This document shows positions 1-64,000 of a stretch of DNA of 64,000 bases, piece after piece (the first letter of the stretch is position 1; each line of letters starts with the position of its first letter). A program made the translations under genes and the position numbers. Below the pieces are notes generated by a model. The model did not search any database. It was not told the DNA's origin and saw nothing but the letters and a program-made list of their open reading frames with translations. Source of the stretch: Neptuniibacter sp. (lineage in GTDB: Bacteria; Pseudomonadota; Gammaproteobacteria; Pseudomonadales; Balneatricaceae); contig NZ_JAAEQH010000258.1 of the NCBI RefSeq assembly GCF_024231755.1, forward strand, positions 1 to 64,000, in the 5' to 3' direction.

Positions 1-90
1 AATCAATGGAGACATCACTACAACCATATCAGACCACATAGTTCACTGGGTTATATGTCACCAGTGGCATTTAAAAACAAAGCAGCATAG
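1..90 (+). mobile_element. IS3-family transposase (OrfB), C-terminal fragment
   Basis: Frame 1 reads from the window edge to a TAG at 88-90. It carries the HYN-x(3)-RPHSSLGYMSP signature that closes the DDE integrase domain of IS3-family OrfB proteins, about ten residues before the usual C-terminus. Only the last 29 residues are in the window, so whether the element is intact upstream cannot be judged. I could not identify a right inverted repeat in the following 150 bases. Confidence 0.85.
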
Positions 91-311
91 GATGAAAAAT
101 CTCATCGAGGAAATGGTTCTAATGATGGGGAAAGGTCAGATACTCTCCTTGTACTATTAGCATTTGAAATGGGAATTGTGGGCCTGCTCGACATCCATCT
201 GTCTGGTTAATTTAAGGTTTTAACCTACTAACCAAATCAAAACAACTGCCGTTTATTTAATCAAGATACGGCACGGGCCAATCCTCCCCTCTGTGAAGCC
301 GAGCATTGGAA
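91..311. other. Non-coding spacer downstream of the IS3 remnant
   Basis: No gene is visible. A short hairpin (AGGTT/AACCT) lies near 214-226. The right end of the IS3 element should lie here, but no terminal repeat could be assigned by eye. Confidence 0.4.
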
Positions 312-480
312 GGTTTAATCGAATAAGGTCGAAGCCTGTTTGAGGCCTGAAAGGCCGAGTTCTGCAGCCCTCGATTAAAGCTGAAACGCACAGGGAACCG
401 GGCTAAGCCCGGCAAGCAGTGGGGCTGCAGGGGATTGATAAGGGGAGATCAGCCTCTCCCCTTATCTCGTCTTTTGACGA
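312..480 (+). ncRNA. Candidate structured RNA with an interleaved pseudoknot
   Basis: Several perfect helices can be drawn. TTTAATCGA (314-322) pairs with TCGATTAAA (371-379). CTGCAGCCC (362-370) pairs with GGGCTGCAG (422-430). Because these two helices interleave, they form a pseudoknot. Inside are CCGGGC/GCCCGG (398-403/407-412) and GGCC/GGCC (344-347/353-356). Downstream are a 12-bp perfect hairpin (437-448/455-466) and a 5-bp TCGTC-TTTT-GACGA hairpin (467-480), followed by AAAGGA, which could be an old ribosome-binding site. There is no open reading frame. The size and pseudoknot recall mobile-element RNAs such as the omega RNA (HEARO) of IscB/IsrB elements, but I cannot confirm a family, and no IscB gene follows. 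The strand is assumed from the AAAGGA tail. Confidence 0.45.
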
Positions 481-556
481 AAGGAAATAAACCTAGAAGT
501 AATCTGCCTGTCCGCATAGAATCTACCTCGATCGAGAACTAATGAGGCACACAAGA

Positions 557-913
557 TCACTCATATAAGCAAATCTTATTCTTATCCAAATCCCTGATAT
601 ACGCCGAATACCTCCCCGAACGCACACAAGGCTCACCTTCACTAACGCCCCCCAATTCAAGGCCCAATTTATACAATCGATCCACTTCTTGAGCAGAGCC
701 AACGTTAAAGCCCAGCATCGTACCATTGCCATTTGATGCCTCTTCCCCATCAAAAGGCTCAGCCACAGCAAACATAAAATCGTCTTTCGCCCACAGAGTC
801 ATGCGACCTTCAGTGTGAATCTTGTTTAACCCACAACCTTCAAAAAATGTGTCATAGAAAGTGACGGCTTTTTGTTTGTTATTTGTACCAAATACAAAGT
901 AATTCATTTTCAT
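557..913 (-). CDS. VOC (glyoxalase/bleomycin-resistance) superfamily protein
   Basis: This is a single-domain protein of about 118 residues with the vicinal-oxygen-chelate pattern. It has an N-terminal FVFGTNNKQKAVTFYD strand-helix segment and a C-terminal YIRDLDKNKICLYE segment ending in the metal-ligand-type glutamate. I start at MKMNYF (913). A longer in-frame extension to 1018 is hydrophobic and unlike the family. Members range from isomerases to dioxygenases and resistance proteins, so the substrate is unknown. It stands alone between the candidate RNA and a divergent lipoprotein gene. Confidence 0.75.
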   Translation of the reverse strand: MKMNYFVFGTNNKQKAVTFYDTFFEGCGLNKIHTEGRMTLWAKDDFMFAVAEPFDGEEASNGNGTMLGFNVGSAQEVDRLYKLGLELGGVSEGEPCVRSGRYSAYIRDLDKNKICLYE

Positions 914-1142
914 CGGAAATTGCTTCCATCTATAAAAGTTAAATACAACATCCACCAACTGAATTCTAAAAGCGATTAGCGTGACTATTGCAGATAAGTA
1001 AAGCGGATACAAAGTCATAACTGTTCATAGCCATTTGTTCAGCGCCATGATGTTTCAGCCTATGTATTTGTGACACAATCAAGCTAACAAACTAACAGCT
1101 CAGGTCGCCCGCTAACTTGTTCTAAATATTCATATAAACCCA

Positions 1143-1697
1143 ATGATCTCAAAACTATATATTCTCAGCCTGGTTACTCTGTTTGCTATTGCCGGCTGCT
1201 CGGCGAACCAAAGCCTTTATTATCAAGGTAAAGCAGCTTATGACGAAGGTGAATTCGACCTTGCTGCCCAACTATGGCAAGAGTCACTGTCAAACCCGAA
1301 GTCTCTCAACGCGTTAGGCCAGCTTGCTGAACATGGAGTTGGTGCTACTCCATTAGATACTAAGCGCGCTTCAACCTTGTATATGCAAGCAACCAGACAA
1401 GGTATTCATGAAGCCGCCTCAAATCTGGGTACCCTACTAGTAAACGAGGGTTACCAGAAAGACGGAATTCTATGGTTAAGATATGCCGCGCGCTGGGGCA
1501 TAAGATCAGCACAGATAAAGCTTTATAACCTTAGGCAATCCATACCCTATACAGACCTGTCAGCGGCAGCGATGGCTTATGATGAGCTTCCCTACGATGA
1601 GATGAAACAGAAGCGTAAAGCGTTTATTGAACAAAGCTATGACAACTTTATCCAGTCTCTAAGCGAATCAAAGGAACGGCTCTCTTTATCTGATTAA
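1143..1697 (+). CDS. Sel1/TPR-repeat lipoprotein
   Basis: The 184-residue protein starts with a type II signal peptide: Lys4, then a hydrophobic stretch to the lipobox IAGC, with the lipidated Cys at 19. From residue 22 it has helical repeats of Sel1/TPR type (YYQGKAAYDEGEFDLAAQLW; later ALGQLAEHGVG and AASNLGTLLVNEG). Asp is absent at +2 (Ser-Ala follow the Cys), so outer-membrane sorting by Lol is expected. Such proteins are usually scaffolds for periplasmic protein contacts. No partner is evident here; the gene is monocistronic, with VOC divergent and MOSC convergent. Confidence 0.75.
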   Translation: MISKLYILSLVTLFAIAGCSANQSLYYQGKAAYDEGEFDLAAQLWQESLSNPKSLNALGQLAEHGVGATPLDTKRASTLYMQATRQGIHEAASNLGTLLVNEGYQKDGILWLRYAARWGIRSAQIKLYNLRQSIPYTDLSAAAMAYDELPYDEMKQKRKAFIEQSYDNFIQSLSESKERLSLSD

Positions 1698-1761
1698 GCT
1701 GTTACGTGAAAGGGCTAACCTTTCCAAGTAACAGATGTTAATTAGCGTTTAGATCCAAAAC

Positions 1762-2394
1762 CTAGCCAAACTGCCACTCAGTCGATAAGCCTGGAATATC
1801 CGTATTAAACGCCTCCGGCGGCATCCTCGATGAAAGCATTTCAGCAAAGATTTTCCAAACCTCAGCTACGGGTACGCTTCCTTCCAACCGTTCCTGCAAC
1901 TCAAACGAATCACCCACCTTCAACTGCCCCTCTTCGATCACACGGTAATACCAACCGCTGATCGCCTGTGACATCAGTACCGGTGCCATATGACCATTGC
2001 CGAATCTGTGGTTTACCTTCCAGCAAGGTCTACGGGGTTGCGATACCTGTACCAGCGCTTCTCCTATTTTTAGAATGTCACCAATATGCACCTGCTGGTC
2101 ATCAATACCAGTACTCGAGATATTCTCTCCGATGCTACCGGGTAAAAATTCGCTTTCTAAATGACCGAATGCTTGCTTAAGGATGGCGTAGTTATCAGCA
2201 GGAAAATGGTACAGCGCTTTCTCTGGCCCACCGTGGACACGGCGATCAACCTGCATATCCCCTTCCAACCCAGTTTTGGATAGAAAACAGCTATCGACTG
2301 GTTCTTTGAAAATACCCGTCGGCGTATCATCCGGTCCGATAGGTTTCGGCTGACCGATATAGATACCTTCGATACTTCCCGTGTAACCCTGCAT
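1762..2394 (-). CDS. MOSC-domain protein, YiiM-like
   Basis: The 210-residue protein matches the MOSC family (molybdenum-cofactor sulfurase C-terminal domain) of the YiiM type. It has an N-terminal beta segment, GLEGDMQVDRRVHGGPEKAL at about 43-62, PGSIGENISSTG at about 87-98, and the conserved cysteine in QPRRPCWKVNHRFG at about 119-132. YiiM-type proteins act in detoxification of N-hydroxylated compounds by binding a Mo cofactor; this is known for relatives and inferred here. It ends convergently with the Sel1 lipoprotein gene. Confidence 0.85.
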   Translation of the reverse strand: MQGYTGSIEGIYIGQPKPIGPDDTPTGIFKEPVDSCFLSKTGLEGDMQVDRRVHGGPEKALYHFPADNYAILKQAFGHLESEFLPGSIGENISSTGIDDQQVHIGDILKIGEALVQVSQPRRPCWKVNHRFGNGHMAPVLMSQAISGWYYRVIEEGQLKVGDSFELQERLEGSVPVAEVWKIFAEMLSSRMPPEAFNTDIPGLSTEWQFG

Positions 2395-2647
2395 AACTTT
2401 GCTCCATCTTTAAATAACATATAAGCAAACGCCCAATGAAATTAAGCATAGCCAAGGATCACAAAAAACAGACTGGTTAATTAATAGCAGGAAGCTAATC
2501 AAAACGGTGTAAGCCTAGGGGACTAAGCAGATCGAGGCTCAATCCGAGTTCCACCAAGTAAAATAATCCCGTCGACTAAGAGAATTCCACTCAGTAAAGC
2601 TTTTCAGTCTACCCTTAAGGATAAGTATGGCGATTGAGGGCTGATAT

Positions 2648-3856
2648 ATGCTGAAGCATGTTAAGGCAGAACTCGAAGACCCGATTCTTAAAGTCATGGC
2701 AAGTTTCAAAGCCTCTCCAGCTAAGAACAAACATGATTTAGGTATCGGTGTATATCGTGATAGTAGCGGAGCAACACCAATCTTTAAGGCCGTAAAAGAG
2801 GCTGAGCTAATTCTGCAAAAGAATGAGAAGAGTAAAGCTTACCTTGGCCCTATAGGTGATGTTGAATTCAACCGATTGCTACGTCAGATGCTCTTTTCCG
2901 GTACGCCTCTGTTAGATTCTGATTCGATACAGTCTATCCAAACGCCAGGAGGAACTGGGGCACTGCGTATTGCTGGGGAGCTATTAAACCGTGCAATTCC
3001 CGGCGCAAAACTCTGGTTGTCAGACCCTGCTTGGTCCACCCATAAACCTATCTTCACCGGTGCCGGGTTAACAACAGCGACTTATCGCTACTTTGATGCT
3101 CATAGCAAACAACTCGACTTTACGAGACTGTGTGATGATCTGAACTCAATTCCCGAGGGTGATGTAGTTCTACTGCAGAGCTGTGGTCATAACCCCAGCG
3201 GATGTAACCTGACGAAGGAACAGTGGTATCAAGTTTCTCAGCTGATGGCTGAGCGTAAACTGCTCCCTCTTCTAGATCTGGCATATCACGGTTGGGATCA
3301 GGGACTGGATGGTGATCTGGTATCACTCACCGCCATTGAGTCGTGCCACGATGAATGGATGCTCTGCTACTCCGCCTCTAAAACCTTCAGTCTGTATAAC
3401 GATCGCACCGGGGCTTTGATAGTTCGCAGCGTTAACGCAGATGTGTCTATACAGGTGCTTAACCTGACTCTGAATTTGGTATGCGCTAATTACTACATGC
3501 CCCCTGCTCATGGTGCGTCTGTAGTTCGCACGATTCTCTCAAGTGCAGAATTAACCGATATGTGGCAGCAAGAACTGGACGCTGCGCGTTCTCGTGTAGA
3601 AGAGTGTCGCCAGCGCTTTATTCAGGCACTACAAGCAAAAGGATCTGAGGCTTATGATTTTCTTAAAGGACAGCGTGGGCTTTTCGTTTATCTTGGATTA
3701 GATGAGAAACAGCTGGATTGGCTGAGGCAGGAACATGCTCTGTATTTTGGCCCAGGGGGACGCTTGAATATTGCTGGGCTGAATCGTCAGAATTTACCCC
3801 AGATCTGTGATGCACTTCTGGATCTGGAACAGATTGATGCCCGCTCATTGAAATAG
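2648..3856 (+). CDS. Aromatic/aspartate aminotransferase (class I, PLP-dependent)
   Basis: The 402-residue enzyme has the fold I landmarks of the AspC/TyrB group: YLGPIGDVEFNRLLRQML at about 65-82, the HNPSG loop (181-185, usually HNPTG), D210 in LDLAYHG for the pyridine nitrogen, the PLP lysine K245 in SASKTFSLYND, and RLNIAGL near the C-terminus. It transfers amino groups between Asp or aromatic amino acids and 2-oxoglutarate. AspC and TyrB activity cannot be separated from sequence by eye. The ATG at 2648 is preceded by GAGGG (about 2636). A hairpin at 3864-3894 follows the stop. Confidence 0.88.
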   Translation: MLKHVKAELEDPILKVMASFKASPAKNKHDLGIGVYRDSSGATPIFKAVKEAELILQKNEKSKAYLGPIGDVEFNRLLRQMLFSGTPLLDSDSIQSIQTPGGTGALRIAGELLNRAIPGAKLWLSDPAWSTHKPIFTGAGLTTATYRYFDAHSKQLDFTRLCDDLNSIPEGDVVLLQSCGHNPSGCNLTKEQWYQVSQLMAERKLLPLLDLAYHGWDQGLDGDLVSLTAIESCHDEWMLCYSASKTFSLYNDRTGALIVRSVNADVSIQVLNLTLNLVCANYYMPPAHGASVVRTILSSAELTDMWQQELDAARSRVEECRQRFIQALQAKGSEAYDFLKGQRGLFVYLGLDEKQLDWLRQEHALYFGPGGRLNIAGLNRQNLPQICDALLDLEQIDARSLK

Positions 3857-3863
3857 ATAGAAA

Positions 3864-3894
3864 CCTGCCGCATGAAGGGGAGTCATACGGCAGG
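3864..3894. terminator. Hairpin between convergent aminotransferase and porin genes
   Basis: CCTGCCGCATGA pairs with TCATACGGCAGG with one mismatch and a 7-base loop. No T-run follows on the plus strand, so it may be an mRNA end-protection hairpin rather than a strong intrinsic terminator. Confidence 0.5.
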
Positions 3895-3955
3895 CCAAAA
3901 GTAGCTAGCTATTTAGCAGAGCCTTTAGCGGGTTTAGAAAGAGCCCTCAGCGCTT

Positions 3956-5122
3956 CTAAAAAGAATAGTTAGCGATCAAACGTACCTCATTGATATCGTC
4001 ATACGCATCCGCGTTTACATTGGAAAGGCGCATATGTAGATTCAATCCCTGCAGAGAACCACTCTGTAGCTGATAAACAACATCAACGTTAGTCTCTGCT
4101 TCATCAACAGTGTTGCCACTGTCAGTGTAATCACCCCAGGTGTGACGCGCCATCAGAGATAAGCCTTTAACACTGCTGACAGCATAATCAGCCCGTAGCT
4201 GCCAGGAGTCTTCATCCTGACGGTTGAAATCCATAATCTGTACCGAGTGGCTAGTTTGCAACACGTTGTCATCATCGCCACCCCAAGTGAAATCATACCC
4301 AGTGTCGCCTGAAATAGTTTGATAAGCAGCAGACAGTTTCAAGTTATCGAACTGATATGAAGCAGCCAGATTAGTCAGATTAGAATCAAATGCGGCATTT
4401 GTCCCCTCACCTTCACCATTGTAGTGGGTCAGGCTCAGTGCAACGTTTTCGTTAACCTGGAAACCCGCATTGAGGAAAGCCTGCTGCTTGTAACCATCCG
4501 CATCACCATAGGCTGCAGCCAAAGTTAAACCGTTTTCCAAAGCCAGATCACCACCCACAATCACAATGCCGTAATCATCACCATTGGCATCGGTATATTT
4601 CGTAAAGGATGTATCTGTTTTAGATGAAGCACGATCAGTATACAGTGCGTAAACCTGACCTTTCTCGAACTGATTAGTCAGTTGAATCGCCTGTGTAGAA
4701 GAAGGCGTTGCTCGACTATCGGAATCACTCAGCAGCACGGTGCCAATCACCCAACGGCCTACACGAATAGAGATTGAATCGTTGAAGCTATAATCCGCAT
4801 AGATCTGACCCAGCTTGGCATAGCTGTTACCATCATCTGAATCCAACAGACCTGTCAGGTGAGCATCACCATCATCAGTCAGTTTTAGGTTAGCAAATAG
4901 GGATGCGCCCAGATTCAGGTTGTCAGTTGCCTGCCCTACGTAATCAACACGCAAAGCCTGTGTTAGTGCTTCACGGCTTGCTGCACTGCCTTCGCTGAAA
5001 TCACGGTTGAAGTAGAAGGTACGCAGATCAACATTCACATCAGCCAGAACCGCAGGGGCTTAGGTCAGTAAAGTTGTTGCCGCAAGAGTTAACGCAAGAG
5101 GTTTTAAAGTAGTTTTTAGCAT
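3956..5122 (-). pseudogene. OprD-family outer-membrane porin, interrupted by a stop in the signal peptide
   Basis: From GTG at 5038 the frame encodes a beta-barrel that begins VNVDLRTFYFNRDF and ends NEVRLIANYSF with the C-terminal Phe needed for BAM insertion. YFNRDF near the N-terminus and the alternating strands are typical of OprD porins. Upstream in the same frame is an ATG at 5122 and a clear signal peptide (MLKTTLKPLALTLAATTLLT), but a TAA at 5060-5062 breaks it just before APAVLA-D, the signal peptidase site. OprD proteins take up amino acids or small acids. Either the gene is a recent nonsense mutant, the base call is wrong, or the stop is read through. Initiation at the internal GTG would give a protein without an export signal. 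Confidence 0.8.
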
Positions 5123-5577
5123 CGTTATATTTAGACCTACTTAATCATTTAGTTATTTTTATATTTGAAACAGTGGCTACTGTTTCCATTTCGAGAGCAC
5201 AAAGCTCCCCTTCATTCTCAATGAGAACAAAACTTAAAATGGGAAAAAGGCGGGGTAGAGCTACCCCGCAAAAGCGTCCAACAGATGTTGGATGCACACC
5301 AATAAAAATCTTGCATTACGCCCTAGATGTCCCATAGCGGTGTTAAATCCCTTCTCTAAATGCTCGTTTACGTACAGTAAACTGTGCTTTCTCGAATGAA
5401 TTTGCCTTGCTCTGAAACATCTATCCTCGTAATGCCAAGCTCTTTAAAAGGGTGCAGTCTGCCAGTGGCTGACAGACTGCGGAGAAGATGTGAGAAATGG
5501 GATTCACATCTCCCAGGGAACGTTCGACTTTAAGAATCAGCGAACAAACCTGAGTGAATTCACTGACTCCCTTTTAA
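5123..5577. other. Structured spacer downstream of gcvP
   Basis: There is no gene. Read on the minus strand as the gcvP trailer, it holds several perfect stem-loops: AGATGTGA/TCACATCT (5486-5493/5504-5511), GCAGTCTG/CAGACTGC (5454-5461/5473-5480), GTTTAC/GTAAAC around 5368-5384, TCCAAC/GTTGGA around 5278-5293, and the terminator at 5242-5274. The first 50 bases should also contain the porin promoter. Confidence 0.6.
5242..5274 (-). terminator. Intrinsic terminator for the gcvP unit
   Basis: A nine-base-pair perfect stem GCGGGGTAG/CTACCCCGC (5250-5258/5261-5269) is followed on the minus strand by CCTTTTTCCC. It separates the glycine operon from the porin gene. Confidence 0.7.
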
Positions 5578-8472
5578 CTAGTCCCGGTAAGCATCAATGC
5601 CTGGGCAGGAACAGATAAAATTACGATCCCCGTAAACGTTGTCGATGCGGTTAGTCGCAGGCCAGAACTTGTTCAGGCGGGTTGCCTCATTCGGGAATAC
5701 GGCTTCTTCGCGACTGTATGGACGATCCCATTCAGCGCTCATCACATCAGCTTGCGTGTGTGGCGCATTGCACAGCGGGTTGTTGTCCGCAGGCCATACA
5801 CCAGATTGAACTTTGTTGATCTCTTCGCGGATCTGCACCATCGCATCGACAAAGCGATCAATCTCTGTTTTCGATTCAGATTCGGTTGGTTCGATCATCA
5901 ACGTGCCAGCCACTGGGAATGACATAGTCGGCGCGTGGAAACCATAATCCATCAGACGCTTAGCGATATCTTCCTCAGATACCCCGCTCTCCTCTTTCAC
6001 CGGACGGATATCAACAATGCACTCATGGGCAACTTTGTCATTGCGTCCGCGATAGAGAACCGGATAGTGCTCAGCCAATTTGTCTGTCATGTAATTGGCA
6101 TTCAGGATCGCCAGCTCAGTAGAGCGTTTCAGACCGGACTTACCCAGCATTTTGATGTATGCCCAGGTGATTGGCAGGATCGCACCGCTACCGTATGGCG
6201 CTGCTGAAACCGCACCGTTGTCACCGCTGACAACACCCGTTGCGCTGACTTTATGGCCCGGCAGGTAAGGAGCCAGGTGACTTTTAACACCAATCGGCCC
6301 TACACCTGGACCACCGCCGCCGTGCGGGATAGCGAAGGTTTTATGCAGGTTAAGGTGGGAAACATCGGAACCGATCAAACCTGGTTTCGAGATACCTACC
6401 TGGGCATTCATGTTGGCACCGTCCATATAAACCTGACCACCGTTTTTATGGATGATGCTGCAGATCTCTACGATCTCTTCTTCGTAAACACCATGAGTAG
6501 ATGGGTAAGTGATCATCAACGCAGATAGATCATCTTTGTGCAGAGTTGCCTTAGCGCGCAGATCAGCTACATCAACGTTACCGTTTTCGTCACACTCTAC
6601 GATTACCACTTTCATACCCATCATCGCTGCGGATGCAGGGTTAGTACCGTGTGCAGAGGATGGGATCAGACAGATATCGCGATGACCTTCACCGTTGGCT
6701 TCCTGATACTTACGGATCGCTAGCAGACCTGCATATTCGCCCTGTGCACCAGAGTTAGGCTGCATGGATACGTTGTCATATCCGGTGATTTCGACCAGAG
6801 CCGCTTCCAGCTCGTTGATCATCTCCAGATAACCTTGGGTCTGGTTTTCTGGTGCAAACGGATGGATGTTTGCAAATTCAGGCCAGGTAACCGGGATCAT
6901 CTCTGCCGTAGCATTTAGCTTCATAGTGCAAGAACCCAGAGGGATCATGCCGTGAACCAACGAGTAGTCTTTGTTTTCCAATTTCTTCAGGTAACGCAGC
7001 ATATCGGTTTCGCTGTGATAGCTGTTGAAAGTCGGGTGAGTCAGAATTGCATCTTCACGGCGCTGTGCAGCGCTAATACCTGTGTCAGCTCCTGATGAGA
7101 TAGCTGTATCCAATTCAGTAATAGACAGGCCATGACCTTGACCCAAAATCACGTCAAACAGCTGTGCTACATCGTCAGCAGAAGTGGTTTCATCCAGGGA
7201 GATACCCAACTTGTTATCACCTACTAGACGGAGATTACAGCCAGCATCCAGTGCGCGCTGGTAGATCTCATCACGCCCTTCAACAAAAGACAGAGTCAGG
7301 GTATCGAAGTAGGTATCGTTTAGCTGAACACCCTTCTCTTTCAAACCATTTGCCAAAATAGAAGTCAGACGGTGTACACGCTCTGCGATTGTTTTCAGGC
7401 CTTCTGGGCCGTGATAAACCGCATAGAAAGATGCCATATTTGCCAGCAGAGCCTGTGCTGTACAGATATTCGATGTCGCCTTTTCACGACGAATATGCTG
7501 CTCACGGGTCTGCATCGCCATACGCAGCGCTTGATTACCATTAGCATCGATAGAAACACCAATGATTCGACCCGGAACTGAACGCTTCAGCTTTTCAGAG
7601 GAAGCGAAGAACGCAGCGTGTGGGCCACCAAAGCCCATCGGCACACCAAATCGCTGAGAGGAACCTAGTACAACGTCTGCCCCCATTTCACCAGGTGATT
7701 TCAGCAGTACCAGTGCCAGAGGATCTGCAGCGACAGATACCATCGCTTTCAGATCTTTAGCTTTTCCGATCAGCGACTGGATATCTTTAATATCCCCGTA
7801 ACTGCCAGGGTACTGCAACTGAACACCAAACGGATCAGCTGATTCAAGATCTGTTTCCGGGTTACCTACGACTACTTCGTAACCGAAATATTCTGCACGA
7901 GTTTTAATGACATCAATCGTCTGCGGGTGAACATCATCAGCTACAAAATAGATATTGCTCTTCTTACGGTTGGAACGTTTACACAACGTCATCGCTTCTG
8001 CAGCGGCCGTTGCTTCATCCAGCAGAGAAGCATTTGCCAGTTCCATACCGGTCAGGTCCATCACCATCTGCTGATAGTTCAGCAGTGCTTCCAGACGACC
8101 TTGTGCAATCTCTGGCTGGTACGGAGTGTAAGCGGTGTACCATGCTGGGTTTTCCAGCACATTACGCAGGATTACGTTTGGCACCAGGGTATTGCTATAA
8201 CCCATCCCGATATAGGATTTATTGACAACATTCTTTGCTGCCAGCTGTTTCAGGTATGCCAGTGTGTCAGCTTCAGTGACACTGTCATCCATGTCCAGCG
8301 CATCATCCAGACGGATGGAATCAGGAACCGTTTGAGTTATCAGTTCGTTCAGAGAATTAAAGCCCAAAGAGGACAGCATCTCTTTAGTCTGTGCCGAATC
8401 CGGGCCAACATGACGACGGGTAAAATCAGTCGTCTGTTCTAGATCACTCAAAGTGCGAGTTTCTACTGTCAT
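5578..8472 (-). CDS. gcvP: Glycine dehydrogenase (decarboxylating), P protein
   Basis: This is a full-length 964-residue single-chain P protein. It binds PLP and decarboxylates glycine, passing the aminomethyl group to the lipoyl arm of GcvH. Visible landmarks are the N-terminal FTRRHVGPD, the glycine-rich [20 protein letters not shown], and the C-terminal-half PLP site [20 protein letters not shown] (Lys near residue 710). N- and C-terminal halves are fused, as in other Proteobacteria. It is the last gene of sdaA-glyA-gcvH-gcvP, 201 bp after gcvH, with a strong stem-loop in the gap. Confidence 0.98.
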
Positions 8473-8536
8473 AACAATAACCTGTTGTAATTCTTATTAT
8501 CGAAAGCCATGTGGCTCTGCGATGAGATATTGGGGT

Positions 8537-8564
8537 GCGAAGCGGTCCTGCACTACCGCTTCGC
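8537..8564 (-). other. Stem-loop in the gcvH-gcvP gap
   Basis: The ten-base-pair perfect stem GCGAAGCGGT/ACCGCTTCGC has an 8-base loop and no T-run. It lies inside the transcription unit, so mRNA processing or stability tuning between gcvH and gcvP is more likely than termination (inference). Confidence 0.55.
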
Positions 8565-8673
8565 CTACGGAATCTGAGAATTAATCCTGCAGACTCCTTT
8601 GCAAAAACCGATTGGGGACAGTGGAAATCAGATAGCAGGTTGATTAGTCCTACAAGTCTGGCTCCCAGATCAA

Positions 8674-9063
8674 TCAGCCTTCTTCTGCAATCGTTGCTGC
8701 GTAAGCATCTGCATTCAGCAGTTTGCTCAGCTCAGATGAATCAGACAGTTTGATCTTAACGATCCAACCATCTGTGTAAGGCTCGCCATTCAGAGTCTCT
8801 GGTTCATCTTCCAGCGCTTCGTTTACTTCCAGTACTTCACCAGAAACTGGAGAGTAGATATCAGAAGCGGCTTTTACAGATTCAACCAGGGAGAACTCTT
8901 CTCCGGTTTCAACTTCGCGACCAATCTCAGGTAGCTCAACAAAAACCACATCACCCAGTAGCTCCTGTGCGTGGTCAGAGATACCCAGAGTGATAGTGCC
9001 GTCACCGTTATCCAGAACCCATTCGTGGCTTGGAGTAAAAAGGTAGTTAGATGGAATGCTCAT
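8674..9063 (-). CDS. gcvH: Glycine cleavage system H protein
   Basis: The 129-residue lipoyl carrier protein has the lipoylation site K64 in VESVKAASDIYSP and the N-terminal HEWV motif. It shuttles the aminomethyl group from GcvP to GcvT and is re-oxidised by dihydrolipoamide dehydrogenase, which is not encoded here. Length is normal for the family. It sits 42 bp after glyA in the same direction, and the lipA gene that makes its cofactor is in the divergent unit. Confidence 0.98.
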   Translation of the reverse strand: MSIPSNYLFTPSHEWVLDNGDGTITLGISDHAQELLGDVVFVELPEIGREVETGEEFSLVESVKAASDIYSPVSGEVLEVNEALEDEPETLNGEPYTDGWIVKIKLSDSSELSKLLNADAYAATIAEEG

Positions 9064-9105
9064 AATCTTTTTTCCTATAACTTTTGGTTTTTCGGTATAG
9101 AGTAA

Positions 9106-10410
9106 TTAACGATATAAAGGGAATTTCTTGCACAGCTCTTCAACTTGAGCACGTACTTCAGCTTCCACTTTTGAGTTGTCATCTGGGTTAGCTACCAAGC
9201 CATCCAGTACATCACTGATCAGGTTACCGATCAGTTTGAATTCTTCAGGACCAAAACCGCGGCTAGTGCCTGCTGGTGTGCCCAGGCGGATACCGGACGT
9301 CACCATCGGTTTTTCAGGGTCAAACGGGATACCGTTTTTGTTACATGTGATACCAGCACGCTCTAGCGCTTCATCTGCTGCATTACCTTTAAGCCCTTTA
9401 GGGCGCAGATCTACCAGCATCAGGTGAGTATCAGTTCCACCAGTTACGATGTCGCAACCACGCTCAACCATGACACCCGCCAATACGCGTGCGTTTTCAA
9501 CAACACGATCAATGTAAGCTTTGAACTCAGGCTGCAACGCTTCACCGAAAGCAACTGCTTTAGCAGCGATAACGTGCATCAATGGACCACCCTGCAGACC
9601 AGGGAATACGGCAGAGTTGATCTTCTTACCCAGATCCAGATCGTTAGACAGGATCATGCCGCCACGAGGGCCACGTAGAGTTTTGTGGGTTGTAGTTGTT
9701 ACAACATGAGCATGCGGCAGTGGTGATGGGTGCGCACCGGTCGCAACCAGACCTGCAATATGAGCCATATCCACAAACAGGTAGGCACCCACTTTGTCAG
9801 CGATCTCACGGAAACGTGCAAAGTCGATCTGACGCGGAATAGCTGAGCCGCCAGCGATGATCATTATTGGCTGGCACTCTACTGCCAACTTCTCAACTTC
9901 ATCGTAATCGATACGGCTATCTTCACGGGATACACCGTACTGCACAGCGTTAAACCATTTGCCAGATAGTGCCGGACGCGCACCGTGAGTCAGGTGACCA
10001 CCTGCATCCAGAGACATACCCATTACGGTGTCACCCGGCTGCAGCAAAGCCAGCATTACAGCACCGTTTGCCTGCGCACCTGAGTGGGGCTGTACGTTAA
10101 CGAACTCACAACCGAACAGCTGCTTCGCACGTTCAATTGCAAGACCTTCCGCTTTATCGACATACTCACAACCACCGTAGTAACGGCGGCCAGGGTAACC
10201 TTCAGCGTACTTGTTAGTCAGAACAGTACCCTGCGCCTGCATAACCGCTTTGGATACGATATTTTCAGAAGCGATCAGCTCAATGCCCATCTCCTGACGA
10301 TCAAACTCTTCATCTACTGCGGCAAGCAGCTCTGCATCCCGTTCAGCCAGATTTTGAGTAAAAAAAGCTTCGCAAACAGTGTCGTTGCGATACAGATCAC
10401 TGTGACTCAT
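9106..10410 (-). CDS. glyA: Serine hydroxymethyltransferase
   Basis: The 434-residue PLP enzyme interconverts serine and glycine with THF. The PLP lysine is K243 in [15 protein letters not shown]; the N-terminal LIASENIVS and [15 protein letters not shown] motifs are intact. It is about 15 residues longer than the usual 417-420, mainly through an N-terminal extension before the catalytic core. Its place between sdaA and gcvH suggests a catabolic copy dedicated to glycine and serine use, possibly in addition to a housekeeping glyA elsewhere (inference). Confidence 0.97.
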
Positions 10411-10438
10411 GATTTTATTCTCGTATTTTTGTTTTAGT

Positions 10439-10707
10439 AGGGCCTGTTCACACTATTTTTGTTGCCGATGTTGTGACTAAAAAGCCTCCAATTTAGGCGC
10501 GAGGAACGCTGTTTGGTCATTCCAAATGAGAGACGAGCAACGACAAGTGGTGGCTTTTTAGCCTCAACCCGAAGGGCTGGGGCCATTTTTGCACCCAACT
10601 GCGTTCTCAGTCGTTCATGTAGAATCACTACATATCTCTCCTTCCGCCTTGCTGGTCACAAAAATAGCCACCAGCAGCGATAACAAAATTAGTATGAATA
10701 GGCCCTT
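10439..10707. mobile_element. MITE-like repeat with imperfect terminal inverted repeats
   Basis: The left end AGGGCCTGTTCACACTA (10439-10455) and the reverse complement of the right end, AGGGCCTATTCATACTA, agree at 15 of 17 positions. The element is about 269 bp and encodes nothing convincing. Its reverse complement resembles the repeat at 62920-63060 (shared GGGCCT end, ACTAATTT, GGCTATTTTTGT and CAAGGC blocks). It separates sdaA from glyA within the minus-strand unit. Confidence 0.65.
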
Positions 10708-10723
10708 GATTCAGCGGCCGCGG

Positions 10724-12106
10724 TTAACATGCAACCACGTTAACGGCCAACCCACCTTGAGAGGTTTCTTTATATTTGTCCTGCATATCAAGACCGGTCT
10801 GTCGCATGGTCTCGATTACAGAATCCAGAGGAACGTGGTGTTCACCATCGCCACGCAATGCCAGACGTGCCGCGTTAATCGCCTTAACTGTGCCCATGGT
10901 ATTTCGTTCGATACATGGCACCTGCACCAGTCCACCAATCGGATCACAAGTCAGGCCCAGGTTATGCTCCATTCCAATTTCAGCAGCATTTTCTATCTGC
11001 TGATTGGTCCCACCCATCACTGCACACAAAGCACCAGCAGCCATGGAACAAGCAACACCGATTTCGCCCTGGCAGCCCACTTCAGCTGCAGAGATCGATG
11101 CGTTCTTTTTATAGAGCATGCCGATAGCAGCGGAGGTCGCCAGGAAATCAAAAATACCCTGCTTGTTGGAACCAGGAACGAAACGGTCGTAATAAGCCAA
11201 AACTGCAGGAATAACACCTGCTGCACCATTAGTTGGCGCTGTGACAACACGTCCACCTGCAGCGTTCTCTTCATTAACTGCAATGGCAAACAGGTTGACC
11301 CAGTCCATGACTGTCAGTTGATCTTTAAGGGCAGCTTCAGGGCTTGATTTCAGCTCTTCATAAAGCTCATGGGCACGACGTTTAACATGCAGACCGCCCG
11401 GTAATTCACCCTCTTCTCTGCAACCACGTTTGATGCAGTTGTCCATCACCTGCCAGATGTTCCAGAGTTTCTCCTCCAGCACATTCTGCTCATGCCAAGT
11501 CAGCTCATTTGCCAGAACGATCTCGGCAATACTTCTGCCCTCTTTCTCACAGATATCCAGAAGCTCTGCACCGTTATCAAAGTGGAAAGGCAGTTTGAAC
11601 TCAGGCTCAAGATCAGCTTTATCCTGACCCGCTTCAGCATCACTTAGGACAAAACCACCACCAACAGAGTAGAAAATATTGTCATGCAGAATAATTCCAG
11701 CCTGATCGTAGGCTTTGAAATGCATACCATTGGGATGTTTTGGTAGGGACTGACCGAAATTGAATGGAAGATCAGTCTCCGGGTTGAACCTGATCAGGTG
11801 ATCACCTGCAAGATTCAGCTGACAGCTAGTTCTGATCTCTTCTACATAGTGAGGGACTTTATCTGGATCAACCAGATCTGGCTTCTCACCTAACAGGCCA
11901 ACCATTACCGCTACATCAGTGGCATGGCCTTTACCGGTCATCGCCAATGAACCGAATAAACCTACGTGTACTGAAGCGACAGCTTCAAGCTGCTCGCGCT
12001 CACGTAGCTCGTCCAGAAAACGATTAGCCGCCACAACAGGTCCCACTGTGTGAGAACTTGAAGGGCCTATGCCGATCTTGTAGAGATCAAAAATACTTAA
12101 TGGCAT
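10724..12106 (-). CDS. sdaA: L-serine ammonia-lyase, single-chain Fe-S type
   Basis: This enzyme of about 460 residues deaminates L-serine to pyruvate and ammonia using a [4Fe-4S] cluster. It has the N-terminal [13 protein letters not shown] substrate loop and conserved cysteines in [18 protein letters not shown] and VPCIERN. I start at [10 protein letters not shown] (12106), the standard family start; an extra 8 residues are possible upstream to 12130. It is the first gene of the minus-strand glycine/serine unit and closes the route glycine to serine to pyruvate. Confidence 0.96.
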
Positions 12107-12305
12107 GTTACCATCTCCGCAGCGGTTCAACCGCTCTTTTTATTTTAGTCGTTCTTCTTAGCCGGTGAGTTACTGCCTAATAGTTATGACAGTCTCTACC
12201 CAAGAAAATTCTGTGTTTCCTATCCGAGAAATCGAACAGTTTTTGAACTATTTCTCGTCAATCTGGTTTCAGACTAGCAGTGCTTTTTCTTATAATCAAC
12301 AAAAA

Positions 12306-12321
12306 GTTTCCTATTGGAAAC
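12306..12321. promoter_or_regulatory. Palindromic operator candidate, copy 1
   Basis: GTTTCCTATTGGAAAC is a perfect 6-bp inverted repeat with a 4-base spacer. It is identical to the copy at 12522-12537. Confidence 0.65.
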
Positions 12322-12521
12322 ACGGTTTTTTACTTTAAATCCTCCTTTTAGAGTAAAAAACTCTCTGTATTCAGATTGTTAATTTTGCTTAGCCTACCAT
12401 CTCAAATTTTTCTCAAGTTATATAAGCTACTGTTTATAAACAATTTTAATAAATAACCCTCACTTTCTTGACCCTATACCTAAATTTTTCGTTGCATTAA
12501 ATTTCCTTTTGAACTAGCTTT

Positions 12522-12537
12522 GTTTCCTATTGGAAAC
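12522..12537. promoter_or_regulatory. Palindromic operator candidate, copy 2
   Basis: This is identical in all 16 bases to the site at 12306-12321 and lies about 200 bp upstream of the symporter start. The regulator is not encoded in this window. Confidence 0.65.
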
Positions 12538-12738
12538 TTTATTCCCAAGTAACTCTTTGCTCCATTTATCTCAACTTATGAGACCTTAAGCAGCAACGAA
12601 GTCACTTAATAAACATAAAGAAGCTTTAAGAAAGCAGAAAGTTCCAATCAACCTGTCTGGTCGATTACCAAGTGCAAGCGGACAAACAGGTGCCAAGAGA
12701 AAGCAAATAAAAATAACAACCCTTGATGGAGTCGGTTT

Positions 12739-14124
12739 ATGGAAACATTAACCTCTATAATTGGCGCAATTAACGGAGTCGTATGGGGCCCGTTGATGCT
12801 CGTTCTTATTCTCGGTGTAGGTCTATTCCTAATGCTGGGATTACGTCTAATGCCTCTTTTAAAATTAGGCACAGGCTTTAAGCTTCTGTTCGAAGGCCGT
12901 AACACCAGGAAGGGTGAAGAAAAAGATGGTGAGATCTCACCATTCCAGGCTTTGATGACAGCTCTCTCCGCTACCGTAGGTACAGGTAACATCGCTGGTG
13001 TTGCAACCGCTGTATTCCTGGGTGGCCCCGGTGCCCTATTCTGGATGTGGTGTACCGCTCTGGTAGGTATGGCTACCAAATTCTCCGAAGCCGTTCTGGC
13101 AGTTAAATACCGTGAAGTTGATGAAGAAGGTAACCACGTTGGTGGTCCGATGTATTACATCAAAAACGGTCTGGGTGCTAAATGGGCATGGCTGGGCACC
13201 GCCTTTGCGATCTTTGGCGCAATCGCTGCGTTCGGTATCGGCAACACGGTACAGTCCAACTCTGTTGCCGATGTGCTTCACTCCAATTTTGGTCTGGATG
13301 TATGGGTAACCGGCCTGATCCTGATGGTTCTGGTTGGCGCAGTACTGATTGGAGGTATTAAACGTATCGGTGCTGTTGCCGGTTCTCTTGTTCCTCTGAT
13401 GGCTATTGCTTATTTGGGTGCAGGTCTGGTCGTACTGGCTATTAATGCTGACGCAATCCCAGCAGCACTTGATCTAGTCTTCACACACGCCTTCTCTCCT
13501 GCTGCCGCTGAAGGTGGTTTCGCAGGCGCTGCTGTATGGGCGGCTATCCGCTTTGGTGTAGCACGTGGCGTATTCTCCAACGAAGCAGGTCTGGGTTCTG
13601 CACCAATCGCTCACGCAGCATCGCAGACTAAGAACCCTGTTCGTCAGGGCCTGATCGCTATGTTGGGTACATTCATCGATACCATCATTATCTGTTCTAT
13701 CACAGGTCTGGTAATCATTACTTCCGGTGCTTGGACATCAGGTGAGTCCGGTGCAGCGCTAACTTCTGCGGCATTCGCTCAAGCTCTGCCTGGTGTAGGT
13801 AACTATCTGGTTGCTATCTCACTTGCGGTCTTCGCCTTCACAACCATCATCGGTTGGTCTTTCTACGGCGAACGTTGCGTTGAGTTCCTGTTAGGTGTCA
13901 AAGCGATCAAACCTTACCGTCTGCTTTGGATCGTTGCTGTGCCTGTTGGCGCAACGACAGGTCTGGATTTCATCTGGCTTGTTGCAGATACCCTGAATGC
14001 AATGATGGCTATTCCTAACCTGATTGCTCTGGCTCTGCTTAGCCCTGTTGTATTCCGTCTGACTAAAGAGTACTTCGCTCGTAACGGTGGTCCGGCAGAA
14101 ACAACAACTAATCAGGAAGCTTAA
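12739..14124 (+). CDS. Alanine/glycine:Na+ symporter (AGCS family)
   Basis: The 461-residue multi-spanning membrane protein has the family signatures TALSATVGTGNIAGVATAVF near residue 75-94, GGPMYYI, and RGVFSNEAGLGSAP near 275-288. Family members import alanine or glycine with sodium. As head of the operon with gcvT and lipA, and divergent from glyA/gcvHP, glycine is the likely main substrate (inference). The RBS GGAG lies at about 12729. Confidence 0.93.
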   Translation: METLTSIIGAINGVVWGPLMLVLILGVGLFLMLGLRLMPLLKLGTGFKLLFEGRNTRKGEEKDGEISPFQALMTALSATVGTGNIAGVATAVFLGGPGALFWMWCTALVGMATKFSEAVLAVKYREVDEEGNHVGGPMYYIKNGLGAKWAWLGTAFAIFGAIAAFGIGNTVQSNSVADVLHSNFGLDVWVTGLILMVLVGAVLIGGIKRIGAVAGSLVPLMAIAYLGAGLVVLAINADAIPAALDLVFTHAFSPAAAEGGFAGAAVWAAIRFGVARGVFSNEAGLGSAPIAHAASQTKNPVRQGLIAMLGTFIDTIIICSITGLVIITSGAWTSGESGAALTSAAFAQALPGVGNYLVAISLAVFAFTTIIGWSFYGERCVEFLLGVKAIKPYRLLWIVAVPVGATTGLDFIWLVADTLNAMMAIPNLIALALLSPVVFRLTKEYFARNGGPAETTTNQEA

Positions 14125-14290
14125 ACGCTTCCCCCTGCTGTCGTGCCATCACGGCTGGTCCGACAGCTCTCTACTCCCATACTGTTTTTCGAAAAGGTTC
14201 CGGCTGCACCCTGAGCTTTTTCCACAAACTGTATTTTGAACAACAACGCCATCAGCAATGGCGCAAGAAATAAGAATAATGGAGAAAACG

Positions 14291-15406
14291 ATGTCAGAAC
14301 TGAGCAAAACACCTCTATTCGATCTGCATGTGGAACTGGGTGGCAAGATGGTCCCATTCGCAGGGTTTGAAATGCCGGTTCAGTATCCGTTGGGTGTAAA
14401 GAAAGAGCACCTGCATACACGCGATCAGGCTGGCCTGTTTGATGTATCCCACATGGGCCAGGTAATTCTGCGCGGCGAGAACGCAGCAGCAGAACTGGAG
14501 AAACTGGTACCAGTAGACATTATCGATCTACCAGCAGGAAAACAGCGCTACGCCCTATTCACTAATGAAGACGGCGGAATTATGGATGACCTGATGGTTA
14601 CTAACTACGGCGATCATCTGTACGTGGTGGTTAACGCAGCATGTAAAGAGCAGGACATCGCGCATATGCGTGCCAATCTGGGTGAAGGCGTTGAACTGGA
14701 AGTCTTGGAAGATCGTGCACTAGTTGCACTGCAGGGACCAACAGCCGCACAGGCACTTTCCCGTATCTGCCCAGAAGTAAATGAGCTGGTATTTATGGAT
14801 TCCCGTCACATCACAATCGACGGTGTTGATTGTTTCGTAAGCCGTTCTGGTTACACAGGTGAAGATGGCTATGAGATCTCTATCCCTGCAGCCGAAGCAG
14901 AGCGTCTGTGTCGTTTGTTCCTGGAACAGCCAGAAGTGGAATTTATCGGCCTGGGTGCGCGTGACTCTCTACGCCTTGAATCAGGTCTGTGTCTGTATGG
15001 TCACGATCTGGACCAGAGCACGACACCTATTGAAAGTAGCCTGATCTGGGCAATCAGTAAGAACCGTCGCGCTGATGGTGAACGTGCCGGTGGTTTCCCT
15101 GGCGCGGAAAAGATTCTTGATCAGATCGCTAACAAGAACTACGAGCGTAAACGTGTAGGTCTTCTTGCGTCCGGCAAAGCACCAATCCGAGAAGGTGCAG
15201 AACTGGTTAATGCCGATGGTGTAAAAGTCGGCACTGTTACCAGCGGCAGCTTCGGTCCAACCGTAGGCAAACCTGTGGCAATGGGTTATGTGGAAACTGA
15301 GTACTCCGCTCTGGAAACTGAGTTGTTTGCACTGGTTCGTGGCAAACAGATGCCAATGGTTGTTTCCCGCGCTCCATTTATTGAGCAGCGTTACTACCGC
15401 GGTTAA
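14291..15406 (+). CDS. gcvT: Aminomethyltransferase, glycine cleavage T protein
   Basis: The protein of about 371 residues takes the aminomethyl group from GcvH and transfers the carbon to THF, releasing ammonia. It shows TPLFDLHVELGGKMVPFAGF at the N-terminus, the folate-site region GLFDVSHMGQ, and GYTGEDGYEI. I start at ATG 14291 (MSELSKTPL), which has GGAG six bases upstream; an in-frame ATG at 14258 lacks this. A terminator-like hairpin follows before lipA. Confidence 0.97.
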   Translation: MSELSKTPLFDLHVELGGKMVPFAGFEMPVQYPLGVKKEHLHTRDQAGLFDVSHMGQVILRGENAAAELEKLVPVDIIDLPAGKQRYALFTNEDGGIMDDLMVTNYGDHLYVVVNAACKEQDIAHMRANLGEGVELEVLEDRALVALQGPTAAQALSRICPEVNELVFMDSRHITIDGVDCFVSRSGYTGEDGYEISIPAAEAERLCRLFLEQPEVEFIGLGARDSLRLESGLCLYGHDLDQSTTPIESSLIWAISKNRRADGERAGGFPGAEKILDQIANKNYERKRVGLLASGKAPIREGAELVNADGVKVGTVTSGSFGPTVGKPVAMGYVETEYSALETELFALVRGKQMPMVVSRAPFIEQRYYRG

Positions 15407-15449
15407 CTCTTAATTATTTACGAATTGTCTCTACGTCGATAAGGCAGTT

Positions 15450-15491
15450 GGAGACCGTTTCTATCAGTAGGATCAACGGTCTCCCTTTTTA
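15450..15491 (+). terminator. Intrinsic terminator or attenuator between gcvT and lipA
   Basis: The ten-base-pair perfect stem GGAGACCGTT/AACGGTCTCC (15450-15459/15475-15484) has a 15-base loop and is followed by CTTTTTAA. It lies only 17 bases before lipA, so lipA and the two genes after it probably receive reduced read-through or have a separate promoter. Confidence 0.75.
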
Positions 15492-15507
15492 ACTTGAGGT
15501 ACGGATT

Positions 15508-16461
15508 ATGGAACTGATTCCACTTACTCCACTAAAAGAACTCAAAGGTGAATCAAAGATGTCCCGGTTACGGCATAAGCCAGACCCGGAACGTGAACGC
15601 CTGCGTAAACCGGAATGGATCCGTATCGATGCTCGCTCAAACGCCAATGTTAAGAAGGTTAAACAGCAGCTACGTGATCTGAAACTACATACAGTGTGTG
15701 AAGAAGCTTCCTGCCCTAACCTAGCAGAATGTTTCAGCCACAAAACAGCAACACTGATGATCATGGGTGCAATCTGCACTCGCCGTTGTCCGTTCTGTGA
15801 CGTAGCTCACGGTCGCCCGATGCCTTTAGACCCAGATGAACCAAAGAATGTGGCCTCTACCATCAAAAAACTGGGGCTTAAGTATGTGGTCATCACCTCG
15901 GTAGATCGTGATGACCTGCGTGATGGTGGCGCTTCCCATTTTGCCGAAGTTGTAAAAGAAGCACGTCTGATCAGCGATTCGTTAAAAGTTGAGATTCTGG
16001 TTCCGGATTTCCGAGGAAAAATGGACCCGGCACTGGAAGCACTTTCACAACAGATTCCCGATGTGTTGAACCACAATCTGGAAACTGTACCGCGTCTATA
16101 TGAAAGCGTGCGTCCTGGGGCGGATTACCACTGGTCTTTGAACCTTCTCTATCAGTTCAAACGACTGCATCCTGGGGTTGATACTAAATCTGGCCTGATG
16201 GTTGGTTTAGGTGAGACCAAAGAAGAGATCATTGAGGTAATGAAAGACCTCCAGGCTAACGGCGTTGATATGCTGACCATCGGTCAGTATCTGCAACCAA
16301 GTAAACATCACCTGGCAGTTGAACGCTATGTAACGCCGGAAGAGTTTAAAGAGTACGAAGAGATCGGCTACGAACTCGGTTTTAAGAATGTAGCCAGCGG
16401 CCCGATGGTTCGCTCTTCATACCACGCTGACCTGCAAGCCAAAAATCTGGCAAGTAATTAA
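15508..16461 (+). CDS. lipA: Lipoyl synthase
   Basis: The 317-residue radical SAM enzyme inserts two sulfurs into octanoyl groups on lipoyl domains, including GcvH. The auxiliary cluster cysteines C64, C69 and C75 ([13 protein letters not shown]) and the radical-SAM cysteines C90, C94 and C97 (CTRRCPFCD) are present. Length and start fit the family. Its location in a gcv operon, rather than beside lipB, suggests a supply dedicated to glycine cleavage (inference). No lipB is visible here. Confidence 0.97.
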
Positions 16462-16481
16462 TCTGTAATGGAGTTGACGTT

Positions 16482-17087
16482 ATGACGATTGAGCAGCACA
16501 CCCTACAGACAAACGACTTTGAGAATTACGGCACATTGGTACATCTGAATGTGCAGGCGGCGGTCGATAACGATCGCCGTATCAACAGTATTATCGTACG
16601 AGAACGTCCTTTCATCGGTGATCTGGCTCTGGATGCGGAGCCAGATAAACAGTTGCTGATAGCACTGGGTGAAGTGATGAGCGTTTCTCAACCACTGACG
16701 GTAAACCGCATTTCCTGCATGGGGCGATTGGCGATCCTATGGGTTAATGAGAACAGCTGGTTGGTATTGCCCGCAGCGGGAGCACATGAATCAGTGACTC
16801 AGGCACTGTATGAAACTTTCGGTAGCGACCTTACTTTAGATGAGCCCGAATCAGGACAGCTATCGGCGCAGCTAACACCTGCAGCAATTAACTATCTGCT
16901 CAGCAGTTCCAACACCCGTCGGTTCAGTGAATTGAACGTATCGGAAGAGGTCCTTTCTAAAGGAGTAAATATCCTGACACTAAAAGAGACGCAGGATTAC
17001 GACATTCTAGTACGCAAAAGCTGTGCAGAAAGCCTGTGGGAATGGCTGCAACAGAACACTCAATCTCAACACTCTTTAAAGCATTAA
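16482..17087 (+). CDS. SoxG-like (sarcosine oxidase gamma/GcvT-fold) protein
   Basis: The 201-residue protein lies 20 bp after lipA. The central ILWVNENSWLVLPAAG followed by a helix matches the folate-enzyme beta-alpha-beta pattern of SoxG and the N-terminal GcvT domain (compare W-x-G-P-x-x-W-L-L). SoxG is normally a subunit of heterotetrameric sarcosine oxidase, but no soxA, soxB or soxD lies nearby. It may bind folate or interact with GcvT (inference). The family assignment rests on pattern similarity only. Confidence 0.6.
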   Translation: MTIEQHTLQTNDFENYGTLVHLNVQAAVDNDRRINSIIVRERPFIGDLALDAEPDKQLLIALGEVMSVSQPLTVNRISCMGRLAILWVNENSWLVLPAAGAHESVTQALYETFGSDLTLDEPESGQLSAQLTPAAINYLLSSSNTRRFSELNVSEEVLSKGVNILTLKETQDYDILVRKSCAESLWEWLQQNTQSQHSLKH

Positions 17088-17100
17088 GGAACCCTAAGCG

Positions 17101-18036
17101 ATGTCGGTTTATACCTCAGTTAGTTTTTCTGAACTGGAAACATACCTGCAGCATTACTCTGTAGGTAATCTGGTCAGATTTGAGGGAATCTCTGCTGGGG
17201 TAGAGAACAGCAATTTTTTTGTCTATACCGACACAGGCAAATTTGTACTGACTCTGGTTGAGTCTGTTGAAGAAGAGAAACTACCGTTTATTCTTAATCT
17301 GGTTGATCACCTGGCAGCAAATGACCTGCCCTGCGCCCAACCGATCCATCTAAATGATGGACAACTATTTGGCCTACTTAACCAGAAGCCAGCTGTTTTG
17401 ATGAACTGCCTGGAAGGAGAACCACTCGGAACACCAAATAAAAATCAGGCTGCAGTTATTGGCCAGACACTGGCACAATTCCACCATCTCTCTTCCTCGA
17501 TGGAGATGGAGCACTATACCCATATTCCGCAGTGGTGTTCTGAACTCGCAGCCAGGCTATTCCCCAAACTCTGCAAAGAGAAGCAAACACTACTCCAACA
17601 CGCGCTAATGGAAGCCGGTGATATCGACTGGACTACGCTCCCCAGTGGACCAGTCCATGCAGACCTGTTCCCAGATAATGCCATGTTCGTTGAAGATAAG
17701 TTGTCCGGCTTGATCGACTTTTACCATGCCTGCAGCACACCCTACTTATATGACTTGAGCGTTACCCTTAACGCATGGTGTTTTGAAGAACAAACATCCG
17801 AGTTTGATAACCAGAAAGCGCAAACACTCCTCAGCCACTATCAGGAGATCCGCCCTTTAGATCCGATGGAAGCCGATCTATTGCCAGTAATGATGCGTAC
17901 GGCTGCATTGCGCTTCTGGTTATCACGTTTACGGGATTTTCATTTTCCAGCCACCGGTGAACAGGTAACTCAAAAGAACCCTGTCGGCAAAGAAAACCTG
18001 CTTAAGGCCTTACAAAACATAGAGTTAATTAAATAG
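17101..18036 (+). CDS. Homoserine kinase type II-like phosphotransferase (APH fold)
   Basis: The 311-residue protein has the layout of ThrB2-type homoserine kinases: N-terminal VGNLVRFEGISAGVENSNFFV, catalytic HADLFPDNAMF near residue 184-194, and the metal-site GLIDFYHAC near 203-211. ThrB2 makes O-phosphohomoserine for threonine synthesis. It follows the SoxG-like gene by 13 bp and ends the gcvT operon, an odd place for a threonine gene. Threonine can feed glycine, or the enzyme may phosphorylate another hydroxyamino acid; both are inferences. Confidence 0.75.
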   Translation: MSVYTSVSFSELETYLQHYSVGNLVRFEGISAGVENSNFFVYTDTGKFVLTLVESVEEEKLPFILNLVDHLAANDLPCAQPIHLNDGQLFGLLNQKPAVLMNCLEGEPLGTPNKNQAAVIGQTLAQFHHLSSSMEMEHYTHIPQWCSELAARLFPKLCKEKQTLLQHALMEAGDIDWTTLPSGPVHADLFPDNAMFVEDKLSGLIDFYHACSTPYLYDLSVTLNAWCFEEQTSEFDNQKAQTLLSHYQEIRPLDPMEADLLPVMMRTAALRFWLSRLRDFHFPATGEQVTQKNPVGKENLLKALQNIELIK

Positions 18037-18405
18037 TTACGCACTAAAACAATGCATAATCAGCTCTAAATAAAAATAAGTAATTTCCCTAAAAGAAATT
18101 AATATAAAGAAAAAATTACTCTAATTTTCATGCACCAAATTGGACTTGCTGTTCTGCATCACAGCTACAGCCCTGATGAATTCTAGATTTACCTACTTGA
18201 ACCGTTCTCAATTTTCGCTAATGCAACATGAATAAAATTTCATGAGTGATTGTTCATAGTGAATTTTTATCGTTCTTTCGTATTAGATAAACGTTCAACA
18301 CTCTCCTACACTCATCTCTACCGGTGAAGATAGCGCACCGGAAATGCCAGCACACGCAAGAAAACATAAAGATAAAAATAAGCCTAAATGGCACGAGGAA
18401 GAGAG
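18037..18405. other. AT-rich spacer
   Basis: No gene or strong terminator is visible. The last 16 bases hold the RBS GAGGAAGAG of the next gene. An in-frame ATG at 18388 is less likely as its start. Confidence 0.5.
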
Positions 18406-18684
18406 ATGTTAACGTACGAAGAATGCTTAGAGCTAAGTGATCTTACAGCAGACGAAGTTGACGCAATTGCCGAACATGAACACATGGACCCAATGATAGC
18501 AATGGCCTTGGGTCACTATATGATCACCCATGAGGGCGAACAGAAGATTAAAAAGATCATCATGGATGATATTGAGAAAGCGCAGCGTGATCGAAACTAC
18601 GCCCACGCTGAAATGTTGCAGAAAGTTCTCCAGCACTTTATTGCAACACACCCTGAACATAATACCCGTCGAGCTGCTGCTTAA
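18406..18684 (+). CDS. Conserved small helical protein of unknown function
   Basis: The product is about 92 residues, soluble, acidic at the N-terminus (MLTYEECLELSDLTADEVDAI), and nearly all helical by eye, with HEGEQKIKKIIMDDIEKAQ in the middle. There is no signal peptide. I choose ATG 18406 because GAGGAAGAG precedes it closely. I do not recognise a named family. It is followed by a good terminator and so is monocistronic. Confidence 0.7.
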   Translation: MLTYEECLELSDLTADEVDAIAEHEHMDPMIAMALGHYMITHEGEQKIKKIIMDDIEKAQRDRNYAHAEMLQKVLQHFIATHPEHNTRRAAA

Positions 18685-18729
18685 GTTCATAGCCTTAACA
18701 GCAGTGAGGTAACCGTCCCCCCCTTCAAT

Positions 18730-18772
18730 ACCGGTAGCGGGTGCGTTTGCACCCCAAGCCGGTGTGTTTTTT
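18730..18772 (+). terminator. Intrinsic terminator
   Basis: A two-part stem has an outer ACCGG/CCGGT (18730-18734/18759-18763) and an inner GGGTGC/GCACCC (18739-18744/18749-18754) with loop GTTT, then GTGTTTTTTG. Confidence 0.75.
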
Positions 18773-18851
18773 GATAGCCATCAACTTCTGTACAGCCGAT
18801 TGATGCTAGACTTCTAGCAAATTCTGTATCCCACTTGATTTAAGTTTATTC

Positions 18852-19499
18852 ATGCCCGGCATTCGCCCAAATCCAGCTAAACGAGCTGTTCCAAAGGATC
18901 ATCAAGATAGCTATATCTATCAGATCCGTAACAGCCTCTATATTAACCTGACAGATCGCTGCACTCTTGCCTGCCAGTTCTGTCCGAAACATAACGGCTC
19001 AACTGAAGTTAAGGGACATGAACTGTTTCTTAGTAAAAGACCCGAACCTAAGCAGATCATTCAGGAAATTGGCGATCCTACCTGCTACGATGAGATTGTC
19101 TTCTGCGGTTATGGCGAACCTACTATCCGCCTGAAAGCACTGTTAGAGATCGCTAGTTGGGTAAAACAACAAGGTGGTAAAACCCGTATCAATACAGATG
19201 GCCTGGGCAGTCTCTTCCACAAGCGAGATATAGTGCCTGAACTGGCTGAATGTATTGACGCTCTCTCCGTATCCCTGAATGCTCAAAACGAAGAGGTATA
19301 CCAGCGACACTGCTTACCAAGTCTGCCGAACTCTTACGAAGCGGTGAAAGCGTTTATCAGTAGCGCCAGTAAGATGATTCCAGAAGTACATGTCTCAGCT
19401 ATCAATGGCCTTGAGGATGTAGATGTAATTCAGTGCAAGGAGATTACTGAGCAGTGTGGTGCAACTTTCCGCCAAAGGGAGTTGGATGTAGTCGGTTAA
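18852..19499 (+). CDS. TatD-linked radical SAM protein
   Basis: The 215-residue protein has the radical SAM cluster motif CTLACQFCPK (Cys 40, 44, 47) preceded by SLYINLTDR, then a glycine-rich GYGEPT motif that binds SAM and INTDGLG. Size and motifs match the small radical SAM family usually found beside or fused to TatD nucleases. No tatD is adjacent here. The reaction is unknown. It ends convergently with the long transglutaminase gene. Confidence 0.75.
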   Translation: MPGIRPNPAKRAVPKDHQDSYIYQIRNSLYINLTDRCTLACQFCPKHNGSTEVKGHELFLSKRPEPKQIIQEIGDPTCYDEIVFCGYGEPTIRLKALLEIASWVKQQGGKTRINTDGLGSLFHKRDIVPELAECIDALSVSLNAQNEEVYQRHCLPSLPNSYEAVKAFISSASKMIPEVHVSAINGLEDVDVIQCKEITEQCGATFRQRELDVVG

Positions 19500-19628
19500 T
19501 CTACGCTTTAATTTGCTCAGCATAGATATCACTACATAGATAGCACTGCACAGCGGGGCTCATCACTCATTCAACAAACCTTAAACTCGTGATTTGCCCC
19601 ACTATTCCATTATGCGTTAGGTGAATGG

Positions 19629-22600
19629 CTAGTTTTGTTGCGGAACATTTCTAAGATCCAGTGTATACGGATATTCATTAGAGAAAACCTCATCACACAA
19701 CGGAGCAGGTTTAGCTGGCCTATCATCTGGTGAGAACTCCCTAATCACCCGAGCACCGGTAGTCGCATCAAAGTCTCCAGGCGTATGCCCGAATTCATCG
19801 TAACGCGATACTCTGCGTGCTTCCGCTTCATGGCTATTCACTGGATAGGTATCATAACTACGTCCACCCTGATGGCTGACATGGTAGGTGCAGCCTCCAA
19901 TGCTCTGCCCGTTCCAGGTATCGACTAAATCAAAGGTCAGAGGCGTATGTATTCCTATCGTTGGATGCAGCGCTGAAGGAGGCTGCCATGCCCGGTACCG
20001 GACACCCGCAACATATTCACCATTACGCCCTGTTTTACGCAGTGGGATTCGGTGACCGTTACATGTCACCATATAACGACCTTCATCCAGCCCGGTAAGC
20101 TTAATCTGCAAACGTTCTACAGAAGAATCCACATACCGCGAAGTACCAAAGCTACCAATCTCTTCACCCAGTACATGCCAGGGTTCAATAGCCCAGCGCA
20201 GTTCCATATTCACATTATCGATCTGAACACGGCCATAATGCGGATAGCGGAACTCCTCAAAAGGCGCCAACCAGTCTAACTGGAAAGGAATACCATGTTC
20301 CTGAAGGTCCTTCACGACAGTTTTAAGATCCGCCCAGGCATAATGGGGCAGCATAAATTTATCGTGTAGTTCGGTTCCCCAGCGGGCCAAAGGTTTTTGG
20401 TAAGGCTCATCCCAGAAACGAGCGATCAAACTACGAATAAGCAGTGCCTGTACCAACGCCATACGCGAGTGTGGCGGCATTTCAAAACCACGGAATTCAA
20501 GCAACCCCTGGCGCCCACTCGCACTACCCGGCGCATAGAGTTTATCAATACAGAACTCAGCTCGATGTGTATTGCCTGTCATATCAACCAACAGGTTTCG
20601 AAGAATCCGATCAACCAACCAGGGTTGATCGATAATCCCCTCAGGCATCTGCTTAAAGGCAATTTCGAGTTCATAAAGCATCTCATCTCGAGCTTCATCA
20701 ACTCGTGGGGCCTGACTGGTTGGGCCAATAAACATACCGGAGAATACATACGACAAACCTGGATGATGTTGCCAGTAAGTTATCAGGCTACGTAACAGAT
20801 CAGGGCGGCGCAGGAGAGGACTGTCAGCCGGAGTATTTGCACCGATAGTTATATGATTGCCCCCACCCGTGCCAGTATGACGGCCGTCCAACATAAATTT
20901 TTCTGTTCCAAGACGACATTCGTGGGCAGATTGGTAAAGACGAGTGGTGTTATCCACCAGCTCACTCCAACTCTCAGAAGGGTGTATATTTACCTCAATT
21001 ACCCCAGGATCTGGTGTTACCAGTAATTTTTTAAGTCTGCTGTCTTTAGGTGGCTCGTACCCTTCCAACACTACCGGCATATCAAGATCTGCAGCAGTTT
21101 TTTCGATCGTGGCAATCAGTTGTAAGAAATGCTCGAGATAAGTGATGGGCGGCAGGAACAGATACAATTTACCATCACGAGGTTCAACACAGAGAGCAGT
21201 ACGAATGACTTCTGCTCGATGGCTACTCATCTCATCCGATGGTTTCATTTCACTGAGCTGATCTGTTGCCTCAGTGAAATAGTCCGGTTTTGGTAATGGC
21301 CGGGAAAACTCAAACGGGTCGGCTTCTACCTGTGGTTCACGTTCCTCAGGAACCTGATAAGGTAGCGAATCAAGCGGCAGACGGAAACCCATAGGCGAGT
21401 CCCCCGGGATCAGCACCACCTGCTCACGCTTCATAGGCCACGGAGAGGAATACCACTCAGAGCAGCCAAAATCCCACGCAAGAGGCAGAATAAATCCACT
21501 CGCACTGGTAAGACCACGTTGCAGCAGTTTAGCTATTCGCTTGCGCTCCAGATCGCTATCCAGATCCGCCTTTAAAGGATCGACATTGCCGGGCAGGCTC
21601 TGTTCCTTCCAGAGAAAATACAGGGCATCTTCATAGGCAGGCAGTACAAATTCTTCATCAAGCTGAAGGTTCTTACTTAGCTGAGTAATGAACTTTTCTG
21701 CATCATCAAGGCCGTGTCCATAATCTTTATCTACCCTCGCCAACAACGAAGGCTTATTCCAAAGAGGTTCGCCATCTTCACGCCAGAAGCAACCAAGTGC
21801 CCAACGGGGAATCTCTTCCCCCGGGTACCACTTACCCTGACCATAATGCAGTAATCCACCTGGGGCATATTCTTCTCTAAGACGAAGCAGAAGATCCTTA
21901 GCCAGCTTTAACTTATCTGCCCCCAGAGCTTCAGTGTTCCACTGCTCTGATTCCATATCATCAACCGAGACAAAGGTGGGTTCCCCCCCCATAGTCAGGC
22001 GGACATCCTGCTCACTCAACTTCTGATCCACAGCATCACCCAGTTGCATAATCTCTTGCCATTGCTGATCACTGTAGGGCTTGGTCACCCGCGGATCTTC
22101 ATGGATACGAGTGACTTTATTTTCGTGCTCAAATTCGACTTCGCATGGGCTGGTAGCGCCTGTGACCGGGGCTGCAGATACAGGGTCAGGAGTACAAGCA
22201 AGGGGAATATGGCCTTCACCAGCAAACAAACCGGATGTTGGATCAAGACCAATCCAACCGGCCCCAGGGATATAAACCTCACACCAGGCGTGTAGGTCAG
22301 TAAAGTCCTCTTCTGCACCTACAGGTCCCTCAAGAGGCTTCACATCGGGCTTTAACTGGACCAGATAACCTGATGTAAAACGGGCAGCCAGCCCTAGTTT
22401 TCGTAGAATCTGCACCAGCAACCAGGCAGTATCTCGACAGGAACCCTTTTTGATAGATAAGGTTTTCTCACAGGTTTGAACACCAGGCTCCATGCGGATG
22501 CCGTACTCAATCTGCTTTTCCAGCTTTTGGTTTAGCTCGACAAGAAAGTCATTAATGGGCCTTGGTTTCTTGTCGATCTTACCTAACCACTTTTTCAGCA

Positions 22601-22976
22601 AGGGGCCTTGTTCTGTACACTTGAGATAAGGCAGTAATTCTTTTTTAAGCTGAGCATCATATTTAAATGGGAATTTCTCAGCGTATTCCTCAACAAAGAA
22701 ATCGAAAGGGTTTATCACAGTCATATCTGCAATCACTTCGACTTCGATACTAAGTTCATCTGTTTTCTCAGGGAAAACGAGTCTAGCCTGATAATTACCA
22801 AACGGGTCCTGCTGCCAGTTCAGGAAGTGCTTCTCAGGCGTTATTTTCAGTGAGTATCCATGAATATGGGTACGAGAATGCGGCGCTGGCCTTAAACGCA
22901 AAACATGCGGGAAAAGGCTCGTTCTGCGATCAAACTTATATTTGGTCTTATGATTTAAGGCTACCCTTATTGCCAT
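19629..22976 (-). CDS. Transglutaminase-like/DUF2126 protein
   Basis: The 1115-residue protein has an N-terminal beta domain typical of bacterial transglutaminases (residues 1-100), then a transglutaminase-like core with catalytic C180 (KKGSCRDTAW), H229 (DLHAWCEVY) and D245 (GLDPTSG). The remaining about 800 residues are DUF2126, which carries GTGGGNHITIG, reminiscent of the ATP loop of glutamine-synthetase-type ligases. Such proteins are known to co-occur with circularly permuted ATP-grasp and alpha-E proteins, as here on the other strand. Role in amide-bond formation or cleavage on a peptide or protein is predicted, not shown. Confidence 0.88.
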   Translation of the reverse strand: MAIRVALNHKTKYKFDRRTSLFPHVLRLRPAPHSRTHIHGYSLKITPEKHFLNWQQDPFGNYQARLVFPEKTDELSIEVEVIADMTVINPFDFFVEEYAEKFPFKYDAQLKKELLPYLKCTEQGPLLKKWLGKIDKKPRPINDFLVELNQKLEKQIEYGIRMEPGVQTCEKTLSIKKGSCRDTAWLLVQILRKLGLAARFTSGYLVQLKPDVKPLEGPVGAEEDFTDLHAWCEVYIPGAGWIGLDPTSGLFAGEGHIPLACTPDPVSAAPVTGATSPCEVEFEHENKVTRIHEDPRVTKPYSDQQWQEIMQLGDAVDQKLSEQDVRLTMGGEPTFVSVDDMESEQWNTEALGADKLKLAKDLLLRLREEYAPGGLLHYGQGKWYPGEEIPRWALGCFWREDGEPLWNKPSLLARVDKDYGHGLDDAEKFITQLSKNLQLDEEFVLPAYEDALYFLWKEQSLPGNVDPLKADLDSDLERKRIAKLLQRGLTSASGFILPLAWDFGCSEWYSSPWPMKREQVVLIPGDSPMGFRLPLDSLPYQVPEEREPQVEADPFEFSRPLPKPDYFTEATDQLSEMKPSDEMSSHRAEVIRTALCVEPRDGKLYLFLPPITYLEHFLQLIATIEKTAADLDMPVVLEGYEPPKDSRLKKLLVTPDPGVIEVNIHPSESWSELVDNTTRLYQSAHECRLGTEKFMLDGRHTGTGGGNHITIGANTPADSPLLRRPDLLRSLITYWQHHPGLSYVFSGMFIGPTSQAPRVDEARDEMLYELEIAFKQMPEGIIDQPWLVDRILRNLLVDMTGNTHRAEFCIDKLYAPGSASGRQGLLEFRGFEMPPHSRMALVQALLIRSLIARFWDEPYQKPLARWGTELHDKFMLPHYAWADLKTVVKDLQEHGIPFQLDWLAPFEEFRYPHYGRVQIDNVNMELRWAIEPWHVLGEEIGSFGTSRYVDSSVERLQIKLTGLDEGRYMVTCNGHRIPLRKTGRNGEYVAGVRYRAWQPPSALHPTIGIHTPLTFDLVDTWNGQSIGGCTYHVSHQGGRSYDTYPVNSHEAEARRVSRYDEFGHTPGDFDATTGARVIREFSPDDRPAKPAPLCDEVFSNEYPYTLDLRNVPQQN

Positions 22977-23423
22977 TCCTTATGCTCCTAAGCTGTGCGC
23001 AGAGATTGTCGGGTTAGAATTCCTGAACTAAAAAAAATGAACCAATGACTGAATTGAACCCACCTTGGCTATTTTTTAATCGATCAGATAAATCTGTTTA
23101 TCCCATTGTGATCAGAGTTAAAGCTCTTTTTTGTTGCGCTTTATCTAAAGACAGCAAGCTTTAAGCCAATTCATATTCCCCTGCTATATCCCTAGCAAAT
23201 AAGAACCAGACTTAAATGCCATAGCTACAGGGCACCAGAGCAGACTAAGCCCACCTTTTTCATTTAATGGCCTGATATTTGCTGAGGTCTATATAAGTCA
23301 AAAATGAATAGAAACAACGGTCAAAAAATGGCCATGAGCACCAAGGTATGGCGGTCGTAGAGCCTTGAGTGCACTTGCTGCACCGCAATAGTGCGCATGT
23401 AAAAGGTCAGATCTTAGGAAGTA
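22977..23423. promoter_or_regulatory. Divergent spacer between the transglutaminase and ATP-grasp genes
   Basis: There is no gene in about 447 bp. Near 23370-23400, TGCACTTGCTGCACCGCAATAGTGCGCA contains two overlapping GCAC-type dyads similar to NtrC sites (TGCACC-N5-GGTGCA). No clear sigma-54 promoter (GG-N10-GC) was found. AGGA at 23416 is the RBS of the next gene. Confidence 0.35.
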
Positions 23424-24881
23424 ATGGGTATGAAGAATATTTGGGATGGGTATGAGGCGGAAGCGCATTTCGATGAGCTGATATCTGCAAAAGGGGATGC
23501 TCGTCAAGCCGCAGAAAAATTGGTTCGACATGTCTCTGAAATGGAACAGGGGGAACTGGATAAACGCCGCCAAATGGCAGAAGCGACTATTCAGGAGATG
23601 GGGATTTCATTCACGGTTTACACCGAAGAAGGCAATATCGACAGGGCCTGGCCATTCGATATTATCCCCCGAACAATTCCTTCTGATGAATGGAAACAGG
23701 CAGAGAAAGGCCTTAAGCAAAGGCTGCGCGCGCTGAATATGTTTATAGATGATCTCTACCACGATCAAAACATTATTCGCGATGGCGTTGTCCCTGAACA
23801 TGTGATCAAAGAATCACCCAACTATCTACCCGAGTGCAAAGGCGTAAGCCCAGCTTATGGCGTGTGGGCGCATATCTGTGGTACTGACCTGGTCAGAGAT
23901 GGAAATGGCAAATTCTTTGTTCTCGAGGACAACCTACGCGTACCGTCTGGCGTATCTTATATGCTCGAAAACCGAGCGATCACCAAGCGGGTATTACCGG
24001 AGATATTTGAAAAAGAGAATATCCTGCCACTGGATGATTACTGCGCGCAGCTTTTCGATATGCTGGCTTCTCTCTCCCCTCGAAAAGTCGAAGAGCCGGA
24101 GATAGTGGTCTTAACCCCTGGTATTTTTAACTCGGCTTATTTTGAACATGCGTTTCTAGCCCAGCAGATGGGAGCCGAGCTTGTAGAAGGCAGCGACCTG
24201 TTTGTAGAAGATGATTGCGTCTACATGAAGACAATAGCAGGTCCGGAACGCGTGGATGTCATCTACCGTAGAATTGATGACGCATTTATCGATCCGGAGG
24301 TTTTCCGAGAAGATTCTGCTTTAGGTGTTCCCGGCCTGATAGGTGCGTGGAAAAAAGGCAATGTTGCTATCGCTAATGCACCAGGCGCCGGTGTTGCTGA
24401 TGATAAGGTTGTTTATGCCTATGTCCCAGAAATCATCAAATATTATCTGAATGAGGAACCGATTCTTTCCAATGTGGACACTTATCTGTGTGAAGTTCCT
24501 GAGCAAAGAGAATACGTGCTAGCCAATCTGGATAAACTGGTTGTAAAACCTGCCAATGAATCTGGTGGTTATGGGATGTTAGTGGGACCGCATTCAACCA
24601 AAAAGGATCAGGCAAAATTTGCTCAACTCATTCAGGAAAACCCTCGAAATTATATCGCCCAACCCACGCTAAACCTGTCTACAGCCCCAACATTGATCGG
24701 GCCACAAAACCTTGAACCCCGACATCTGGATCTGCGTCCTTTTATTCTTCAAGGCAAAGACTCTTATGTAACAACCGGCGGATTAACCCGCGTCGCAATG
24801 AAAAAAGGCTCACTGGTGGTGAACTCATCACAGGGTGGCGGAAGTAAAGACACCTGGATCGTAGATACGGAGGCTGAATAA
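23424..24881 (+). CDS. Circularly permuted type-2 ATP-grasp protein
   Basis: The 485-residue protein (COG2308 type) contains YLPECKGVSPAYGVW, a predicted catalytic VLEDNLRVPSGVSYML near residue 168-183, VIYRRIDDAFIDP near 279-291 and VVKPANESGGYGM near 374-386, the ATP-grasp lysine and glycine loop. The family is predicted to form amide bonds between a carboxylate and an amine. It overlaps the next gene by one base (TAATG), a sign of translational coupling. Confidence 0.88.
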   Translation: MGMKNIWDGYEAEAHFDELISAKGDARQAAEKLVRHVSEMEQGELDKRRQMAEATIQEMGISFTVYTEEGNIDRAWPFDIIPRTIPSDEWKQAEKGLKQRLRALNMFIDDLYHDQNIIRDGVVPEHVIKESPNYLPECKGVSPAYGVWAHICGTDLVRDGNGKFFVLEDNLRVPSGVSYMLENRAITKRVLPEIFEKENILPLDDYCAQLFDMLASLSPRKVEEPEIVVLTPGIFNSAYFEHAFLAQQMGAELVEGSDLFVEDDCVYMKTIAGPERVDVIYRRIDDAFIDPEVFREDSALGVPGLIGAWKKGNVAIANAPGAGVADDKVVYAYVPEIIKYYLNEEPILSNVDTYLCEVPEQREYVLANLDKLVVKPANESGGYGMLVGPHSTKKDQAKFAQLIQENPRNYIAQPTLNLSTAPTLIGPQNLEPRHLDLRPFILQGKDSYVTTGGLTRVAMKKGSLVVNSSQGGGSKDTWIVDTEAE

Positions 24882-25879
24882 TGATGTTATCTCGCGTAGC
24901 TGAAAGAATTTACTGGGGCGCTCGATATCTGGAGCGAGTCGAGAATATTGCTCGTTTAGTCAGTGTCTATGACAACCTACTTTTCGATCTGCCGAAAAAA
25001 ACCAATATCAGTTGGTACAACCTGATCCGCATAAACAGTAATGCTGAAACCTTTAGCGAACGTTATAAGGTCCAGAATGAACACAACGTGGTTAAGTTTC
25101 TGTTAGCAGATGATACGAACCCTGGTTCACTACTCTCTTCGCTTAAACAAGTGAAAGAGAACATCCGAACCACAAGGGATGTTGTACCGCAGGATACTTG
25201 GGAACAGATTAATGAGCTGGACCTATATGCACGAAATCACATTCAACAAGGCATCAGTCGTACCAACAGGCACCAGTTCCTGAACACTATTATTCAGCGT
25301 TGCCAGGAGATTACCGGCCTGTTTGAAGGTGCTATGAGTCGCGATGCAACATGGCAGTTTGTCGTGCTGGGTAGAAATATCGAGCGGGCAGATATGACCA
25401 CACGCATTCTCGATGCTGGCGCGTCAATCATGCTGCAGCCTGACGAAAGCATACAGGCCAATCTGGCCCAAGTTGTTTGGGGTAACGTACTACGTTCTGT
25501 AAGCGGTTATATGAACTATCGCCGTGGAGTAAGGACAGCCGTACAATCGAAAAAAGTTGCCCGGTTCCTCCTTGAGGATCCCCACTTCCCTCGAACACTG
25601 AGGTTCTGCATCGAAGAGATGAGTACCGCTGCTGAAAAACTTCCTAGATCAACCAATGTTTTACGTGGCATCGAAACGGTCAAACAACTCCACTACCCGT
25701 TGGATAATGGGGAACAGTTGAACGAGTCATTCCGGGATTACCTAAATGATCTACAGATCTGTGTTTCTGAACTTCATAACGATTTCAGTGACAATTGGTT
25801 TGCATTCAACCCGAGCGTTTCTGCTGCTGCACTAACCACAGGTAAAGTCAGCGATATCCAGATGGCACGACAGGGATAG
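24881..25879 (+). CDS. Alpha-E domain protein
   Basis: The 332-residue all-helical protein begins MLSRVAERIYWGARYLERVENIARLV, the characteristic start of alpha-E (COG2307). It also has QFVVLGRNIERADMTTRILD near 163-182. Alpha-E proteins are always found with circularly permuted ATP-grasp enzymes and presumably work in the same complex. The start overlaps the upstream stop. An intrinsic terminator follows immediately. Confidence 0.88.
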   Translation: MMLSRVAERIYWGARYLERVENIARLVSVYDNLLFDLPKKTNISWYNLIRINSNAETFSERYKVQNEHNVVKFLLADDTNPGSLLSSLKQVKENIRTTRDVVPQDTWEQINELDLYARNHIQQGISRTNRHQFLNTIIQRCQEITGLFEGAMSRDATWQFVVLGRNIERADMTTRILDAGASIMLQPDESIQANLAQVVWGNVLRSVSGYMNYRRGVRTAVQSKKVARFLLEDPHFPRTLRFCIEEMSTAAEKLPRSTNVLRGIETVKQLHYPLDNGEQLNESFRDYLNDLQICVSELHNDFSDNWFAFNPSVSAAALTTGKVSDIQMARQG

Positions 25880-25890
25880 AATAAATGCCC

Positions 25891-25917
25891 AAAGCCGCAT
25901 TTAAGCGGCTTTTTTTA
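25891..25917 (+). terminator. Intrinsic terminator after the alpha-E gene
   Basis: AAAGCCGC pairs perfectly with GCGGCTTT around the loop ATTTAA, and a run of seven T follows. Confidence 0.9.
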
Positions 25918-25966
25918 TTCATATGCCTGTAGCTGTATAGAAGGCAGACTTTCTTTAAACAGCCGC

Positions 25967-25972
25967 TATAAT
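25967..25972 (+). promoter_or_regulatory. -10 promoter element of the ATP-grasp/alpha-E fusion gene
   Basis: TATAAT is followed by GTGCGC. The match lies 22 bases before ATG 25994, which rules out the GTG at 25973 as a start because it would lie at or before the transcription start. Confidence 0.6.
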
Positions 25973-25993
25973 GTGCGCAATCCAAGTCAGCTA

Positions 25994-28567
25994 ATGAGTC
26001 CGTCAGTGCAAAATCAATCACAAACCATAGTGGAAGAGCAATCGAGCGGCTATTCAGTCCCCGATGGCCACTATAACGAGGCGTTTGATCTCAATCAGCC
26101 ACGTTCGCATTGGCAGTATCTGCTCGACAGCATTCAAGCGTTGGGCAATGACGGCCTTCAGGATCGTTACAAAAAAGCAGCTCGAATTCTGCGTGATGAT
26201 GGCGCCACATATAATCTGGCCAGCAGCCCGTTAGAAAGAAAGACCTGGGAACTAGATCCTATCCCGATGCTCATCCCCAGTGAAGAATGGGGAATCATCG
26301 AAGCAGGTCTGACAGAGCGCGCTGAACTACTGAATCTCATTCTTAAAGATATCTACGGCCCAAGGGAGCTGATTCGTCAGTCGATCATTCCGCCAGAAAT
26401 AATCTATAACCACCCTGGTTTTTTACGTCAGTGCCAAGGGATAACCCTACCCGGTGAACATCAGTTAACGCTGCATGCTGCTGATATGGTGCGTGACTCA
26501 GATGGCCGGATAGTGATTATTGGTGATCGTACTCAATCCCCTAGCGGGGCTGGTTATGCGTTGGAAAACCGTACGGTACTGTCACGTGTTCTACCCAGTC
26601 TGTTTCGTGATAGTCAGGTACACCGGCTATCGCTGTTTTTTCAATCTCTGAGAAATACGCTTTCCTCGTTAGCAGAGGATAAAACAGACGACCCTTTAAT
26701 CGTTATTCTTACACCAGGCGCATACAGCGAAACCTACTTCGAACACACATATCTATCAAACTACCTTGGTTATCCCCTTGTACAGGGTAGCGACCTTATC
26801 GTGCGAGATGGCTCGGTGTGGCTTAAATCCCTGAATGGTTTAAGCAAAGTGGACGTCATTCTTAGGCGTGTTGACGATATCTACTGCGACCCGGTTGAGC
26901 TGAAATCCGATTCATATTTGGGGATACCTGGCCTAGTCGAAGTGATCCGTGCTGGCAATGTAGTAGTCAGTAATCCTCTCGGATCCGGTATTCTGGAAAC
27001 GCCAGCGTTGCTGAAATATATGCCTCAGATAAGCCAGCATTTCCTTGGCAGAGAGCTAAAACTTCCATCAGTCTCTACCTGGTGGTGTGGTGATAAAGAT
27101 GATCTTAGTTTTATTAAGGCAAATCTTGATTCATTAATCATCAAACCCGCTATGCGTCAGCAAGATAATCCAAGTGTTTACGGACATCTGCTGACAGAGG
27201 AAAGTAAAGCTGAAGTGTTGGCGCGTATTGAGGCAACCCCGCATGATTTTGTAGCTCAAAGCTATGTTGCGCCTTCCTATCTTCCTGCATGGCAGGATAA
27301 AGAGATCATCACCCGCCCATCCATCTTCAGAAGCTTTACGGTATCCAATCAGGTCGCTAACCAAAGCACCTATACCGTAATGGCAGGCGGCCTTACCCGA
27401 GTTGGTTTAAGTCAACAGGATACCGTTGTCACCAACCAGGCGGGATCACAAAGCAAAGACACCTGGATCCAGGCATCCGAGCCAGAAAAACAAACCTCAT
27501 TAATTGAGGAGCACACTGGAATTACCGATTTGGCACATGAAACAAACCTGCCAAGTCGAGTGATTGAGAATCTTTTCTGGATGGGACGCTACGCAGAAAG
27601 AGCTGAGTCCAACATGCGTCTGATGCGTACTGTATTTATGCAGATGAATGGTATTGATCCGCTACCGGAACAATCCAAAAACATACTGCTTAAAGCGTTA
27701 TCACAGCAGACCAATTGCCTACCGGGCTTTATGGACGAAGCAAAACTGAATAATCCCGATCAGGAACTGATCGATATTATTCTGGATAACAATAACTCAA
27801 ACAGTATTCGATCAAGTCTACTTGCACTCTTAACCTGCTCCGAAGAGGTTAAAGAGATGCTCTCGGCAGATACTCACAGGATCATCAATGACCTGAGAGA
27901 TAACCTGTTTGAGTTGGAACGCTCCTATATCAGCGGGCTTCCTTCTGCACCTGAAGAATCCCTTGATCCACTAGTAACAACTCTGCTTGCTATGTCTGGC
28001 CTAAGCCATGAAAGCATGCTTCAGGGTGTGGGCTGGAAATTTCAGGAGATCGGTCGACGTAGCGAACGCGTTCTGCAAACAGCCCGCTTATTGCAGTTAT
28101 TACTAACAACAGCGCTACCCCGCTCTCAACAACAGCAGATGCTGGAAACAGTGCTGTTGAGCGTGGAAGCACTGATCACCTTTAGAAGACGCTACAGAAC
28201 CCATACCGATGTTGCACATGGTCTGGAACTATTGATGCTGGATGAAACCAACCCTCGTTCCATCCTTTATCAATTACAACGCTTGAAAACACATTTCTCA
28301 GATCTGCCACAACCGGATTCACTCAAACCAGGGTTGAGCCCGGGTGAAAAACTACTGATCAAATCGCTGAATGATATCCAACTAGCGGATCTGGAAGAGC
28401 TGGCCAAATATGACGCCGACACTCAATCTCGCATGCAGCTCCACAAGTTGCTCGATGAAGTGATCGCTCATGTGGAAGAGTTCTCTTCCGTGCTCAGCGA
28501 TCAATACTTTGACCACCAGTCAGGCCCTCAGCAGCTGGCAGAAACTCAAGGGATTGTATTTCTATGA
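25994..28567 (+). CDS. Circularly permuted ATP-grasp/alpha-E fusion protein
   Basis: The protein of about 857 residues is a head-to-tail fusion of the two families encoded separately just upstream. Residues about 60-480 are ATP-grasp (FLRQCQGITLPGEHQL; GDRTQSPSGAGYALENRTV; VILRRVDDIYCDP). Residues about 520-850 are alpha-E (PSRVIENLFWMGRYAERAES). The canonical catalytic ED-N-R string of the stand-alone copy is altered to GDRTQSPSG, so catalytic competence of this copy is less certain. It overlaps the next transglutaminase gene by 4 bases (ATGA). Confidence 0.88.
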   Translation: MSPSVQNQSQTIVEEQSSGYSVPDGHYNEAFDLNQPRSHWQYLLDSIQALGNDGLQDRYKKAARILRDDGATYNLASSPLERKTWELDPIPMLIPSEEWGIIEAGLTERAELLNLILKDIYGPRELIRQSIIPPEIIYNHPGFLRQCQGITLPGEHQLTLHAADMVRDSDGRIVIIGDRTQSPSGAGYALENRTVLSRVLPSLFRDSQVHRLSLFFQSLRNTLSSLAEDKTDDPLIVILTPGAYSETYFEHTYLSNYLGYPLVQGSDLIVRDGSVWLKSLNGLSKVDVILRRVDDIYCDPVELKSDSYLGIPGLVEVIRAGNVVVSNPLGSGILETPALLKYMPQISQHFLGRELKLPSVSTWWCGDKDDLSFIKANLDSLIIKPAMRQQDNPSVYGHLLTEESKAEVLARIEATPHDFVAQSYVAPSYLPAWQDKEIITRPSIFRSFTVSNQVANQSTYTVMAGGLTRVGLSQQDTVVTNQAGSQSKDTWIQASEPEKQTSLIEEHTGITDLAHETNLPSRVIENLFWMGRYAERAESNMRLMRTVFMQMNGIDPLPEQSKNILLKALSQQTNCLPGFMDEAKLNNPDQELIDIILDNNNSNSIRSSLLALLTCSEEVKEMLSADTHRIINDLRDNLFELERSYISGLPSAPEESLDPLVTTLLAMSGLSHESMLQGVGWKFQEIGRRSERVLQTARLLQLLLTTALPRSQQQQMLETVLLSVEALITFRRRYRTHTDVAHGLELLMLDETNPRSILYQLQRLKTHFSDLPQPDSLKPGLSPGEKLLIKSLNDIQLADLEELAKYDADTQSRMQLHKLLDEVIAHVEEFSSVLSDQYFDHQSGPQQLAETQGIVFL

Positions 28568-29445
28568 TCTACCGAATCAGACATATCACAGAATACCTTT
28601 ATCACAGCCCTGTTTCTCTCTGCTATAACCAGGCTCACCTGCTACCGCGCAGCACGGATTACCAGAACTGCCAGAAAATGCAGGTCAATATCACGCCTAA
28701 GCCAAGCTACTTTTCACAGCGAGAAGATTATTTTGGCAATAACTATTTCTATTTCTCTCTGCAAAATCATCACAAGAAACTGGTTATCGATGTCACCACT
28801 GAAATTGATACCCAATCGGAACGTGCTTCTGTGGATCTGGATCTCGGTAATACCTGTTCTCAAGCGAGACAGCTTTTAGAGCAATCGGATACTGCAGAAG
28901 TTATAGAAGCAAAAGAGTTCCTGCTCGACTCACCGATGATTAAAGTTAGCACTGAACTCAGAGAGTATGCCGCCGAACTATTTGACGACAACCGCCCACT
29001 GCTGTCTGCAGTACGCGAGTTAACCAGTAAAATCTTTAACGAATTCAAATACGACCCTAACTCCACAACTGTAGCTACGCCCCTGCATGAAGCTTTAGAG
29101 AAAAAAAGCGGCGTTTGTCAGGACTTCGCCCATGTAGCTATCGGCTGTTTAAGAGCAATGGGTTACCCGGCTCGATATGTCAGCGGTTACCTGGAAACGT
29201 TACCGCCGCCAGGAGAAGAAAAACTGATCGGAGCTGATGCGTCGCATGCATGGTTTGCAGTTTACTCCCCTGGTGAAGGCTGGTTCGAGTTTGATCCGAC
29301 CAACGATAACATTCCAGCAGACCAACACATCACCACGGCCTGGGGACGGGACTACTCAGATGTCACACCACTACGTGGGGTAATATTCGACGGAGGCAAT
29401 AGCCAGGAGTTAAATGTCTCTGTGGATGTGCAACGGCTTGCATAG
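28564..29445 (+). CDS. Transglutaminase-like cysteine protein
   Basis: The 293-residue protein has an N-terminal beta domain (YRIRHITEYLYHSPVSLC) and a transglutaminase core with the triad C185 (KSGVCQDFAH), H228 (ASHAWFAVY) and D244 (FEFDPTND). Family members are more often peptidases or amidases than true transglutaminases. Translation is coupled to the fusion gene (overlap of 4 bases). It is the third enzyme of the predicted peptide-ligation locus. Confidence 0.9.
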   Translation: MIYRIRHITEYLYHSPVSLCYNQAHLLPRSTDYQNCQKMQVNITPKPSYFSQREDYFGNNYFYFSLQNHHKKLVIDVTTEIDTQSERASVDLDLGNTCSQARQLLEQSDTAEVIEAKEFLLDSPMIKVSTELREYAAELFDDNRPLLSAVRELTSKIFNEFKYDPNSTTVATPLHEALEKKSGVCQDFAHVAIGCLRAMGYPARYVSGYLETLPPPGEEKLIGADASHAWFAVYSPGEGWFEFDPTNDNIPADQHITTAWGRDYSDVTPLRGVIFDGGNSQELNVSVDVQRLA

Positions 29446-29486
29446 GTTTACATGTAAGCTCGACAACTTCGACGAAATACACTATC

Positions 29487-31391
29487 TCACCTATTTCGTC
29501 CCTTTCCTCGATGAGGGAAAACCACCTCACCGCCATCGACGGGCAGAATACTGATCTGCTCTGGCTCACCTTGATCATTAAGTAGAACCTTACCAAGCGC
29601 ACTTCGATTATAGACACGCTGCTCGGGGTGCCCCTGAGGTATGCGTGAACGGATCTGCATACGGCGACGTTTAGTAAACCAGTTTAGTGGGGAGCGACTA
29701 CCGTAGAGCCAGCGATTAAGGCGATCAAATAGGCGCAGCAGCTTATGCGGGAATTCGTTTTTAAATCCGCTACAGGTCACCTGCCAGATATCCGGGCTGT
29801 TCTTGCGGAAACGAATTTTAATATCGTATGCAAATGAGTAGTGCACATCACCGGAGAGAATCACAAAATTTTGCGGTGTTTTAGGATGACGGAAGATATT
29901 CAGAATCACATTGGCCGATCCTTCGTGGGCCATCCAGTTTTCTGCATCCACCATAAGCGACTGCCCAAAGAATGTGAAGATCCGCTGTACGGTTTCAATC
30001 AGCTTCATACCAAATATTGGAGCCGGAGATACCAGAATCACTGAAGGTTCCCCCATTAACTCCTGCTGAAGTTCCGACAGGGCTTCCCAATCCATCAAAC
30101 CTGATGGTTTAGCCATACTGCTCTCAGACCACCAGCGTTTAGTTCGTGTATCCAGCACCACCAGCTTAGGAGATGTGGGCAAACTATAGCTCCAGGACTC
30201 AAACTCAAGAATCTGTGTAACCAGATCTTTACGCTGCGGATTAGTATCCAACGTATCAGAGTTTTCCAGCTGTTTATTCCATTGCTCCGGGAACTTCTCT
30301 GGCGCATTACCCCAGCCCTGACAGAGCCAGTAGCCGATCAAAGCGTTGCCCAGAATCCGACGGGAGAATGGATGCCCATAGGCTGCTTCTTCCCAACCTC
30401 GGGTCAGGTTCCAGTCATCAGTCACATCATGATCATCAAAGATCATATATACAGGAAGATGGGCTAAAGCACGTTGCACCTTATCCAAACCCGCCGCAAA
30501 GTTTTCTACCTGTTTTTGCTCATCCAGATAGAGATCGGTGTACTTGTTATCTACATCGGAGATGCCTAAACGAATAAATGACCACAACTGCGGTGACCAC
30601 ACCAACAGATACATAGCGATCACTTCTGACAACGTGATCAGATGATTGTGCGCAGTATCCGCTGTAAAGATCGGCTTGCGTGCTCCACCAAAGAAGCGAT
30701 CTTTTAACTCTTGATTAGCCTCAGTATGCGGTAGAAGTTCTTCTCGCTGATAGTAACAATATTGACTCTGATAAAGCTGCTCACTGTTGCTGACCGTCGC
30801 GCCTTCAATTATCTCTGGAGCTAAACCAAGCAACTTAATGACCTGATGAATTGCAGAAAGCGTTGGCCCTGCAACATCATCAGCATAGATCTGATCCCCT
30901 GACATCATTAACAAAGCGGGACGCTTGGCCACATTATGCTGAGACTCAGATAAAACCTCATCAACTCGAAGTAAAGCATCATCAGAATCATAATGGGGTT
31001 TACGGCAGGAACCATGCAGGATCTGATCGATTTTAGTTTTAAGGACAAAACCCGGACGGGATTCTCCATCGTAAAGAAGATGAGGTAACAACTCCCCTAA
31101 ATTTTTGGTTTCGCTATCTACCGTACAATGCAGGTCATAACCAAGCCACTCGTTAACGGGCAACTCGGATTCAGGTCGGTAATTGATTAGATGAATATAA
31201 GCATGTTCACCAACCTGAACCGATTGAGTCATTTCAGCACACTCAATCTCTGTCTGGCGCTCATCCCCTTGATACAGACTAAGTGTCGCCTGCAAAGGCT
31301 CACGAGTGACCAACCATAACACCATATGGTCTGGTTCTAACCTGCGCATGATTGGGCCAGCAATAATATAAGGAAGTGATTCGTGTGCCAT
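29487..31391 (-). CDS. PhoD-like metallophosphoesterase
   Basis: The 634-residue protein has the PhoD-type metal motifs MSGDQIYADD (about 150-159), IFDDHDVTDDWN (about 330-341), LDTRTKRWW, and ILSGDVHYSF near 530-539. It lacks a signal peptide, unlike secreted PhoD alkaline phosphatases, so it probably acts in the cytoplasm on an unknown phosphoester. It is convergent with the transglutaminase operon. A shorter relative lies in the integron array at 51343-52760. Confidence 0.88.
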   Translation of the reverse strand: MAHESLPYIIAGPIMRRLEPDHMVLWLVTREPLQATLSLYQGDERQTEIECAEMTQSVQVGEHAYIHLINYRPESELPVNEWLGYDLHCTVDSETKNLGELLPHLLYDGESRPGFVLKTKIDQILHGSCRKPHYDSDDALLRVDEVLSESQHNVAKRPALLMMSGDQIYADDVAGPTLSAIHQVIKLLGLAPEIIEGATVSNSEQLYQSQYCYYQREELLPHTEANQELKDRFFGGARKPIFTADTAHNHLITLSEVIAMYLLVWSPQLWSFIRLGISDVDNKYTDLYLDEQKQVENFAAGLDKVQRALAHLPVYMIFDDHDVTDDWNLTRGWEEAAYGHPFSRRILGNALIGYWLCQGWGNAPEKFPEQWNKQLENSDTLDTNPQRKDLVTQILEFESWSYSLPTSPKLVVLDTRTKRWWSESSMAKPSGLMDWEALSELQQELMGEPSVILVSPAPIFGMKLIETVQRIFTFFGQSLMVDAENWMAHEGSANVILNIFRHPKTPQNFVILSGDVHYSFAYDIKIRFRKNSPDIWQVTCSGFKNEFPHKLLRLFDRLNRWLYGSRSPLNWFTKRRRMQIRSRIPQGHPEQRVYNRSALGKVLLNDQGEPEQISILPVDGGEVVFPHRGKGRNR

Positions 31392-31695
31392 ATAAAAGAG
31401 GTGCCATCTATAAAACTTATATAAGCCATAGTCTAGCGAGGCTGATTACCTGTAATCAAACCCTTTAACCGTTATTAACAATCGATTACCCATATACGCC
31501 AACTGATCCACTTATCTATCATGTTCAAAAGCAGAAGCCAAAGGCTCCTTCATCGCTAAAAGTCCCTATTTTTAGGTGACAAACCCTCTCAAGCCATTCA
31601 CCTAACCTTTACTCCATCAGCACACGCAGTACGCGGTAAGTGCAAAACCAACAATAACAACGTTAGGCCCTGCGATAGGCTAAGAGGATTATGTA
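31392..31695. promoter_or_regulatory. Divergent promoter region with an inverted repeat
   Basis: It lies between the PhoD-like gene and the hydroxylase gene. TAGGTGA (31573-31579) and TCACCTA (31598-31604) form a 7-bp inverted repeat 18 bases apart, a possible operator. AGAGGA at 31681 is the RBS of the hydroxylase. Confidence 0.4.
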
Positions 31696-33621
31696 ATGCA
31701 ATATCATCTCAATGGATTCAAACCAGGTAACTATCAGATTCCAGACTCCGTGCGTGAACCGGCCTCACCACCCCCTATTGTCGAAATGCCAAAAGAAGTC
31801 GATGTTTTGATTGTTGGCTGCGGCCCTGCTGGACTCGCGTTGGCAAGGCAGCTATCCGAGTTCGCAGATATAACCACCTGCATCGTTGAACAAAAATCTG
31901 GTCCTCTTCTTTTTGGGCAAGCTGATGGAATAAGCTGCCGCACAATGGAGATCATGAAAGCTTTCAATAGCAGTGAACTTGTTAAGGAAACTTACCAACT
32001 TCATCAGAATGCTTTCTGGGAGCCAGATACGGAACATCCTGAAAATATCAAACGCACACATAAAGTAGCTGACGCTAGGCTTGGCCTGTCCGAGTTTACT
32101 CACGGTGTGGTTAATCAGGCTCGTTTACATGACCTTTTGCTTGAAGGCATGGAAAGTTCTGTAGCCCACTTGATTCCTCACTATAACCGCCGGTTACTTG
32201 AGTTAGATGTTGACGCAAACCTGACTCAGGACCTAAACGCTTATCCAATATCGGCAACATTCGAGAGAAACGACGCAACCCAATCAGCCAAAGTCGAAAC
32301 AGTTCGCGCCAAATATGTGGTCGGTTGCGATGGCGCCAGAAGCGCAGTACGTAGGAACCTATCCATAAATCTGGAAGGTGATTCGGCCAATAAAGCCTGG
32401 GGGGTTATGGATGTCCTGCTTGTAACAGATTTCCCAGATATACGAGTAAAGAGCTTTATCCAATCTAAAGACAACGGTGCTGTAATGCTGGTCCCCCGAG
32501 AAGGTGGTTATCTGGTGAGGCTCTATGTGGAACTTGATCTGTTAGATAAAGACCAAAGAGCATCGAATCTTGATCTTAGCGTCGAAGATATTATCGCTAA
32601 GGCTCAATTGATCATGAACCCTTACAAACTTGATGTGAAGGAAGTTGCTTGGTGGTCAATCTATGAAGTTGGCCAACGTGTGGCGGATCGTTTTGATGAT
32701 AGGCCTCTGGATAATGCAGAAAACCTGATCCCACGTGCATTTGTTGCCGGTGATGCCTGCCATACACATAGCCCTAAGGGTGGCTGGGGCTTGAATACAT
32801 CCCTGCCAGACACCTTCAATCTGGGTTGGAAGCTAGCTGCTGTATTACAAGGCAAAGCGCAACCTGAATTGCTACAAACTTATACAACAGAACGCCGAAA
32901 AGTAGCCCACATGCTGATCAACGCAGATAGGGAGATGTCAGCATTAGTGGCGACTCGCCCTTCAGCGAAGAACGGTCATTCTCAGAGCAAAACGGACACC
33001 GCAGATATTGAGAAGTTCATTGCGCGTCAGAATGGTTTTATTGCTGGCACATCTATCCAGTACGACCCTTCATACCTCTGCACCGGCCAGGAAAACCAGC
33101 ACTTAGCCGATGGTTTCAAAATCGGGCAGCGATTCCATTCTGCTGAAGCGGCTCGTATATCAGATGGTAGACCACAACATTTAGGGCATTTGAACAAAGC
33201 TGATGGCCGCTGGCGTATTTTCGTATTTGGCAGTGAGCAAAACCCTGTAGATCCAACTTCAGACTCAAGCAAACTTATTAATTTTTTAGCTTGTTCTGCG
33301 GATTCACCCGTAAATAAATACACCCCATCAGGTTCAGATATCGACTCGGTCATTGATGTTTATGCGGTGTTCCAACAACAAGGAATTTCCATTGAAGAGA
33401 TGCCTGATTACTTATGGCCCGCCAAAGGTAAATATGGTCTGAGAGATTACGAAAAAGTATTCTGCTCTATAAAAGAGCGGGATATTTTTGAGCAACGCGA
33501 AATCAACCGCGCTCAGGGTTGTATGGTCGTGGTTAGACCTGATCAGCATATCGCCACGATCTTACCTCTAGATGCTTATCAGGAATTAAGCGAGTTCTTT
33601 GGCAAATTTATGATCGAGTGA
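31696..33621 (+). CDS. mobA: FAD-dependent aromatic hydroxylase, 3-hydroxybenzoate 4-monooxygenase-like
   Basis: The 641-residue flavoprotein begins with MQYHLNGFKPGN, very close to what I recall of Comamonas MobA, and has nearly the same length. FAD motifs: VDVLIVGCGPAGLALA (about 34-49), VVGCDGARSAVRR and FVAGDACHTHSPKGGWGLNT. The C-terminal 200 residues are the thioredoxin-like phenol hydroxylase domain. MobA converts 3-hydroxybenzoate to protocatechuate with NADPH and O2. No other aromatic catabolism genes are adjacent, so the substrate is inferred from similarity alone. Confidence 0.8.
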   Translation: MQYHLNGFKPGNYQIPDSVREPASPPPIVEMPKEVDVLIVGCGPAGLALARQLSEFADITTCIVEQKSGPLLFGQADGISCRTMEIMKAFNSSELVKETYQLHQNAFWEPDTEHPENIKRTHKVADARLGLSEFTHGVVNQARLHDLLLEGMESSVAHLIPHYNRRLLELDVDANLTQDLNAYPISATFERNDATQSAKVETVRAKYVVGCDGARSAVRRNLSINLEGDSANKAWGVMDVLLVTDFPDIRVKSFIQSKDNGAVMLVPREGGYLVRLYVELDLLDKDQRASNLDLSVEDIIAKAQLIMNPYKLDVKEVAWWSIYEVGQRVADRFDDRPLDNAENLIPRAFVAGDACHTHSPKGGWGLNTSLPDTFNLGWKLAAVLQGKAQPELLQTYTTERRKVAHMLINADREMSALVATRPSAKNGHSQSKTDTADIEKFIARQNGFIAGTSIQYDPSYLCTGQENQHLADGFKIGQRFHSAEAARISDGRPQHLGHLNKADGRWRIFVFGSEQNPVDPTSDSSKLINFLACSADSPVNKYTPSGSDIDSVIDVYAVFQQQGISIEEMPDYLWPAKGKYGLRDYEKVFCSIKERDIFEQREINRAQGCMVVVRPDQHIATILPLDAYQELSEFFGKFMIE

Positions 33622-33638
33622 GGCTGCATCTAAACCTG

Positions 33639-33677
33639 GAGCGCTATCAATAATAGTAATTTGGATAGCGCTCACTT
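33639..33677. terminator. Bidirectional terminator
   Basis: GAGCGCTATC (33639-33648) pairs perfectly with GATAGCGCTC (33664-33673) between two convergent genes; ACTTTTG follows. Confidence 0.7.
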
Positions 33678-33683
33678 TTGTTA

Positions 33684-34649
33684 TTATTCCAGCAACTCGG
33701 CTGAGAAGACTGATGTTTTCGGATGGAAAGTAAACCAGGCAAACCAGAAGGCGTTCACCGCTGGTTTAGATTGTTGGTTCGGGGATAGAAAAACCTCCCC
33801 CGTTCTGTTCTTAGCGTTAAACCGCAAGAGCAACTCTTCGCCATTAAATTGATCCTGTAACTCATTGCCTGATAGTTTCGCAAGCTCAGCAAAAGGATAG
33901 GCTTTGAACTTTCCATTTACCTCTATTCCCAATACCCGCTCTTTGGGATGATACTGACGGCTCAGGAATTCGACAGGGAAATAAAGGGCTGGGCTCTGAT
34001 CATAATCACCATAAGGGCTAGTGGAATAATCACGAGAGTAACCAGCGTTGCGGCTTAGTACCTCGCCTTTTGGGTAGCGTTGTTTCCAATCACCCCAGCG
34101 CATCTGGTTAAGGGTTAGCTGCGTAAGTTTGTTTCCAGCTAAAGGTCCGCTCACCGCTTGGCTCATAATCTGCGACCAGAGCGAATCCGTCTGGCGGTCA
34201 TAAAGCAAAACATCGCTGTTATAGAGTAAGCCTGAAACACCAAACTCTAAAACCCGCCCCCCTATTGCAGAAGAAAAAGCCATTCCGGTTCCACATAAGG
34301 GGCAGTAGCTGATCACAACAGATTGATTACCTAAACGATCATTAACAATCTCATGCCAGTTAAGAATAGCGATAGGATAAGCTCTGGAGATTCCATTTAG
34401 TTCAAGACTAAGCACCATATCCGTATCAGACAGCCAGTTACTCTTATCTATAGTGACAAATTCCGGCTTATCAATTGAGGGAATGCCATCCCTGGCGGGA
34501 CCTCCCGGTAGTATCTTTTCCTGCGAGATCTGACTATTCGTCAGATCAAAGCCATTATTCTCTTCGGCAAGCAGCTCACAGCTTTTCAGACACAATAGCG
34601 TCACGAAAACAGCGATAAGAAAAGCTAATAAACTTACCCTTGAGATCAT
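33684..34649 (-). CDS. DUF3179-domain protein
   Basis: The protein of about 321 residues has an N-terminal hydrophobic segment (VSLLAFLIAVFVTLLCL), so it is likely exported or membrane-anchored. The DUF3179 hallmark SYCPLCGTGMAF lies in the middle, and AYPIAILNWHEIVND precedes it. I start at ATG 34649, preceded by GGAG; a longer form to 34709 lacks a site. DUF3179 has no established function; the CPLCG pair suggests metal or heme contact (inference). Confidence 0.85.
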   Translation of the reverse strand: MISRVSLLAFLIAVFVTLLCLKSCELLAEENNGFDLTNSQISQEKILPGGPARDGIPSIDKPEFVTIDKSNWLSDTDMVLSLELNGISRAYPIAILNWHEIVNDRLGNQSVVISYCPLCGTGMAFSSAIGGRVLEFGVSGLLYNSDVLLYDRQTDSLWSQIMSQAVSGPLAGNKLTQLTLNQMRWGDWKQRYPKGEVLSRNAGYSRDYSTSPYGDYDQSPALYFPVEFLSRQYHPKERVLGIEVNGKFKAYPFAELAKLSGNELQDQFNGEELLLRFNAKNRTGEVFLSPNQQSKPAVNAFWFAWFTFHPKTSVFSAELLE

Positions 34650-34768
34650 CAGGTTCTCCAAATTAAGCGGATATTGCTTATTTGAGTGTGGAGAGCGGTA
34701 ATAATTCAAAATGATTTTACTGGCGTGATATGATGCGCGCAGATTTCACCGACAATAGATACACACTG

Positions 34769-35188
34769 ATGAAAAACAATTTTTACTACGATCTGGAATC
34801 CGCTGAATTAGGCACTTCAACTGATCTGTCCGCCGCGCTGGATAACCTGAGATATAACGAAGATGGTCTGATCCCTGCTATTGCACAACAGAATGATACC
34901 GGCGAAGTTCTGATGATGGCCTGGATGAACCGCGCATCTATTGAAGAGACACTGAAGACTGGCCAGGTTTGTTACTGGTCTCGCTCTCGCCAGACATACT
35001 GGCGTAAAGGTGAAAGCTCAGGTCATGTACAGAAACTGGTGGAGATGCGTATTGATTGTGACGGCGATACCCTGCTCTGCCTGGTTAACCAGAAAGGTCC
35101 TGCTTGTCATACTGAACGCTCTAACTGTTTCTTCCACTCAGTAAAAGATGACAAGATAGAAATTATCGCTGAGCCTTGCTGTAAATAA
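34769..35188 (+). CDS. hisI: Phosphoribosyl-AMP cyclohydrolase
   Basis: The protein of about 139 residues performs the third step of histidine synthesis. It contains MMAWMNRASIEETLKTG, the Zn/Mg-site CDGDTLLCLVNQKGPACHT with the three catalytic cysteines, and SRSRQTYWRKGESSGHVQ. It stands alone, without hisE or other his genes nearby. A -10-like TATGAT at 34728 supports starting at ATG 34769 rather than at the in-frame ATG 34730. Confidence 0.93.
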   Translation: MKNNFYYDLESAELGTSTDLSAALDNLRYNEDGLIPAIAQQNDTGEVLMMAWMNRASIEETLKTGQVCYWSRSRQTYWRKGESSGHVQKLVEMRIDCDGDTLLCLVNQKGPACHTERSNCFFHSVKDDKIEIIAEPCCK

Positions 35189-35279
35189 AGCTCCCGCCTA
35201 AGAAAGATCAGCTCTCACTCCTACTGTAGGGGAGCTGATTACTCCTTCACGTCAGCCTCCGTTCTTATGCCTCAATGTT

Positions 35280-35293
35280 AGGGCCTGTTAACA
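35280..35293. repeat. Solo end of the GGGCCTGTTAACA repeat
   Basis: AGGGCCTGTTAACA is identical over 14 bases to the left end of the element at 62920. The rest of the element is not recognisable here. It lies just upstream of purU and may contribute to its promoter. Confidence 0.45.
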
Positions 35294-35335
35294 GATCGTC
35301 TACACTTAATGATTATCTGATAACAGGAGAGTGAA

Positions 35336-36193
35336 ATGGCCGACAGCTCATGGATACTCACGGCAAGCTGCCCCAGCCAACTGGGTACTGTCGATGCAGT
35401 GACTGGTTTTCTCTACCAGAATGAACACTATATAGAAGAACTTCACTCCTTTGATGATAAGCAAAGTAAACATTTTTTTATCCGGGCGTGTTTCAGCACC
35501 AATAGCCACTTTGATCAGAATACATTCCGTCAGCGCTTCTCTCCTAGAGCCGAAAAGTTTGAAATGCAATGGGAGTTACAACCGAGTGATCACAAGCCCA
35601 GAGTTGTAATTCTGGTATCTAAATTTGATCACTGTCTCAATGACCTGCTCTACAAAAACAAGATTGGGCAGTTAAACATCGATATACCCGCAATTATCTC
35701 TAATCATCCCGACCTGAAAGCTCTGGCCGACTGGCATCAGATCCCTTATTACCACCTTCCTATCACGCCACAAAGCAAACCACAGCAGGAACAGCAACTC
35801 TGGCAAATAATTCGGGACTCCAAAGCAGATCTCGTTGTCTTAGCCCGATATATGCAAGTGCTTTCTGATGAACTCAGCCAAAAGCTGGAAGGCTGGGCGA
35901 TAAATATCCATCATTCACTTCTTCCGGGCTTTAAAGGGGCAAAACCCTATCACCAGGCTTATGAAAAAGGTGTAAAAACGGTGGGGGCTACCGCACACTA
36001 TATCAATGCAGATCTCGACGAGGGTCCTATCATTGCACAAGGCATAGAACCTGTTGACCATACCTACTATCCGGAAGATCTTATCGCTAAAGGAAGGGAT
36101 ATTGAGCGCATTACACTCTCCCGAGCCGTGAAATACCATATTGAGAAACGGGTCTTTCTCAATGGTAACAGGACAGTGGTTTTTAAAGAGTAG
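35336..36193 (+). CDS. purU: Formyltetrahydrofolate deformylase
   Basis: The 285-residue enzyme has an N-terminal ACT domain (SWILTASCPSQLGTVDAVTGFL) and a C-terminal formyltransferase-like domain. The catalytic set is N-x-H-H (INIHHSLLPGFKGAKPY), ATAHYI and DEGPII. It hydrolyses 10-formyl-THF to formate and THF, balancing one-carbon pools; this fits a strain with an active glycine cleavage island, where its ACT domain may sense glycine or methionine (known for E. coli). AGGAGA precedes the start. Confidence 0.95.
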   Translation: MADSSWILTASCPSQLGTVDAVTGFLYQNEHYIEELHSFDDKQSKHFFIRACFSTNSHFDQNTFRQRFSPRAEKFEMQWELQPSDHKPRVVILVSKFDHCLNDLLYKNKIGQLNIDIPAIISNHPDLKALADWHQIPYYHLPITPQSKPQQEQQLWQIIRDSKADLVVLARYMQVLSDELSQKLEGWAINIHHSLLPGFKGAKPYHQAYEKGVKTVGATAHYINADLDEGPIIAQGIEPVDHTYYPEDLIAKGRDIERITLSRAVKYHIEKRVFLNGNRTVVFKE

Positions 36194-36256
36194 AGGTAAT
36201 ATACAAACTTAGAGACTGTACAGCAGTCAGCAAGACCGCTGTACTGAGCTCAGCCC

Positions 36257-36895
36257 TTACTTAAGAATATCCTTAGCAAAATCCTGCTGACGAATAGTCT
36301 GGATATAGTTCAGTACATTTTCGTGCTTGGCCACCAGCGGTTTACCTACCTCTGCACCTTCGATGTAATCGATAATTGGGATCAAAATTAGATCCGCAGC
36401 TGTGAGTTCGTTACCACAAATATATGGGTTATCTGCCAGCTGATCGGCAACCACTGATAGTGCATTTTGGATGCCAGGAATGCCTGCTTCTACTTTATCC
36501 ATTCTTACCGTTCCGTTTTCACCTTTCGGAAAAATGAACTCTAGAAGTACTTTACGCACAATTTCAAAATCGACATAGATTCCGCTGATACCACTCCACG
36601 CTTCAACCTGAGCTTGGGCATAAGGGTCTGTTGGATATAGCTTAGTGCCACCGTATTCATTTTCGAGGTAATGCAGAATCGCAACGGTTTCTGGGATAGG
36701 CCCTTTCTCAGTAAGAAGCACTGGAAATTTGGTATAGGGATGAATCGCTTTATGGCCCGGGGTATGAAAACCTACCTCTTCCCCATCCACTTGTGTAGTT
36801 ACCTCGTAAGGCAATCCTTTAAGCTCGCAAGCCATCATTACACTGCGCACAAATGTACTAAAAGATGGTCCATAAATTCGGATTGGTGCAGTCAT
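36257..36895 (-). CDS. Glutathione S-transferase family protein
   Basis: The 212-residue protein has a thioredoxin-like N-terminal domain (RIYGPSFSTFVRSVMMACEL, PEKGPIPETVAILHYLE-like cis-Pro and SNAIL-type region) and a helical C-terminal domain. The substrate is unknown. It is divergent from a TetR gene, with a perfect 20-bp palindrome between them, so it is probably the repressor's target and induced by an electrophile (inference). Confidence 0.85.
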   Translation of the reverse strand: MTAPIRIYGPSFSTFVRSVMMACELKGLPYEVTTQVDGEEVGFHTPGHKAIHPYTKFPVLLTEKGPIPETVAILHYLENEYGGTKLYPTDPYAQAQVEAWSGISGIYVDFEIVRKVLLEFIFPKGENGTVRMDKVEAGIPGIQNALSVVADQLADNPYICGNELTAADLILIPIIDYIEGAEVGKPLVAKHENVLNYIQTIRQQDFAKDILK

Positions 36896-36967
36896 GTTTA
36901 ACTCCTGTTATTCAATTCGGTTAAGCCATTCACTTAACTACCTGAACTCCACTTTATTGGCCGACAC

Positions 36968-36987
36968 AATATGTTCAAGAACATATT
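36968..36987. promoter_or_regulatory. Operator palindrome between GST and tetR
   Basis: AATATGTTC-AA-GAACATATT is a perfect 9-bp inverted repeat. It lies between divergent genes, 46 bp before the TetR start, and a further half-site TTGAAC follows. Confidence 0.75.
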
Positions 36988-37033
36988 TTGAACTTATGCC
37001 ATACTCCGCTTTAAGCAAAACAGGAGTAGTTTT

Positions 37034-37585
37034 ATGGGTTGGACGGCTGAACAAAAGCAACAGAGTCGAAAGAAGATTATCGATAGCGCCGCAGAACTCT
37101 TTACCAAAGATGGCTTTGATAAAGTCGCGATTAATGATGTGATGAAACATGCCGGTCTCACCCGAGGCGCGTTTTACAATCACTTTGAATCTAAGAGCGA
37201 ACTCTATGCCGAAGCGATTTTAAGTGCCGCTCACCTGGCCAAAAGCCATACGGTGGAACGTTCAGGTTTTCAGCTATCAGATATTATTGAAACCTATCTC
37301 AGCGACAAACACAGAAACGGTGAGTTCTGTTGCCCTTTAGCTTTTCTAACGACTGATATTCACCAACGGGACGATCAGGTCCGCACCACTTACACCCGCG
37401 TACTCAAAGGCTTTATCAATAACATCAACGAGTTTAATGAGGGTAAGCCTAAGCTTAATGAAAGCGAAGCAATTAAGAAGGCAGTATTAATGATCGGTGG
37501 TGTTGCGATTGCCAGAGCCGTCAATGAAGACGATTTTGCTGAGCAGTTATTAAGTGCTTGCCGTGAAGGGGTAAACGGCAGATAA
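37034..37585 (+). CDS. TetR-family transcriptional regulator
   Basis: The 183-residue protein has the TetR HTH at residues 10-55 (IIDSAAELFTKDGFDKVAIN, AGLTRGAFYNHFESKSELY) and a helical ligand-binding region. It resembles the NemR/YdhM-like group. It probably represses itself and the divergent GST through the palindrome at 36968-36987. A bidirectional terminator separates it from glnS. Confidence 0.88.
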   Translation: MGWTAEQKQQSRKKIIDSAAELFTKDGFDKVAINDVMKHAGLTRGAFYNHFESKSELYAEAILSAAHLAKSHTVERSGFQLSDIIETYLSDKHRNGEFCCPLAFLTTDIHQRDDQVRTTYTRVLKGFINNINEFNEGKPKLNESEAIKKAVLMIGGVAIARAVNEDDFAEQLLSACREGVNGR

Positions 37586-37612
37586 CGGCAGGCTAAAACG
37601 AATAAACCCCAA

Positions 37613-37656
37613 AAAGAAAAACCGGCTAAAAGCGTTAGTTGCTCGTAGCCGGTTTT
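37613..37656. terminator. Bidirectional terminator between tetR and glnS
   Basis: ACCGGCTA (37621-37628) pairs with TAGCCGGT (37646-37653). An A-rich run on the left gives T-tails for the minus-strand glnS transcript; TTTT on the right serves tetR. Confidence 0.8.
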
Positions 37657-37692
37657 CGTTGACCTTAGCTGTTATAAGCCGGTCTTATAATA

Positions 37693-39360
37693 TTACTTAC
37701 CCCAGGAATCGCGAAGGCCTGTAGTACGGTTAAAGACCAACTTCTCTTCCGTAGAGTCTGAATCAACACAGAAGTAGCCAGTACGTTCAAACTGGTAACG
37801 GCTCTGAACATCCGCATTCGCCAGCCCAACTTCACAACGGCTTTCATTCAGCACGACAAGAGATTCTGGATTAATAAATTCCAGGAAGTCCTTCTCTTTA
37901 TCGCCTGTTGGGTTCGCTTCGCTGAATAGACGATCATACTCACGTACTTCACAGGCAACAGAGTTATCTGCAGATACCCAGTGCACAACACCTTTGGCTT
38001 TGTAACCTTCAGGGTTTGCACCTTTAGTAGCCGGATCGTATGAACATTTCAGCTCGATCACATTGCCTTCTTCATCTTTGATAACTTCATCACAAGTAAT
38101 CACGTATGAACCACGCAGACGAACGGCAACACCTTGAGTCAGACGCTTCCACTTGCGAGGAGGAACTTCAGCGAAATCATCCTGTTCGATAAGAAGATTC
38201 TTAGTGAAAGGCACTTTACGCATGCCCATGCTCTCATCCTTAGGATGATTCGGTAGCTCAAACCACTCTTCCTGACCTTCGTCATAGTTGGTGATAGTCA
38301 CTTTCAACGGACGTACTACACACATTGCACGTGGAGCATTCTTGTCCAGATCTTCACGAACAAAATACTCAAATTGCGCCATATCAACTGTGCCGTCTGT
38401 TTTGGCTACAGCCAGACTGTCGCAGAAATTACGAACTGCCTGTGGAGAATAACCACGACGACGTAGGCCTGAGATTGTTGGCATACGAGGATCATCCCAA
38501 CCATTTACATGGTTCTCGTCTACCAACTGTTTCAGCTTACGCTTACTGGTCACTGTGTAGTTCAGGTTCAGACGGCCAAACTCATACTGAGCAGGTTTGG
38601 AAGGAACAGGTAGGTTTTCGATAAACCATTCATACAGTGGACGGTGATCTGCGAATTCCAGCGTACAGATAGAGTGTGTAACACCTTCAATTGCATCTTC
38701 CTGACCATGTGCGAAATCGTAACTCGGATAGATACACCATTTATCACCGGTCTGGTGGTGCGACTCTTTGCGGATACGATAAAGGATAGGATCACGCAGG
38801 TTCATGTTTGATGAAGCCATATCGATCTTGGCACGTAGCACACAGCTACCTTCATCAAACTCACCTTTTCTCATACGCTCAAGCAGATCAAGGTTTTCCT
38901 CTGCAGAACGATTGCGATACGGACTTTCTTTACCCGGCTCAGTTGCCCAGCCACGGTATTCACGTGCTTCATCAGGGCTCAGGTCACAAACGTAAGCTTT
39001 GCCTTCGCGAACCAGATGCTGTGCCCACTCATAGAAAGTATCAAAGTAATTGGATGCATAACGTACATCGCCAGACCATTTAAAGCCGAGCCACTCTACG
39101 TCCTGCTTGATAGCGTCAACGTATTCCTGCTCTTCTTTGGTCGGGTTAGTGTCATCAAAACGCAGATTACATTCACCGTTATACTTTTCAGCCGTGCCAA
39201 AGTTCAGGCAGATCGACTTAGCATGTCCGATATGCAGATAACCGTTAGGCTCTGGAGGGAAACGGGTAACAACCTTACCGCCATGGGTTCCTGCTTCTAG
39301 ATCCTGTTCGATAATCTGGTGAATAAAGTTAGTTGGTTTACTGCTTTCTGTATCACTCAT
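37693..39360 (-). CDS. glnS: Glutaminyl-tRNA synthetase
   Basis: The class I synthetase has HIGH-like [14 protein letters not shown] (about 36-49), the GlnRS-specific anticodon-binding region in the C-terminal half, and KMSKS-like VTSKRKL. I start at MSDTESS (39360), giving about 555 residues, the normal length. A promoter TATAATGTCGCG lies 43-54 bases upstream, inside the longer possible frame, which confirms this start. It charges tRNA-Gln in the cytoplasm. Confidence 0.97.
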
Positions 39361-39402
39361 AAGAAACGTCTTATCAATCCCGGCAACGTACGTAAAAAAT
39401 AT

Positions 39403-39414
39403 CGCGACATTATA
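39403..39414 (-). promoter_or_regulatory. glnS promoter (-10 plus discriminator)
   Basis: On the minus strand it reads TATAATGTCGCG. The same 12 bases recur in the ppiB and fusA promoters. Confidence 0.65.
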
Positions 39415-39578
39415 AACGGATGCCATCCATAAATGGCAGTTTTATCCGACATTTACCCTAACAAAAATAACTTTGGTCAGACCATATATGTTGATACCAA
39501 GCCGAGAGGACTAAACCCTAAGATTCACACCCCCACATCGAAAGAACAAACTAGGGATGCGTTTCTTTAAGACTTGCG

Positions 39579-39590
39579 TATAATGTCGCG
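39579..39590 (+). promoter_or_regulatory. ppiB promoter (-10 plus discriminator)
   Basis: TATAATGTCGCG lies 32 bases upstream of the chosen ppiB start and is identical to the glnS and fusA elements. Confidence 0.65.
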
Positions 39591-39621
39591 GTCAACGGCG
39601 AAGAAATGGACTATTACTACA

Positions 39622-40143
39622 ATGATTATTCTCCATACGAATTTCGGTGATATCTCTCTTGAACTGGACCACGAGAAAGCACCAAAAACGGCAGAAAACT
39701 TCGAGCAGTACGTTAAAGATGGCTTCTATGACGGTGTAATTTTTCACCGTGTTATTAATGGATTTATGATTCAGGGTGGTGGCTTCGAACCGGGCATGGT
39801 TCAGAAAACCACACGCGAAGTAATTGAAAATGAAGCAGATAATGGTCTGTCCAACGCATCAGGTACTATTGCGATGGCACGTACAATGGACCCACACAGC
39901 GCTTCCGCTCAATTCTTTATCAATGTTTCCGACAATACGTTCCTTGACCACACTGCAAAAACAACTGAAGGCTGGGGTTACGCAGTATTCGGTAAAGTTG
40001 TTGGCGGTATGGACGTAGTTAACAAGATCAAAGCATCCTCTACAACAATGCGTGCTGGTCACCAGGATGTTCCTGTTGAAGATATTATTATCGAATCAGC
40101 AGAACTGGTTGTAGAAGAAGACGAAGAGAACAACGAAGAGTAA
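39622..40143 (+). CDS. ppiB: Peptidyl-prolyl cis-trans isomerase, cyclophilin type
   Basis: The protein of about 173 residues is a cytoplasmic cyclophilin (no signal peptide). It has [13 protein letters not shown] (active-site Arg), [13 protein letters not shown] and the Trp-containing [11 protein letters not shown]. An acidic tail (EEDEENNEE) extends past the domain. I start at [10 protein letters not shown] (39622), because the promoter -10 lies at 39579. It is followed by lpxH after 12 bp, an arrangement shared with other gammaproteobacteria (cysS-glnS-ppiB-lpxH region). Confidence 0.95.
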
Positions 40144-40155
40144 TAGCCACGCTAT

Positions 40156-40869
40156 ATGTCTGTTTATTTTGTATCAGACCTTCATCTGAAACCTGAACGC
40201 CCGGACCTTAGCCGGGCGTTTTCATATTTCCTCAACAGCACCGCTCAAAATGCCAGTGAGCTTTATTTGCTTGGCGATATCTTTGAGGCGTGGATTGGGG
40301 ATGATGCCCCTACTCCGGGTCTGGAAGAAGTTCTGACGGAATTAAAGAACCTATCCGACAACGGCTGTAAGATTTACTTTCAACACGGTAATCGGGATTT
40401 TCTGGTTGGTGAACAGTTCTGCAAAACTATTGGCGCTGAATTACTTCCAGAACAGATAGTTCTGTCACTGCCAGTCGGCGATGCTGTAATCCTGCACGGT
40501 GATCAGTTGTGTACTGATGATACCGAGTATATGCAGTTCCGCGGACTGGTTCGCAACCCCGCATGGCAAAAAAACTTCCTCAGTAAATCACTTGAAGAAC
40601 GTCTCGCTATCGCGCGTCAGCTCCGAGATACCAGTAAGCAGAGAACCACTGAAAAGTCAGAATACATAACCGATGTAAATACTGATGCAGTGACACAAAC
40701 TCTGGCGGAAAGTGGCGTAAATCTGATGATTCACGGCCACACCCACCGCCCTGCGATTCACAAACTTGAAGACGCCACACGCATTGTTTTGGGGGACTGG
40801 GATAAGCAGGGCTGGTATCTGAAGGTAGACGACTCGGGTTATGACCTTGTGAGCTTTGAAATCGACTAA
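40156..40869 (+). CDS. lpxH: UDP-2,3-diacylglucosamine diphosphatase
   Basis: The 237-residue calcineurin-like metallophosphoesterase has metal motifs FVSDLHL, YLLGDIFEAWIGDD, HGNRDFL, LHGDQLCTDD and HGHTHRPA. It hydrolyses UDP-2,3-diacylglucosamine to lipid X in lipid A synthesis, at the inner face of the membrane. It is co-transcribed with ppiB and followed by a bidirectional terminator. Confidence 0.96.
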   Translation: MSVYFVSDLHLKPERPDLSRAFSYFLNSTAQNASELYLLGDIFEAWIGDDAPTPGLEEVLTELKNLSDNGCKIYFQHGNRDFLVGEQFCKTIGAELLPEQIVLSLPVGDAVILHGDQLCTDDTEYMQFRGLVRNPAWQKNFLSKSLEERLAIARQLRDTSKQRTTEKSEYITDVNTDAVTQTLAESGVNLMIHGHTHRPAIHKLEDATRIVLGDWDKQGWYLKVDDSGYDLVSFEID

Positions 40870-40881
40870 AATTCAAGATCG

Positions 40882-40908
40882 AAAAAAAGGCCGTTAAACG
40901 GCCTTTTT
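40882..40908. terminator. Bidirectional terminator between lpxH and miaE
   Basis: GGCCGTT pairs with AACGGCC, flanked by seven A on the left and five T on the right; it serves both converging genes. Confidence 0.85.
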
Positions 40909-40909
40909 A

Positions 40910-41524
40910 TTATGCATCCAAAAATGTTGGTGCCCCGCTATGGAAACGAAACTCATCATCTGGTGATTCGATAAGCTCTCTTTCCTCTTCACGGAAAAAC
41001 GCAACACGCTCATCAATAGGTTCGCCCGCATAATCTGCAGCCAAGCCAAGATAGTCTTGGTAATGACGCCCTTCTGACTTCAACAACGACCGATAAAACT
41101 TAGCCAATTCGTCATCCAGGAAAGGGGCAAGTTTGGCAAAACGTTCACAGGAGCGTGCTTCTATATATGCACCGATAATTAACAGATCAATCAAACGACC
41201 TGGTTCCGAGGTACGCACGTGTTTACGCATCCCCGCAGCATAACGAGCGGGTGACATATGATCATATACCACACCCCGGTCCTGCATGATCGCTAGCACC
41301 TGCTCGAAGTGAATTAGCTCTTCACGCGCCAAACGAGACATCTTATTCAGCAGATCCAAACGGTCCACATAACGGAACATCAGATTCATCGCTGTGGACG
41401 CTGCTTTCTTCTCACAGTGGGCGTGATCAATCAGCAAAATATCCTGATTCTGAAGAGCCGCTTGAATCCAGCTATCTGGAGTTTCACAAGCAAGGAATTG
41501 TTTAATCTCGTCTAGAGCATCCAT
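40910..41524 (-). CDS. miaE: tRNA-(ms2io6A)-hydroxylase
   Basis: The 204-residue ferritin-like diiron enzyme hydroxylates ms2i6A37 in tRNA. Iron ligands are visible as DHAHCEKKAAS (about 33-43), EELIHFEQV (about 68-76), ARSCERF and EGRHYQDYL (about 152-160). The tRNA substrate requires MiaA and MiaB, which are not in this window. Confidence 0.93.
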   Translation of the reverse strand: MDALDEIKQFLACETPDSWIQAALQNQDILLIDHAHCEKKAASTAMNLMFRYVDRLDLLNKMSRLAREELIHFEQVLAIMQDRGVVYDHMSPARYAAGMRKHVRTSEPGRLIDLLIIGAYIEARSCERFAKLAPFLDDELAKFYRSLLKSEGRHYQDYLGLAADYAGEPIDERVAFFREEERELIESPDDEFRFHSGAPTFLDA

Positions 41525-41661
41525 CTAATAAACCTGAGTATCGAAAAATCAAAGTCGCGTATTATATCCACCCGGGAGATGCTATGTAACATCATCAGTA
41601 TTTATTGCTGTACATATTGATCTACTACAATAGAAACAGCCCCTCAATTTTAGATGTAATC

Positions 41662-42540
41662 ATGAAATTACTTTTTGCCTTCGCAACTTGCTTACTACTT
41701 ACCACTTCACTACAGGCTGAAAACTTGGTTGTTGGCGTGCATTCCAATTATGTAAATGAACATTTCCAAATCGCAGCGGACAAAGAAGGTTATCAGACAG
41801 TACTGGATGTAGATGACTGCCCTCCTCTCCACTCAGAGGAGCTTAAAAATATTCAACGCATTACAATGGATATCATGCTGATATGCCACGCTCTAAAAGA
41901 ATCTGGCATAGCAAATAAAATCGAACTAGTGGCATACCCTAACGTAGAACGAGGGCTGCAAATGTCATTGTCAGGCTCTACTGATATGGTGGCTCAGACA
42001 CTTTTTCTGAGCGACCACCCAGAATACAACAACATGCTGATCACTGATCCGGTGATTCGACAAGGTGAATTTCAGGTTGGTGTGTTTACCACGCGTAACC
42101 GAAGCGATATTTTATCAAAAAGAGAGTTATCCGAATTCCAGAAACTCCGAGCAGTTACTGTTAAGAGCTGGAAGACCGATCAAAAAGCCATGAAGAATCT
42201 GAATATCCAGCAGGTTCTCACACTCCCAACCAGAGAACTCTTATCAAAATTTATCGCCAATAATCGTGCGGATTTCACATTCTCATATCTGAAAGAGCCA
42301 ATAGTCACTCGTATCGGGGGTGAATTAATAAGAATTCCTAACGTCAAAGTCAGCTTTCCTGATACCCGTTCATTCTTCATACCTAAACGAAATCACGCAC
42401 TGCATAACGCTATGCAGAAGCAACTAAGGAATCTAAGAGCACTAAATCCAGATGCCTTGAGAGCGGCCTACTTACACGCTGGTTTTATAACAGAGGAATA
42501 CGAAAGCTGGAAAGATCTATCCACCAGTAGAATTCCCTAG
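41662..42540 (+). CDS. Periplasmic solute-binding-like protein
   Basis: The protein of about 292 residues has a signal peptide (MKLLFAFATCLLLTTSLQA, cut before EN) and the fold pattern of a family 3 periplasmic binding protein, but it lacks transporter genes. LVVGVHSNY near the N-terminus and YPNVERGLQMSLSGSTDMVAQT in the middle are typical of transporter-less solute-binding proteins that act as sensors or signalling partners. Function is unknown. The start at 41662 is chosen because the signal peptide begins there. Confidence 0.65.
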   Translation: MKLLFAFATCLLLTTSLQAENLVVGVHSNYVNEHFQIAADKEGYQTVLDVDDCPPLHSEELKNIQRITMDIMLICHALKESGIANKIELVAYPNVERGLQMSLSGSTDMVAQTLFLSDHPEYNNMLITDPVIRQGEFQVGVFTTRNRSDILSKRELSEFQKLRAVTVKSWKTDQKAMKNLNIQQVLTLPTRELLSKFIANNRADFTFSYLKEPIVTRIGGELIRIPNVKVSFPDTRSFFIPKRNHALHNAMQKQLRNLRALNPDALRAAYLHAGFITEEYESWKDLSTSRIP

Positions 42541-42671
42541 AGACAGCCGATTCCAGCCACTAGATGAACAGTGCTGTAGCCCAACTGGATAATGCAGGTA
42601 AAGAGTTACAACACGTAATCTCTCTCTTTAAACGCTAGTGCTGAAAGCACCGCTCGATTAACCTGAACAAT

Positions 42672-42700
42672 AAAAAGGGCGACACTTAGTCGCCCTTTTT
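42672..42700. terminator. Bidirectional terminator
   Basis: AAAAAGGGCGAC pairs perfectly with GTCGCCCTTTTT around a 5-base loop, between two convergent genes. Confidence 0.9.
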
Positions 42701-42720
42701 ATTTGTAAGTGATATCTAAC

Positions 42721-43368
42721 CTAGCGCTCTGTAGTAACCAGTTTTAATGCTAATCCAACGAAAACCACACTGGCCAATTTGTGAATCCACCCCTCCAGGT
42801 TAGGAGAGTTTTGCAACAGAACACGGATAGAACCCGACAGCACCGCAATAAAACTCATGACAAGAAAACCGATCACAATGAATATGCCGCCTAGCTGGAG
42901 TAGCTGTAAGCTGATTGCACCCTGTGACGGATCCGCAAACTGCGGTAGGAAAGCCATAAAGAAGATGGCCAACTTAGGGTTCGTGGCACTCATTAGAATA
43001 CCGCGCTTATATAAAGCGGTATTACTCAATTTAGGCAGCTGCTTGTTATCAAGATGGCTACGGCCAGCCTGAAACGCCTGCCAAGCCAGGTAGAGCAGAT
43101 AACAAACACCCACTACTTTTAATGCGGTGAAGGCAACGACACTGACCTGAAATATAGCAGCCAGCCCCAAAGTCACCAGCAACGTATGCCCGATCAATCC
43201 AGTACATAAACCGAGAGTAACGATGATGCCTGCTTTTCTGCCATGCATAGCAGATTGCATAAGAACAAAAATATTGTCAGGACCGGGAGCAAAGCTTAGC
43301 AGGACTGAAGCCATACCGAAGGCAAGTAAGGTCTCATAACTCAACACTATCTGTTTCCTTAGGTTCAT
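42721..43368 (-). CDS. LysE/RhtB-family amino acid exporter
   Basis: The protein of about 215 residues has five to six membrane segments and the family signature LLSFAPGPDNIFVLMQSAMHGRKAG near the N-terminus, and SATNPKLAIFFMAFLPQF. Relatives export homoserine, threonine or lysine. The 15-base palindrome ATCCTGT-A-ACAGGAT (43374-43388) lies directly over the RBS region and may be an operator or an mRNA hairpin. Confidence 0.88.
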   Translation of the reverse strand: MNLRKQIVLSYETLLAFGMASVLLSFAPGPDNIFVLMQSAMHGRKAGIIVTLGLCTGLIGHTLLVTLGLAAIFQVSVVAFTALKVVGVCYLLYLAWQAFQAGRSHLDNKQLPKLSNTALYKRGILMSATNPKLAIFFMAFLPQFADPSQGAISLQLLQLGGIFIVIGFLVMSFIAVLSGSIRVLLQNSPNLEGWIHKLASVVFVGLALKLVTTER

Positions 43369-43470
43369 GAAATATCCTGTAACAGGATAAGGCTCCAGAT
43401 ATAAAAAACGCAACACCGCTTTGTTAACAAATCAGCGGTATTGCGTTATTCGGGGTACTACTGAGAGAGC

Positions 43471-45306
43471 TTAGTCGAACAGTGTGTACTCAACACCCTC
43501 AGTCATCATACCAACCAGATTAATCTGGTTCTCTTCACTATTGATAAATCCATTTACCGCTACAGCTCGAGATGCGCCAGAGTCCAGATAGTTAACCCAG
43601 GCATTCAGGCCATCAGTGTCAGAGTCACGGCCCAGTACATTTTGGTACAGCCCTTCGATAAACTCCGTATTACTGGTCACTCCCTGGGCAAGCTTTTCAC
43701 TGCTGTTTAGGAATGCTTCAATTGTGGCGATTTCAGAGAAGTTATTATCTTCAATGTAGTTAACCCATGCACCCAATTCATCCGCATCAGCTTCACGATC
43801 CAACACTGCATGATAAACACTGTGCAGGAAAGCAGCATCGCTATCGGAGTCATAAGAAACAGCAGTGGTTGAATCACCCAGTTGATCCAGATTGATCAAT
43901 GCAGTTGTACCGGATACTTCGAAGGCAACAGCCAATTGTGGTGTGCCTGAAGTTGAGTTTTCAGCATCAATGAACTGGATTACTTCTGGGGATAGATTGC
44001 CGTACTCTTCTGCATCAATGTAACCAATGTACTCTGAGTTAGCTGGATCTGTGATGTTGTAAACCATGATGCCGTTATCTCGCTCAAGGCCAATAAATGC
44101 ATAATGGCTGTCACCAACTGCACCTACGGCAATCGCCTCAGGCTCAGGACCTTTATCATCGGAACGGCCATCAACTTCGCCATCATCCTGATTGAATTTT
44201 TCCGGACGAATCTGAGCCAGAATCTGCTGGAATTGATCGCCACTATCAAAGATTTCGTTTCCATCAGCGTCATAAATAGTGAATGAACGAGAACCGTAGG
44301 AGAACAGCTGATCGTAATCGCCATCACCATCAGTATCACCATCTACAGTTGATACTTTTAAACGACCCAATACAGCTTCGTCTTGCAGTTCAGCCGCATT
44401 AGGGAATGCAGTTTCATCCAGTGTCAGATCCTTGATACGCTCATCTTCATCACGAGCATCACCTTCATTTGCTGTCGCGAAATAAGTAGTGCCATCAATC
44501 TCGAAGCTAGTAAGAGCGTCCGGCATACGCATACCAAAGATTGGGTAGGTATCGATGTTAATTGCATCATCTTTGTTAGATGCATCAAGACCATTACCAC
44601 TTATACTATGATCAGTTGTACCCAGCGGTAATAGCTCAGCAACAGTTGCCGTTTCAATATCAATCACAGCCACTGCATTATTTTCCTGTAAGGAAACAAA
44701 GGCTTGAGTACCATCCGGGCTAACAGCAATATATTCAGGTTCAAAATCCTGAGAAGCCGAGTTACCCGGGAAAATACGAATACCCTGCTCTCTTAGTGTA
44801 TCTTCCTGTCCATCGTACTGAGTGAAATCAATCAGTGTGACTGCCGCATTAACCAGACCATCACTCAAATCAACTATTGCTACTCCACCTTCAGGATCAA
44901 CTCCACCCTCAACCGGTTCAGCTTCGATGGCTACAAGAATTTTCTGGCCATCCGGAGTGAAGGTAAGCATATCAGGCAAGACACCTTTAGCATCAAGGCG
45001 GCTCAATAGAATACCGTTCTCAGCATCAAACAGCGCAATACTGCCTTCTTGAGCATCGCTGGATTCAATTGCAACAGCAATCAAACCATTTTTAATCGCT
45101 ACAGAATTCACGCCGTCGTAGTTCTTAACTACAGTCAGGTCTATAGCCTTAACCAGCTCGCCGCTTACAGCATCAAAAATATCAATTTTGCCTTCTTCAC
45201 CGTTGGTTACGTAAAGGCGGCCGTTTTCCTGTGCTACTACCTCAGAGCCTCCCTCACCAGTCTGGCTGTCGAAGATCTGCTGAAAGGACGTGCGTAAAAT
45301 ATCCAT
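43471..45306 (-). CDS. Choice-of-anchor I beta-propeller protein with DUF4214 C-terminus
   Basis: The 611-residue acidic protein has propeller-like repeats over residues 1-480 (YVTNGEEGKIDIFDAVSGEL; TPDGQKILVAIEAEP; SPDGTQAFVSLQENNAVAV) with DGDTDGDGDYDQ calcium-type loops. The C-terminal 110 residues hold two DUF4214 units (YHAVLDREADADELGAWVNY and YQNVLGRDSDTDGLNAWVNY). There is no signal peptide. This layout suggests an extracellular protein exported by a type I system (inference). It stands alone. Confidence 0.8.
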   Translation of the reverse strand: MDILRTSFQQIFDSQTGEGGSEVVAQENGRLYVTNGEEGKIDIFDAVSGELVKAIDLTVVKNYDGVNSVAIKNGLIAVAIESSDAQEGSIALFDAENGILLSRLDAKGVLPDMLTFTPDGQKILVAIEAEPVEGGVDPEGGVAIVDLSDGLVNAAVTLIDFTQYDGQEDTLREQGIRIFPGNSASQDFEPEYIAVSPDGTQAFVSLQENNAVAVIDIETATVAELLPLGTTDHSISGNGLDASNKDDAINIDTYPIFGMRMPDALTSFEIDGTTYFATANEGDARDEDERIKDLTLDETAFPNAAELQDEAVLGRLKVSTVDGDTDGDGDYDQLFSYGSRSFTIYDADGNEIFDSGDQFQQILAQIRPEKFNQDDGEVDGRSDDKGPEPEAIAVGAVGDSHYAFIGLERDNGIMVYNITDPANSEYIGYIDAEEYGNLSPEVIQFIDAENSTSGTPQLAVAFEVSGTTALINLDQLGDSTTAVSYDSDSDAAFLHSVYHAVLDREADADELGAWVNYIEDNNFSEIATIEAFLNSSEKLAQGVTSNTEFIEGLYQNVLGRDSDTDGLNAWVNYLDSGASRAVAVNGFINSEENQINLVGMMTEGVEYTLFD

Positions 45307-45636
45307 GTCTTGTTCCTTGGCTTACTCAATTTATTGTCGTTGGTTGAGAAAACTTCAGACTAGATAAGTAACATTAACTTTCAGTGACAGGTTGATGACG
45401 AGGGAATGAATCCATCTACAGCTTAATAAGGGCTCATGTGCTCACGATTAAAGCTTCAACTCGCAAAGATTGAGGTAAAAAACAGGCGAAATTACAAAAT
45501 GTGAGTTGAAGATTTAGGTTGATGAAAAAAAAACCAAAAAAAGCGTCATTTCCTTGTAATTTTTCTTCTAAATGTCATCAAAAAGTCTGTATAATGTCGC
45601 GCAATTTTTGGAACCTCACCTTAGTCGAGTAAAGAA
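45307..45636. promoter_or_regulatory. Upstream region of fusA
   Basis: There is no gene. The fusA promoter has TATAATGTCGCG at 45590-45601. AT-rich DNA (45470-45580) could act as an UP element. Confidence 0.55.
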
Positions 45637-47727
45637 ATGACAGACTTAACCAAGTACAGAAACATTGGTATTTTCGCGCACGTAGATGCGGGTAAAACCA
45701 CTACAACAGAACGTATCCTGAAGCTTACTGGTAAGATCCATAAGATGGGTGACGTTCACGATGGCGAAGCTACTACTGACTTCATGGAACAGGAAGCTGA
45801 GCGTGGTATCACAATCCAGTCTGCAGCGACTACTTGTTTCTGGAAAGATCACCGCATGAACATCATCGATACTCCAGGCCACGTTGACTTCACAGTTGAA
45901 GTATACCGTTCCCTGAAAGTACTGGATGGTGGTGTTGGTGTATTCTGTGGTTCCGGTGGTGTAGAGCCTCAGTCTGAAACTAACTGGCGTTACGCGAACG
46001 AGTCTGAAGTAGCTCGTTTGATCTTCGTAAACAAGCTGGACCGTCTGGGTGCTGACTTCTACCGTGTTGTAGACCAGGTTAAAAACGTACTGGGTGCTAA
46101 CCCACTGGTTATGACTCTGCCAATCGGCCGTGAAGACGGTTTCACAGGTGTTGTAGACGTTCTGACTCAGAAAGCTTACATCTGGGATGATTCTGGTCTG
46201 CCAGAAAACTACGAAGTAACTGACATCCCTGCTGACCTGGTTGATGACGCTGCTGCTTACCGTGAAGAACTGATCGAAACTGCTCTGGAGCAAGACGAAG
46301 ATCTGATGATGGAGTACCTGGAAGAAGGTACTGAGCCATCTATGGAAGACATCAAACGTTGCATCCGTGAAGGTACACGTAAACTGGACTTCTTCCCGAC
46401 TTTCTGTGGTTCTGCATACAAGAACAAAGGTATCCAGCTGGTTCTGGACGCTGTTGTTGACTACCTACCTGACCCAGTTGAAGTTGACGCTCAGCCACTG
46501 ACTGATGCAGAAACTGGTGAACCAACTGGCGAAGTCGCTACAGTATCTGTAGATGAGCCATTCCGTGCACTGGCATTCAAGATCATGGATGACCGTTTCG
46601 GCGCTCTGACTTTCGTACGTGTATACTCCGGTGTTCTTAACAAGGGTGACACAATCCTTAACTCTTACACTGGTAAAACTGAGCGTATCGGCCGTATGGT
46701 TGAGATGCACGCTGATGACCGTACTGAGCTGGATTCAGCACAGGCTGGTGACATCATCGCAATTGTTGGTATGAAGAACGTTCAGACTGGTCACACGCTG
46801 TGTGATCCTAAGAACCCTTGTACTCTTGAGCCAATGATCTTCCCAGAGCCAGTAATCTCTATTGCTGTTACTCCTAAGGACAAAGGTTCTACTGAGAAAA
46901 TGGGTATCGCTATCGGTAAGATGGTTGCAGAAGATCCATCTTTCGTAGTTGAAACTGACGAAGATTCCGGTGAAACAATCCTGAAAGGTATGGGTGAACT
47001 TCACCTGGATATCAAAGTAGACATCCTGAAGCGTACTTACGGCGTTGAGCTGGAAGTTGGTAAGCCACAGGTTGCATACCGTGAAACTATCACACAGTCT
47101 GTTGAAGACAGCTACACGCACAAGAAGCAGTCTGGTGGTTCTGGTCAATACGGTAAGATCGACTACCGCATCAAGCCAGGTGAGCCAAACTCTGGCTTCA
47201 CGTTCACTTCTACAGTAGTAGGCGGTAACGTACCTAAAGAATTCTTCCCAGCGATCGAAAAAGGTTTCGCTGGAATGATGGAAGAAGGTGTACTGGCAGG
47301 CTTCCCTGTACTGGACGTTGAAATCGAACTGTTCGACGGTGGCTACCACGCGGTTGACTCCTCTGCAGTAGCATTCGAAATCGCTGCAAAAGGCGCATTC
47401 CGTCAGTCTATCCCTAAAGCAGGTGCACAGCTGCTGGAACCAATCATGAAGGTTGACGTATTCACTCCAGAAGACAACGTGGGTGATGTTATCGGTGACC
47501 TGAACCGTCGTCGCGGTATGATCAAGGACCAGGAAGCAGGCACAACTGGCGTACGCATCAAAGCAGACGTTCCTCTGTCTGAGATGTTCGGTTACATCGG
47601 TCACCTGCGTACAATTACTTCTGGCCGTGGTCAGTTCTCCATGGAATTCGAACGTTATGCAGCTTGCCCGCAGAACGTTGCTGATGAAGTAATCGCTGAA
47701 GTTAAAGCTAAAAACGAAGCTAAGTAA
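45637..47727 (+). CDS. fusA: Elongation factor G (stand-alone, EF-G2 type)
   Basis: The 696-residue translational GTPase has G1 [12 protein letters not shown] (14-25), switch [11 protein letters not shown]4 NKLDR and all five domains. It drives translocation or, if EF-G2, a specialised translation step. It lies outside any rpsL-rpsG-fusA-tufA operon, has its own promoter and terminator, and uses a strongly restricted codon set. Stand-alone copies in marine gammaproteobacteria are often second copies; whether a str-operon copy exists cannot be seen here. Confidence 0.93.
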
Positions 47728-47747
47728 TCTAATTTCTTAATTCGAAT

Positions 47748-47780
47748 AAAAAGCCCGGTGAGAAATCACCGGGCTTTTTT
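47748..47780 (+). terminator. Intrinsic terminator of fusA
   Basis: AAAAAGCCCGGTG pairs with CACCGGGCTTTTT around loop AGAAAT, then TTG. Confidence 0.95.
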
Positions 47781-47793
47781 GTTTGTATCGAGT

Positions 47794-47842
47794 TACAAGC
47801 TACAAGCTACAAGCTACAAGCTACAAGCTACAAGCTACAAGC
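47794..47842. repeat. Seven tandem copies of TACAAGC
   Basis: The heptamer repeats seven times without error right after the fusA terminator. A reading frame across it (repeated SYKLQAT) has no RBS or family and is not accepted as a gene. Confidence 0.9.
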
Positions 47843-47856
47843 TACACACCATCGTT

Positions 47857-47876
47857 ATTCCAGCGCAGGCTGGAAT
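47857..47876. repeat. Palindromic intergenic repeat
   Basis: ATTCCAGC-GCAG-GCTGGAAT is a perfect 8-bp stem with a 4-base loop, of the ATTCC(A/C)GC...GGAAT type seen between genes in many Proteobacteria. Confidence 0.6.
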
Positions 47877-47903
47877 CCAGCCCTTTTAAATTCCTTTTCT
47901 ACT

Positions 47904-47960
47904 TGTTGGAGCGATGTCCTCATCGCGATAAAAACTCGCCACTAGAAGCACCTCCTACAA
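47904..47960. repeat. REP-like doublet (BIME-like)
   Basis: TTGGAGCGATG-TCCT-CATCGCGA is followed by a second unit in inverse orientation ending CACCTCCTACAA. Each resembles GGAG-hairpin-CGCGA REP units of Pseudomonas. A further single unit lies at 61548-61573. Confidence 0.6.
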
Positions 47961-47972
47961 ATCCAGCTTTTC

Positions 47973-48042
47973 CTAGCAGCCAAAGGCGTTCTCGCCCCTA
48001 GCAGGCGCAGCCGTTCTAGCAGCTGACATAGTCAGCGTTCTC
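47973..48042. repeat. Three tandem CTAGCAG-hairpin-GTTCT units
   Basis: A constant CTAGCAG and GTTCT(CG) frame differing stems: GCC-AAA-GGC, GGC-GCA-GCC and GCTGAC-ATA-GTCAGC. A related unit lies at 58983-59015. They end 16 bases before the DUF4442 stop codon. Confidence 0.65.
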
Positions 48043-48057
48043 CTGGCTTCGCCAGGA

Positions 48058-48498
48058 TCACGCGTGCTTCACATTCATCGTAATATCGGCAGTAAAACAG
48101 GTCTCCCCCGCATCATCCAAAGCCGCCACGGGAACAACCACTTCACCCGGCTCTGAGAAATCGACTTCCTGTGCATCACAAACCACTTTAAGATCGGTTT
48201 TGGCTTTCGCCACATACTCAACACTCATGCCTTGCGGAATCCAACGTGCACCCGCGGGAATAGAAGCATCCGTCGTCATACCTGCCACTAGCTCAGCAGC
48301 ATTACACATCGCAATCGCATGTACAGTTCCCAAATGGTTATGAACCTTCTTCTGGTTACGTAGTACCAACTCACAGTAACCCTCTTTGAAATCCACAATC
48401 TCAGGATCAATCGTCGCAAAGTAAGGTGCAACCTGACCAATCCCCTGTGAAAACATCTCATTACCCATCTGCTTATACATAGCTAAAAACTGACTCAT
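48058..48498 (-). CDS. DUF4442 hotdog-fold thioesterase-like protein
   Basis: The 146-residue protein has the hotdog layout with HNHLGTVHAIAMCNAAELVAG in the long helix region. DUF4442 proteins are acyl-CoA thioesterase relatives; the substrate is unknown. It lies 44 bp after a marR gene in the same direction and is probably its regulated partner (inference). Confidence 0.8.
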   Translation of the reverse strand: MSQFLAMYKQMGNEMFSQGIGQVAPYFATIDPEIVDFKEGYCELVLRNQKKVHNHLGTVHAIAMCNAAELVAGMTTDASIPAGARWIPQGMSVEYVAKAKTDLKVVCDAQEVDFSEPGEVVVPVAALDDAGETCFTADITMNVKHA

Positions 48499-48542
48499 TA
48501 CACATCCTCATCTTTGATTATCATTTTGCTAGAATCGAAAAG

Positions 48543-48962
48543 TTAGAACCGCAAGATTGCTGTATTAAGGAACCGCTGGACTACCTCAAGCTCAGCTTCA
48601 TCAAAACCATCGGTCAATCTGCTGTTTAACTGCCCCAATAAAGGCGGTACGAGAGGCAGAACCTCCCTCCCCTTATCAGTCATAAACAAACACCAGGCCC
48701 GACCATCAGACTCACTTTGATGCCGCGCAATTAATCCATGCTTCTGCATACGGCCAACCAAACCAGAAACAGCAGGCTTATTAAGCCCAAGGGCTTTACC
48801 CAACTCCTTCTGCGGGCAACCTTCGTTCTTAGTAAGAAAAAGCAAAGCCGCCACCTGAGTAACCGGCACACCTAACTGCTTCTCAGCCTCAGCATCCACA
48901 TGCTGAAACACCTTATGCCGAGCCATATTCAGAAGAAAAAATAAGCGTTGATCCACGGACAA
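48543..48962 (-). CDS. MarR-family transcriptional regulator
   Basis: The 139-residue winged-helix protein has VTQVAALLFLTKNEG, PQKELGKALGLNKPAVSGLVGRM as recognition helix and wing GLIARHQSESDGR. It heads a two-gene unit with the DUF4442 protein. The ligand is unknown. Confidence 0.88.
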   Translation of the reverse strand: MSVDQRLFFLLNMARHKVFQHVDAEAEKQLGVPVTQVAALLFLTKNEGCPQKELGKALGLNKPAVSGLVGRMQKHGLIARHQSESDGRAWCLFMTDKGREVLPLVPPLLGQLNSRLTDGFDEAELEVVQRFLNTAILRF

Positions 48963-49402
48963 TCCCTTAATTAGTTTGCTAACGAATCAAATAGTACGCA
49001 CATGAACTACTTTTCAAATAACAGAACAATTCAATATTTCAGGAAGGATGAAGGAAAACGTAAGTGCAGTTTTGACTGGAGCAATCAACTCATGCCATGA
49101 TGCATGGACCAGGGAGATCTTAGGTAACTACTCTTGAAGGGATGTTTTAGGCACTTTATTTCAATGAGCTTTGGGCTGAAATGGTTAACCCGTAGATATA
49201 TGTCAGATTGACGCTTTTTATCTGAAAGAAAATATCTAGTTTGGCTTAATACCCTTTACTAACAGTAGCTTACGCTAAGGTTTCGAAAATAAGTTTCTGA
49301 GATATATGTCAAATTGACGCAATTAATTGCATCAATCTGTCATATATTTAGCTGTTAGCACTACTTAATCCATATATAACAGAATGATTTCAAGGAAGAA
49401 AA
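48963..49402. promoter_or_regulatory. Spacer with three copies of a TATATGTCA-ATTGACGC motif
   Basis: There is no gene. GATATATGTCAGATTGACGC (49195-49214) and GATATATGTCAAATTGACGC (49301-49320) are direct copies. GCATCAATCTGTCATATAT (49329-49347) is an inverted copy, so 49303-49347 forms an imperfect palindrome around AATTAATT. They may be operator sites for the DUF4261 gene, or remnants of an element's ends. Confidence 0.6.
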
Positions 49403-50299
49403 ATGAGTATCTTATCCAGATTTTTTGGCAAACAAGAGGCTGAATCTGACAGCAACTTGATCTTAAATGATCAAATAGAGTCTCCTCTCAGTTTGCAGGT
49501 TCTTTTCAGCAATAGCTTTGCTTTTAATTCGTCTAGTTTTGAGAGTAAGTTTCGTTCATACCACCCAAGTCTCTCAGAAGCAAAAATTGAGCTCGATGAA
49601 GAATTAAAGCAACAAGGGAGCCTAATCGGATTAATCGGTTGGGGCGAGCATGTTATTCAAATTGTAGGTTTCGATCATGCTATGCCCGCAGAGGCTGTAG
49701 AACAGTGTATAGCCCCTTCACACTACAGGCAGGATTTAAAGTTACAGGCCAAAGCGCATAAGAGTCATATCATCCTGTATTACAAAGGCTACGATGACAA
49801 TCCAATAAATCAATATGCATCAATGGCTCTTGTTGCTGGTTTCTTATCCTACTTCGGTGCGATTGTTGTAACGAACGAAAGTGCTTTAACTTCCTTCCCA
49901 ACAATAGCCCTCAATAGGGATAACGTTGATGGAGACATAGTTGAACTCATTCAGAGCCTTCCTTTACTCATTCTTTTTTGTGGGATCGTGAAGTATAAGG
50001 TTGATGGGATTGATGGAGTTTGGTTAAGAACATATGGCGCTCAACTGCTTGGGTTACCAGATATGGCGTCCCTAGCAAGGGATCATTCTATTAGCCAGAG
50101 CATATTTGATATTTTCAGTAATGTGTTTGGTTACCTGTTGAACTCAGGAGTGAAGTTTTCTGAAGGAAATACAATGCAAGTGGGTGAAGATCTATTCATG
50201 AAGTTGCGCTTGCCATCAAGAGAAGAATATTTCCTCAATGGTGAGAATGAGTTATTTGTTGTTGAGTTTATTACTCAGTCTGAAATCAACCAGTGCTAA
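49403..50299 (+). CDS. DUF4261-domain protein
   Basis: The 298-residue protein has a central LLVAGFLSYFGAIVVTNESAL-like region and the WLRTYGAQLLGLPDMA motif that I associate with DUF4261. There is no signal peptide. AAGGAAG precedes the ATG. Its stop codon TAA is part of the first attC site, so it is either the first cassette of the array or the gene bordering it. Function unknown; DUF4261 proteins often occur beside immunity or accessory genes. Confidence 0.7.
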   Translation: MSILSRFFGKQEAESDSNLILNDQIESPLSLQVLFSNSFAFNSSSFESKFRSYHPSLSEAKIELDEELKQQGSLIGLIGWGEHVIQIVGFDHAMPAEAVEQCIAPSHYRQDLKLQAKAHKSHIILYYKGYDDNPINQYASMALVAGFLSYFGAIVVTNESALTSFPTIALNRDNVDGDIVELIQSLPLLILFCGIVKYKVDGIDGVWLRTYGAQLLGLPDMASLARDHSISQSIFDIFSNVFGYLLNSGVKFSEGNTMQVGEDLFMKLRLPSREEYFLNGENELFVVEFITQSEINQC

Positions 50300-50368
50300 C
50301 AAGCAAAGGCAATATCGCCCGCGAGCGGGCTGGACTCGCTTCGCTCGCCGTTGCTTTGGGCGTTATGC
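50297..50368 (+). other. attC recombination site 1
   Basis: It starts TAACAAGCAAAGGCAA and ends TTGCTTTGGGCGTTATGC, which are mutually complementary. A GC-rich inner hairpin lies between. The core is GTTATGC (50362-50368). Confidence 0.85.
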
Positions 50369-50919
50369 ATCAAAGAACGGAAGGAGTCGTACAAGTGATT
50401 GACAATGAAAATCATCCGGTATGGGGTGTTTATGATTTATACCGAAGTGCAAAGTTAAATGTCCGTTATTACTCGGCGCGACTTCATAGAATTGAATCCA
50501 CAAACATTGGCATGGAGTTAGTGATCGCAGCCTGCGCCCCGTCATCTGCCATTGCTGCACTATGGTTTTGGGATACGCCATTTGGTGCGCTTGTCTGGAA
50601 ATTATTAGGAGTTATTGCTGCAATCGCAGCGGTAGCAAAGCCAATCATGATGCTGCCAAAGAAGATGAAAGCGTATAACGAAGTTCTCGCTGGGTATAGA
50701 GCACTTGAACATGATCTATATGAAATAAAAGAAATAATATCTCAGAATCAAAAATACGGTAGAGAGCAACAAATGGATTTTAAAAAAGCACTAAAAAGAA
50801 AAGGGGTGCTGGCTGCGAAAGATCCAGAAACAAAAAAGGACAAAAAATTAATTTCCAAGTTAGCGTTAGAGATAAAACAAGAGCTGCCCGTTACTGCTTT
50901 CTATGTGCCATTAACATAG
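50365..50919 (+). CDS. Two-TM membrane protein of an integron cassette (SLATT-like?)
   Basis: The product is about 184 residues. A basic N-terminal helix (YDLYRSAKLNVRYYSARLHR) is followed by two transmembrane segments (about 50-69 and 74-97) and a long charged helical C-terminus. This layout resembles SLATT proteins, 2-TM effectors of nucleotide-based conflict systems, but the family match is not certain. Its ATG overlaps the attC core GTTATGC and has no Shine-Dalgarno. It is the first of three genes between attC 1 and attC 2. Confidence 0.6.
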   Translation: MHQRTEGVVQVIDNENHPVWGVYDLYRSAKLNVRYYSARLHRIESTNIGMELVIAACAPSSAIAALWFWDTPFGALVWKLLGVIAAIAAVAKPIMMLPKKMKAYNEVLAGYRALEHDLYEIKEIISQNQKYGREQQMDFKKALKRKGVLAAKDPETKKDKKLISKLALEIKQELPVTAFYVPLT

Positions 50920-50948
50920 TTTTTTGAGAGACCGGAGGTTATTTTGCA

Positions 50949-51296
50949 ATGAGTGATAAAATAGTCAGAGAGCTAGCATTGCTTAAAAGCGATCTCATGG
51001 ATCAAATCATATCAGATGAAATTTCATCTGATATGAGGCAACCGATAAAGGAAGCCATTGTGCAAATTGATTTAGCCACAACTCGAGCAGTGATGCTGGA
51101 TACTGGCTCCATCGAAGTTACTCAAGAGTATCGCGATCTATTAGAACAAGTAAATAAAACAAGACTGAATATACGTGGGCTTACCAATGATGGACAGGAA
51201 TTAGAAAAGGTTATTGTTCACACTCAGTCGGTGCTAGGCAAGCTAGATCGTGTTGTTGCTTTTGTTGAACCTGACGAACCATGGCCGAGAAAGTAA
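50949..51296 (+). CDS. Helical cassette protein of unknown function
   Basis: The 115-residue acidic protein is predicted helical by eye (LALLKSDLMDQIISDEI; EYRDLLEQVNKTRLNIRGL) and ends with EPDEPWPRK. GGAGG precedes the start. It sits 30 bp after the two-TM gene and 47 bp before the PhoD-like gene without an attC between, so the three form an operon in a single cassette. I do not recognise its family. Confidence 0.65.
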   Translation: MSDKIVRELALLKSDLMDQIISDEISSDMRQPIKEAIVQIDLATTRAVMLDTGSIEVTQEYRDLLEQVNKTRLNIRGLTNDGQELEKVIVHTQSVLGKLDRVVAFVEPDEPWPRK

Positions 51297-51342
51297 TACA
51301 TCACAATACACCCGATCTATCTGACAAGGAAGGGAGATGTAA

Positions 51343-52760
51343 ATGTTAAGCATCAAAAAGATGGACGTAGGTCCTATTGTGGGACATGCGGATATGGATC
51401 ACGTTCGCCTATGGGGTAGGGCTTCATACGAAAAACTTGCTACTGGAGAGCCAAGACGTGCGTTTGGAGTAGCACGAATAAAAAAAATAGACAGCGGCGA
51501 TTATGGTTCTCCCGTGTACTTCAAGATGAATCCAAATTTTGATATGAGTGGAGTGGCTATATTCTGTGGGCTCAAGCCCGATACAAAATATGCATATCAA
51601 ATGGGTTGGTTTTATTCTGATAAGGAGCTTGAAGAATTAAACCTAGACTTGCATATCGATTGGGGCAATTCCGACATTGGTGAATTTGTTACATCTAGTG
51701 ATAATTCATCTGATGAGAAGCAGTTCATTTTTGGATCTTGTAGATATCTACTCCGTTTGTTTGAAGGAAGCTGGTTTGACAGCCGTGGAGATAAAACATT
51801 CCGTTCCATTTTGAGACAGATAGATGATGGAGATAGCGTAGATAAGTTTTTGATGGTTGGAGATCAAATTTATGCGGATGACCTGAACTTTCTATCTCCA
51901 GATAAGCAAGTAGATGAGTATCTCTCTAGGTATCGTGATGTATTTTCACAGAAATATATGAAGAAACTAATGAGTAAAGTTTCTACTTACATGACTCTAG
52001 ATGATCATGAAATTGAGGATAATTGGCCTAGTAAGGCTGAACCTAGAGACATGATGGTTAAATATCCAGCAGCTATCCACTCTTATCAAATTTACCAAAT
52101 GAGCCATAGCCCTATTATTCCGATTGATGCGCAATGTAAACTTCAGGGGGTACCTGAAGGCTTTTATTACTGCTTCAAGGACGGATGTAGTGATTTTTTT
52201 GTTACTGATACACGTACGGAAAGAGATCTTGAAGATAGGGAAATAATTAGCGAGTTTCAAATGGAATCTCTTCTTCAATGCTAAGTGATGGAAGTGAAAG
52301 GATTAAGTTTGTTGTAACATCTGTCCCCTTCTTCCCCGACTTAAAAAAGCAGAATAATGATAAATGGAGTGGCTTTTTAAGCCAACGAGATCAAATTATT
52401 GAGCATATCCGAAACAATCAAATTAAAAAGGTAGTGTTTTTGTCTGGTGATGTTCATTGCTCAATGGCTGCAGAGCTAGATATAAGTTTAGCAGAAGAAG
52501 AATCTCACAAAATATATTCTGTCATATCTTCATCTTTTTATTGGCCATACCCACACATGAAGCGTCGTAAGTTTAAGCTATCAGGCTTTGTAGCTTCTGA
52601 AGATAATACAAATGCATATAAACTTGGAGAAATTTCAGACGTATTTTCAGGCAATAACTTTACTAGAATCAAAGCATCACAGGAGGCTTTAAACATATTT
52701 GTATATGAGCGAAAGGGCAACTTAGAACATCAGCATAAATTTTTGTTTGAAAATGCATAA
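51343..52760 (+). pseudogene. PhoD-like metallophosphoesterase, split by a frameshift
   Basis: Residues before the shift carry MVGDQIYADD, TLDDHEIEDNWPSKAE and TDTRTERD; the second frame (from 52278) carries FLSGDVHCSMAAE. Together they make one complete PhoD-type enzyme of about 470 residues. The break is at 52276-52285: CAATGCTAAG gives Q-C-stop, whereas CAATGGCTAAG would give Q-W-L-S, as expected of the family. A single missing G therefore explains it. The ORFs overlap (ATGCTAA), so coupled translation of two pieces is formally possible. It lacks a signal peptide, like the PhoD relative at 29487. Confidence 0.8.
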
Positions 52761-52813
52761 CAACGCGCTCAAGTGATGACGCGCTTTGCGCGCCACTTAG
52801 CTGAGCGTTATAC
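52755..52813 (+). other. attC recombination site 2
   Basis: GCATAAC-AACGCGCTCAAG at the left and GCTGAGCGTTATAC at the right flank an inner hairpin (GCGCGC-type). The core is GTTATAC. The TAA stop of the PhoD-like gene lies in its left arm. Confidence 0.85.
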
Positions 52814-52836
52814 GTTCTCTAGTTAAGGAGTAGATT

Positions 52837-53067
52837 ATGACTTATGGAACAACCAGATATGGGGAGAGCGTTTATGAAGAAGTATCCTCAGCTATCACAC
52901 AGTCTGAAATTATTCCCCCGGATGCCAAAAAGGCCTTAAAAGATTTCCTGAATGATACATTCGGAGATCTCTGGTCATCTCTTGACGACATATTGAATAT
53001 GTCTCCACCAACAGAATTGCTTAATTATTGGGATTTACTAATAGAGTTAGTAAAGGCATTAATGTAA
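52837..53067 (+). CDS. Small acidic cassette protein, unknown
   Basis: The 76-residue protein is acidic, with helices DAKKALKDFLNDTFGDLW and SSLDDILNM, and a hydrophobic end (LLNYWDLLIELVKALM). AAGGAG lies upstream. It is the only gene of its cassette. No family recognised. Confidence 0.6.
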   Translation: MTYGTTRYGESVYEEVSSAITQSEIIPPDAKKALKDFLNDTFGDLWSSLDDILNMSPPTELLNYWDLLIELVKALM

Positions 53068-53088
53068 TGAAGCGTTTTCGGTTTAATG

Positions 53089-53177
53089 TATAACAAAGCG
53101 CTCAACTTTCAGCCCAGTTTCGCTGGTCTTGGACTGTCGCTGCTACGCAGCGCCAGCCCGTTGGCGCGGAGTTATAA
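53089..53177 (+). other. attC recombination site 3
   Basis: TAACAAAGCGCTCAAC at the left is complementary to GTTGGCGCGGAGTTATA at the right. The inner region contains hairpins. The core is GTTATAA. Confidence 0.8.
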
Positions 53178-53191
53178 AAAGGAGTAGAAAC

Positions 53192-53617
53192 ATGGATCAA
53201 GGTTTGATCAACCGACATAAAGGTATGTCGGCTGAAAACATCATGAAAGTTAAGGAAATCGCACTAGTAGCTCCGACGACTTCTAAGAGAAAAAACGATG
53301 AAGAGTTTGAGTTTACATTCACAACGACTGGATTCACCGATCCGGAATGGCGTGACATTTTCAAAAAGCACTATGGGTCTGAGAAGGCAAGATTTCATGG
53401 TAGTGAATTCACGCTAACATGTAAGGCAACAGATTTAGAATCAGAAATTTCTAGGGTAAAGCTTCTAATCATGTCTACTAATGAAGATTATCAAAAGAAA
53501 CGAGAAGAACTAATCCGTATTATTGAAGAAAATAAAATAGCAGAGAAAGAAGCTGCTATTAACAAGAACCTAGAAGAAAGCGAGGTTCAAGAAATGTTCA
53601 GCAACTTCAAAGTCTAA
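53192..53617 (+). CDS. Cassette protein with C-terminal coiled coil, unknown
   Basis: The protein of about 141 residues starts at ATG 53192, preceded by AAGGAG. The first half is beta-rich (EFEFTFTTTGFTDPEW, EFTLTCKATDLESEI). The second half is a charged helix (KKREELIRIIEENKIAEKEA), likely a coiled coil. No family recognised. A longer frame to 53129 would read through the attC site and is rejected. Confidence 0.65.
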   Translation: MDQGLINRHKGMSAENIMKVKEIALVAPTTSKRKNDEEFEFTFTTTGFTDPEWRDIFKKHYGSEKARFHGSEFTLTCKATDLESEISRVKLLIMSTNEDYQKKREELIRIIEENKIAEKEAAINKNLEESEVQEMFSNFKV

Positions 53618-53622
53618 CAATT

Positions 53623-53684
53623 GCATAACAAGCGCAAGCACAAACTAATCCACTACAAATATTCCGCTGTTACGGGCGTTCAAT
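53623..53684 (+). other. attC recombination site 4
   Basis: GCATAACAAGCGC at the left, GGGCGTTCAAT at the right; the core is GTTCAAT (53678-53684). Confidence 0.75.
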
Positions 53685-53946
53685 GTGCAACATGAAGAAA
53701 CGGATTAGGCTTCTATCAACGTTGAGTCTTTTAAGTATTCCTATATTGGTCATCCCGACAGAACTGATCTGGGGCACAGCTGTCAGTTTGATAACATTCT
53801 TCGGTGCTGTATTCGTGTTAGTTACTTTGCAGCACTTTTTGCTCAAGTGCCCTAATTGTGGACACAATATATTAAAGATGAGAAAGGCTTATCACCTTTG
53901 GTACTCAAAAAACTGTAGGTATTGCGGGGTGCTATTGGATGATTAA
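53683..53946 (+). CDS. Small membrane protein with zinc ribbon
   Basis: The 87-residue protein has two hydrophobic segments (LLSTLSLLSIPILVIPT and TAVSLITFFGAVFVLVTL) and then a CPNCGH...CRYCG zinc ribbon. The ATG at 53683 overlaps the attC core; ATG 53692 (MKKR) is an equally good start, giving a basic N-terminus. Function unknown. Confidence 0.65.
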   Translation: MCNMKKRIRLLSTLSLLSIPILVIPTELIWGTAVSLITFFGAVFVLVTLQHFLLKCPNCGHNILKMRKAYHLWYSKNCRYCGVLLDD

Positions 53947-53948
53947 AC

Positions 53949-54008
53949 ATTTAACAAGTAGCTGTAGCGGATCATCGCTGCGTCCCTCCACTAAGCTAAG
54001 CGTTATGT
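53949..54008 (+). other. attC recombination site 5
   Basis: ATTTAACAAGTAGC matches RYYYAAC fully; the right end is CTAAGCGTTATGT with core GTTATGT. Confidence 0.8.
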
Positions 54009-54026
54009 TTCAAGGGAGAGTTTTGA

Positions 54027-54284
54027 ATGAGTATGGAAGACATACAGAAAGAGATAGAATGTTGGGCATCTCGTCCTACATGGTTTAGTCCACACCCGAG
54101 TGATACTAAGGAGCTTCGTAAAGCTATATCAAATCTCAAACACTCGAAACACTTCCCCAGCGAAGAAGAATTAACCGAAGCAATTTATCAGCGGGTTAAA
54201 GATTTACCTGCAATGCTTGGAACTCCAGAAAACATAGAAAAAAGTGCAAGAGAATTCGCTGCTAAAATTTTTGCAAAACTGTAA
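54027..54284 (+). CDS. Small cassette protein, unknown
   Basis: The 85-residue protein is soluble and helical at both ends (MEDIQKEIECWASRP; IEKSAREFAAKIFAKL). GGGAGAG precedes the start. Single gene of its cassette; no family recognised. Confidence 0.6.
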   Translation: MSMEDIQKEIECWASRPTWFSPHPSDTKELRKAISNLKHSKHFPSEEELTEAIYQRVKDLPAMLGTPENIEKSAREFAAKIFAKL

Positions 54285-54289
54285 ATAAA

Positions 54290-54367
54290 ACATAACAAAA
54301 ACATCAAAAGTCGCCCTACGGGCTTGGACCACAACTTCGCTGCGGCCCTTTATGTTGGGCATTATAC
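54290..54367 (+). other. attC recombination site 6, altered core
   Basis: ACATAAC-AAAAACATC at the left and TATGTTGGGC-ATTATAC at the right. The conserved G of the GTT core is an A (ATTATAC), which should weaken recombination here. Confidence 0.7.
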
Positions 54368-54373
54368 GTAAAT

Positions 54374-54724
54374 ATGAAATCCGACGAATACAAGCAAGTG
54401 TGTAGCTTAACCAACGTGCTACCTAGAAATATTCTAGAGGAAACAGAGGTTATTCTTTCTAAAGCGAATATGCCTGAATCAGGGATTGTAAAAAATGCTC
54501 TGTGTAATGGTGTTATTGAATTTCCTAAGCAATACCAAGGAGATTTCAAGTCGAGCTACCACAGAGTCACATGCTCAGCGGAAGAAGCAGAAAGAATTGC
54601 AGATTATTTATTTGAAAAAGAGGCTGAGTCGGTGCCGGTAAGTGGAATCACCACATATGAAACATCTAGGCTCGTAAACTTAGTTAACATCTGGCACGAG
54701 CTAGCAGAGTATGTCCAACGATGA
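54374..54724 (+). CDS. Cassette protein, unknown
   Basis: The 116-residue soluble protein mixes helices (ILEETEVILSKANMP; AEEAERIADYLFEKEAE) and ends ELAEYVQR. No Shine-Dalgarno is evident. No family recognised; single gene between attC 6 and attC 7. Confidence 0.6.
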   Translation: MKSDEYKQVCSLTNVLPRNILEETEVILSKANMPESGIVKNALCNGVIEFPKQYQGDFKSSYHRVTCSAEEAERIADYLFEKEAESVPVSGITTYETSRLVNLVNIWHELAEYVQR

Positions 54725-54726
54725 AC

Positions 54727-54781
54727 GTATAACAAGAAAAGGCATCCGACGCATTCTGCCTGGCTGCTTTAAGCGTTATTT
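54727..54781 (+). other. attC recombination site 7
   Basis: GTATAACAAGAAAAGGC at the left and CTGCTTTAAGCGTTATTT at the right; the core is GTTATTT. It is the last clear attC of the array. Confidence 0.75.
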
Positions 54782-54797
54782 TTCATAAGGACACGTT

Positions 54798-55133
54798 GTG
54801 ATTCATTGGCCCGCGATCATTAAGTACGAAGGTGAAAGTGAACTAACATTCATTTCTAGTGAATCAGAATGGGAGTGTGATCCAGACCTTCACTTCTTCT
54901 CGTACGAAGATCGTGATGTACTTATAGATTCTGCAGGGGAGATATATACCCTGGATCAAAGAATAGATAATTGTATTCAGCCTAAATCTACAGGCCGATA
55001 TTTCGATAAAAATGATGTTCTTGAAATAGTAAAAGAGCACTTTTCATTTATTGGTCAGTGTTGTGTCTCTAAATTCGCAATTAATACAATTGCTGAAGGA
55101 ATAGCAATTGTTGGTTCAGTCGCCGAAAAATAA
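54798..55133 (+). CDS. DUF4144-like protein
   Basis: The 111-residue protein begins MIHWPAIIKYEGESELTF, matching what I recall of DUF4144 proteins in Vibrio and relatives. Acidic, no signal peptide; function unknown. The TIGR02450 gene follows after 6 bp without an attC between. Confidence 0.65.
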   Translation: MIHWPAIIKYEGESELTFISSESEWECDPDLHFFSYEDRDVLIDSAGEIYTLDQRIDNCIQPKSTGRYFDKNDVLEIVKEHFSFIGQCCVSKFAINTIAEGIAIVGSVAEK

Positions 55134-55139
55134 AGTGAA

Positions 55140-55361
55140 GTGGTTTTGAATAGAATTAATCCGAGAAAGCTTCTCAATAGTAAATGGTCAGCGGTAAAGC
55201 CAGTAAATAAAGAAAAGCACTTTCTGGTTACCGAAGTTGAATTCGATGAAGAAGGCGTAGTTACCCATTGTCTGATAGAAGCGATAATTTCAAAACGATC
55301 CCAAGTTATCGATTGGGAGGTTCTTAAAAATGATGCCATCTGGTTGTTGGGTTGGAAATAG
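55140..55361 (+). CDS. TIGR02450 Trp-rich protein
   Basis: The protein of about 73 residues contains NRINPRKLLNSKWSAVKPVN, KEKHFLVTEV and IDWEVLKNDAIWLLGWK, typical of the TIGR02450 Trp-rich family. The start is GTG 55140 or, nearer the family's N-terminus, TTG 55146. It pairs with the DUF4144-like gene as a two-gene unit. Function unknown. Confidence 0.75.
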   Translation: MVLNRINPRKLLNSKWSAVKPVNKEKHFLVTEVEFDEEGVVTHCLIEAIISKRSQVIDWEVLKNDAIWLLGWK

Positions 55362-55450
55362 TTATTGTGAGTGACTTTGCGCACCTAACCAAGCAAATAA
55401 AAGGAACCAATGCGGACAAAACCCTATAACTTCCATCAGAAAAGCTTTTT

Positions 55451-56239
55451 CTAGTATTCGTACTTACTGACAATCGAGTCAAAGGTTCCATCTGCCTTCA
55501 TCTGTTCCATCGCTAACCTGACCTGTTCCACAAATTCAGGCGATACTCTCAACTTTGAGAACAGCAGATAAGTTGACCAGGACAACACCTCCATACGCTC
55601 ACCTTGGTGTAAAACAATATCAATTTTGTCTTCAAGCCCCTTCTCTTGGAGGTAGAACATGACAGGCAGAAGGTCACCAACAAACATATCCACGCGTTCA
55701 TTCAATAATTGCCTTACACTCTGTTCAGTAGAGTTAGCCAATTCAACTTTGTGGAAACGATGACTGTCTAAAGCCTGCCTGAAAGCACCACTGCCATATA
55801 AATAGCCCGCTCTAATAGAGATATCTTTGTCATCGACATTTGAAAAATCGGGTTTTACTCCAAACTGATCGGTTTTTCGTTTAAACAACACATAACTTTG
55901 CTGAATTAGGACACTATCAACGTAATATCCCCATTTCTTTCTAGGTTCGTTTTTACCAGCATTAAACAGAAGATCACGTTCTCCATGTTCAGTCACAAAG
56001 ACGGCTCGCTTCCAAGGGAAAAACCTAAATTCGATCTGTTCGACACCGACTCGATGCAGGGCCTCTTTGACAATATCTACAGCAAGCCCTTTAGGCTTCC
56101 CATCTTCACGATACTCGTAGGGTGGGTAATGAAGCGTAGTAGCCAAAATTACTTCAGGGTTCTTTTCAGCTGCCACAGCAGAAGAACACAGCATACAAAA
56201 CAATATCGTTCCGGCTATGTATCGATTTAAGCCCATCAA
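55451..56239 (-). CDS. Periplasmic solute-binding protein, family 3-like
   Basis: The 262-residue protein has a signal peptide cut near SSAVAA-EK, followed by LATTLHYPPYEYREDGKPKGLAVDI, the family 3 entry, and DMFVGDLLPVMFYL late. No permease or ATPase is nearby, as is common for transporter-less copies in marine gammaproteobacteria. The ligand is unknown. It breaks the plus-strand run of cassettes and marks the right border of the array. Confidence 0.85.
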   Translation of the reverse strand: MMGLNRYIAGTILFCMLCSSAVAAEKNPEVILATTLHYPPYEYREDGKPKGLAVDIVKEALHRVGVEQIEFRFFPWKRAVFVTEHGERDLLFNAGKNEPRKKWGYYVDSVLIQQSYVLFKRKTDQFGVKPDFSNVDDKDISIRAGYLYGSGAFRQALDSHRFHKVELANSTEQSVRQLLNERVDMFVGDLLPVMFYLQEKGLEDKIDIVLHQGERMEVLSWSTYLLFSKLRVSPEFVEQVRLAMEQMKADGTFDSIVSKYEY

Positions 56240-56572
56240 ACCTGCCTCAGGTATCTACACTATCTAAAAAGTATTATGCATATTACGGATAGATCAAATC
56301 TGGAGGCGCACTCATTCAAGGTGCAAAGCCTCCAAAATTAGGCAAGCCCGGAGCTTGGCGTTATAGTGCCTTAGGCATCCTTAATAATTACTCTATGGAA
56401 TTAGCACTGTTGGTCCTTCTCTTGAAGCTCACTGAGAATAAAAGTTCAGCAGGTAACATTATCTAGGGAACCTAGTAAGTTTTTAGGAATTGCCCTTTAT
56501 ATAAAACACAACAAGAAAAGCAATCTAACGCTTAATAAGCGCTTGTTTTTGACGTTAACGAGACACGAAATC
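56240..56572. other. Spacer with hairpins
   Basis: GGAGGC-GCAC...GTGC-GCCTCC (56302-56333) forms a two-part stem, and GAGCTTGGCGTTATAG at about 56350-56366 resembles an attC right end but lacks a left partner. CGCTTAATAAGCG precedes a T-run near 56529-56550. No gene. Confidence 0.4.
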
Positions 56573-57349
56573 ATGCAACCTATATTCACTTCTGTAGATG
56601 AGCTAAATACACACACAGAACTATTCTACGATCCAGAAAGAGCAGATAGTGAAAACACGGGACCATTCATTATTGTTTGCGATGATTTTTACCCGGACCC
56701 AATCGCTGTCAGAGAACTTGCTCTAAAAAATAAGTTTTTTCGATACAAACCACCACTAGCAGAACAAGTTGGTGAAGAAATCGCCGCACAATATGATGAT
56801 CCAAAAATTGTTTGGGAATCCTCAGCAATATTGCGATATTTGGGAACAACGGTTAAAAACCCTCAATCAGGTTATCGCCACTCAACACCAGAAGTTCGCG
56901 ATTTACTTAGCAGGGTTATTGATGAGCACATTGTCACTGATACCTGGGATACCTTAGGTGACTGGTGGAATGGTGCATTTCACCTTCAATACGAAGCTGG
57001 TGAGAATGTTCATCGCGTCATTCATCACCACTATAGAGAGGGTGATGTAGTGCCACGAGGCTGGAGCGGCTTAGTTTATTTATCTCCGGAAGCACCCAAA
57101 CAACACGGCACAACAATTTGGAAAAATAAAAAAACTAACCTTTGTATTGCCCCAGAAGGTGACCAATACGAGCAAGATACAGATCAATTTGAGCTTGCCC
57201 TCTCAATTGAAAATCGATTCAACCGCCTGGTGCTATTTCGGGAAAATGTTCTGCATCGTGCAGGGCATGGCTTCGGTACTACGCCAGAAACAGCACGTTT
57301 AATGCAGACGTTTTTCTTTAAGGCGGTTCAAAGCAAAGCTAAAAATTAG
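56573..57349 (+). CDS. DUF6445 protein (2OG-Fe(II) oxygenase-like)
   Basis: The protein of about 258 residues starts at ATG 56573. Motifs VIHHHYREGDVVPRGWSGLVY, YLSPEAPKQHGTTIWKNKKT, LVLFRENVLHRAGHGFG are those I associate with DUF6445, a cupin-like fold of the 2-oxoglutarate/Fe(II) oxygenase class. H and R near the C-terminus (HRAGHGFG) fit a metal/2OG site. Substrate unknown; monocistronic. Confidence 0.65.
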   Translation: MQPIFTSVDELNTHTELFYDPERADSENTGPFIIVCDDFYPDPIAVRELALKNKFFRYKPPLAEQVGEEIAAQYDDPKIVWESSAILRYLGTTVKNPQSGYRHSTPEVRDLLSRVIDEHIVTDTWDTLGDWWNGAFHLQYEAGENVHRVIHHHYREGDVVPRGWSGLVYLSPEAPKQHGTTIWKNKKTNLCIAPEGDQYEQDTDQFELALSIENRFNRLVLFRENVLHRAGHGFGTTPETARLMQTFFFKAVQSKAKN

Positions 57350-57427
57350 CTCAAACAGGGAAAAGGGATAAACAGAGTCCGAGAGGACAAACGCATTAAA
57401 CAGATCAGCACCCTTTTAAATTGGCAA

Positions 57428-57790
57428 ATGATCGCGCTAAACAAATCAGCAAAAGCACATAGCAAACTTATGAAAGATTTAGCTTTAAACGACCTGATCA
57501 ACGAAACGATTCACGTTCAGATCAAATACTTTGATACAGACAAGTCTACCGTTCTGCATGAAAACAAATTTAGTGGTCGCGTTATAAAAACCGATCCTAA
57601 CGAAGGCATATCGATACAGCCTGATGAAGATAAAAATGCTGTTGCGGTAATACCTCCATCCATAGAAGCGCACTGGCGCGATGAAAATAATACGATTCAT
57701 ATTGACTGGGTTGTCTACAGGCTGCAAGAAGTGCGAGCAGATGGTGAACATGAATGGTGGGACTGGCAACCTGCACCAAAAAGTCATTAA
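57428..57790 (+). CDS. Conserved small protein, unknown
   Basis: The 120-residue product is likely beta-rich (ETIHVQIKYFDTDKS, FSGRVIKTDPNEGI, IHIDWVVYRLQEV) and ends WWDWQPAPKSH. The start is 57428 or the second ATG at 57470; neither has a clear RBS. No family recognised. Confidence 0.55.
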   Translation: MIALNKSAKAHSKLMKDLALNDLINETIHVQIKYFDTDKSTVLHENKFSGRVIKTDPNEGISIQPDEDKNAVAVIPPSIEAHWRDENNTIHIDWVVYRLQEVRADGEHEWWDWQPAPKSH

Positions 57791-57855
57791 AGGGAACTCA
57801 TGAAAAGGCCAGCCCCTTTTAAATCGTCCCCAGCGTAAGAGTTAAGCTACTCATC

Positions 57856-58266
57856 ATGAAACCCGTAATCCAACAAGAGATCGCAGGCTGCGCTATTGCA
57901 AGTTCTGCAGCGATAGCTGGCTTGTCGTATGAAGAAGCCAAGCAAATTGCCAATGCCCTGGGTATCACTGCTGATGATAAAGAACTGTGGTCAGGCACAG
58001 CCCATATTAGAAAACTGCTTAATAAACTCGGTTACGCCACATCCCCAGAAGAGCTCAAATTTGAAGGTTGGGACAAGCTGCCTAATTGCGCACTGCTATC
58101 CATCAAATGGCATCTCGAGAAGGGCAAGCCGTTTTGGCATTGGGTTGTGTTTGTGAGAGAAGACGATAAAGAATATGTGCTAGATTCCAAGAAAGCGTTA
58201 AAAAACAATATCCGTACTGACTTCGGACGAATGAAACCGAAGTGGTATATTGAAGTCAGTTCTTGA
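57856..58266 (+). CDS. C39-like (papain-fold) protein
   Basis: The 136-residue protein starts VIQQEIAGCAIASSAAIAGLSYEE, with Cys12 in the C39-type nucleophile position (D-C-G-x-A in the family, here G-C-A-x-A). HWVVFVRED supplies the His and VLDSKKA the Asp. It lacks the leader-peptidase/ABC context of bacteriocin systems. Proteolysis is not proven; the upstream Asp-Cys-Gly is altered. Confidence 0.6.
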   Translation: MKPVIQQEIAGCAIASSAAIAGLSYEEAKQIANALGITADDKELWSGTAHIRKLLNKLGYATSPEELKFEGWDKLPNCALLSIKWHLEKGKPFWHWVVFVREDDKEYVLDSKKALKNNIRTDFGRMKPKWYIEVSS

Positions 58267-58322
58267 TCGAATCTAACTACCAGATACCCTATTTCCAACG
58301 AATCACTATCTAAACTCAATAT

Positions 58323-58934
58323 ATGCTTAAAACTCTCAGATTATTTTTAGCAACTTGTTTAGTTTTCTTATTAGCAGGGTGCGACTCTCCGAAACTCAAC
58401 AGTCTCAGCAGCGGTGATGTGATCGTTGCCTTCGGTGATAGTTTAACCGCGGGTGTGGGCACTGATAAATCGAGTAGTTACCCTAGCGTTCTTGCCAGAT
58501 TGTCTGGCCTAGAAGTTGTTAATGCAGGCATATCCGGTGAAACCACCAACGAAGGTGTAGTCAGGCTGCCAAAGGTTATTGATAGACATAACCCTAGCCT
58601 GCTTATACTGCTGGAAGGTGGTAACGATATTCTGAGAAACCGGAATTATGAAAAAATTGAGCGCAACCTTGATCATATGATCCAGTTCGCCCTTGAACGG
58701 GATATTCAGGTTGTTCTGATTGGTGTGCCGGAGAAAAGTTTATTCTCTGACTCAGCCCCTTTTTATAGTGAGCTGGCAGAGAAATATGATCTGGCTTTTG
58801 AACCGAGCCTCGTAGCAGACCTTATGCGCAGCCCCTCTAAAAAGTCTGACTCGATTCATTTCAATAAAGAAGGCTACGCGGATATGGCTGAAGGTATTTA
58901 TACCCTTCTATCGAAAAATGGAGCGCTTGAGTAA
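58323..58934 (+). CDS. SGNH-hydrolase lipoprotein, TesA/arylesterase-like
   Basis: The 203-residue protein has a type II signal peptide with lipobox LAGC (Cys about 20). SGNH blocks: GDSLTAGVG (Ser nucleophile), GISGETT, GGNDIL and the C-terminal DSIHFNKEGY (Asp, His). Relatives hydrolyse acyl esters and thioesters in the periplasm. Here it is lipidated, unlike E. coli TesA. Monocistronic. Confidence 0.88.
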   Translation: MLKTLRLFLATCLVFLLAGCDSPKLNSLSSGDVIVAFGDSLTAGVGTDKSSSYPSVLARLSGLEVVNAGISGETTNEGVVRLPKVIDRHNPSLLILLEGGNDILRNRNYEKIERNLDHMIQFALERDIQVVLIGVPEKSLFSDSAPFYSELAEKYDLAFEPSLVADLMRSPSKKSDSIHFNKEGYADMAEGIYTLLSKNGALE

Positions 58935-58982
58935 AGTAACTAAGCGAATACTTCTATTTTCCTAGCTACTAATTTCTAACAC

Positions 58983-59015
58983 CTAGCAGCCCCTTCTCCA
59001 GAAAGGGGCGTTCTC
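58983..59015. repeat. CTAGCAG-hairpin-GTTCTCG unit
   Basis: CTAGCA is followed by GCCCCTT...AAGGGGC (58989-58995/59003-59009) and GTTCTCG. It has the same framing sequence as the three units at 47973-48042, but a different, longer stem. Confidence 0.6.
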
Positions 59016-59032
59016 GCTACTAGCCCCTGGTT

Positions 59033-59368
59033 TTAAGCCTTCTTAACAAACTGCGCAGTTATCATCATCTCACCCGCTCCATCAACTTTGCAGTCCAGCT
59101 GGTGATCTTTGCCTTCAACCATGCGACGAATCAGTGCTTTGGTGCCAATCTTGAGCACCTGAGAGCTGCCTTTAACCTTAAGATCTTTGATGAAGGTAAC
59201 CTTGTCCCCTTCCTGCAGCAGTGTGCCATTGGCGTCTTTGATCTTAAGAGTTTCCTCTTCAGCAACTTCCGAAGGGTTCCATTCATAGGCACATTCAGGA
59301 CAGATTAGCATTTCCTGATCCTGGTAAACATATTCAGATTCGCATTTCGGACATGGAGGAAGAGACAT
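59033..59368 (-). CDS. yjdM: YjdM/PhnA-family zinc-ribbon protein
   Basis: The 111-residue protein has an N-terminal zinc ribbon [11 protein letters not shown]...CPECAYEW and the C-terminal beta domain typical of YjdM ([20 protein letters not shown]). The old PhnA name does not mean phosphonate use; function is unclear. Confidence 0.9.
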
Positions 59369-59559
59369 AGGATATTACTTCTTAAAATCAGTTTGGTGAG
59401 TATGTGCAGCTAATGACACATTTCCATTTAGGCGTGCAGTTTAACTGAATCAGGCTGGACTTTCCCCTATTAAGGGAAAGGAATAAAAGGAAAATGAGAA
59501 AAGAAAAACAGCAAAAAAGAACATCCCTGTTTTGCTATTTTGCTGGAGGGGGAAACAAA

Positions 59560-60729
59560 CTAATTACTGGTAGAACCTGCCGCCAACATCGGTTGGGATC
59601 CATCTTCTACAGGCATCATGCCGCGCCACCAGGCAACGGTTTGTTGTGGTTCAATCGCTTTAACCTTCTGCCCAACAATCGGGGTAAGTAATTTAACTTT
59701 GTGTTGCTCACTAAAGCGCTTCACCTCTTCCAGTGGCTCAAACCAATCATGCAACGCCAGATCAAAGGTACTGTTATGGATAGGCAGCATTGCTTTGCCT
59801 TTCAGATCGATATGCGCCTGTACGCTTTGCTCGGGCAGCATATGAATTTCCGACCAGAGTTCGTTATACGCACCTGTTTCAATCATTGTGATATCAAAAG
59901 GTCCGTAACGCTCGCCTATCTCTTTAAAGCCGCCGAAGTAACCAGAGTCACCACTAAAATACAGATTTGCCTGCACTCCTTTTATCACCCAGCTAGCCCA
60001 AAGAGTTTTGTCTTTATCAAATAAACCTCGACCAGAAAAATGCTGTGTGGGTGTGGCCGTTAGCGTGATCGAACCGAGTTCAACTGATTGCCACCAGTCC
60101 TTCTCAATCACCTTATCTGCATCGACACCCCACTCTACGATACGCTCTCCGACTGCCAGTGGTGTGACAAACCATTCAACCTTATCAGCCAGTTTTACCA
60201 CGGCATCTTTATCCAAATGATCGTAATGGTCATGGCTGATCACAACGGCTTTGATGGGTGGCAACTCTTCAATGTTGATAGGTGTTTTATGAAAGCGTTT
60301 TGGTCCAGCCCACTGCACCGGAGAAGCTCTGTCACTGAACACGGGGTCTGTCAGAATAAACTCCCCATCCAGTTTGATCAGAATGCTTGAATGCCCCAAG
60401 CGATAAAGCACCGGGCCTGTCTCACTCCCCAGATCGGAGGTATTTATTCTGGATACTGGCAATTGCTGTTTGGGCTGTGGCTCCTGACGCTTGGCCTTCA
60501 TATATTTAGCAGATATGTCCCAGATCTTACTGAAGGAGTTGCTGTAATTAATCTCGGTGTTGCTGAACTTGCCCTCAGAGAGAGGAGCGCCTGTCTCGCC
60601 ATTGCCTGTTTGCATTTTCTCTTCTTTCACTTCTGCTGTAGAACAACCTGACGCAACAACTGACATAACTAACGCTCCTATTAAACCCAGTAATACAGCC
60701 TGCTTAAGGCCTATTCTTTTAAACTTCAT
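59560..60729 (-). CDS. MBL-fold hydrolase lipoprotein (NAPE-PLD/UlaG-like)
   Basis: The 389-residue protein has a lipoprotein signal peptide (lipobox-like ASGC, Cys about 29) and a metallo-beta-lactamase domain with SHDHYDHLD (HxHxDH), HFSGRG, GDSGYFGG and the late HNSTFD. It matches the MBL group containing NAPE-PLD and the RomA/UlaG relatives. The substrate, perhaps a lipid or phosphoester, is unknown. It is divergent from a TetR gene with two operator-like repeats. Confidence 0.85.
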   Translation of the reverse strand: MKFKRIGLKQAVLLGLIGALVMSVVASGCSTAEVKEEKMQTGNGETGAPLSEGKFSNTEINYSNSFSKIWDISAKYMKAKRQEPQPKQQLPVSRINTSDLGSETGPVLYRLGHSSILIKLDGEFILTDPVFSDRASPVQWAGPKRFHKTPINIEELPPIKAVVISHDHYDHLDKDAVVKLADKVEWFVTPLAVGERIVEWGVDADKVIEKDWWQSVELGSITLTATPTQHFSGRGLFDKDKTLWASWVIKGVQANLYFSGDSGYFGGFKEIGERYGPFDITMIETGAYNELWSEIHMLPEQSVQAHIDLKGKAMLPIHNSTFDLALHDWFEPLEEVKRFSEQHKVKLLTPIVGQKVKAIEPQQTVAWWRGMMPVEDGSQPMLAAGSTSN

Positions 60730-60766
60730 AAGCTAATTAACAACTAGATATATTCATAACCAAAAG

Positions 60767-60829
60767 TAAACTATACGGTGTAGTTTATTTAAATATTTTA
60801 AAAAGTAAACCACTCAGTGTAAAATTTAC
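60767..60829. promoter_or_regulatory. Two operator-like repeats between MBL and tetR genes
   Basis: Site 1, TAAACTATAC-G-GTGTAGTTTA (60767-60787), is a 9-of-10 inverted repeat. Site 2 near 60803-60829, AAAGTAAACCACTCAGTG then TAAAATTTAC, repeats the first half AAAGTAAAC and GTGTA. They probably bind the divergent TetR regulator. Confidence 0.65.
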
Positions 60830-60861
60830 TTATCTTTACCTAATGCTCTGGCTTTGAATCC

Positions 60862-61473
60862 ATGACTGAAAAGAAACTCACTCGTAGCGAACAGAAACGA
60901 CAGGCTATCCTTGATGCTGCCCATAAGGCATTTAAGGAGTACGGTGTTCAGGGCACCAGCATGGATCAGCTTGCAGCGCTGGCCGAAGTTTCAAAACGTA
61001 CGGTATACAACCATTTCGAATCCAAAGAAGCTTTGGTGATGCATCTGATTAGAGAGATGTGGCAGAAGGCTATACAAGGATCAGATGTAGAGTTTTCTGC
61101 TGAAGGCAGTTTGGAGGAGCAGCTCACCCAACTATTGATGGCGGAAATTGAGGTAATTACCACTCAGGAATATATCGATCTGGCCCGAGTGGCAATGGGG
61201 CACTTCTTCTATCATCCAGAAGCGCTGAAGCAAGAGATTGAGCGTATGTCAGAGCAGGAGTCTGCACTAAAACGCTGGTTAAACTCTGCAATTGAATCCG
61301 GCAAGCTGAAACCGGTGGATATGGAATTTGCGATCAATCAACTGCATGGCATGATCAAAGGCAGTTTCTTCTGGCCTCAACTACTGCAGATAGCCCCCCT
61401 ACCCGATCAAAAGGAAAAGGAACATCTGGTTCAGGAAACGGCAGCGATGTTCCTTAGCTACTATCAAAAATAG
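60862..61473 (+). CDS. TetR/AcrR-family transcriptional regulator
   Basis: The 203-residue protein has the HTH at residues 10-60 (AILDAAHKAFKEYGVQGTSM, AEVSKRTVYNHFESKEALV) and a C-terminal helical domain like the AefR/TetR_C group. It is divergent from the MBL lipoprotein, with two operator-like repeats between the genes. Confidence 0.9.
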   Translation: MTEKKLTRSEQKRQAILDAAHKAFKEYGVQGTSMDQLAALAEVSKRTVYNHFESKEALVMHLIREMWQKAIQGSDVEFSAEGSLEEQLTQLLMAEIEVITTQEYIDLARVAMGHFFYHPEALKQEIERMSEQESALKRWLNSAIESGKLKPVDMEFAINQLHGMIKGSFFWPQLLQIAPLPDQKEKEHLVQETAAMFLSYYQK

Positions 61474-61547
61474 GCATCAGGCGAATCGGCGTGATCCCCG
61501 TAGGGCATAGAGGACACGCCTCAACAGCAAAGAAAGCAGAGTCTGAT

Positions 61548-61573
61548 GGAGCGATGCGATCTCCCCATCGCGA
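61548..61573. repeat. Single REP-like unit
   Basis: GGAGCGATG...CATCGCGA has the stem GCGATG/CATCGC with a 9-base loop. It shares both framing sequences with the doublet at 47904-47960. Confidence 0.55.
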
Positions 61574-61612
61574 TTTAAGCACTAGTTGTTCATTAACTAT
61601 TTGCTGTGATAT

Positions 61613-62248
61613 CTACAACTGGGCCTTCAGTTCATCAATGATTCGCTCAAGTTCAGCAACACGGTTTTCCAGTTCAGCAATACGGTCATTACCGCCACTA
61701 GGGGTTGCTGAGTCTTCCGTTACTTCAGGAATATCCACCTCTCCGCAGAACAGATGCGCATAACGTGATTCTCGTTTACCCGCTTCTCGGGGCAGCTTCA
61801 CAATCAATGCACCCGATGGACGATCGGCTAAGCGACTCAGAATCTGTTCAACCTCTTTAACATCGTCAAACTCACATAAGCGATTAGTACGGGTACGTAG
61901 CTCACCGGGCGTTTGTGGGCCTCGCAGCAGCATCACACAAACAACCCCCAACTCCTGTGCAGTCAGTTGCAGGTCGCTGAATTCGGTATTACAGAAGCGG
62001 TGTTTGTATTTAACAACGCGGCTACCAACCGTTTCTTCACGAATCAGGCGTTTATCACGCAGCTCGTCCAGCACGTTCTGTACATCCAGCTCTTCAAGAG
62101 ACATAACCGGCTCACGGTTGCTCTTCTGGTTACAAGCATTGGTGAGAGAGTTTAGTGAGAGTGGGTACTGATCTGGCGTGGTGATCTCTTTCTCAATCAG
62201 GCAACCGATTACACGCGCTTGGGTAGGAGTTAAATCCATTGTGATCAT
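61613..62248 (-). CDS. YceH-family (DUF480) winged-helix protein
   Basis: The 211-residue protein begins [30 protein letters not shown], the exact YceH pattern, with two winged-helix units and [17 protein letters not shown] in the second. A C-terminal coiled coil ([18 protein letters not shown]) follows. Function unknown, widespread in Proteobacteria. Confidence 0.9.
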
Positions 62249-62319
62249 ATAGTTAGCTTCCTCGGAACAACGAATTATCTATAGAGTAGCTTATATCAAA
62301 GCAAAAAACCGGAAACAAA

Positions 62320-62895
62320 TTATTGCGGGTAGGTCTCCCTGACAATTGCTCTTTCCTGATGTAAATTTCTGGCTTCCAGCAGCGCGGGATATTCTGAAAA
62401 ATCATATAAACCCCTGAACTCAGCCCAGTCCATTAGAGAGATAAGGGCAATGGTTGCAATATGCCACTCGTCAAAACCACCTGCTTTTGCCTGCTCCTCC
62501 AGCCAATTCAGAGAGATAGGAATCCTCTCCCGCTGGAGTTTGAACATCAATTTGTCATCACTGGTTTCAATTCCTGAACGAGTAGCAAGAAACATAATGA
62601 TCAAAGCATCATTGACAGCATCCACAGCACTAACAAGATTCAGCTGTTCAAAACTCCACTCAGGCAAACCCAGCTCTCTGCGCAAGTACTCACAGATCAC
62701 ATGGGAGTCAAAAATGGTTTTCTCACCATCCATTAATACGGGGAGCTTACGAATGGGGGTAATGGCAGAATAAGCGGAACGTTTATCATCATCGTAAACA
62801 TCCACTGCTTCAAAACGATAATCAACACGATCCAGTAGCATACGCACCCTGCGAACATAGGGCGATGGGGAGGAGCCATAAAGTACGATCGACAT
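62320..62895 (-). CDS. Glutathione S-transferase family protein
   Basis: The protein of about 191 residues has SIVLYGSSPSPYVRRVRMLL (Ser/Cys active-site region of the thioredoxin domain), KLPVLMDGEKTIFDSHVICEYL, and a C-terminal helical domain. I start at ATG 62895 with AAGGAAAG upstream; a longer frame to 62943 enters the GGGCCT repeat. Substrate unknown. It is unlike the GST at 36257 in sequence. Confidence 0.85.
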   Translation of the reverse strand: MSIVLYGSSPSPYVRRVRMLLDRVDYRFEAVDVYDDDKRSAYSAITPIRKLPVLMDGEKTIFDSHVICEYLRRELGLPEWSFEQLNLVSAVDAVNDALIIMFLATRSGIETSDDKLMFKLQRERIPISLNWLEEQAKAGGFDEWHIATIALISLMDWAEFRGLYDFSEYPALLEARNLHQERAIVRETYPQ

Positions 62896-62919
62896 TGCTG
62901 CTTTCCTTAATCCAATGCG

Positions 62920-63060
62920 AGGGCCTGTTAACACTAATTTCATCGCCCCTGCAGGAGGCTATTTTTGTTCTCAACTTTTGCTCTCAACAAGGCAGTATGA
63001 GCGTAGTTTAGTTATTCTAAATAAGCGAATAATAACGAAGCTGAGGGCATAAAGGGCCCT
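62920..63060. repeat. Dispersed GGGCCTGTTAACACTA repeat
   Basis: It begins AGGGCCTGTTAACACTA and ends AAAGGGCCCT. Inside are GGAGGCTATTTTTGT, CAAGGCAGTATGAGCG and TTAGTTATTCTAAATAAGC, matching the reverse complement of the element at 10439-10707 in the first half. No coding content. Confidence 0.6.
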
Positions 63061-63130
63061 AGATACATTGAGCTTAACCTAATCACTGTTGATGGGCTAA
63101 TACAGGCTAGTTTTTGGCAGCGAAAAAAAG

Positions 63131-63160
63131 ACAAAAAAAACCCACGCATTAGCGTGGGGT
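63131..63160 (-). terminator. Intrinsic terminator of the prpF unit
   Basis: CCCACGC/GCGTGGG (63141-63147/63152-63158) with loop ATTA is followed on the minus strand by a run of eight T. Confidence 0.85.
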
Positions 63161-63285
63161 TTAAGGAAGAGCTATAAAACTATTCTGATAGGTAAACAGC
63201 TTTACTTAACGCTCTCCAACTCTTAGATCCAAGTGACTTCAGCTAAGGCGAAAAAACTTGGAAATAAAAGCCAGTAAAAAGTTGC

Positions 63286-64000
63286 TTAGAAAGTATCACC
63301 TGGGATACGAACATTACCTTCCATGATGACACGTGCGCTACGGCTCATTACCGCTTTCTTAGCAGTCCATTCACCATTTACTTCTTCAGCCGCTGCACCA
63401 ACACGCAGTGTTCCTGAAGGGTGACCAAAGGTAACCGCTTCACGCTCACCGCCACCCGCAGCAAGGTTTACCAGAGTACCTGGAACAGCTGCTGCGGTAG
63501 CAATAGCAACCGATGCTGTACCCATCATGGCATGGTGAAGTTTACCCATAGAAAGCGCACGAACGCAGACATCGATATCGTCTGCTGAGATCTGCTTACC
63601 GCTGGATGCTTCATAAGCCGTAGCCGGTGTAACGAAAGCGATCTTAGGTGTGTGCTGACGGGCAACTGCTTCAGAGATATCACTGATCAGGCCCATCTGA
63701 ACCGCGCCATAAGCACGCATAGTTTCAAAGCGCTCAAGCTCATCAGCGTTGCCGTTAATATCTTTCTGCAGCTCAGTGCCTTTGTAACCGATCTCATCCG
63801 CATTAACGAAGATGGTTGGGATACCCGCATTGATGAAGGTTGCTTTAAAAGTACCAATGCCCGGTACTTCCATATCATCAACCAGATTACCTGTTGGGAA
63901 CATGGAACCTTCGCCGTCAGCTGGATCCATAAATTCGATCACAACTTCTGCTGCTGGGAACGTCACACCGTCCAGTTCAAAATCACCGGTTTCCTGAACT
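63286..64000 (-). CDS. prpF: 2-methylaconitate isomerase PrpF, 3' part
   Basis: The frame is open to the window edge; the 5' part lies beyond 64000. Signatures: MFPTGNLVDDMEVPGIGTF, GTASVAIATAAAVPGT, and C-terminal VMSRSARVIMEGNVRIPG. PrpF isomerises 2-methylaconitate in the AcnD-dependent 2-methylcitrate cycle for propionate use; prpB/C/acnD are expected upstream (beyond 64000). The fragment is about 237 residues of an expected 390. Confidence 0.9.
   Translation of the reverse strand, partial: VQETGDFELDGVTFPAAEVVIEFMDPADGEGSMFPTGNLVDDMEVPGIGTFKATFINAGIPTIFVNADEIGYKGTELQKDINGNADELERFETMRAYGAVQMGLISDISEAVARQHTPKIAFVTPATAYEASSGKQISADDIDVCVRALSMGKLHHAMMGTASVAIATAAAVPGTLVNLAAGGGEREAVTFGHPSGTLRVGAAAEEVNGEWTAKKAVMSRSARVIMEGNVRIPGDTF

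Follow-up and report, generated by a model that had tools for sequence, protein, structure and literature searches.

Which described systems come closest to a short, structured and repeated piece of bacterial DNA? REPINs and BIMEs are inverted structured repeats linked to RAYT transposases, and some ISs target REPs. In integrons, gene cassettes carry attC, a folded recombination site with R/L boxes of the form GTTRRRY/RYYYAAC. Among MITEs, a target-site duplication is not required of every element. QMITE1/2 of Coxiella are bacterial MITEs with transcribed inserts, and by BLASTn no QMITE1 orthologues are reported in other genomes (PMC5896051). As for HEARO RNAs, 65% of the 5' UTRs of HEARO nucleases match RF02033 according to PMC9755519.

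The locus considered here belongs to Neptuniibacter sp. (GCF_024231755.1, contig NZ_JAAEQH010000258.1, positions 1 to 64,000, forward strand). The window is this whole stretch of 64,000 nucleotides, and the stretch studied within it is 312-480. The structure at 312-480 is real and beyond chance. The element to which it belongs has been shown to have numerous homologues, a nested fold which covaries and includes an H-type pseudoknot, multiple dispersed copies and back-to-back pairs. Window positions 270-485 would be a solo copy, about 215 nt long, of a mobile, structured RNA-like element, namely the RNA-bearing end of a non-autonomous mobile element, and the balance tips slightly towards this reading. 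The original prediction had described a structured RNA with one particular pseudoknot and a link to IscB/IsrB (HEARO) elements. Its general part stands, that is, an RNA-like element with some pseudoknot and an association with mobile DNA, while the specific pseudoknot and the IscB/IsrB/HEARO link are not supported.

To the left of this copy, the 3' end of an IS3-family transposase remains at the contig start (2-160, + strand), as indicated by an open frame and by matches to plasmid records. Positions 3-139 match nine plasmid records at 71-74%, two of the nine being annotated as IS3 family transposase, and the IS3 neighbour proposed earlier is based on these matches; the 52-aa frame alone gave no match among NCBIfam models. 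The remnant occupies the position that is taken by cargo genes at other copies. The right neighbour is a convergent ORF of 153 aa, and no partner unit was seen in the window.

Conserved fold and pseudoknot

The helices named originally, 314-322/371-379 and 362-370/422-430, are present in the sequence, and so are the 12-bp hairpin 437-448/455-466 and the hairpin 467-471/476-480; arms at 311-322/371-382 were found as well. Chance formation had been thought unlikely. On both strands 290-490 folds better than any of 200 shuffled versions (z of -3.5 on the + strand and -4.2 on the - strand). Are the same helices kept among homologues? From 60 distinct copies, 12 were not placed by the anchor pattern, and 8 of the remaining 48 were left out for large loop insertions or misplacement, so that 40 were aligned. 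Complementarity was used in part to locate P0, the closing helix, so that its pairing is favoured; its place follows a conserved C-N-A in the 40 rows. Across the aligned copies 96.2% of cells are paired, with two-sided changes at 26 of 34 pairs. The covariation score is 0.641 against 0.191 in shuffles, none of 500 shuffles reaching the observed score, and control structures slid along the alignment drop to 37-48% paired. Covariation counts are similar in 102 copies, 70 of them from genera outside the alignment of the covariance model R1, in an alignment which was fitted to R1 and leans towards it.

As derived from RNAalifold and pair counting, the nested core consists of P0 (286-294/416-424) enclosing P1, P2 and P3, followed by the hairpin P4; all parts are given on the + strand. 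The inner limit of the element is marked by GGCAC (270-274), which lies 13-16 nt before the closing helix in most copies and by eye is lacking in some. It is mirrored as GTGCC in many back-to-back pairs, and most of ten copies from genus g5 have a TGAGCGCA-type motif at this position. A sigma-54-like reading of the upstream TGGCACG was rejected by eye. The core (286-424) matches R1 with 136.3 bits and E 1.8e-37, the window copy being itself among the 40 from which R1 was built. P0 pairs CCCCTCTGT (286-294) with GCAGTGGGG (416-424), including a U-U mismatch at 290/420. Its variable part takes at least seven different complementary 4-mers among the copies (CUGC/GCAG, CUGU/ACAG, CUAC/GUAG, CAGU/ACUG, CUUC/GAAG, CGGC/GCCG, UGCC/GGCG and others).

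Inside P0, the 5' strand of P1 (299-307) is paired at 299-300, 303-304 and 306-307, and its 3' strand (385-394) at 385-386, 388-389 and 393-394, within a conserved GAAACGCACAGGG. P2 (311-322/371-382) is the first of the originally named helices extended by 311-312, and its pairing is conserved in the aligned copies. P3 has its 5' strand at 327-330, with 327-328 and 330 paired in the window copy, and its 3' strand at 367-370, with conserved pairing. Beyond it lies an internal loop with invariant columns, TGTTTGA/GAGTT (337-361), which is capped by a hairpin at 344-347/353-356 and is a possible k-turn. P4 is the conserved hairpin CCGGGC/GCCCGG (398-412). Some copies have an extra insertion of about 40-60 nt in the apical loop of P3 (L068:3068-3375, L041:1959-2199, L039:1919-2115). 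These insertions share a GGGCCAGCT.AAGCTGTT..TTGTGTCAG-like sequence and may represent another small element that sits within this one.

On the 3' side of the core stand two more hairpins. P5 (437-466, 12 bp) reaches a score of at least 8 in 40 of 40 copies with 29 distinct arms, a count made without shuffle control. P6, TCGTC-TTTT-GACGA (467-480), lies near the outer end of the element; scores of at least 5 were obtained in 25 of 40 copies against 11.5% of shuffles, and scores of at least 4 in 32 of 40 against 36.8%. The AAAGGA which follows had been taken as an orphan Shine-Dalgarno sequence. Since it is not general after the last hairpin in the 40 copy tails, a few of which have GAAAGG, its occurrence here is probably coincidental.

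Does the conserved fold include the pseudoknot that was first proposed? Homologues were found and their covariation is strong, with the first of the interleaved helices kept and the second broken. Helix 314-322/371-379 has 94.1% of its cells paired and is fully paired in 23 of the 40 aligned copies. For helix 362-370/422-430 the proportion is 71.1%, with full pairing in 2 of the 40, and it competes with the conserved closing helix P0. Because this second helix is rarely intact and is in competition with P0, the pseudoknot as first described is not the conserved one. The evidence from the copies supports another pseudoknot, predicted between the bases just 3' of P0 and the loop of P5. In the window copy it joins GGCTG (423-427) to CAGCC (450-454), GGCTGCAGGG with GATCAGCCTC, in five contiguous pairs, bases 423-424 being common to P0 and the pseudoknot. 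Runs of at least five contiguous Watson-Crick pairs occur in 79 of 201 copies (mean 16.4 and maximum 28 in 500 shuffles), and runs of at least four in 151 of 201 (mean 58.6 and maximum 77 in 500 shuffles); these shuffles are an optimistic control, the copies being related. Of 221 copies, 20 without a P5 of score 7 had been left out of this test.

The strand that folds may also be read from the mismatches. At paired columns G-U exceeds A-C by 32:7 in the 40 copies and by 206:24 in the 102 copies, the cells in either count not being independent. Single-stranded DNA also tolerates G-T better than A-C. The excess would fit a + strand that folds as RNA; single-stranded DNA of this strand would fit it less well.

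Might the fold be the Omega RNA of an IscB/IsrB element which has lost its nuclease gene? The likeness in size and pseudoknot, from which the original prediction inferred the link, is joined by an HNH nuclease found as cargo between two copies (L104), with Pfam HNH and no RRXRR; its HNH part gives a weak partial match to the IscB model, 18.8 bits with a cut-off of 175. The comparison with RF02033 (HEARO) that had been suggested speaks against it: the model matches nothing in the window, nor does it in 1-1200 with E up to 10, and the same is true of 36 additional loci, each of which apart from L323 holds a recognisable copy. RRXRR (IscB/IsrB) was found in 0 of 7 carrier genomes by a search that had no positive control, 14 control genomes having given no signal either, and it is absent from 20 cargo proteins scanned with Pfam. 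Moreover, the copies pair in inverted orientation around unrelated genes. Taken together, these results make such an origin exceedingly improbable.

Distribution

How widely is the element distributed? Its own genome has 13 BLAST matches, and 14 by the covariance model. With the stretch as query, BLAST matched 10 genomes, the own one among them, out of 96 that comprised it and relatives, and an exact pattern scan of named genomes gave 9 stretches in total, with matches in Pontibacterium sinense, P. granulatum, Amphritea balenae and an uncultured Marinobacterium. R1, built from the 40 aligned copies, has matches in 38 of 116 genomes of the family (9 of 16 genera), in 43 of 390 genomes of the order (16 of 142 genera) and, at E 1e-5 or better, in 56 of 369 genomes of the class (45 of 272 genera), the own genome being included each time. 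Copy counts per genome are lower bounds, as 28, 8 and 8 candidates were scored in the family, order and class scans. Copy numbers can be high, with 44 and 41 BLAST matches in G041 and G053, a few of these being flanks, and 35 R1 matches in G598.

A plasmid of Variovorax paradoxus has a clear pair, adjoining an annotated HigB-type toxin gene. Weak single matches were obtained on a Comamonas plasmid (25.5 bits) and an Aeromonas caviae plasmid record (33.8 bits). With one pair from G598 as query, the E. coli and phage collections gave no match, and several plasmid searches gave no match to the element. A viral-contig scan with the marine pattern gave none; separately, one back-to-back pair was seen on an IMG/VR contig classed as viral (L278). 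Burkholderia matches were rejected as copies of the element, as the P5-like hairpin alone is common to them and no core above chance is found at L279. This hairpin, GTTACTTTTCTTTGG..CAAAGAAAAGTAAC, occurs without an R1-recognised core in plasmid records of Burkholderia (L279) and Pasteurella (L323), and by eye the latter has two such hairpins facing each other.

Back-to-back pairs and enclosed genes

In ten genomes chosen as carriers, with all 129 listed matches used, neighbours closer than 500 nt are divergent in 37 of 37 cases, and 74 of the 129 matches belong to such divergent pairs. Many copies are single, that of the window included. Empty pairs have short spacers, and wider pairs enclose genes in genera g16, g1 and others. 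A crude calling of ORFs gave an ORF of at least 100 aa overlapping 33 of 192 matches.

For genomes of g16, the enclosed content differs at four sites with similar flanks. Site H1 has either small ORFs or a single protein, which is of DUF1493, of DUF6119 or 142 aa long. At H2 there is a lipoprotein-like ORF (by eye), alone or accompanied by an M24 peptidase, or else no ORF. H3 has a BRCT protein in two genomes and otherwise an HNH nuclease or small ORFs, and H4 has small ORFs, an ORF of 208 aa or the pair YefM-YoeB, YoeB being confirmed for L120. A fifth site carries single copies, and its content is of three kinds, each ending right before GGCAC: none, a membrane-protein-like gene (by eye, two genomes) or another gene. 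Differences of cargo could also come from homologous recombination between repeats or from ordinary hotspot drift. No clean empty site was found at H1, where the flanks lie kilobases apart in other genomes or one flank only is present.

Between neighbouring copies lie 119 ORFs (58 + 61), many of which are not genes, and 20 of their proteins were scanned with Pfam. Some match at E 0.01 was obtained for 16 of the 20, GIY-YIG, PIN and DUF4238 being among the proteins recognised. With PADLOC, 7 of 10 of the Pfam-scanned proteins have some match at E 0.01, several of them weak. Septu PtuA/PtuB (E 3.5e-142 and 4.6e-90) are part of the cargo, as is a PD-Lambda-4_A-like protein (E 2.6e-54). Among the ORFs read, no protein recurs as cargo across many pairs; nor was a recurring cargo transposase seen among the loci read, where one transposase-like fragment was noticed by eye in L201. 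Upstream genes are oftener co-directional with the element (84 co, 46 anti), a count biased by loci partly chosen for holding pairs.

Two repeated stretches next to the element were also noticed. In left units of g16 (L103, L104, L106, L116-L118, L147), about 65 nt inside CCGTGCC look alike by eye, GATTGATTTATATCTATGG..TACGTATAGT, with differing cargo, and perhaps they act as a shared cassette promoter. A separate repeat, GGTAGGCT..GCCTACCCTACA, often adjoins the element upstream in Pontibacterium-type loci (L020, L025, L031, L068).

An arrangement of this kind recalls integrons, and the element might be a substitute for attC, that is, a folded recombination site for the integron integrase. 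Different genes adjoin it in related genomes, its cargo is of cassette-like kind, and the direction of the upstream genes would agree. The copies, however, are inverted and not in one orientation, and no R/L boxes were seen by eye. Furthermore, IntI lies above the curated cut-off in just 12 of 22 carriers, and also in 3 of 10 genomes which the covariance model did not match. We thus consider a site of this type very unlikely. The genome of the window itself has three integron integrase matches above the curated cut-off (G000:C61, C120, C269).

Evidence on mobility

Does the element move? One case of presence and absence was found, in which a copy lies between two genes in G053 and the matching site of G041 has none. 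The sites measure 437 and 122 bases, respectively, between flanks that are 93-94% identical; the joints of the empty site are not clean and the exact insert is uncertain. In G598, eleven similar pairs at different places share an inverted outer motif beyond P6, approximately GGCTRGTG...GTTTCGGCC. No common target-site duplication of at least 3 nt was found in these pairs (at most 2 pairs at one setting), both end anchors having been found in 8 of the 11. The repeated inverted ends without a transposase gene that mark a MITE are found, and a target-site duplication is not found in the G598 pairs.

Near-identical pairs also occur at different loci in G339. In five of the six pairs, an IS481-like element stands 2-3 bases behind P0 of one unit (L282:1429-2501, likewise in L283, L284, L285 and L286), with a transposase of 216.8 bits for a cut-off of 224. 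It seems that this IS either targets this position of the unit or rides with the unit and carries it along, and it could itself have spread or homogenised the pairs. Since the same IS is present in five of the six, the near-identity in G339 is no clean proof of movement.

These limits leave room for a different explanation, in which the element is a 3' UTR or regulatory RNA element that is kept by the host, spread long ago and is now immobile, the pairs and their variable cargo reflecting intergenic hotspots. In its favour can be counted that G041 and G053 both keep a copy at two other sites (L133/L139, L136/L144), together with the co-directional upstream genes and the confounding IS in G339. 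It is opposed by the presence and absence between G053 and G041, and by the eleven similar G598 pairs, which have a shared outer motif at different places. We regard it as unlikely, though it should be kept in mind.

There is a further question of concern, which enzyme might mobilise the element? No mobilising protein was found, and of the three candidates searched for, IscB (with no positive control), Y1 transposase and IntI, none tracks the element; nor was an autonomous parent element sharing the ends recognised among the loci read. One candidate deserves discussion, as the fold may act as single-stranded DNA. The units would then be REP/REPIN-like hairpin ends of unusual size, which a Y1 (HUH, RAYT-type) transposase would move. 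The hairpin ends, the inverted pairs and the lack of target-site duplication would all suit such an enzyme, and an IS inserted at one fixed position of the unit recalls the REP-targeting ISs. A Y1_Tnp match is present in 8 of 10 genomes tested. The two do not go together, however: G006 and G008 have 8 and 13 copies without a Y1_Tnp match, G003 has the match without copies, and the element, as judged by a four-copy profile, is absent from all 16 loci with Y1_Tnp, taken with about 1.5 kb of flank. Together with the strong bias of G-U over A-C, this makes a Y1-driven system rather doubtful.

As none of IscB, Y1 transposase and IntI tracks the element, we favour a non-autonomous element which is moved in trans. 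In such a scenario, two units in inverted orientation would form the ends of the element; an empty pair would be MITE-like and a pair holding genes would be a cassette. The + strand of each unit, reading outward from the cargo, would fold, and an enzyme provided in trans, a recombinase or a transposase, would recognise it. The element might travel 3' of the cargo genes, which would be exchanged just inside the GGCAC motif.

Comparison with known systems

Has the element been described before? Rfam gives no match in the whole window at gathering thresholds, two chance-level matches only in 1-1200 at E up to 10, and nothing above gathering score in further loci. The nearest matches at the element are TwoAYGGAY, which falls in a loop insertion of an Aeromonas copy (L322:1608-1674, 41.5 against 43 bits), and PrrB/RsmZ in one copy (23.3 against 44 bits). 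No description was recognised in the literature searched, which was mostly open-access and included PMC2267715 and PMC4853749; an earlier published description is possible.

A strongly covarying element that is found in 56 of 369 sampled gammaproteobacterial genomes thus matches no Rfam family above threshold. Because the defence and toxin-antitoxin genes that it surrounds vary, it offers a way to approach the turnover of small defence cassettes without an encoded integrase, and the covariance model enables a direct search for the mobilising enzyme. A broader scenario, speculative and not the one we would expect to hold, is that of a class-wide, apparently unnamed mobile system, in which paired outward-reading structured RNAs, in place of DNA repeats bound by protein, would delimit exchangeable defence or toxin-antitoxin cassettes and the RNA would aid recognition or insertion by an enzyme encoded elsewhere.

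The likeness to HEARO or omega RNA (RF02033) lies in a length of about 200 nt, a pseudoknot and a mobile context, while the element differs in having no Rfam match, no IscB found and another arrangement. It is like the attC of integrons as a folded site 3' of varying, often defence or toxin-antitoxin genes, but it has two inverted units, another fold and no dependence on IntI. Like REPINs and BIMEs with their RAYT, it has paired structured units that are inverted, separated by a short spacer and scattered over intergenic positions, and in both a fixed position of the unit can be the target of an IS; its own unit, in contrast, is about 200 nt long, with a multi-helix fold and no tie to a Y1 transposase. 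QMITE1/2 are likewise short and multi-copy, with inverted ends and no transposase, and they can yield small RNAs (PMC5896051). The element differs from them in that no direct repeats were found, each of its ends bears an elaborate covarying fold with a pseudoknot, its pairs can enclose cargo, and its family spans a class.
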